22,518 nucleotides of DNA from a virus. The stretch covers positions 1-22,518 of the IMG/VR virus record IMGVR_UViG_3300006922_000205; one strand, given 5' to 3'. Both the position numbers and the translations under genes were made by a program. The notes below the pieces were generated by a model. That model was not told where the DNA came from. It did not search any database and was given only the letters and a program-made list of their open reading frames with translations. Shown piece after piece: positions 1 through 22,518 of this stretch (positions are counted from its first letter, which is position 1; every line of letters starts with the position of its first letter).

Positions 1-83
1 CCTAATGCTTTTAATTGCTTTTTAGCATTTTCTATATTTTTTGTATCAACTTCAAATACTAATGTTGCGATTTCGGTGGCCAT
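1..83 (-). CDS. Tail tape measure protein, N-terminal fragment
   Basis: Only the first 27 codons are present; the gene runs off the left edge. The start ATG at 83 follows a strong ribosome site (GAGGAG, about 8 bases upstream). The peptide opens MATEIATLVFEVDTKNIENA, the usual opening of long phage tail tape measure proteins: a short strand followed by helix-forming coiled-coil sequence. Its start overlaps the end of the frameshifted tail chaperone frame by 25 bases, and tape measure directly after the chaperone is the conserved order in siphophages. The protein would set tail length and help eject DNA. The call rests on position plus this short motif. Confidence 0.75.
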   Translation of the reverse strand, partial: MATEIATLVFEVDTKNIENAKKQLKAL

Positions 84-352
84 CTTTGTAACTCCTCACC
101 CATATAACGGGTTAACTTCATAATAGCTTCGACTTCCCAAGGGCTTAATGAAATGCCTGTCATTGTTACGTATGAAGCAAGTTCAGTATAGCTTGCTTGT
201 GTTAATTCGCAAAACAGTATCCATATTGCTTGTGCTTCTGACCTTAACTTTGGTGCGTTAGTTAATTCTTTAGGCGTTTTGCCTGTGCTTTTTTCTACTT
301 GTTTTAATGTTTCGTAGCGACTAATTTCTGAACCTTTTGGCCTTTGTTGCAT
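59..352 (-). CDS. Tail assembly chaperone, distal (frameshift) part
   Basis: A 97-codon frame that lies after the first chaperone gene and before the tape measure, the place of lambda gpT. Its first ATG has no ribosome site. The same frame is open upstream without a stop to position 403, where it meets a slippery heptamer in the preceding gene. It is therefore best read as the C-terminal part of a frameshifted fusion: 130 residues of the upstream protein, 17 linking residues, then these 97, giving 244 residues. Such G-GT type fusions bind the tape measure protein and recruit tail tube subunits. Residues 35-75 contain a Leu/Trp-rich helical segment (IWILFCELTQASYTELASY). No enzymatic motif is visible. 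Confidence 0.75.
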   Translation of the reverse strand: MQQRPKGSEISRYETLKQVEKSTGKTPKELTNAPKLRSEAQAIWILFCELTQASYTELASYVTMTGISLSPWEVEAIMKLTRYMGEELQRWPPKSQH

Positions 353-390
353 ATAGTTTGACCATCTGCCAAAGCTTACAAAGTCATCAA

Positions 391-792
391 TTAGTCTTGC
401 GTAAAATTTTCGTTATTACTTACAAAGCTTAATAGTTGCTTTACTACATCAGGTGCTTGTTCATATAATTGTTTAGCTTTTTTAGCTGTAAACTTAACTT
501 CTTTACCATTATCAACTAAACCACGCCAGCCTAATGTAACATCAACTAATGCATCAATATCCATAGCATCAAAGTCAATATCCATATCATCATATGTTTG
601 TCCTTCTTCCATATTAGCGCGTGCATTAATTATTGCACTTGTTTGCTTTTTTTTAGCTTTACGCCATATTTTAGAGTCGGAACCGCATATTTTTATATAA
701 AAGTCTGTTGGCTTATTTGTAATGGGGTCAAGTATATTACACTCAGCCCCATTCTCATGCCTATCAACTGTTGCTAATTTATTAAATTCCAT
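391..792 (-). CDS. Tail assembly chaperone (G-like)
   Basis: A 133-residue acidic protein between the tail tube gene and the tape measure. Its start overlaps the tail tube stop (TAATG). Residues 65-85 carry an acidic repeat (DDMDIDFDAMDIDALVDV). The end contains an A AAT TTT slippery heptamer, after which the zero frame stops within four codons while the -1 frame continues. Position, small size and frameshift signal identify the first part of the tail assembly chaperone pair, which coats the tape measure during tail building. Sequence similarity alone would not have been decisive. Confidence 0.8.
   Translation of the reverse strand: MEFNKLATVDRHENGAECNILDPITNKPTDFYIKICGSDSKIWRKAKKKQTSAIINARANMEEGQTYDDMDIDFDAMDIDALVDVTLGWRGLVDNGKEVKFTAKKAKQLYEQAPDVVKQLLSFVSNNENFTQD
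403..409 (-). promoter_or_regulatory. Programmed -1 ribosomal frameshift site (A AAT TTT)
   Basis: The minus strand reads A AAT TTT in the chaperone frame, an exact X XXY YYZ slippery heptamer. Slipping back one base continues into TAC GCA AGA and stays open to the stop at 61-59. The zero frame stops at 393-391. The second frame lacks its own ribosome site, which supports fusion by frameshift. I did not find an obvious strong stimulatory hairpin just downstream. Confidence 0.75.
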
Positions 793-1709
793 TAAGCATC
801 AGCCCTTGTAATTTTAATTTGTGATGCATCACTTGTATTATATAATGCTACAAATTCCATACTAATTGTTATAGCACCTTCACCCGATACATCTGGCTGA
901 CCACTATTATACTTAACACGCGGTAAGTCAATAGTATAAGAATTGCCATCAAGGTCTGTTAACACTAGCTGTATTGTGCTTTCGGTTTCATTTAAGAACT
1001 TCTCATATAATGTTTTATCCTCGAAGTATGTTGTAAGCGTACCAGTTAGTCGTGATTTACCAATTGATGGTCGTTGTGTAGTTTGGCTACCAACTGCAAA
1101 TAATGGCTCTATGCCATTTTCTAAGCTCATTTCAATAGAAGTAACTGTTGCGATTGCTGAACCACCTTCTTGTATTGAACCTGTAAAACTATCGAATGGC
1201 TTGTTAGTGCTATCAGCCGCATAAGATGAACCTGTTATTGCTGATGTGCCAATAGATAAATTCTGACCAATTACACCAAAGCTCGCTTCAACCATTGCAT
1301 TAGGTGCTACAGTTAAGCTTAATGTGTTAAACTCACAACCTGTATTTCTATGCCACTCTGGTGCAGTTAAATCTGCAAACTTACGCTCGATAGTAAATGA
1401 ACGTCGTGTTGTACCTGCTTTTAATACATTAGTATTCCAAGTTCCACACAAGACGGCTTCTAATATATCATCAAAAGCTTCATATTCTAGCTCTGCTGTT
1501 ACATCACCACTGATTGACTTGTTACCATGTCTAAAGTCCTCAACTTGTCTATCACCACGTAGTTTCTCACTTTCTACGCCATCTTTAGTAATACCAAGTG
1601 TGGTACCAGTATTGCCAAAAGGTTTAAATGAAGGTGTTGATGGTGTTGTGCCATATGTCGTTTCCGCAATATAGGCAATGCTATGTTGTGCTCCGTTTGC
1701 TATAGTCAT
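792..1709 (-). CDS. Major tail tube protein (Phage_tube_2-like)
   Basis: A 305-residue protein. I place the start at ATG 1709 (MTIANGAQHSIAYIAETTYG), preceded by AGGAG, rather than at upstream in-frame codons; this gives an ATGA overlap with the tail terminator gene. The opening with AETTYGTTP followed by a long beta-rich body (residues 40-300) and a conserved tract around residues 50-90 (SEKLRGDRQVEDFRHGNKS) fits the Phage_tube_2 family of tail tube subunits. These stack as hexameric rings to form the non-contractile tail. No sheath gene is seen. It lies between the tail terminator and the chaperone, as expected. Confidence 0.85.
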   Translation of the reverse strand: MTIANGAQHSIAYIAETTYGTTPSTPSFKPFGNTGTTLGITKDGVESEKLRGDRQVEDFRHGNKSISGDVTAELEYEAFDDILEAVLCGTWNTNVLKAGTTRRSFTIERKFADLTAPEWHRNTGCEFNTLSLTVAPNAMVEASFGVIGQNLSIGTSAITGSSYAADSTNKPFDSFTGSIQEGGSAIATVTSIEMSLENGIEPLFAVGSQTTQRPSIGKSRLTGTLTTYFEDKTLYEKFLNETESTIQLVLTDLDGNSYTIDLPRVKYNSGQPDVSGEGAITISMEFVALYNTSDASQIKITRADA

Positions 1710-2116
1710 ACTCTTGCTCCTGTGTATGTGTTTATATTTACGGAAACAGGAACGAAAAACCATGCCCCGTCGTTTATTGCAGGGCCGATACTAACCGACC
1801 TTATGCGCAATTTCAAATTATTATAAGTTAGCACTGTTCCACGTTTAAAATGGTCTGCTACATTATCTGTTAATGTTGACCTACCAGCACCACGCGGACT
1901 TACTATATCTATTTGATATATTGCCTGTGTTTCATCTTTACCATTAGCACCTAAACTAACTTGTAATGTATCTGATGGTAAAAAGTTAGCACGCAAATAT
2001 GTTGAATTACCAGCTGGTTCATATGTTATATTAGGCCATGCAATATCATAACCACCTGATAATGTGCTTAATTGTGTATCAAGTGCGGCTTGCATATCAT
2101 TAAAAAACGTACTCAT
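1706..2116 (-). CDS. Tail terminator-like protein (DUF4128-like)
   Basis: A 136-residue protein that overlaps the upstream gene by an ATGA and the tail tube gene by four bases. It has an N-terminal helix (FFNDMQAALDTQL), a Trp-Pro-Asn motif near residue 28 and strands containing YQIDIVSPRGAG. These are the hallmarks of lambda gpU-like or DUF4128 tail terminators, which cap the tail tube and join it to the head. Size and order (connector, tail completion, terminator, tube) agree. The function is inferred from family resemblance and position. Confidence 0.7.
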   Translation of the reverse strand: MSTFFNDMQAALDTQLSTLSGGYDIAWPNITYEPAGNSTYLRANFLPSDTLQVSLGANGKDETQAIYQIDIVSPRGAGRSTLTDNVADHFKRGTVLTYNNLKLRIRSVSIGPAINDGAWFFVPVSVNINTYTGARV

Positions 2117-2598
2117 GGTCTTTTAGCCTTTGCTTCAGTAATAGCTTGTGCATATTCTTGTAAGACTGTGCGAACTATGCCATTAGGTGCCTGTGTACTA
2201 TGGCCAAATTCTAATTCCATTGCATAAGGCAAACTATTAGCCATGAAGAACACATTACCAGCTTCAAGGTCATCTACTTTCATTTTTAATCGTGTCATTG
2301 CTTCCATACCTGATGGGTCTGTTCCAGTTTGTCTGCTTGCATCTAATGTATTTATGCTTGACACCCAATTCATTCTAAATCTACCACCAACATAATTCTT
2401 TGGCGGTTTACCTGTTTTCTGGAATGATTTCCATAATCTGTAATTACCAACAGGACTGCGTTGTATAATTTTACTACCCATTGATAATATAGTGCCTTTT
2501 ACTATTTCTTCTGACTCCACAACTAATCGTTCTACAATCATTTCAAAATCTTTTTTTGTAGTGCCTTTTTTTGCCTTGCCTTTGCTTTTACGTGCCAT
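2113..2598 (-). CDS. Tail completion / neck protein (HK97 gp10-like)
   Basis: A 161-residue protein with a very basic N-terminus (MARKSKGKAKKG), a helical stretch at residues 18-45 and a SPVGNYRLWKSFQKTG motif near residue 48. It ends in an element around 120-140 (SLPYAMELEFGHSTQAPNG). The 'SPVDTG.L..S...YA..lEfG....P.G.v' pattern is typical of gp10-like neck proteins at the head-tail junction. Start and stop overlap both neighbours by one to four bases, indicating translational coupling. The exact role in the neck is inferred. Confidence 0.7.
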   Translation of the reverse strand: MARKSKGKAKKGTTKKDFEMIVERLVVESEEIVKGTILSMGSKIIQRSPVGNYRLWKSFQKTGKPPKNYVGGRFRMNWVSSINTLDASRQTGTDPSGMEAMTRLKMKVDDLEAGNVFFMANSLPYAMELEFGHSTQAPNGIVRTVLQEYAQAITEAKAKRP

Positions 2599-2951
2599 TA
2601 CTTCCGTACCTGCAAGTTAGCCGCAACGACATCACTGCCATTTGGTCTTATCTCATTAACTCTAATAACTTTAAATATGTCAGAGCCGATTACAACAGTA
2701 TCATTTATTTCGTAGGTATAACCTTCAGCCAACATACGTCTATCGCCCTGTAGCACTGTTTCAGAGCTTCTATCAGCGTCACTATAGTCAAACACACAAG
2801 CATACTTCTTATATGTTGCCGTCGTCTGTGCTACTGCACCTGTAGCTGGATTATATGCGCCGTCTGTTGTACGTGTAAACGTAAATTCATCACCAAATCT
2901 AGTAATTAGTGCTTCTGCTGACTTAGTGATTGGCGAATAATTATATGCCAT
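2598..2951 (-). CDS. Head-closure / head-tail joining protein
   Basis: A 117-residue beta-rich protein between the adaptor gene and the gp10-like gene, with its stop overlapping the next start (TAATG). Features such as FTFTRTTDGAYNPATG near the N-terminus and a C-terminal half with GDRRMLAEG and VIRVNEIRPNG match small head-closure (stopper) proteins, in which an OB-like barrel holds DNA inside the capsid. I have no motif beyond this general pattern, so the role rests mostly on conserved gene order. Confidence 0.6.
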   Translation of the reverse strand: MAYNYSPITKSAEALITRFGDEFTFTRTTDGAYNPATGAVAQTTATYKKYACVFDYSDADRSSETVLQGDRRMLAEGYTYEINDTVVIGSDIFKVIRVNEIRPNGSDVVAANLQVRK

Positions 2952-2953
2952 GT

Positions 2954-3427
2954 TTATGCACGCATGACTGTGTTAGGTGATTGTACTAACTTTCTCAAAG
3001 CTCTTGTTAATGCAGGTGTCTGTCTTTGTTGCCCTGCTGTATCTTTATATGTGATAGATATAACATCAACGCTTTCACTAACAACTTGTCTGTCAATTGG
3101 GTCTTGCTTACTATCACCATCAATAACTGTCTTAACAGCCTCATATACTGCCACTTTAAGTTCATTTGGTATTGTACTTGCATCTAATCCAAAGCCATCA
3201 ATAACTACATTCACTCTAGGCCACTGTAATGATTGTGTTTCTGTTTCCTTGAAGCCTATAAAGCTTAAGTCCTCAATGTAATCCATTGCACGCAAGATAT
3301 ATGCATTAACATGATTGTCACTACTATAGTTTATATTTCTTGCATCTGCCCAAGCCTTAAACTCTGCTAGGCTAACGTATGTATTAGCATTTGCAACGCG
3401 ACTTCCATCTTCAACAATAAGTGTCAT
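2954..3427 (-). CDS. Head-tail connector / adaptor protein (DnaT_2-like family)
   Basis: A 157-residue protein opening MTLIVEDGSRVANANTYVSL. This N-terminus (IVEDGS.V..ANsYvs...) is characteristic of a family named putative DnaT-like in domain databases, found in the head-tail adaptor position of many phages. Residues 25-60 are helical (FKAWADARNINY, YILRAMDYIEDL), and SLQWPRVNV lies near residue 67. It follows the 48-residue gene by three bases. It would sit below the portal ring in the neck. The database name should not be read as evidence for a replication role here. Confidence 0.7.
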   Translation of the reverse strand: MTLIVEDGSRVANANTYVSLAEFKAWADARNINYSSDNHVNAYILRAMDYIEDLSFIGFKETETQSLQWPRVNVVIDGFGLDASTIPNELKVAVYEAVKTVIDGDSKQDPIDRQVVSESVDVISITYKDTAGQQRQTPALTRALRKLVQSPNTVMRA

Positions 3428-3430
3428 TGC

Positions 3431-3577
3431 TTAAGCCTTTTCGTATCCGCCTAAGCGATAGTTTTCTACTTCTGCTGGGTGTACGTCTGCGGTCTTGCCG
3501 TCTTTGCGTACCATTTTAACTGTTTTAGCCAATTTAGGCTTGGCAATCTTCTTTGCGGGTTTCTTCTTAAATGCCAT
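3431..3577 (-). CDS. Small basic head-region protein (48 aa)
   Basis: A 48-residue frame starting at ATG 3577 behind GAGGT. It has a lysine-rich N-terminus (MAFKKKPAKKIAKPKLAK) and a compact C-terminus (DVHPAEVENYRLGGYEKA). The C-terminal 'VHP.EVENY..GG' pattern is, to my knowledge, common in small proteins coded next to the coat or adaptor genes of phages. It sits between the coat protein and adaptor genes with clean spacing and no competing frame. The function is unknown; a minor head component or DNA-contact protein is a guess. Confidence 0.65.
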   Translation of the reverse strand: MAFKKKPAKKIAKPKLAKTVKMVRKDGKTADVHPAEVENYRLGGYEKA

Positions 3578-3611
3578 TTTTGTTTACCTCGCTATGTTAT
3601 ATGTGAATAAA

Positions 3612-3631
3612 GGGACGGCAAATGCCGCCCC
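3612..3631 (-). terminator. GC-rich hairpin after coat protein gene
   Basis: On the minus strand GGGGCGGC, loop ATTT, then GCCGTCCC forms eight base pairs (one G-T), followed by TTTATTC. It starts 17 bases past the coat protein stop. Stem strength in such AT-rich DNA suggests a partial terminator or an RNA-stabilising 3' end that keeps coat mRNA in excess over downstream genes. The U tract is short, so strong termination is uncertain. Confidence 0.55.
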
Positions 3632-3647
3632 CTGTCATCAGTCTCGT

Positions 3648-4793
3648 TTAACCGAGTAGTGTTGCTATGAAGTCTGGCTTCCAAGCTTTTACGCCCCAAG
3701 CTACGGCAACTTCAATCATTGCCTTGCGATATCCTTTGTACATACGTACTTCGAATACCATGCCTGAGTGTGGGTCTTGTACCAAGATAGCATCGTCTGC
3801 TGTGTCTCCACCTTCTGGTACAGCAGGTGCTCTAACAGCTAATTCTAACGCACGTCTGTGCATTGCAATGTTTGCTGTATATGAGTTACCAACTGAAATA
3901 GCGGCATTGTCTGCGGCGGCTGAACGTAGTCCAGTTTTACCAATAGAGAATGAACCACCTGAAAGCGCAGTGTTTACGCAATACTTATTGCTGTCACCAT
4001 TGATTGTTATGATGTCACCTTTAAGGATTGTACCTGAACCACCATCTGCCGCGATTGATGTATCGCCAATAGCAGAAGAAGCATCGTTTACAAGATAGCT
4101 TGAACCAGTGCCTTTAGTGTGTGATTGCACTTGTGCTGACTCACGCATTGCAAGACCTTGTAGGTCAAGTAATACACCTTGTCTTAGCAAATCACTAGAG
4201 CCTGCGTCTGAAACGCTTTGTAGTGTAGCTAGCTGACGTAGGTTTGTACCTGCAACTGAGTTCATTATAAGTGAACACTGTCCGTCGTTTGATGGCATAC
4301 CATTGTCAACTAAGATTTGTCGTATTTCAGCTACGTCACCAAAGTTAGAACCGAATGGTGTAGTTCCTGCTGTACCGAAGGCACGTGAAGCATTCTGATA
4401 AGCTTCTGTTGCAAGGTCTACTTCAATCTCGTTTGATAGTGTACGCATTGCTTGTACGAGCTGGTCGCCATAAACAGTTTCAAATCCAATACCATTGTTG
4501 AGGTGTCTTACATCTTCTCCTGTGTAAGGGATTTGTACTGCACGCGACTTAGAGATAGAAAGTGTTTTGCTATCTACAGTTTGGTCTGTTCCTTCTGGAA
4601 TAGTCATGCTCTCTGCTACGTCTACGGCTGATGCTTCACGTGTAAAAGATGCACGAACTGTATCGCCTTTTGCAACGCGCTCTGAACCGTCTGCATTGAT
4701 TGTTGAAGCAGGGATAAAGCCGACTAGCTCTCTACCTACTACGTCTGCGGCCTTATATATATCAGCCGCCAAGTTTGTTAATACGTTAGCCAT
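3648..4793 (-). CDS. Major capsid protein (P22 coat-like)
   Basis: A 381-residue protein behind an excellent ribosome site (AGGAGG). The N-terminus (MANVLTNLAADIYKAADVVG), the SRAVQIPYTGEDV tract near residue 85 and the C-terminal block (residues about 305-380, with MHRRALELAVRAP and VRMYKGYRKAM) match the P22 gp5-like coat family. That family is an HK97 fold carrying an extra inserted domain. A scaffold-like gene precedes it and neck genes follow it. Codons here are less AT-biased than in the early region, as is usual for a highly expressed gene. It would form the icosahedral shell. Confidence 0.88.
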   Translation of the reverse strand: MANVLTNLAADIYKAADVVGRELVGFIPASTINADGSERVAKGDTVRASFTREASAVDVAESMTIPEGTDQTVDSKTLSISKSRAVQIPYTGEDVRHLNNGIGFETVYGDQLVQAMRTLSNEIEVDLATEAYQNASRAFGTAGTTPFGSNFGDVAEIRQILVDNGMPSNDGQCSLIMNSVAGTNLRQLATLQSVSDAGSSDLLRQGVLLDLQGLAMRESAQVQSHTKGTGSSYLVNDASSAIGDTSIAADGGSGTILKGDIITINGDSNKYCVNTALSGGSFSIGKTGLRSAAADNAAISVGNSYTANIAMHRRALELAVRAPAVPEGGDTADDAILVQDPHSGMVFEVRMYKGYRKAMIEVAVAWGVKAWKPDFIATLLG

Positions 4794-4813
4794 TTGCGGC
4801 CTCCTATGTTAAA

Positions 4814-5479
4814 TTAATCGTTGGTTATTTTGCCGCCTGACTTAATGTAATGTGCTCTCTGACCTTGAGACATACCATTAAAATCATTACGACTTATTAT
4901 TTTAGAACGCTCAGCACTACTTTGCGACCTTGTGGCACTGCCACCCGATGATTGTGAACCATCAACTAGAAAAGGATAATTAGCTTTTATAGAACCTGTT
5001 AAGTCCTCCAGTGTTGATACAGTTAATGCACCAGACTGGTCTGTCACCCTCAATTCGCCATCAACAATAGTAAGCCTCTGGCTTATCTGCTGTTGTAACA
5101 ATTCTGCTCTGCCAGTATCTTTTGTCAATCCACTAGCTATTTTACCTGCTTCACCACTGATACGACTTTTCGTAATATCAGCATTCATCTTTTCAATCGT
5201 TCCGCGCAATGTGTCTGCTTCCGACTTCTGCGCTTCGAACAACTGTTTATAATCGTTCTCTGCCTTTGCCTTGCTTTCGGCTTGGGCTTTTGCTTCGGCT
5301 TGAGCTTGCTCACGCTCTTGTTGCGCTCGCTTCTTTTCACCTAATAATTCATCAACTTTAGACTTCAATCCTTTTGTTTCATCGTCTAGTTTATTCTTTA
5401 TAGCCTGATTTACTTTATCGGACAATGCGTTTTTTACATCATCTTCAAGTTCAATTCCTTCAAATAGTTCATCTGTCAT
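4814..5479 (-). CDS. Capsid scaffolding-like protein
   Basis: A 221-residue hydrophilic protein directly upstream of the coat gene, with ribosome site GGAGG. Residues 35-110 are a long charged coiled coil rich in Lys, Glu, Gln and Ala (EKKRAQQEREQAQAEAKAQA). A Ser/Gly-rich linker lies around 170-190, followed by a C-terminal block with ISRNDFNGMSQGQRAHYIKS. Coiled coil plus a conserved basic C-terminal tail next to the coat gene is the pattern of phage scaffolding proteins. These guide procapsid assembly and then leave or are cleaved. No protease motif is seen in it. Confidence 0.75.
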   Translation of the reverse strand: MTDELFEGIELEDDVKNALSDKVNQAIKNKLDDETKGLKSKVDELLGEKKRAQQEREQAQAEAKAQAESKAKAENDYKQLFEAQKSEADTLRGTIEKMNADITKSRISGEAGKIASGLTKDTGRAELLQQQISQRLTIVDGELRVTDQSGALTVSTLEDLTGSIKANYPFLVDGSQSSGGSATRSQSSAERSKIISRNDFNGMSQGQRAHYIKSGGKITND

Positions 5480-5482
5480 GCT

Positions 5483-5548
5483 TCAACCTCCAGTTTGTTT
5501 GCATATTACGGCTCTGCCGTTGTTATATAACCAATATTGGCTATTCAT
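5483..5548 (-). CDS. Candidate 21-residue microprotein
   Basis: A short frame that exactly fills the gap between the MuF-like and scaffold genes. Its ATG overlaps the MuF stop (TAATG), AGGA lies six bases upstream, and its TGA sits inside the leader of the scaffold gene next to the scaffold ribosome site. The peptide is MNSQYWLYNNGRAVICKQTG plus one Gly. The same DNA holds a 5-bp-stem hairpin (5508-5520) and a perfect palindrome CCAATATTGG (5531-5540), so it could instead be a regulatory leader. Function is unknown. Confidence 0.4.
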   Translation of the reverse strand: MNSQYWLYNNGRAVICKQTGG

Positions 5549-6600
5549 TAAAATCCTGCATTTGCACTTGTGTATAATTGCTCAAGCTCACGTAATTGGT
5601 CTAAGTTTAATTCGCGACCATTCATATCAACAAATTTATCTAATGGCAATTTGCCTTCTCTAAATATATTTGCCCTGCCAACGCCAAGCACTTCATTCTG
5701 AAAGCTTCTTGGTTGTGTGCGTAACCATCTTTCATATGTTAATCTATCACTAACACTTCTTGCCTTATCGTCAGCACCAACACTTGGTCTTGTACCTTTT
5801 ACTTTTTTACCTAAGTCATATTTAGGGTCTACAACATAAGTAATAGTTGACCTACAATTAAAATGTGCTGGTGGCTTTGGATTACTGTCTATATCTTTAA
5901 ATACTTTACCATCTAAGCCCATGCATATAACGCTAGTAAATCCATCTAATGTAGCTACCCATTTATAACGGCTTGTTAACTTTCTATTAGCACGCATTGT
6001 TGTCGTTCTTGTTATAGTTGCTATCATATTAACTATTGTTCTTGCTAATGTAGATGCTTGTCTACCTTGTAATGCACTAAGTCCTGTTATGCTTTGTGTT
6101 ATACCAGCTATTGGTGTACCTAATGCAATACCATCTCTTATAACTTGTATTATTTGTGTTTGTTTCTTTGTACTAAACTCACGTAGTGCTGTTGATATTG
6201 TATAACCTTTATTTGCTTCCAAATCCATTACTTCAGTAAATATAGCGGCCTCTAATTGGGCTGGGCTTGGTAATGCAAAATCAGTATAATTAGTAATGTT
6301 TTGCCTTAGCACATTATAATTAAATTCAGCTTCATAGCTACTAAAGTCAATCATCTCTTTAATTAGTTTAGTTTGATAATCATCTGACAAAGCAGTCATG
6401 TATAATTGTAAGTCACTTATTTGTTTAGCAAGTCTTGCTTGTCCAAATACAGTTATATCATTACTACCAATCTGTGCTATTATGCCATTTAATAAACGCT
6501 TTATAAACTTTTGAGCTTCACGCTCACGACCAGAAACATATCGCTGTAAAAATATCTGATGTCTTATAAAAGCATCTTCTAAAGCATCATTAACGCTCAT
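5548..6600 (-). CDS. Head morphogenesis protein (MuF / SPP1 gp7-like)
   Basis: A 350-residue protein. The N-terminal two thirds are helical. Residues 210-262 carry the MuF signature: WVATLDGFTS, then C226, GKVF, a Pro-rich turn, H246, NCRS and a following strand. This domain marks minor head proteins found between the portal and the scaffold/coat genes in many tailed phages. There it is thought to assist portal incorporation or be ejected with DNA. The start is ATG 6600, four bases from the preceding stop, with only a weak ribosome site, so translation is probably coupled to the 30-residue gene. Confidence 0.85.
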   Translation of the reverse strand: MSVNDALEDAFIRHQIFLQRYVSGREREAQKFIKRLLNGIIAQIGSNDITVFGQARLAKQISDLQLYMTALSDDYQTKLIKEMIDFSSYEAEFNYNVLRQNITNYTDFALPSPAQLEAAIFTEVMDLEANKGYTISTALREFSTKKQTQIIQVIRDGIALGTPIAGITQSITGLSALQGRQASTLARTIVNMIATITRTTTMRANRKLTSRYKWVATLDGFTSVICMGLDGKVFKDIDSNPKPPAHFNCRSTITYVVDPKYDLGKKVKGTRPSVGADDKARSVSDRLTYERWLRTQPRSFQNEVLGVGRANIFREGKLPLDKFVDMNGRELNLDQLRELEQLYTSANAGF

Positions 6601-6603
6601 AAG

Positions 6604-6696
6604 CTATTTCTTTTTATATTGCCTTGGCTTTGCTTTGGTCTTGCTAGGCTTTGATTTAGCTTTGCCAGCTGTTTTACTTTTATTTTTATAAGCCAT
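6604..6696 (-). CDS. Lysine-rich 30-residue peptide
   Basis: A 30-codon frame starting at ATG 6696 behind GGTGA, four bases upstream of the MuF-like gene. About 13 of 30 residues are Lys (MAYKNKSKTAGKAKSKPSK and a KPRQYKKK tail). It closely fills the space between neighbours, and its start region resembles those of other small structural genes here. Function is unknown; the strong positive charge would suit nucleic-acid or capsid-interior binding. Confidence 0.5.
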   Translation of the reverse strand: MAYKNKSKTAGKAKSKPSKTKAKPRQYKKK

Positions 6697-6702
6697 AATT
6701 AC

Positions 6703-6975
6703 TCACCATTTCACCTTCGCTGACCAGTAAGCCGCACTCATTTTACCTTTGGCTATGTTCTTAGCATGTCTTGCCTTAAAGCTTGCTCTACGTGCCTTGG
6801 ATGCTTTGCTTTCACCTTTTCTAGCTGGTGAACCCTTTACCCCTTGCTGTCCAAATCGTATTATCTTTTCCTTGCCGCCTTCACATGCTTTTACAACGTG
6901 TGATTTAGTGGCATGATTTGGCGTGCGCTTGGGCGCATTACATTTCATTTTAGCTTTATTAATTTGTTCTGCCAT
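6703..6975 (-). CDS. Small basic phage protein (DUF6321-like)
   Basis: A 90-residue, Lys/Arg-rich protein behind TAAGAGGA. Residues 36-90 contain the recognisable blocks IIRFGQQGVKGSPARKGES and SFKARHAKNIAKGKMSAAYW, ending in KVKW. This pattern is recurrent in uncultured marine phages and is listed as DUF6321 as far as I recall. The family has no known function; the net positive charge suggests DNA or capsid association. It opens the head gene block and follows an 86-base non-coding gap after the mom-like gene, which could hold a promoter. Confidence 0.75.
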   Translation of the reverse strand: MAEQINKAKMKCNAPKRTPNHATKSHVVKACEGGKEKIIRFGQQGVKGSPARKGESKASKARRASFKARHAKNIAKGKMSAAYWSAKVKW

Positions 6976-7061
6976 ATTTCCTCTTACAATTATCAGTAAG
7001 TTTATATTGCTAAACTACAAATTTTTTCATTATTGTGCAAGTCTTTATAAAATCATCATTT

Positions 7062-7751
7062 TTATTTTTGGAGCGCACAGGTCGGAGTCGCACCGCCCAG
7101 ATTAAGTTGGTCACCTAATGCCTGCTCTTTTGCGCGCTTGGGATATGGTTTAGACATTGTTATAACTACATCTTTAATACTGTCAACTAATGGCATTAAA
7201 TAGCAATGTTTACCTTTAGTGTAAAATACTTCTGCCTTAGGGTCTAAATGTTTACGGACGCTTTCTATATTCTGTTTTACACCTTTACTATGAACACTTT
7301 TAGGATGTGTTTTTTTACCATTGATAATAAAAGCACCCATAGTACCAGCGTTTTTTAAACCTGTATAAATCCAATTCGTAGCTTGATATATGCCTCCGTG
7401 ATGTTCTTGGTCTGCATCTGCATAACTAACAATTAATTTTAATTTAGGATTGCTTTTCTTCAAGAATCTTATTGCTATTGCCATTATTTTAGACACTGGT
7501 GTTTTATGTGCTTTCAATGCAATTCTGACTAATTCACAACCTTCATCTGCATTTAGGCCATAAGGTTTTAACATATTATTATTAGCACCCCTACCGAACA
7601 ATACAACACCTATAAATTTACCATCTTCCCAAGCACCTACTTTTACTAATTTGCCTACTGGTATAACAGCACTGTAATGCCAATTTACACAAGCAAATTT
7701 AGAAGCATCATAACTAGCCCAATCAATTTTAATTGTCGGCTTTTTTGTCAA
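7062..7751 (-). CDS. Mom-like adenine hypermodification protein
   Basis: A 229-residue protein close in length to phage Mu Mom (about 230). Mom proteins have a GNAT-related fold and convert adenine to a methylcarbamoyl-type N6 derivative that blocks many restriction enzymes. Blocks that match the family: VNWHYSAVIPVGK near residue 22, VVLFGRGAN near 48, GCELVRIALKAHKTPVSKI at 70-90, and SYADADQEHHGGIYQATNWI around 108-128. The start is TTG 7751, directly after the ParB-like stop, so it is probably translationally coupled; no ATG lies nearby. The last 25 codons are much richer in G and C than the rest and coincide with a tRNA-like fold. Confidence 0.82.
   Translation of the reverse strand: MTKKPTIKIDWASYDASKFACVNWHYSAVIPVGKLVKVGAWEDGKFIGVVLFGRGANNNMLKPYGLNADEGCELVRIALKAHKTPVSKIMAIAIRFLKKSNPKLKLIVSYADADQEHHGGIYQATNWIYTGLKNAGTMGAFIINGKKTHPKSVHSKGVKQNIESVRKHLDPKAEVFYTKGKHCYLMPLVDSIKDVVITMSKPYPKRAKEQALGDQLNLGGATPTCALQK
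7069..7137 (-). ncRNA. tRNA-like element inside the mom 3' end
   Basis: On the minus strand GCGCGCA (7137-7131) pairs with TGTGCGC (7079-7073) over seven base pairs, one of them G-T, like a tRNA acceptor stem. After it come T and CCA (7072-7069). Just before the 3' strand lies a T-arm: GGGCGG, loop TGCGACT, CCGACC. This is six positions with one mismatch, and the loop matches TTCRANY at all but its second base. Between them ATTAGGT and ACTTAAT form a 7-bp hairpin (7119-7101). There is no D arm. Total length is 69. It ends five bases before the mom stop codon. It is unlikely to be a normal decoding tRNA, because the base in the U33 position is G. Confidence 0.45.
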
Positions 7752-8264
7752 TTATACTTCTCTCATATCAAATTTTTGCGTGCAGTGTGGACAAGTTATC
7801 CATTTAGGGTCTAATTCATCTAGTTGCCCTTGTTCATCTTGACTTGCTGGTTCAAAATTTACTTCATCTAATATTAATTTTATTTCATCAACATCAAAGC
7901 CCAATACATCTAAATTATAATCCATATTAGATAATTCTTGCAACTCATCTTTTAATATACCCATATCCCAACCAGCATTTAATGCTAATTTATTATCTGC
8001 TATTACATATGCTTTACGCTGTTCTTCATTTAAATCATTTAATGTTATAGTTGGCACTTCATCTATATTTAATGATTTAGCCGCCATTAACCTACCATGG
8101 CCTGCTATAGTGATATTGTTTTCATCAATTAATATTGGGTTAGTAAAACCAAATTCTTTTATCGAAGATGCTATTTGTTTAATATGTATATTATCATGTG
8201 TTCTACTATTATTATTATATGGAATTAAATCTTCTGTCTTTTTATAATTTACAGATAAGGTCAT
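7752..8264 (-). CDS. ParB-fold N-terminal domain protein
   Basis: A 170-residue protein behind AAGGA. The N-terminal 90 residues are a ParB/sulfiredoxin-type domain: IPYNNNSRTHDNIHIKQIAS, GFTNPILID, then the GHGRLMAA box at 55-62 and VPTITLNDLNEEQRKAYVIA. The C-terminus ends with a short CPHC (about 158-161), half of a possible zinc site. In phages such domains are usually found with, or fused to, DNA-modifying enzymes rather than acting in partition. Here it abuts the mom-like gene. A role in targeting or regulating DNA modification is plausible but inferred; nuclease or CTPase activity cannot be judged from sequence alone. Confidence 0.8.
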   Translation of the reverse strand: MTLSVNYKKTEDLIPYNNNSRTHDNIHIKQIASSIKEFGFTNPILIDENNITIAGHGRLMAAKSLNIDEVPTITLNDLNEEQRKAYVIADNKLALNAGWDMGILKDELQELSNMDYNLDVLGFDVDEIKLILDEVNFEPASQDEQGQLDELDPKWITCPHCTQKFDMREV

Positions 8265-8273
8265 TTTATTCCT

Positions 8274-9668
8274 TTATACCAAAGGAGATAAGTCTCCTAT
8301 TTCTTCTTGCACATCTTCTAGCTTGCGTTCTGCATCTATAAGTCCGCCAGCTTTTAGCCTATCAAATATATCTTGACTGCTAACAATCTGTCTGTCAAGT
8401 AATGTTACTAAACTCATTATTGTTTGTGGGTCTACCATTTTATCGTAAAATTCTCTATTTATTGTAAATATGCATTCATCTGTTTCTACGCCCATAAATT
8501 CACCAACCCAATATATACAAGATTTTATAGCAGATGATAAATTTCCTACAATGTCACCGAGTACGCTATTTTCTGATGCAAAGCGTATTCTAGCGCCTTC
8601 AGCTGTTTCATTACCACCTCTATCAGTAATTATACGTGCGCCAATAGCTACCATTTGTTGCTCTTTAGCTTTCATAGCTTCCATAACAAGGTTATTAGGA
8701 TTTGCTTGTAATAAATTAGCATTACCTGTATCACCTAAGACATGACCTGCCCTACTACCAATTTTTATACCAGTAGGATTATATTCATTCCATTGTTCTT
8801 GCGTTAAGCTATGTGTAATAAATAATGTTGGCTGACCTGTTATAAAACAGCTTTCTTCATAGTCAGCTGAGTTTCTATAATGCGCCATATTAACATCTGC
8901 TATGTCTGATAAAGGAGCATTATCTATTGTTGAGTCATTATTTTGACTGCCCACAAATGTAACTGGTATATAATCAAATACACTACCATCAGATTTACGT
9001 GGATAAAATTCATCTGTATGTGGTTCATTATCTCTATATATTTGCTGGCAATAACCTTCTTCTTTCAATCTTAGTACACGATATTGCATTTTACTTTCGT
9101 GGCTAAATTCATCACTATTTTCTAAATATGGTTCTTCTAATACAACTAAAGTCAACATATTACGTCCAGCTATTACATCTGTTTTCCAATTTATAACTGA
9201 TTCAGCTTTATAAGGTATTATTGATGCTGTTAAATTTAATATGGAGACTTGCTCACTGGACAAACCTTCTTCTGTTTGTGGATAATCTACTAATAATAAT
9301 GACCTTCCTGTTTCTAATAAGTTATTTAATTCATCTTTAGCTAATTGTTCTAATGATAAACCATCACCAGTAGCATCGTCTATCAAATAGTCCAAACCAT
9401 CAGGTAATTCTATAATTGGTTGTTTTCTAAATGCGGCCCCAACTAGAGCATTTTTGGTTCTGCCTGTATAATTCGTAAAAACAGCTCTGTTTAAATATTG
9501 CTTGTATCGTATGCTATCAATTCCCATCGGGTTAGTTTCTGCATCAGGCACTGGTAAATATTGTGACTTTTTACTTTTTACAGATACTGAACCCTTACAA
9601 GCATCTCTTGTCTTAATCCATTCGTTTTTATATATATCATATGTAGGGTTGGTTGTATCAACTGGCAT
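8274..9668 (-). CDS. Portal protein (DUF4055-like)
   Basis: A 464-residue protein behind GAGGT. The N-terminal pattern (YDIYKNEWIKTRDACKGS, then YLPVPD) and RYKQYLNRAVFTNYTGRTKN at 55-75 are the DUF4055 signature, as are VGAAFRKQP, NLLETGRSLLLVDYP around 113 and the helix-rich C-terminus. The family serves as the portal of a group of siphophages and lies next to terminase here. Twelve copies would form the DNA channel at one capsid vertex and the terminase docking site. Its length is usual for the family. Confidence 0.88.
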   Translation of the reverse strand: MPVDTTNPTYDIYKNEWIKTRDACKGSVSVKSKKSQYLPVPDAETNPMGIDSIRYKQYLNRAVFTNYTGRTKNALVGAAFRKQPIIELPDGLDYLIDDATGDGLSLEQLAKDELNNLLETGRSLLLVDYPQTEEGLSSEQVSILNLTASIIPYKAESVINWKTDVIAGRNMLTLVVLEEPYLENSDEFSHESKMQYRVLRLKEEGYCQQIYRDNEPHTDEFYPRKSDGSVFDYIPVTFVGSQNNDSTIDNAPLSDIADVNMAHYRNSADYEESCFITGQPTLFITHSLTQEQWNEYNPTGIKIGSRAGHVLGDTGNANLLQANPNNLVMEAMKAKEQQMVAIGARIITDRGGNETAEGARIRFASENSVLGDIVGNLSSAIKSCIYWVGEFMGVETDECIFTINREFYDKMVDPQTIMSLVTLLDRQIVSSQDIFDRLKAGGLIDAERKLEDVQEEIGDLSPLV

Positions 9669-9707
9669 AACTTACCTCTTTTGTTTCAATTATATTACTC
9701 TTTTAAT

Positions 9708-10937
9708 TTAATTTGTAAATGAGAAGTCTACTTTAGCTACTGGCCTAACAATAGGGAACTCATATGCTATAGGATATGTAGTTGCGTCGTTTTGATGGTC
9801 ATTGCCACTTGTCTTATCAGGCTCACCATTTTTATATATTTGCTGTTCTAAACATTCTGCTGTTCTTGGACATTTATTAGTGTTAATTTTCACATAGCCT
9901 TGTTCAAATGCACGATTAGCTGACATAATCCTATCACGCACTCTAGGATTAGTTGGCTTTGCTCTTATTATAAATCCAGCCTGTTGTAATAAGCTTATAT
10001 CACTAACGCTTGCGTTATTAGTGCTACGACCTCTGCCTGATGCGTCTGGATACATATATATTTTATGTTCATTATATTTTGATTTAATAATATCAATCAT
10101 GTCTGGCGTATCATACATATCTACTAATTCATCTACAGCGTGCCAAATTTTATCCCTTATAACATATACAGTTGCCGCTTGCTTAGTTACGTTAAAGTCA
10201 CAGCCAATATATAATGGCTCATTGTTAGTTATTATTTCATCTGACTGACATTTTTTTCTATTGTAACAATTATAAACTGTTCCACTTGTTAAGTTAACAA
10301 ATTGCCCCTCTAAATATGCGGCTAATAGTTCTGGCGAATATGTTTCTCTTAATGTATTTATATAATCAACTGGCAAATGTTTTATATTACTTATAGTTGG
10401 CGCAGTAATTAATTCATAACTTATACTAGGTTTTTTCTTCCACCGTTCATATACAAAACCAAAACCTTCTGGCGTAGTTCCTACTGATACTGTATTTGAA
10501 CCAACAGGTAATTTTTGGCGATTACGTGCTATAATCTGTTCCCAACATCGCTGAGCCTTTAATTTAGGCAGTGTATCTAGTTCATCTACGTAACTATGGC
10601 TCACTTCGTAACCAACTATACGCTCTGGTCGGTCTAATGTTCGAAATATAATACGCTTACCTAATAATTCAATATAATTAGCCTGAGCATTTAACTTGTA
10701 AGATATATTACAGCTATTTAACAATTCACGCCATCTTGGATAACATATATCACGTATTAGTCCATAAGTTGGCATATAAAAACCTTGGTCTTGACCATCT
10801 GTTATTAACATACGCAAGCATCTCAACATTAAAGCATGTGTTTTACCACTGCCAAATCCTCCAACGAATGCAGGAAATGTGCTATCTGACATTATAAATT
10901 GCTTTTGCGGTTTACTTGCTGTTGTTTCTAATATCAT
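9708..10937 (-). CDS. Terminase large subunit
   Basis: A 409-residue packaging motor. The ATPase domain holds Walker A GGFGSGKT (26-33) and Walker B with catalytic Glu in VDELD (117-121), followed by a motif III-like SVGTTPEG around 151. The nuclease domain shows an RNase H-like acidic set: D247 in IGCDFNVT, D298 in YPDASGRG, and D380/D384 in NDHQNDATT. It overlaps the small subunit by ATGA. The protein translocates DNA into the procapsid and cuts concatemers. No truncation or missing catalytic residue is seen. Confidence 0.93.
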   Translation of the reverse strand: MILETTASKPQKQFIMSDSTFPAFVGGFGSGKTHALMLRCLRMLITDGQDQGFYMPTYGLIRDICYPRWRELLNSCNISYKLNAQANYIELLGKRIIFRTLDRPERIVGYEVSHSYVDELDTLPKLKAQRCWEQIIARNRQKLPVGSNTVSVGTTPEGFGFVYERWKKKPSISYELITAPTISNIKHLPVDYINTLRETYSPELLAAYLEGQFVNLTSGTVYNCYNRKKCQSDEIITNNEPLYIGCDFNVTKQAATVYVIRDKIWHAVDELVDMYDTPDMIDIIKSKYNEHKIYMYPDASGRGRSTNNASVSDISLLQQAGFIIRAKPTNPRVRDRIMSANRAFEQGYVKINTNKCPRTAECLEQQIYKNGEPDKTSGNDHQNDATTYPIAYEFPIVRPVAKVDFSFTN

Positions 10938-11323
10938 TCAGATAAGTCAATATCATCATCTACAATGCGAAAACCAGATAATTTAACATCAGCTTGCACT
11001 TGTTGTGGTGTATCCGATTGACCTAACCAATTTTGTCCTAGCCATTTTAATAAACTAGGATTGCCTTGCATCGCTACTTTATACTGTTGCCTTCTTAAAC
11101 TGATTAAACCTACTGACCTTTTTTCACTAAAATAGTCCGTAAAACCTTTACCTGTTTCACGTTTTAAACCATTATTTAATGTATCGTAATCCATACCCAT
11201 AGCACCTGCTATTTCTGCACCAGTACATTGTAAAGCGCACAAATTATCTAACATTTTATAATCTATGACTTTATAAGGTCTGCCGTTACGCTTTGGCTGG
11301 TTTTTCGGATTTGGTTTTATCAT
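10934..11323 (-). CDS. Terminase small subunit-like protein
   Basis: A 129-residue protein. I use ATG 11323; the base before it is part of a TTG that could also start the frame one codon earlier. It begins with a basic tail (NPKNQPKRNGRPYK), then a helix-turn-helix region at about 22-60 (LCALQCTGAEIAGAMGMDYD). Next come RRQQYKVAMQGNPSLLKWLG and NWLGQSD near 90-105, a pattern repeated in many small terminase proteins. It overlaps the large subunit by four bases and the upstream gene by 38. It would recognise phage DNA ends and regulate the large subunit. Confidence 0.8.
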   Translation of the reverse strand: MIKPNPKNQPKRNGRPYKVIDYKMLDNLCALQCTGAEIAGAMGMDYDTLNNGLKRETGKGFTDYFSEKRSVGLISLRRQQYKVAMQGNPSLLKWLGQNWLGQSDTPQQVQADVKLSGFRIVDDDIDLSE

Positions 11324-11606
11324 CAATTATCGCTCTTTCATTTATAAACATTAGTGAAGTAATCGCATGACTTATATGACTATAACCTGTTTCATTATCA
11401 TACCTTTCACCTCTCTGATGTGCATTTATATGTCTTAATGCGGCCGCTATATATCTACTTTTATATCCTTCAACATATAACCAATTATTATCATCATATT
11501 TTCTACTGCCTACAGCAAGTACATTACTAACCTCTAATAATGTGTTTGGTGGTAACAAGTCCATTCTAGCTTTACCGCTATCATATTTTCTGCCAACTTG
11601 TTTCAT
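11286..11606 (-). CDS. dATP/dGTP diphosphohydrolase N-terminal-like protein (DUF5664)
   Basis: A 106-residue protein matching the domain once called DUF5664. It shows RKYDSGKARMDLLPP at the start, AVGSRKYDDNNW at 31-42, YIAAALRHINAHQRGERYDN around 53-72, and ETGYSHISHAITSLMFINE. The His/Asp/Glu pattern of an all-alpha, MazG-like nucleotide hydrolase is present. In some phages such enzymes adjust dNTP pools or remove dATP/dGTP when modified bases are used. Its C-terminus overlaps the terminase small subunit gene. The substrate here is unknown. Confidence 0.72.
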   Translation of the reverse strand: MKQVGRKYDSGKARMDLLPPNTLLEVSNVLAVGSRKYDDNNWLYVEGYKSRYIAAALRHINAHQRGERYDNETGYSHISHAITSLMFINERAIIDDKTKSEKPAKA

Positions 11607-11616
11607 ATAATTTCTT

Positions 11617-12195
11617 TCATTCTTTTATAATTGTTAATTCAAATCTGCAAGCATCAATCATATTAAGTGCTTGTGTATATGTACCACGCCAAGAATATAC
11701 TTTCTGTATTGTTATTGTTTTACCTGACATATGTAAATAACCAGTAACGTGCTTCAATCTATAACCTTCACCAACTTTGGCATATTTACCTTCCGTTACT
11801 ATATAATCATCACGCTTTATTCGTCTTTGTTTATCTCTTTCTTTAAATCTAGCTGGAGCATATTCTCTCATTTTAGCGAATGTCTTTTCGCTCATGTTTA
11901 ATGTTTTATATATATCTTTTATATATGATTGTTGTTCCCATAATTTAACAGCTTTATTTATTTCTTTATTATCAGCATACCTTTTATAGCGTTGTTTTAT
12001 ATTCTTTTTTTTTACATCTTTTATTTTAACTTTTGTACGTCTTGGTAAATCGTTTCTATTTCTATGTGCATGTAATTGTAAACTTGCATAAGTTACACCA
12101 AGTCTTTCTGCTATATATATTGTCTGTAAATCTGTAGTCCACAACTCAACTGCAAGCTTGTGCTTACTAGCTGTCCATGTGCGCTTCTTAGGCAT
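11617..12195 (-). CDS. DNA-binding protein with tandem HTH-like segments
   Basis: A 192-residue, very basic protein. The N-terminus (WTASKHKLAVELWTTDLQTI, then IAERLGVTYASLQLHAHR) looks like a GcrA- or Myb-type helix-turn-helix. A second similar unit lies at about 80-112 (NKAVKLWEQQSYIKDIYKTL, NMSEKTFAKM). A beta-rich C-terminal region at 130-190 (GEGYRLKHVTGYLHMSGKTI) is unrecognised. It could be a transcription regulator of late genes or a homing-type DNA-binding protein. The start shares its A with the preceding TAA (TAATG), so it is cotranscribed with the 69-residue gene. Confidence 0.6.
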   Translation of the reverse strand: MPKKRTWTASKHKLAVELWTTDLQTIYIAERLGVTYASLQLHAHRNRNDLPRRTKVKIKDVKKKNIKQRYKRYADNKEINKAVKLWEQQSYIKDIYKTLNMSEKTFAKMREYAPARFKERDKQRRIKRDDYIVTEGKYAKVGEGYRLKHVTGYLHMSGKTITIQKVYSWRGTYTQALNMIDACRFELTIIKE

Positions 12196-12404
12196 TACTT
12201 TTTATTAGGATATAGTAGCTCATCTAACAATGTATCTTCATTAGTTATGTATGCACTTATAGTTACATATGTTCTATCACCAGACGTAGTTGCGGCAGCT
12301 ACCGAAAAACAACCAGATAAATAACTGCCATCATTTAACATTACCACTGCATCGCCTTTTGATATTTCTACGCAATCGATGTATCTGCGTACTTCTTTAG
12401 TCAT
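12195..12404 (-). CDS. Unknown 69-residue protein
   Basis: A small protein with ATG at 12404; a TTG one codon upstream is also possible. The start lies inside the end of the HTH gene. It is mostly beta: VEISKGDAVVMLNDGSYLSG, then VTISAYITNEDT, a layout like a small barrel. I recognise no family. It is coupled at both ends to regulatory or DNA-binding genes. Confidence 0.55.
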   Translation of the reverse strand: MTKEVRRYIDCVEISKGDAVVMLNDGSYLSGCFSVAAATTSGDRTYVTISAYITNEDTLLDELLYPNKK

Positions 12405-12636
12405 CAAGTGTGTCTTTACTCTTAGGCTTTGCCTTAGACTTTAACTTTGGCTTGCTTACCTTTAGCTGACCATCTTCCAGCCAGTTTAATATGTTACAAT
12501 ATACTGTTGGAATAGGTGTGTAAGCACCCTGACAATACCTAATTATTGTGCTTCTATTAACTCCGCATAGCTTTGCGAAACTTGCAAAATTATAACCTAC
12601 ATCGTTCATTTTAGCTTTGAATTCTACTGGTTCCAT
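12397..12636 (-). CDS. Small HTH regulator (Cro/XRE-like)
   Basis: A 79-residue protein with a strong ribosome site (AGGAG). Residues 5-50 form a helix-turn-helix (FASFAKLCGVNRSTIIRYCQ), and IPTVYCNILNWLEDG resembles the last helix of phage Cro-like domains. The C-terminus is a basic tail (KPKLKSKAKPKSKD). A promoter with an extended -10 and a perfect dyad (12666-12679) lie directly upstream, so autoregulation is plausible. It may control the early-to-late switch. The target is unknown. Confidence 0.7.
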   Translation of the reverse strand: MEPVEFKAKMNDVGYNFASFAKLCGVNRSTIIRYCQGAYTPIPTVYCNILNWLEDGQLKVSKPKLKSKAKPKSKDTLDD

Positions 12637-12657
12637 GTTTTTGCTCCTAAATTATAT

Positions 12658-12679
12658 AGTATAACATAATAGATATTAT
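12658..12679 (-). promoter_or_regulatory. Extended -10 promoter with dyad operator for the HTH gene
   Basis: The minus strand has TGT followed by TATACT (-10 at 12663-12658), an extended -10 form, 22 bases before the start codon. Immediately upstream lies ATAATA, GA, TATTAT (12666-12679), a perfect 6-bp-arm dyad. No good -35 is seen, so activation or extended -10 use is likely. In such AT-rich DNA chance matches are frequent. Confidence 0.4.
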
Positions 12680-12720
12680 TAACCATAATGCTTTATTCCT
12701 ATGCTTGTAAAGATATTTAT

Positions 12721-12978
12721 TCACCCTGCTAATCCTATGGCAAACAATGTAAAACCAAATGTAGCACTTGCACATAATATAAAGCGCACTAATTCACGCA
12801 ACATTGTCTTACCATTTTCAATAGCTTCTGCACGTTCTTGTTGTGTTGCTAAATCCCAATCTAATAAACTAATTTTAAGTCTGATAGGCTCGTAGTAACA
12901 GTCGTAACAACTAATAACACCATCGGTAATGTTAGCGTCACGATTATCTATTATAGTTTTACACTTACTACACTTCAT
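12721..12978 (-). CDS. Zinc-ribbon membrane protein, small
   Basis: An 85-residue protein with start ATG 12978, one base after the upstream stop and behind AAAAGGG. The N-terminus holds a two-Cys-pair zinc ribbon (MKCSKCKTI, then ISCYDCYYEP). A charged helix follows (DLATQQERAEAIENGK), and the last 25 residues are a hydrophobic segment (LVRFILCASATFGFTLFAIG) likely to span the membrane. Zinc ribbon facing the cytoplasm with a C-terminal anchor is an unusual layout for an early phage gene. A role in membrane or host takeover is possible. No family is recognised. Confidence 0.55.
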   Translation of the reverse strand: MKCSKCKTIIDNRDANITDGVISCYDCYYEPIRLKISLLDWDLATQQERAEAIENGKTMLRELVRFILCASATFGFTLFAIGLAG

Positions 12979-12979
12979 T

Positions 12980-13165
12980 TTATTCGCCCTTTTCATTAAG
13001 AAATTCTTTAAGTCTATTTGTATGTAAAATACTGTAATCTAAAAATTGCTCAATATCTTGTATGTCAGCGCCATTTTTAATACTAATTAGCAAAGATTCA
13101 TATAGTCCTTTCATTAAGGTGCTAGAACCTTTTATAGTTTCATAATGTTTTATGTTGTAAGTCAT
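12980..13165 (-). CDS. Unknown 61-residue early protein
   Basis: Start taken at ATG 13165 (MTYNIKHYETIKGSS) because GAAAGGA lies at good distance before it; five more codons are in frame upstream. Mostly helical and acidic (ISIKNGADIQDIEQFLDYS, HTNRLKEFLNEKGE). It is the first gene after promoter A, at the head of a block of small regulatory genes. The family is not recognised. A small inhibitor or adaptor of a host protein is typical of such a position, but nothing in the sequence proves it. Confidence 0.6.
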   Translation of the reverse strand: MTYNIKHYETIKGSSTLMKGLYESLLISIKNGADIQDIEQFLDYSILHTNRLKEFLNEKGE

Positions 13166-13183
13166 TTTATTTCCTTTCAAGGT

Positions 13184-13249
13184 GGCTTAATTGCCTATAT
13201 AAATTATATATCAGACTATATATTATATGTAAAGTAAATAATTTACTTT
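13184..13249 (-). promoter_or_regulatory. Early promoter A with operator palindrome and leader box
   Basis: On the minus strand: -35 TTTACA (13233-13228), 17-base spacer, -10 TATATA (13210-13205) with an extended -10 TG. The leader box GGCAATTAAGCC (13195-13184) then lies just before the ribosome site. A perfect 19-bp palindrome (AAAGTAAAT A ATTTACTTT, 13231-13249) abuts and overlaps the -35. The same -35, spacing and leader box occur at two other promoters here. It drives the 61-residue gene and probably the regulatory genes after it. Confidence 0.6.
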
Positions 13250-13459
13250 TTATAATTTAATTCCACGTAGCATTTTACTATTAATTTCATATTCTTTTAA
13301 CCTACGTATTTCATACGTTTTAATTTTATTAAATGTAGTACCTGCCGCGCTACACGTACCTGTTACGCTAGCTGGTGTTGTATTTAATGCAAATGCAACT
13401 TGACTTATAGTCCACCATGGACAACGTTTAACTTCGTCATATATTTTATTAATTAGCAT
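13250..13459 (-). CDS. Small winged-HTH-like protein
   Basis: A 69-residue protein behind GGAG, starting 11 bases inside the preceding gene. Residues 13-45 (CPWWTISQVAFALNTTPASV, then TGTCSAAGTTF) look like a short helix-turn-helix with recognition helix. Basic residues follow (KTYEIRRLKEYEI). This type of small DNA-binding protein is common at the end of phage replication operons. It precedes promoter A and could act on its palindrome, but this is a guess from position. Confidence 0.55.
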   Translation of the reverse strand: MLINKIYDEVKRCPWWTISQVAFALNTTPASVTGTCSAAGTTFNKIKTYEIRRLKEYEINSKMLRGIKL

Positions 13460-13934
13460 TTATAATCTCCAAGACTGATACTGCTTTGCGATACATTACA
13501 ACGCGCCTTACATATTCTTGTTTAACACTATCCATCAAAACACCAGCTGAACGTGGCGCATAATTATTATTACTTTTACGCCAATTATTACAAGCTAATT
13601 CAATTAAATCAGATGGATATTCCATTAAATCCTCAATCCATTCTTTATCAATTTCATCTTGTACAGTAGGATTTGTATCACGTTGATAATAGCGTGATTC
13701 TAATATTTCTATCTTGCCTAATATATATGTTGGTTCACTAGGCTGTAATAATGACAAATAATGTTCTCTAACTTGTATTATATTTTGTTTCTGTTCTACT
13801 GCTAATAAATCATCTTGCTTACAATTAAACTGCCTAGGCCAGCCCACCAGACTTATATTGTTCAAGCAACGCTCCCCTTCGATTACGTCTTTGGTCGCTA
13901 ATTTCTTTGAGTGTATTGGAATTATGTTTGACAT
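13449..13934 (-). CDS. Probable replication accessory protein
   Basis: A 161-residue protein following the DUF1376 gene. Start ATG 13934 has an excellent ribosome site (AGGAG, seven bases), giving a 101-base out-of-frame overlap with the upstream gene. The C-terminal half (EWIEDLMEYPSDLIELACNN, then WRKSNNNYAPRSAGVLMD) has the 'W....aP.s..L...v' pattern seen in phage proteins next to replication initiators. Some of these act as helicase loaders. There is no Walker motif, so it is not itself a DnaC-type ATPase. Replisome adaptor is the best guess. Confidence 0.55.
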   Translation of the reverse strand: MSNIIPIHSKKLATKDVIEGERCLNNISLVGWPRQFNCKQDDLLAVEQKQNIIQVREHYLSLLQPSEPTYILGKIEILESRYYQRDTNPTVQDEIDKEWIEDLMEYPSDLIELACNNWRKSNNNYAPRSAGVLMDSVKQEYVRRVVMYRKAVSVLEIINAN

Positions 13935-14583
13935 TTTTATCTCCTGTTTTTTCTAATTTCCATTGTATATTATTTTGTAACCAAGCTCTCCATTGTCTAT
14001 TGAAATCATCAGATTTAGTTTCTTTATTTGTATGATATAAAATAAACTTTTCCAACTGTAATTCTAATTCTTCTTTTGTCATATGCTTTTCAATAAGCTT
14101 ATAAGTTTTAGTATTTTTGTTTAATTCCTTTGGTATAAAATTACTAATAATAAACTGGTTATGGATATGGTTATGGTTATGGTTATGGTTGCTAGAGCTA
14201 TGCTTATCTTTTGCTATAGCTTTGCTAGTACTTTTATTATTATTTTTCAATGACTTAGCTATGCCACCTTTTTTACCTGCATCAACTCGCGCTTTATGTT
14301 TAGCATTTGATTTAATCCACTCTTCAGATAATCTTTTATTATAATATCTATTCTTTTTTATTATAAAAAATTCATTCAATATTGTCTGTAAAATATTAAT
14401 ATCTTCTTTATTTCTACATAAGCATTTTCGTGATATCCAATCTATATCATTTGGTATTGTGCAACCAGCTGTAGTCCAACATAAACTTAATAATCTATTA
14501 TATGCACCGAATTCTGCTAATGTAAGATGCATTGTTTTAAACCCCATGTCCTTAGGGAAGTAACAAAAATATGGTAAAGTCAT
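13834..14583 (-). CDS. Replication protein with DUF1376 (YdaU-like) domain
   Basis: A 249-residue protein with ribosome site AGGAG. Residues 1-85 are a DUF1376-type domain (LPYFCYFPKDMGFKTMHLTL, then GAYNRLLSLCWTTAGCTIPN) found at the N-terminus of phage replication initiators. A basic linker with GKKGGIAKSLKNNN leads to a His-Asn repeat (NHNHNHNHIHN, about 133-143) encoded by hexamer repeats in the DNA. The C-terminal region at 170-215 (LEKFILYHTNK, then DDFNRQWRAWLQNN) resembles the primosome-type DnaT/O tail with its conserved W..WL. It would open the origin and recruit the replisome, with its following gene as partner. Confidence 0.72.
   Translation of the reverse strand: MTLPYFCYFPKDMGFKTMHLTLAEFGAYNRLLSLCWTTAGCTIPNDIDWISRKCLCRNKEDINILQTILNEFFIIKKNRYYNKRLSEEWIKSNAKHKARVDAGKKGGIAKSLKNNNKSTSKAIAKDKHSSSNHNHNHNHIHNQFIISNFIPKELNKNTKTYKLIEKHMTKEELELQLEKFILYHTNKETKSDDFNRQWRAWLQNNIQWKLEKTGDKNVKHNSNTLKEISDQRRNRRGALLEQYKSGGLA
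14157..14192. repeat. GGTTAT hexamer direct repeats (possible origin iterons)
   Basis: Six adjacent hexamers on the plus strand: GGTTAT, GGATAT, GGTTAT three times, GGTTGC. They code for His-Asn on the minus strand within the replication gene. As in lambda, where origin iterons lie inside gene O, they could be origin repeats. They could equally be a slippage-made linker. Very AT-rich DNA lies on both sides. Confidence 0.5.
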
Positions 14584-14591
14584 TTTATCTC

Positions 14592-14939
14592 CTATTTGTA
14601 TTTTTTTATAATTATATTTGCATATCCATTTTTTGATTTAGGCAACCAATACATATATAATTCTTTTATTAAACTATCATCAGTAATAACTAAAGACGTT
14701 AATGCATCTTGTATTGCTTTAGCATGATTATCTAAATCTCTTTTCCTTTTATCTTTTGGGCTTAAAGCTATTTCTAACTTTATATTATAATCTATTAATT
14801 TTTCGTTATATTGTATTTGTAATGTTGCAACTGCTTTTTCACGCCATATTCTATATCTTTTAGATTTAACACGCCTTCGTCCAAGGTTTGAATACATAGC
14901 ATTAACGCTAATTGGAAATGGTAATACTAGTTTATTCAC
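14592..14939 (-). CDS. rusA: RusA-like Holliday junction resolvase
   Basis: A 115-residue protein of normal RusA length. The N-terminus PFPISVNAMYSNLGRRRVKS matches the RusA P.s.N..w pattern. The acid-rich core KRKRDLDNHAKAIQDALTSL, with D68 and D70 near the catalytic site, and TDDSLIKEL give the conserved Asp set. It starts at GTG 14939, overlapping the NinB stop, with poor ribosome site, so it is probably coupled. It cuts four-way DNA junctions formed by annealing-type recombination, which helps debranch DNA before packaging. Confidence 0.85.
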   Translation of the reverse strand: MNKLVLPFPISVNAMYSNLGRRRVKSKRYRIWREKAVATLQIQYNEKLIDYNIKLEIALSPKDKRKRDLDNHAKAIQDALTSLVITDDSLIKELYMYWLPKSKNGYANIIIKKYK

Positions 14940-15345
14940 TTTCTATATCTTTTATATTAATACCCCAGTTGTTGGCTTGCGCTATAATTAATTCACATAA
15001 TTCGCTATGTTGCTCCTTAGTCATTTTGCTCGTACTTGGATTTAATGGTATCATACCGCCATCAAGGTCTGGCATAAATTGCGTTTTGTATAAACTAGAG
15101 GCAAAAACTTGCTTCCAATTTTCTGGACTATAACGACCACCAATATCACTTATATGCCATTCATTACCATTCCAGCGTACTTGATTGCTAATTATAGTTA
15201 ATAATGCCCACATCAAGCTATTTTGATTTGTGGTGCGTTTATCACGTTTCCAAGTTATATATGTGCCAGCTGGTGCTCTTTTAGTAAGGTCAAGAGCTTT
15301 TGTTCTCTCAACCTCACTGTTAATTTGTATTGTATATTGACCCAT
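14932..15345 (-). CDS. ninB: NinB-like recombination protein
   Basis: A 137-residue protein. Residues 25-60 include GTYITWKRDKRTTNQNSLMW, the RT..QN.lmWa core of NinB (lambda Orf) proteins. Then come SNQVRWNGNEWHISDIG, PENWKQVF and a C-terminal MTKEQHSELCELIIA. Lambda Orf binds SSB and single-stranded DNA and helps annealing proteins load. Here it follows SSB by two bases and precedes RusA, in line with that role. No obvious ribosome site; likely coupled to SSB. Confidence 0.85.
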   Translation of the reverse strand: MGQYTIQINSEVERTKALDLTKRAPAGTYITWKRDKRTTNQNSLMWALLTIISNQVRWNGNEWHISDIGGRYSPENWKQVFASSLYKTQFMPDLDGGMIPLNPSTSKMTKEQHSELCELIIAQANNWGINIKDIESE

Positions 15346-15347
15346 CT

Positions 15348-15764
15348 TTAAAACGGTATTTCATCGTCTAATGGATAATCTGTTGTTATTGGCTTTTCAG
15401 GCAATGAAATTAATCCAGTACCTTTATTATTATTACCAAGCAATTTAATTTCTCCATTATATCTTTCTAATACAATTTCAGTCGTATATTTATCACCGCT
15501 ATCAGTACTATATTTTCTGGTTATTAACTTGCCTTCAATATATATTTTTGAACCCATGCCACCATAATTTTCCATTAGCTTTATTAAATTTTCATTAAAT
15601 ATGCTTATTTTATGCCAATATGTTTTTTCTTGTGTTTCACCAGATTTATTTTTCCAACGTTCATTTGTAGCTAATGAAAAACTCATGTTTTTATTACCAT
15701 TACTAAATGACCTAACTTGTGGCTCACTTCCTATATTTCCTATTAAAATTACTTTATTAACCAT
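15348..15764 (-). CDS. ssb: Single-stranded DNA-binding protein
   Basis: A 138-residue protein. I place the start at ATG 15764 (MVNKVILIGNIGSEPQVRSF), preceded by AAGGAG, not at the in-frame codons upstream. Residues 1-105 form the OB fold with the usual NKVILIGN, SFSLATNE, TYWHKISIFN and YIEGKL strands. The C-terminus is the acidic tip DDEIPF that binds partner proteins. It overlaps the exonuclease gene by eight bases. It coats single strands during replication and feeds the Erf/exonuclease pathway. Confidence 0.92.
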   Translation of the reverse strand: MVNKVILIGNIGSEPQVRSFSNGNKNMSFSLATNERWKNKSGETQEKTYWHKISIFNENLIKLMENYGGMGSKIYIEGKLITRKYSTDSGDKYTTEIVLERYNGEIKLLGNNNKGTGLISLPEKPITTDYPLDDEIPF

Positions 15765-16404
15765 TTTTATCTCCTTGTAATTGGTTAAGTTCCAACAATA
15801 ATGCTTCAACCTCACTGTTGGCACTATGTATTTCTTCAAGCATATATTTTTGATATTCTAAGTCTGGTAGAACCCTACAACGCGCTAATTGTAATCCAAC
15901 TGGAAAGCGTGGGTCATAAGATACTATGTCAACCCATTCTTTTTTAGTTACCATTAATTGATGCTGTAATTGTGTTTTATATTCAATTGCGTGTGCATTT
16001 TCTTGTAAATAGCTAACGTGTTTATGCATTGCAGATGGACATTTAATTTCTACTAATCCATTACTATCAACTAAACCATCAGGCGAACACGTTATATAAT
16101 TAAAATCAGGGTGGGTCACCATACCTACTTCTTTTATATTTATATAATCAAATTCGAAAGCGTAACAATCTCTTGCTTCAGCTTCTAGCTCTGTTCCACG
16201 TTGCATTGCAGGGCTAGTATATGTATTTTGTTCGACATGACCAGTCATGCGCTCTAATGCTAATTTAACAATCATATTCTTGCGCGATGTACTATACCCA
16301 CTTTTTGTTTTAGCTAATATATCTTTAATACGAGATGCAGTAAAATTACCGCACCTCGCTTCAAACCATTCTTGGCTACCTTGTTCTACATTATGTATTT
16401 TCAT
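15757..16404 (-). CDS. YqaJ/lambda-type recombination exonuclease
   Basis: A 215-residue 5'-3' exonuclease of the PD-(D/E)XK fold. Visible motifs: GSQEWFEARCGNFTASRI (9-26), RGTELEAEA with E73, SPDGLVDSNGLVEIKCP giving D109, E119 and K121, and QLQHQLMV with Q147. These match the YqaJ viral recombinase family. It overlaps erf by 14 bases and precedes SSB, so exonuclease, annealing protein and SSB form one recombination unit like lambda Red. Catalytic residues are complete. Confidence 0.9.
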   Translation of the reverse strand: MKIHNVEQGSQEWFEARCGNFTASRIKDILAKTKSGYSTSRKNMIVKLALERMTGHVEQNTYTSPAMQRGTELEAEARDCYAFEFDYINIKEVGMVTHPDFNYITCSPDGLVDSNGLVEIKCPSAMHKHVSYLQENAHAIEYKTQLQHQLMVTKKEWVDIVSYDPRFPVGLQLARCRVLPDLEYQKYMLEEIHSANSEVEALLLELNQLQGDKNG

Positions 16405-16987
16405 TATTATCTTCTTTTTTTAACATAGTACGTTTTGCTGTTAGATATAAACTTCGCAATGTAGATTTGCTATTGTTAGGCATTTTTGTATGTCTTATAG
16501 TATTAGCTATTGCATCTAATTCTTCTACAGTTTGTGCTTGATATATATTTTTCATTAAAGGTTCTGTATCAAAATCAGGTTCTTCTGCTTTTGCATCATG
16601 CGATTTATTTCCATCGTCATCTTCAACAGGCATATTGAGCATTGCTGATATTGCATTCCTACGGCAATAAGTGAATGTACTCATTAGCACGTGTATGTCT
16701 TTATTTTTCAATGGTGCTGGTGTTACTAATTCATAATATTCGCCAGACGTATGTGTTAATCGTGTAGTAACTTTAATCATTTGGTTGTCTGTTATTTCAC
16801 TTAATTCTTGCATAATGCTTAAATTATTATCACTTAATGGTTTATTAGCCGCATTAATAACTGAGCTAAGTGTTGCATATGTTGATTTATAATGTGGGTT
16901 TTTACCATCTTTCTTTGCGCCAGTAATAGCATTACTAGCGGCTGTAACAGCTGGTGCTATGTTTTTTGTTGATTCTGAATATTGCAT
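16391..16987 (-). CDS. erf: Erf-family single-strand annealing protein
   Basis: A 198-residue protein behind GGAG. Residues 1-130 match the ERF superfamily: SNAITGAKKDGKNPHYKSTY, then TLSSVINAANKPLSDNNLSI, MQEL, MIKVTTRLTHTSGEYYE and MSTFTYCRRNAISAMLNM. The C-terminal 60 residues are a charged, helical tail (EELDAIANTIRH). It anneals complementary single strands made by the adjacent exonuclease, acting in recombination and genome circularisation or concatemer formation. Confidence 0.9.
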   Translation of the reverse strand: MQYSESTKNIAPAVTAASNAITGAKKDGKNPHYKSTYATLSSVINAANKPLSDNNLSIMQELSEITDNQMIKVTTRLTHTSGEYYELVTPAPLKNKDIHVLMSTFTYCRRNAISAMLNMPVEDDDGNKSHDAKAEEPDFDTEPLMKNIYQAQTVEELDAIANTIRHTKMPNNSKSTLRSLYLTAKRTMLKKEDNNENT

Positions 16988-17011
16988 ATTTAATCTCCTA
17001 TTTTTATGCAG

Positions 17012-17206
17012 TTATGTAATTATTACAGGAACTAAGTCAGTTCCATGTGTTTCTGTATTATAATGTGATATATACCACTTACCATCACGACTATAATATT
17101 TATGATAATCGGCTATAAAATTATTCCAATTATCGCGTGGTATTTCTATATGATTTGTTATTTCGTTATAATTATAATAACTATTTGCTGGTTGATACTT
17201 TACCAT
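17012..17206 (-). CDS. Unknown 64-residue protein
   Basis: Starts at ATG 17206 behind AAGGGG. Rich in Tyr and Asn (YQPANSYYNYNEITNHIEIP) with the aromatic tract DYHKYYSRDGKWYISHYNTE. I do not recognise it. It is the second gene after promoter B and lies just before erf. A clear ribosome site and a snug fit between neighbours argue that it is real. Confidence 0.55.
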   Translation of the reverse strand: MVKYQPANSYYNYNEITNHIEIPRDNWNNFIADYHKYYSRDGKWYISHYNTETHGTDLVPVIIT

Positions 17207-17216
17207 TTTTATCCCC

Positions 17217-17465
17217 TTAAATTGCTATAGCTTGTGCTAAATGTTTGAAATAATGTATTACATCTTTATGATAGAAATCTATTTTTACTAACATATTTTT
17301 TATATTATTTTGTTCATTATTAGATGTATTTTTTATAGCGTCAATTAAGCAATTTAATGGAATATAATTCATTCCGCTGTTGCCATTAATTTCTAATACC
17401 TGTTCAACATCTATATTTTTTTCATTAATAAATGTATCTATCCATATATTAAATTTATTAGTCAT
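17217..17465 (-). CDS. Unknown 82-residue early protein
   Basis: First gene downstream of promoter B, with ribosome site AAGGAG. Mostly helical (FNIWIDTFINEKNIDVEQVL, then YHKDVIHYFKHLAQAIAI). I recognise no family. As first gene of the replication and recombination operon it is likely made very early and may target a host function, but this is position-based inference only. Confidence 0.6.
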   Translation of the reverse strand: MTNKFNIWIDTFINEKNIDVEQVLEINGNSGMNYIPLNCLIDAIKNTSNNEQNNIKNMLVKIDFYHKDVIHYFKHLAQAIAI

Positions 17466-17480
17466 ATTATCTCCTTTTGT

Positions 17481-17534
17481 AGCTTAATTGCTTGATAATA
17501 AAATTACAGTATCAAACTATATATATAATGTAAA
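17481..17534 (-). promoter_or_regulatory. Early promoter B with leader box
   Basis: On the minus strand: -35 TTTACA (17534-17529), 17-base spacer ending in TGA, -10 TACTGT (17511-17506), then leader box AGCAATTAAGCT (17492-17481) just before the ribosome site of the 82-residue gene. Twelve positions in the spacer and -10 region (TATAGTTTGATA) repeat promoter A (TATAGTCTGATA). It should drive the erf to replication operon. Confidence 0.6.
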
Positions 17535-17557
17535 GTAAAATAATTATCTTTTTTAGC

Positions 17558-17613
17558 TTTACATAACAGAATAAATAAATTACTATATAAATATTACATA
17601 AGGCAATTAAGCC
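17558..17613 (+). promoter_or_regulatory. Early promoter C with leader box
   Basis: On the plus strand: -35 TTTACA (17558-17563), exactly 17 bases, -10 TACTAT (17581-17586), then leader box GGCAATTAAGCC (17602-17613) upstream of TAGGAG and the zincin start. It faces away from promoter B; the two -35 regions lie in an inverted repeat (ATGTAAAG 17528-17535, CTTTACAT 17557-17564). Confidence 0.6.
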
Positions 17614-17632
17614 ATTTTATAGGAGATGTAAT

Positions 17633-18490
17633 ATGAAAGTTTCACAAGAAGCCAAGAACGTTTATGAACGTACTAATAAAATTTGGAAGGATAATGGTTT
17701 TACAATTAGATTCGGTGAACCTAATGAACCTGCTGACTTTAAAACAGCAGTACAATGTATAAAAGCATTTTGGTTAAAAGAGTTCAATCAAGAATTTCCA
17801 TATAAAATTGAAAATGCTACATATGATTACGCTATTGGTTTAACGAGAAGGAAAAGAAAAAGTAGCTGGATTGTAGAAGATTTGAGTACTCATGGTAGGC
17901 GTGACAATAAAAGTAAGGTAAAAGGTTATTACACATACAAACTTGCACCACACACTGGTTGGGCAAATATAATACATGAAACAGGACATTTAGCAGGTCT
18001 AAAATTAGGTCATCGTCATAATGCAGAACACGCTTGTATTGAATTACGATTTACCAAATTCTTTTTTAGCAAGAAGTACATTGAAAAATCACGCAAGCGA
18101 CTTGAGGCCAATCCTCCATCATATACTAACCATGTAATGGATTGCTCTGGACAAATAAAAAAACAGAAGAAGAAAAGAATAAGTTATAAACAGATGTGTA
18201 TTACCTGTGCTAAATTGAATGACTGGTTATATTTTGAAATGTATGAAGTTTTTTTTAACACGCTTATGTGGGAATTTGAAGATAAACGTATAACAAAAGC
18301 TTGTAGTAAATATAGCAATTTATATGACTCATGTTCATATGAAGATATCGCGGCTAATTATTGGTGCGAATATAAATGGAAACTTGAAAACCTGACATGG
18401 AAAGAAAGATGGGAATTATTATCTAAACACAAACTAATGACAAATGAAGATATTGATGATTATGCCAAAAATATTATGAAAGGAGTGTAA
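17633..18490 (+). CDS. Putative zincin-type metalloprotease
   Basis: A 285-residue protein behind TAGGAG. Residues 109-135 hold WANIIHETGHLAGLKLGHRH and a following EH: an HExxH zinc-protease motif (H115, E116, H119) with H127, H129, E132 and H133 as possible further ligands. The rest is rich in Lys and aromatic residues, with Cys pairs at 192-195. I recognise no named family. HExxH in an operon with an HTH protein recalls the ImmA/IrrE anti-repressors, but length and surrounding residues differ. SprT-like or host-directed proteases are alternatives. It is the first gene of the only plus-strand operon. Confidence 0.6.
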   Translation: MKVSQEAKNVYERTNKIWKDNGFTIRFGEPNEPADFKTAVQCIKAFWLKEFNQEFPYKIENATYDYAIGLTRRKRKSSWIVEDLSTHGRRDNKSKVKGYYTYKLAPHTGWANIIHETGHLAGLKLGHRHNAEHACIELRFTKFFFSKKYIEKSRKRLEANPPSYTNHVMDCSGQIKKQKKKRISYKQMCITCAKLNDWLYFEMYEVFFNTLMWEFEDKRITKACSKYSNLYDSCSYEDIAANYWCEYKWKLENLTWKERWELLSKHKLMTNEDIDDYAKNIMKGV

Positions 18491-18491
18491 A

Positions 18492-18701
18492 ATGCAACAT
18501 ACAATAAAACAAATTATAGAACAATGTGGAGGCACTACTGCTTTAAGTCAACATTGTAAAACTCAACAACAAACAATTAGAAAATGGTATGTCAATAAAG
18601 GCATACCAGAAAAGCACTGGGCTAAGATTATAAATCTGTATGGTGATGATTTAACGCCTAGCATATTACATGAATTAAATGAAAGCTTGCGTAATGATTG
18701 A
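18492..18701 (+). CDS. Cro/YdaS-like HTH regulator
   Basis: A 69-residue protein behind AAAGGAG. Residues 5-50 (IIEQCGGTTALSQHCKTQQQ, then TIRKWYVNKGIPEKHW) are a Cro/YdaS-type helix-turn-helix with the G.P..hw end typical of that family. It follows the zincin gene by one base and overlaps the next by eight. It may bind the 17481-17613 divergent promoter region or the dyads elsewhere; none of this can be tested by reading. Confidence 0.75.
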   Translation: MQHTIKQIIEQCGGTTALSQHCKTQQQTIRKWYVNKGIPEKHWAKIINLYGDDLTPSILHELNESLRND

Positions 18702-18876
18702 ACAATATAAAGATAAAAGTGGCACTGTAACTTATTATAAAAATCACCCATATTATTCACGTTATAAATATCGCAATGCAATATTAAGGCGAGATACACG
18801 CGACCAACATAAATGGTTAAAGATATTAAAAGATGATGTTAGCAAAGCAATTAGAGGCGACTATGAAGCTATCTGA
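18694..18876 (+). CDS. Unknown 60-residue basic protein
   Basis: I use ATG 18694 (MIEQYKDKSGTVTYYKNHPY), which overlaps the HTH stop; another ATG lies five codons upstream. The protein is rich in Tyr, Lys and Arg (YYSRYKYRNAILRRDTRDQH) with a helical C-terminus. No family recognised. Tight overlaps at both ends show that it is part of the operon. A role in DNA binding is possible from its charge only. Confidence 0.5.
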   Translation: MIEQYKDKSGTVTYYKNHPYYSRYKYRNAILRRDTRDQHKWLKILKDDVSKAIRGDYEAI

Positions 18877-19243
18877 CCATCCCGACTATGTTAAATTTAA
18901 ACCACTAACTAAAATGCAGTTTGGACAATTAGTTGCTGAACAAAATGGCTTATGTGCGACTTGTAAAGAGTTCTTAGTATTTAAACCAAAACACATCCGA
19001 GAAGAACACTTACACAGTCGTGCGTTAGGTGGTAAACACGAATTGCGTAATATCTCATTGACCTGCATTAAGTGTGCAATCGTTAAAGATAAAGCAGATA
19101 GCTTAGCACGTAAGAAATTACGTTCGCTATTAAAAACGACCAAGAAATCACAGAAACCTAAGCAGAAAATACAAGGTCGTACTAAAATACAATCAAGAGG
19201 GTTTAAAAATACTTACAAACCAAATATAAAGGAGATAGACTAA
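18863..19243 (+). CDS. HNH endonuclease
   Basis: A 126-residue protein with start ATG 18863 behind GAGG, overlapping the preceding gene by 14 bases. CATC at 31-34 and CIKC at 68-71 form a zinc site around the HNH core: EEHLHSRALGGKHELRNISL, with H49 and N63. The C-terminal 45 residues are a Lys/Arg-rich tail. Phage HNH proteins of this size either act in packaging next to terminase or are free-standing homing nucleases. Here it is far from terminase, inside the plus-strand cassette, so a mobile or defence-related role is as likely. Confidence 0.8.
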   Translation: MKLSDHPDYVKFKPLTKMQFGQLVAEQNGLCATCKEFLVFKPKHIREEHLHSRALGGKHELRNISLTCIKCAIVKDKADSLARKKLRSLLKTTKKSQKPKQKIQGRTKIQSRGFKNTYKPNIKEID

Positions 19244-19557
19244 TGCCTTTTATACAAACATGGAATTGGATGGACAACATAGACGAATATATGGACATCT
19301 ACTTTCTTAACCAAGAATGCGTACACGACGATGGTGAAGTCAGAAAATACAAATTTCATTTGTTTAGACGTGATGTCTACACTAACAAATTTAACTTCAT
19401 TGAGACATTAAACTGGTCGTCATACACGACATATGGTGCTGATAAGGCAACTGAGTTTTATGCTATCTGTGATAAATTAGAACTACAATATAAGCAAGCG
19501 GCTAACGTGGCCTCACGGTTGTTCGGTGTACCTCGCCAAGCTTATAATGATATGTAA
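19243..19557 (+). CDS. Unknown 104-residue protein
   Basis: Starts behind an excellent AAAGGAG, its A shared with the HNH stop (TAATG). Rich in aromatic and acidic residues (MPFIQTWNWMDNIDEYMDIY, then DDGEVRKYKFHLFRRDVY) with a helical end (FYAICDKLELQYKQAANVAS). No family recognised. Its last 56 bases overlap, tail to tail, the end of the phosphoesterase on the other strand. Last gene of the plus-strand operon. Confidence 0.6.
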   Translation: MPFIQTWNWMDNIDEYMDIYFLNQECVHDDGEVRKYKFHLFRRDVYTNKFNFIETLNWSSYTTYGADKATEFYAICDKLELQYKQAANVASRLFGVPRQAYNDM

Positions 19558-20683
19558 TCACTTTAGCACCTCTTGCTGACGTCCAACCGCCAGCGGTGGA
19601 ATATGAATCTCGTGTTGACAAGGTCGGGTGTTGCTCGACTACGGCTCCACCATCCTCCACTGTTCTTTCGTGGTGCATATGTCCAGTATGTATGTAAGCT
19701 TGTGTAGATTGCCCCCATAGCTTACGAAAACGTGGCTCACTTGCAAATAGCTTTGGCAGTTGTGCCATTCTTTTCTTATGTCCATGATGAAACCCTAATA
19801 ATATCTCACCATGTAAATAAGCGTAGTAAGGAAATTCATTGTCAATCACTTCAACTCTTTTATCATCTTTAAATACGTATTTTATATGCTTTCTTAGCCA
19901 AATGCTACCTGACATATCATGGTTGCCTTCTGCCTGAACTACAACAACCTTACCAAATTTTTTAAGCATCATATGAACCGCTTGGGTCATTATCTCAATA
20001 GTCAACCCTACAAGCTTACTATAGCGTGTATCTGCATCAAGTATGTGGCCTGACATAGGTGTGACAGCTGTAATGCCATCAAAATGCAGGAAATCACCTA
20101 GTTGGCAAAGAAAGCCTGTATGGGCTTTAGGTGAAGCTTCTATCATATCTGCTATTGCATTGAGAAACACACGCTTTGATATATTTACATCCCAATCGTC
20201 ACCTGTCTCAGCTTCCCATGCGTACATCCCCAAATGAAAATCTGTAATCGTAATTAATGATAATAAATCTTTATCTGTGTGCTCAACTTTAGGGCTTGGC
20301 TTAAATGGCTTATAATTTTTATGCGTATCCTCAATAGCTAACAACATAATCTCATGTTGTCGTTCTTTGTCACCAATAGTTTTTACCCATTGACCAGTTA
20401 ACTGTCCACTTGCATTATAATAACTAGATACACCTTTTACCTGAAAGCCATCTGGCGCAGTAGCAATCATATCGTGTTCTGGTGCGTGGCCTCTGCGTGC
20501 CGCTCTTGCTTTAACTGTACTTGATATTGTAAATATAGCTCTAACAGACAAACCAAATTTAGCGGCAGTGTCATCAACAGTATCATCAGCGGCACGCGCA
20601 GTAATTATTTCTAATTCGCGTTGGTTAATACAATATTCCTTTAAGTCTAACCAATTTACTTTACTTGAATTCGTTTTTCCCAT
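19502..20683 (-). CDS. Calcineurin-like metallophosphoesterase with HTH N-terminus
   Basis: A 393-residue protein. Residues 15-60 look like a helix-turn-helix (VDDTAAKFGLSVRAIFTISS). The catalytic domain has the full metal set: TDFHLGMYAWE (D148, H150), LGDFLHFD (D197), EGNHDMSG (N254, H255, D256), FHHGHKK (H300) and HTGHMHHE (H335, H337). Relatives in phages are often labelled DNA repair exonuclease or phosphatase. The substrate cannot be told. It lies between the lysis genes and the early cassette; its ribosome site is weak. The 3' end overlaps a plus-strand gene. Confidence 0.82.
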   Translation of the reverse strand: MGKTNSSKVNWLDLKEYCINQRELEIITARAADDTVDDTAAKFGLSVRAIFTISSTVKARAARRGHAPEHDMIATAPDGFQVKGVSSYYNASGQLTGQWVKTIGDKERQHEIMLLAIEDTHKNYKPFKPSPKVEHTDKDLLSLITITDFHLGMYAWEAETGDDWDVNISKRVFLNAIADMIEASPKAHTGFLCQLGDFLHFDGITAVTPMSGHILDADTRYSKLVGLTIEIMTQAVHMMLKKFGKVVVVQAEGNHDMSGSIWLRKHIKYVFKDDKRVEVIDNEFPYYAYLHGEILLGFHHGHKKRMAQLPKLFASEPRFRKLWGQSTQAYIHTGHMHHERTVEDGGAVVEQHPTLSTRDSYSTAGGWTSARGAKVITYHYKLGEVHRTTVRPR

Positions 20684-20702
20684 TTGCTTGTTTTAACTTT
20701 CT

Positions 20703-20749
20703 ATGCTAATAGCATGTTACAAGGTTTCTTTATCCCCTATTTCCTTGTA
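20703..20749. promoter_or_regulatory. Two inverted repeats between lysis and phosphoesterase genes
   Basis: In the 72-base gap: ATGCT AAT AGCAT (20703-20715) and TACAAGG with CCTTGTA (20718-20724, 20743-20749; 18-base loop holding CCCC). They could form a weak RNA hairpin after the endolysin gene or bind a regulator. No convincing -35/-10 pair is seen for the phosphoesterase. Confidence 0.35.
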
Positions 20750-20755
20750 GCAAAC

Positions 20756-21169
20756 TTAGAGGTCGCTTAATTGTGGCCTCTTTTTTTGTAATTGGAAGTG
20801 TGGCATATCAATAAATGATTTCCATAAACCACCCCACTCTAATGAAACATTTAACTGACTTGCTGATTGTAGCATTGCCGTTGCAACCATTGCTAAATGC
20901 TCCTCTTTCCAAGATGCTTTGCCATTTACATAAGCATATACATCTAATGCCTCTCCTGTTTGATGCGAACTGATTTTCTCATATCCATCGCACTTAGATA
21001 AGCCAGCTGTAAATAGTTCATATTGCTCTGCTTGTGTACGCAAACCACCATGAAGTGGTATACCAAAATCAACCTTAGTAATTTGTATTGCAAGTCTAGC
21101 CACTTTAAATATGTCTGGGTCAACACCCAGCAATCTGTTCTTGCTACTTTTACTAAATCTGAAAGGCAT
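20756..21169 (-). CDS. Endolysin, peptidase M15 (L-Ala-D-Glu/D-Ala-D-Ala type)
   Basis: A 137-residue VanY/M15-type zinc peptidase without signal peptide. Metal motifs: SSHQTGEALDVYAY gives H69 and D76, and DMPHFQL gives H124. The supporting pattern GGLRTQAEQYELF at 41-53 and SLEWGGLW before the last His match phage peptidases such as that of T5. It cuts peptide cross-links in peptidoglycan at lysis. It starts directly after the 3-TM holin stop (TAAATG), and the pair fits a holin-endolysin cassette for a Gram-negative host. Confidence 0.88.
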   Translation of the reverse strand: MPFRFSKSSKNRLLGVDPDIFKVARLAIQITKVDFGIPLHGGLRTQAEQYELFTAGLSKCDGYEKISSHQTGEALDVYAYVNGKASWKEEHLAMVATAMLQSASQLNVSLEWGGLWKSFIDMPHFQLQKKRPQLSDL

Positions 21170-21586
21170 TTACTCGCCTGTACCTTTGTATGTCTTAATA
21201 GCTTTCTCTACTGACCTACCACCAATGTAACCACCAACGCCTAACGTGATTAAGTTCCACAAGCTTTGATATTCTTTCTCTGTCATGCCTTCAGCCTCAA
21301 AGCCAAGAAAACGTGCTACAACTAATCCTGTGAAAGTAAGCATAACTAATGGCCTCCAATTAGCTGTTAACCAATGCTCTGAACTTGCTTCGCTGTTTAC
21401 TATCTTGGCCTGACCCATAAGCAATTCTGTGTTATATTCATGAACTCTGTCCATTGCTCTGCCTTGCACCTCAAGTAACAGTCGCTTCTGTTCAAGTTTT
21501 TCTTCTTTTGACGTATGTAAGTTGTCTATTAGTTCCGTAGCTGGCTTAAATATACCTGCAATAAGTTCTGTAATACCTAAGCTCAT
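21170..21586 (-). CDS. Holin of the 3TM (GTA-release) type
   Basis: A 138-residue protein. An amphipathic, charged N-terminal half (TSKEEKLEQKRLLLEVQGRA) is followed by SEHWLTANWRPLVMLTFTGL and a C-terminal GVGGYIGGRSVEKAIKTYKG. 'W..anWRPL.ml' and 'GGYIGGRS.EK' are the signature of the family named for holins that release gene-transfer agents (GTA_holin_3TM). Hydrophobic stretches at about 80-95 and 112-125 would insert in the inner membrane. Overlaps the previous gene by ATGA and is followed by the endolysin. Confidence 0.85.
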   Translation of the reverse strand: MSLGITELIAGIFKPATELIDNLHTSKEEKLEQKRLLLEVQGRAMDRVHEYNTELLMGQAKIVNSEASSEHWLTANWRPLVMLTFTGLVVARFLGFEAEGMTEKEYQSLWNLITLGVGGYIGGRSVEKAIKTYKGTGE

Positions 21587-21843
21587 TTATCAACCTTTGC
21601 ATCAAGCTTCTGGTCTATTGCATCTAGCTTAGTAAATAACCTTTGTACTATTTCATTAAACTCTGCACGTTTTATATAATTACCTGCAACAGTAACTTCT
21701 ATTTTAGTAAGTTTGTCATTAATTTCTTTATCTGATTGTTCTAAGTCTTTAACGCCTGTCCATATTGTTCTAAGCATTGCACCTAGCATAATACTTGCGC
21801 CAGTTAGTAATACGTTTACGAGATTTTGTTCCATAATAGCCAT
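21583..21843 (-). CDS. Small membrane/coiled-coil protein of the lysis cassette
   Basis: An 86-residue protein with one N-terminal membrane segment (NVLLTGASIMLGAMLRTIW) followed by heptad-like coiled coil (LEQSDKEINDKLTKIEVTVA and LFTKLDAIDQKLDAKVDK). This layout is common for accessory lysis proteins (pinholin-like or holin partners) next to a 3TM holin. The start may be ATG 21843 or the fourth codon. Overlaps both neighbours (28 and 4 bases). No spanin lipobox or Rz pattern is seen. Confidence 0.65.
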   Translation of the reverse strand: MAIMEQNLVNVLLTGASIMLGAMLRTIWTGVKDLEQSDKEINDKLTKIEVTVAGNYIKRAEFNEIVQRLFTKLDAIDQKLDAKVDK

Positions 21844-22232
21844 CGCTCATACCGACCTAGCAAAAGCTTGTAACCAATGTATGGCAAAGCCAGCCTAAAT
21901 CTAAATTGATACATAGGTTCACTGCATTCAAGATTGCAACGATTAACCCATGCTCGTTTATTTAAATCTATGAAACGTCCCTGACTTTTCACTACTAATG
22001 TCTTGGCTCCACCAAGTGTAACAGAATAGATACTGCAGCGTCTGGTCAACAACGAAAGCAATGCTCTTTTTGTACTGTTCTTGTTCAATAAATATACTGC
22101 TGTTACTGCATAGTCAAATTTGTCACCTACATAATTTCCATCGCCATTAGGTTTTATAATTTGCCAGCCATCGACTAACTTATGCTCGTCGCCAATTATC
22201 CAGTCTTTTGTTATGCTTAGTAAATTATTCAT
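21816..22232 (-). CDS. Unknown 138-residue protein
   Basis: Start ATG directly abuts the stop of the tail-fibre gene (TAAATG). Contains KLVDGWQIIKPNGDGNYVGD, a beta-like middle with SVTLGGAKTLVVKSQGRFID and a hydrophobic, basic C-terminus (FRLALPYIGYKLLLGRYERW). I recognise no family. Position between the tail fibre and the lysis genes suggests a fibre accessory or lysis-related role, but without any motif. Confidence 0.5.
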   Translation of the reverse strand: MNNLLSITKDWIIGDEHKLVDGWQIIKPNGDGNYVGDKFDYAVTAVYLLNKNSTKRALLSLLTRRCSIYSVTLGGAKTLVVKSQGRFIDLNKRAWVNRCNLECSEPMYQFRFRLALPYIGYKLLLGRYERWLLWNKIS

Positions 22233-22518
22233 TTATGCTTCTAATGCTTCTAGGCGTGTTTCTAATGCTTCAATCTTAGCAATCGCGTCTTGTAATGCTG
22301 AAGTTAGCAACGGCACTATCTTACTTTGGTCAATACCTTGATAATCTGGCACTTGACGTGTTGCCATAACTTTTTCTGTCGTTTCTCGCCATAGCTGACC
22401 TTCCTCAAGTTCATCTGGCTTCTCAACATCTGAGCTATGTATTACTTCATCAATAGCAGGGGTTAGCTCTTGCTCTTGCTCCTCATAAGTAGCCTCAACA
22501 GCAGGTGTAACAAGTTGC
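22233..22518 (-). CDS. Tail fibre / tailspike C-terminus with S74-type chaperone end
   Basis: Last 94 codons of a gene that starts beyond the window. An acidic stretch (YEEQEQELTPAIDEVIHSSD) leads to WRETTEKVMATRQVPDYQGI, then DQSKIVPLLTSALQDAIAKI and EALETRLEALEA. The 'Y..vD.skivpLLt.alqe.iakieALEtrl..LE' end is typical of phage tail fibres carrying an intramolecular chaperone (peptidase S74). That domain trimerises the fibre and then cuts itself off. The catalytic Ser/Lys lies further upstream and is not in view. It would bind the host receptor. Confidence 0.8.
   Translation of the reverse strand, partial: QLVTPAVEATYEEQEQELTPAIDEVIHSSDVEKPDELEEGQLWRETTEKVMATRQVPDYQGIDQSKIVPLLTSALQDAIAKIEALETRLEALEA

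What the first reader, a model, noticed from the sequence alone, without database searches (positions are those of the whole stretch)
7069..7137. tRNA-like fold with CCA end overprinted on the mom-like gene's 3' end
Seen directly: a 7-bp acceptor-like stem (GCGCGCA with TGTGCGC), a 7-bp hairpin with 5-base loop, a T-arm whose loop TGCGACT fits TTCRANY except at one base, then T and a templated CCA. These are all stacked in tRNA order without a D arm, and all inside coding sequence. The codons here (CGC, GCG, GGC, CCG, CTC) are far more GC-rich than the rest of this AT-rich genome, which suggests selection on the RNA or DNA itself. Inference: a tRNA mimic processed by RNase P/RNase Z or CCA enzymes, a regulator of mom expression, or a relic of an attachment site. 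I recall, without being able to check, that Mom-like proteins of other phages end in similar GGATPT..LQ tails, which would extend this to a family.
Basis: partly seen in the sequence, partly recalled or inferred. Interest (0 to 1): 0.8.

Follow-up and report, generated by a model that had tools for sequence, protein, structure and literature searches.

The report
Glycine-tRNA mimic inside phage DNA-modification gene
Many phages carry, overlapping the gene of the DNA-modifying enzyme Mom, a small RNA shaped like the transfer RNA for glycine; since Mom's product is a glycine-derived mark on adenine, this RNA probably hands Mom its glycine, which would be the first known case of DNA being modified from a charged tRNA.

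Summary
On the minus strand (7137->7069), overprinted on the 3' end of a Mom gene (PF25680), lies a 69-nt tRNA-Gly-like RNA. Single-sequence folding is no better than chance, so the case rests on relatives. Of 80 Mom loci found by protein alone, 56 carry the element at the gene's 3' end. The same DNA is read in all three frames (25/10/8 of 43 distinct elements), so the nucleic acid, not the peptide, is conserved. Acceptor, anticodon and D stems covary strongly. What stays fixed is bacterial glycine identity: G1-C72, C2-G71, G3-C70, U73, C35, C36, plus CCA. Decoding features are lost (U33, U55, here the D arm), and the T stem has a bulge at the EF-Tu contacts. The RNA also sits at the 5' end of other mom genes, behind the stop codon, or convergent, and beside a second adenine-GNAT system (PF22555-PF22559). 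Mom makes a glycinamide adduct of adenine with an unproven donor. Best explanation: a dedicated, non-translational glycyl-tRNA feeding Mom. The fold is near certain, charging likely, the donor role inferred (about 0.65). Mu and distant Mom phages lack it.

The parts
7069..7137 (-). whole tRNA-Gly-like RNA element, 69 nt, D-arm-less class
   Evidence: sequence; fold; covariation in relatives; independent covariance model R1, E 3.4e-9
7131..7137 (-). acceptor stem 5' strand GCGCGCA (G1 C2 G3 fixed in relatives)
7122..7124 (-). CAG, 5' strand of a short helix that replaces the D arm; pairs with CTG at 7098-7100
   Evidence: RNAalifold on A2, both-side changes in 14 of 28 sequences for two of its pairs and 9 of 28 for the third
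7102..7118 (-). anticodon arm: stem TTAGG/CTTAA, loop TGACCAA (closable to a 5-base loop GACCA)
7109..7111 (-). anticodon-equivalent ACC (positions 34-36; C35 and C36 invariant in A2 and A3)
7080..7097 (-). T arm GGCGG TGCGACT CCG(A)CC with bulged A at 7082
   Evidence: MFE bulge; bulge in 43/43 distinct elements; pairs beyond the bulge changed together in L047
7073..7079 (-). acceptor stem 3' strand TGTGCGC (C70 G71 C72 fixed in relatives)
7072..7072 (-). discriminator base U73
   Evidence: 43/43 distinct protein-found elements
7069..7071 (-). templated CCA end
   Evidence: 43/43; not templated in the Salinibacter and Arthrobacter copies
7062..7751 (-). mom-like gene (TTG start); folded domain ends at PYPKR, where the element begins
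   Evidence: PF25680 E 1.5e-41; phrog_1384; AlphaFold pLDDT 85, tail below 50; best fold match Mu Mom 8bv8, Z 18.9
7752..8264 (-). ParB-like gene, frequent neighbour of element-linked Mom and of the DAM-GNAT system; role unknown
   Evidence: phrog_620 E 5.8e-59; same neighbour

Best explanation
The element is a tRNA-Gly-like non-coding RNA that the phage makes from the same stretch of DNA as the 3' end of mom. After excision (RNase P at G1, 3' trimming to the templated CCA) the host glycyl-tRNA synthetase charges it with glycine. It is poor for translation: no U33, an anticodon loop that can close to 5 bases, no D arm in this class, and a bulge at the EF-Tu contacts of the T stem. The charged RNA therefore stays available to Mom, a GNAT-fold enzyme, which transfers the glycyl group to N6 of adenine in phage DNA. 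A rearrangement in which the glycyl amine attacks C6 would give the known glycinamide adduct. Shown here: the RNA fold, its conservation independent of reading frame, the invariant glycine identity bases, and the linkage to Mom and to a second predicted adenine-modifying GNAT. Inferred: transcription, processing, charging, escape from EF-Tu, use by Mom, and the rearrangement.
For: Covariation in two alignments. Frame independence. Glycine identity bases invariant in 43 of 43 protein-found elements and in A2 and A3, judged against the experimentally known set in PMC9976931. 56 of 80 protein-found Mom loci carry it. Linked to Mom at the 3' end, at the 5' end, behind the stop codon or convergent, in several deep Mom clades. 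Also beside a DNA-adenine-methylase-like/GNAT fusion without Mom. Mom product is a glycinamide of deoxyadenosine (Swinton 1983, cited in PMC3874153); the donor is only supposed, glycyl-CoA (PMC7824862). GNAT TacT recognises Gly-tRNA-Gly through U73 and G71, and S. aureus has non-proteinogenic tRNA-Gly altered at EF-Tu contacts (PMC9976931).
Against: Mu, phiEf11 and 13 further, mostly distant Mom phages have no such element beside mom, so Mom can do without it. Orphan copies occur in Bacillota MAGs, and a few copies stand beside a C5-methyltransferase or a glycosyltransferase-like gene without Mom. Processing the RNA removes the mom stop codon from that transcript. No evidence of expression or charging. 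The folds listed as nearest to Mom include no aminoacyl-tRNA transferase, which is weak evidence either way.
Confidence: 0.65

Rival explanations
1. The element is a tRNA-like regulator of mom: it binds GlyRS, Mom or another factor in the mom mRNA, or is cut by RNase P, and so sets how much Mom is made (as Com does for Mu mom), with no donor role.
For: Overlap with the mom reading frame on the same strand in most copies; cutting would remove the stop codon; Com regulation of mom mRNA is known (PMC6483171).
Against: Copies exist on the opposite strand (Microbacterium canonical tRNA-Gly, Collinsella) and wholly outside mom, where control in cis is unlikely; fixed glycine identity bases are not needed for RNase P cutting or Mom binding.
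Confidence: 0.15
2. It is simply a phage tRNA-Gly for translation, divergent in sequence, kept near mom by gene order.
For: Canonical tRNA-Gly stand beside mom in Microbacterium phages; phages often carry tRNAs (general knowledge).
Against: U33 not kept, 32-38 paired in most, U55 replaced by G, bulged T stem, D arm absent in the window class; the consistent neighbour is Mom, in many arrangements.
Confidence: 0.06
3. It is an mRNA punctuation mark or stabiliser: RNase P and 3' nucleases cut at the tRNA fold to part mom from the next (often terminase) gene, without charging.
For: tRNA folds can serve as processing signals (general knowledge); terminase genes follow in many loci.
Against: C35, C36 and U73 would not need to be fixed; in the window the next gene is phrog_7595, not terminase; 5'-end and convergent copies exist.
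Confidence: 0.06
4. Decoy against host anticodon nucleases or tRNA-acting toxins (for example a Gly-tRNA acetylating GNAT toxin such as TacT).
For: Glycine identity incl. U73/G71, the TacT determinants (PMC9976931); phages are known to answer tRNA-directed defences (general knowledge).
Against: Does not explain the linkage to two families of DNA-modification GNATs.
Confidence: 0.05
5. Chance resemblance, or the relic of an attachment site at a host tRNA-Gly gene.
For: The single sequence folds no better than shuffles; phages often integrate into tRNA genes (general knowledge).
Against: Strong covariation in two alignments and in all variable stems; both halves of the tRNA are present; identity bases intact in 43 of 43 distinct copies.
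Confidence: 0.01

Closest known systems
Non-proteinogenic tRNA-Gly of Staphylococcus aureus (glycine donors for peptidoglycan; PMC9976931)
   Same: Glycine identity with features of translation lost; altered base pairs in the T stem where EF-Tu binds; proposed to supply glycine to a non-ribosomal transferase.
   Different: Chromosomal and not overprinted on a protein gene (general knowledge); acceptor is peptidoglycan, not DNA. The element lacks U33, G18G19 and U55, and in one class the D arm.
Mom of phage Mu (PDB 8bv8, PF25680)
   Same: The overlapping protein is of this family and fold.
   Different: Mu has no such RNA anywhere in its genome by model R1; Mu mom is controlled through Com.
Canonical phage tRNA-Gly next to mom (Microbacterium phages Phonegingi and Bush)
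   Same: Lies beside mom, shares GCG...CGC-U-CCA and NCC anticodon, and is matched by model R1.
   Different: Complete D arm, regular T stem, opposite strand, no overlap with the mom frame.
Viral tRNA-like structures (for example Tymovirus TLS, RF00233) and tmRNA
   Same: Aminoacylatable mimics with CCA end and reduced D arm (general knowledge); one copy scored weakly with RF00233 (21.2 bits, below its cut-off of 40).
   Different: Those lie at RNA genome ends or carry a tag reading frame; ARAGORN reports no tmRNA in the window. No homology shown.
TacT toxin (GNAT acting on Gly-tRNA-Gly)
   Same: A GNAT-fold enzyme that reads U73 and G71 of Gly-tRNA (PMC9976931).
   Different: It acetylates the glycine on the tRNA; Mom is proposed to take the glycine off it.

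Membership tests
Canonical elongator tRNA-Gly | 7-bp acceptor stem, anticodon stem and T stem supported by covariation | tested here: met
Canonical elongator tRNA-Gly | bacterial glycine identity: G1-C72, C2-G71, U73, C35, C36 | tested here: met
   window sequence; 43/43 for the acceptor end and U73; C35 and C36 invariant in A2 and A3; reference set in PMC9976931
Canonical elongator tRNA-Gly | U33 and an open 7-base anticodon loop | tested here: not met
   G33 in the window; 33 is any base over the elements and 32-38 mostly pairable
Canonical elongator tRNA-Gly | D arm | tested here: not met
   absent in the window class; replaced by a short helix; present in the 76-nt class
Canonical elongator tRNA-Gly | regular 5-bp T stem and T-loop U54-U55-C56 | tested here: not met
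   bulged A63 and G55 in the window; bulge in 43/43
Canonical elongator tRNA-Gly | recognised as a tRNA by ARAGORN | tested here: not met
Non-translational (dedicated) tRNA-Gly | glycine identity kept, EF-Tu contact pairs of the T stem altered | tested here: met
   by sequence only: criterion from PMC9976931
Non-translational (dedicated) tRNA-Gly | charged with glycine, not bound by EF-Tu | not testable with these tools
   needs aminoacylation and EF-Tu binding assays
Mom family (overlapping gene) | PF25680 match and Mom fold | tested here: met
   E 1.5e-41; 8bv8 Z 18.9, 185 residues aligned, rmsd 3.9
Mom family (overlapping gene) | makes N6-carbamoylmethyl-adenine in DNA | not testable with these tools
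   needs LC-MS of phage DNA
Rfam RNA families incl. tRNA (RF00005) | match at the gathering score | tested here: not met
   window region and six relatives: no family above its gathering score
Attachment-site remnant of a tRNA gene | only part of a tRNA, no constraint on pairing | tested here: not met
   both acceptor strands present and covarying

The most novel reading that the evidence does not exclude
DNA hypermodification can be tRNA-dependent: phages encode a dedicated glycyl-tRNA mimic, printed over the modifying enzyme's own gene, as the amino-acid donor for adenine modification by Mom and by DAM-GNAT fusions. Glycine would first acylate N6 and then rearrange to the glycinamide, and Mom phages without the element, Mu included, would use host Gly-tRNA.
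Probability: 0.6. Interest if true: 0.97.

Novelty: categorically new. Interest (0 to 1): 0.93.

Why it matters
The donor of the Mom modification has, as far as I know, been open since its structure was solved in 1983; a review supposes glycyl-CoA. This RNA points to glycyl-tRNA and makes it testable with one aminoacylation assay and one in vitro modification assay. It would add DNA to the short list of acceptors of tRNA-bound amino acids (peptidoglycan, lipids, proteins, peptides). It also shows a structured RNA printed over a protein tail in three reading frames across distant phages, a new RNA family invisible to ARAGORN and Rfam, with two structural classes that show how far a tRNA can be stripped and still, presumably, be read by GlyRS.

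Tried and rejected
Single-sequence folding energy: not significant, so not used as evidence. Rfam and ARAGORN: negative, uninformative for a divergent tRNA. R2 E-value on the window (1e-16): set aside because the window's own copy L006 is in the training set; R1 is the independent test. The Microbacterium tBLASTn match running into the tRNA was first suspected to be the element on the plus strand; it is a canonical tRNA-Gly on the opposite strand. Rfam hits to snoRNAs are chance. R1 on Mu, phiEf11 and 13 other Mom phages: none beside mom; one weak match (E 0.002) elsewhere in a halovirus. Foldseek and VIA rows other than Mu Mom are mostly generic GNATs, with no aminoacyl-tRNA transferase among those shown, which is not evidence against tRNA use. 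Paper searches for Mom with Gly-tRNA found nothing; the library lacks preprints and most subscription journals, so prior publication is not excluded. In one search the anticodon register of about 17 elements was misassigned by my automatic arm finder; the gapless alignments A2 and A3 were used instead. The arm finder also slipped by one base in several 5'-class copies; its output is not used as evidence.

Full report
WHAT IS THERE. The element lies on the minus strand, the coding strand of an ORF at 7062-7751 that matches Pfam Mom (E 1.5e-41) and phrog_1384. Read 7137->7069 it is GCGCGCA AAAGAG CAG GCA TTAGG TGACCAA CTTAA T CTG GGCGG TGCGACT CCG A CC TGTGCGC T CCA. Tools for tRNA and RNA families see nothing. 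From one sequence alone one could not claim it.

CONSERVED AS NUCLEIC ACID. A protein search with Mom in viral contigs gave 80 loci. Their C-terminal tails fall into three kinds, for example SLGGATPTCTLQ, QRRRDTDPPAPL and TAAVHHRPTRSI, which are the same DNA in three frames. Among 43 distinct elements from this set, which was not chosen for the element, the frames are 25, 10 and 8, and the mom stop codon ends 4 to 57 nt beyond the CCA. A scan of viral contigs with a DNA pattern for T arm and 3' end gave 110 distinct elements; 98 have Mom on the same strand, frames 67/21/10, and some lie wholly behind the stop codon. Of the other 12, the records behind L157, L137, L144 and L176 do contain a Mom match (L176 below the Pfam cut-off), L187 has another system (below), and several are cut by contig ends. 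AlphaFold gives Mom a confident fold (pLDDT 85) whose last 22 residues, the part encoded by the element, are below 50: the element begins where the domain ends.

COVARIATION. Two gapless alignments were made: 28 sequences of the window's class (69 nt, A2) and 15 of a class with a D arm (76 nt, A3), whose columns coincide with standard tRNA numbering at the acceptor, D and anticodon arms and at 73-76. Standard pairs 98.9% and 98.7%; covariation 0.537 and 0.614 against 0.169 in shuffles, with no shuffle as high; all slid structures at or below 0.153. Acceptor pairs 4-7, the anticodon stem and the D stem show double changes. Over 122 elements the acceptor stem has 61 versions, with 3.96 of 4 variable pairs kept against 2.12 when strands are permuted (the 5' strand there was picked by best pairing, so searches are the cleaner test). 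The T stem keeps a bulged A63; in L047 the two pairs beyond the bulge changed to A-U and C-G, which supports the bulged register. In the D-less class a short helix (columns 14-16 with 38-40) extends the anticodon stem.

GLYCINE IDENTITY. What does not vary is G1-C72, C2-G71, G3-C70, U73, CCA, C35 and C36. The review PMC9976931 lists U73, G1-C72, C2-G71, C35, C36 as the bacterial glycine set and notes the (G10-Y25):G45 triple; A3 also keeps G10, and C25 in nearly all sequences. Cysteine, another U73 family in that review's table, needs G2-C71, C3-G70 and anticodon GCA. What is lost are features of decoding: U33, an open anticodon loop, U55 of the T loop and, in the window class, the D arm. Model R1, built from the D-arm class only, finds the window (E 3.4e-9), the Salinibacter phage tRNA-Gly (2.7e-19), the Arthrobacter copy (1.3e-9) and canonical Microbacterium tRNA-Gly (4.5e-8). 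In four bacterial genomes its hits other than the elements are tRNA-Gly(UCC) twice, then Thr, Cys and Met; the Thr hit is almost as strong as the second Gly hit, so this is supporting, not decisive.

LINKAGE IN MANY ARRANGEMENTS. Models R1 and R2 each give exactly one hit in the same 56 of 80 Mom loci, always at the mom 3' end on its strand. In GTDB genomes a pattern scan found 55 places, 51 with an acceptor stem, 35 of these with a Mom match in the locus. In a clade from Chloroflexi, Bacillota and other MAGs the RNA overlaps or adjoins the 5' end of mom; R1 confirms all 21 loci tested, most of them of that kind. In genome G020 all four Mom matches have an element 8-17 nt away; G018 likewise, G023 with the RNA downstream, and Collinsella convergent. 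Microbacterium phages have a canonical tRNA-Gly convergent with mom, and Salinibacter phage B2_17 a tRNA-Gly 33 nt behind the annotated end of mom. A tree of 124 Mom proteins needs at least 9 changes among the arrangements and places the element in several deep clades; the phiEf11-type loss is nested inside the 3' clade. The tree cannot tell gain from loss rates, since many rows were found through the element.

A SECOND ENZYME. Locus L187 has the RNA but no Mom in its record. Its GNAT matches PF22559, and relatives L271 and L272 carry the RNA behind ParB; the full protein is a DNA-adenine-methylase-like domain PF22555 fused to the GNAT. So the RNA goes with two different GNATs predicted to act on adenine in DNA.

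MECHANISM. Mom's product is alpha-N-(9-beta-D-2'-deoxyribofuranosylpurin-6-yl)glycinamide (title of Swinton 1983, cited in PMC3874153). The donor has been supposed to be an acyl-CoA such as glycyl-CoA (PMC7824862). A glycine-specific tRNA mimic tied to this enzyme family suggests glycyl-tRNA. GNAT-fold recognition of Gly-tRNA-Gly is known: TacT reads U73 and G71, a combination found only in tRNA-Gly (PMC9976931), and both are invariant here. Dedicated tRNA-Gly that avoid EF-Tu by altered T-stem pairs are known in S. aureus (same source); the bulge sits in that helix. Acyl transfer would give N6-glycyl-adenine; attack of the glycyl amine on C6 (a Smiles-type shift, my proposal) would give the known product. 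Steps shown: fold, conservation, identity, linkage. Steps inferred: expression, processing, charging, EF-Tu avoidance, transfer, rearrangement.

LIMITS. Mu, phiEf11 and 13 further Mom phages have no such RNA beside mom, so it is not essential for Mom in general; host tRNA-Gly would serve there. Overlap means a transcript can give either Mom with its tail or the RNA; how this is balanced is unknown. Orphan copies exist. No experiment is available here.

VERDICT. The RNA is real (about 0.97), tRNA-Gly-like by identity (about 0.95), probably charged with glycine (about 0.8), and most likely the glycine donor for Mom (0.65).

Noticed in passing
L187:12970-13045 (-), L271:4147-4221, L272:2750-2824: The same RNA follows ParB next to a DNA-adenine-methylase-like/GNAT fusion (PF22555 + PF22559) with no Mom: a second candidate tRNA-dependent DNA modification system.
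   Followed up: partly
L207, L212, L216, L226, L241, L255, L259 (Bacillota MAGs): Several elements per genome without a Mom gene beside them, e.g. G019, G021 and G022 have elements but no Mom match: orphan or dispersed tRNA-Gly-like copies of unknown role.
   Followed up: partly
L318:3190-3286 (contig of L148): Element between a C5-methyltransferase-like gene (after ParB) and a terminase-like gene, with no Mom in the 83-kb record.
   Followed up: partly
L219:1195-1269 (Moranbacteria MAG): Element between a glycosyltransferase-like gene and terminase-like genes; the genome's Mom match is on another contig.
   Followed up: no
L112:187-215: Only the T-arm/3' half of the element, joined in frame to a ParB-like gene; looks like a deletion of mom with the 5' half of the RNA.
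   Followed up: no
L003:2001-2608 (Salinibacter phage B2_17): The Mom match is in two pieces and the annotated ORF is shorter than the match: possible frameshift or sequencing error, with the tRNA-Gly intact behind it.
   Followed up: no
window 7752-8264: A ParB-like gene is a frequent neighbour of Mom and of the DAM-GNAT system; its role in the modification is unknown.
   Followed up: no
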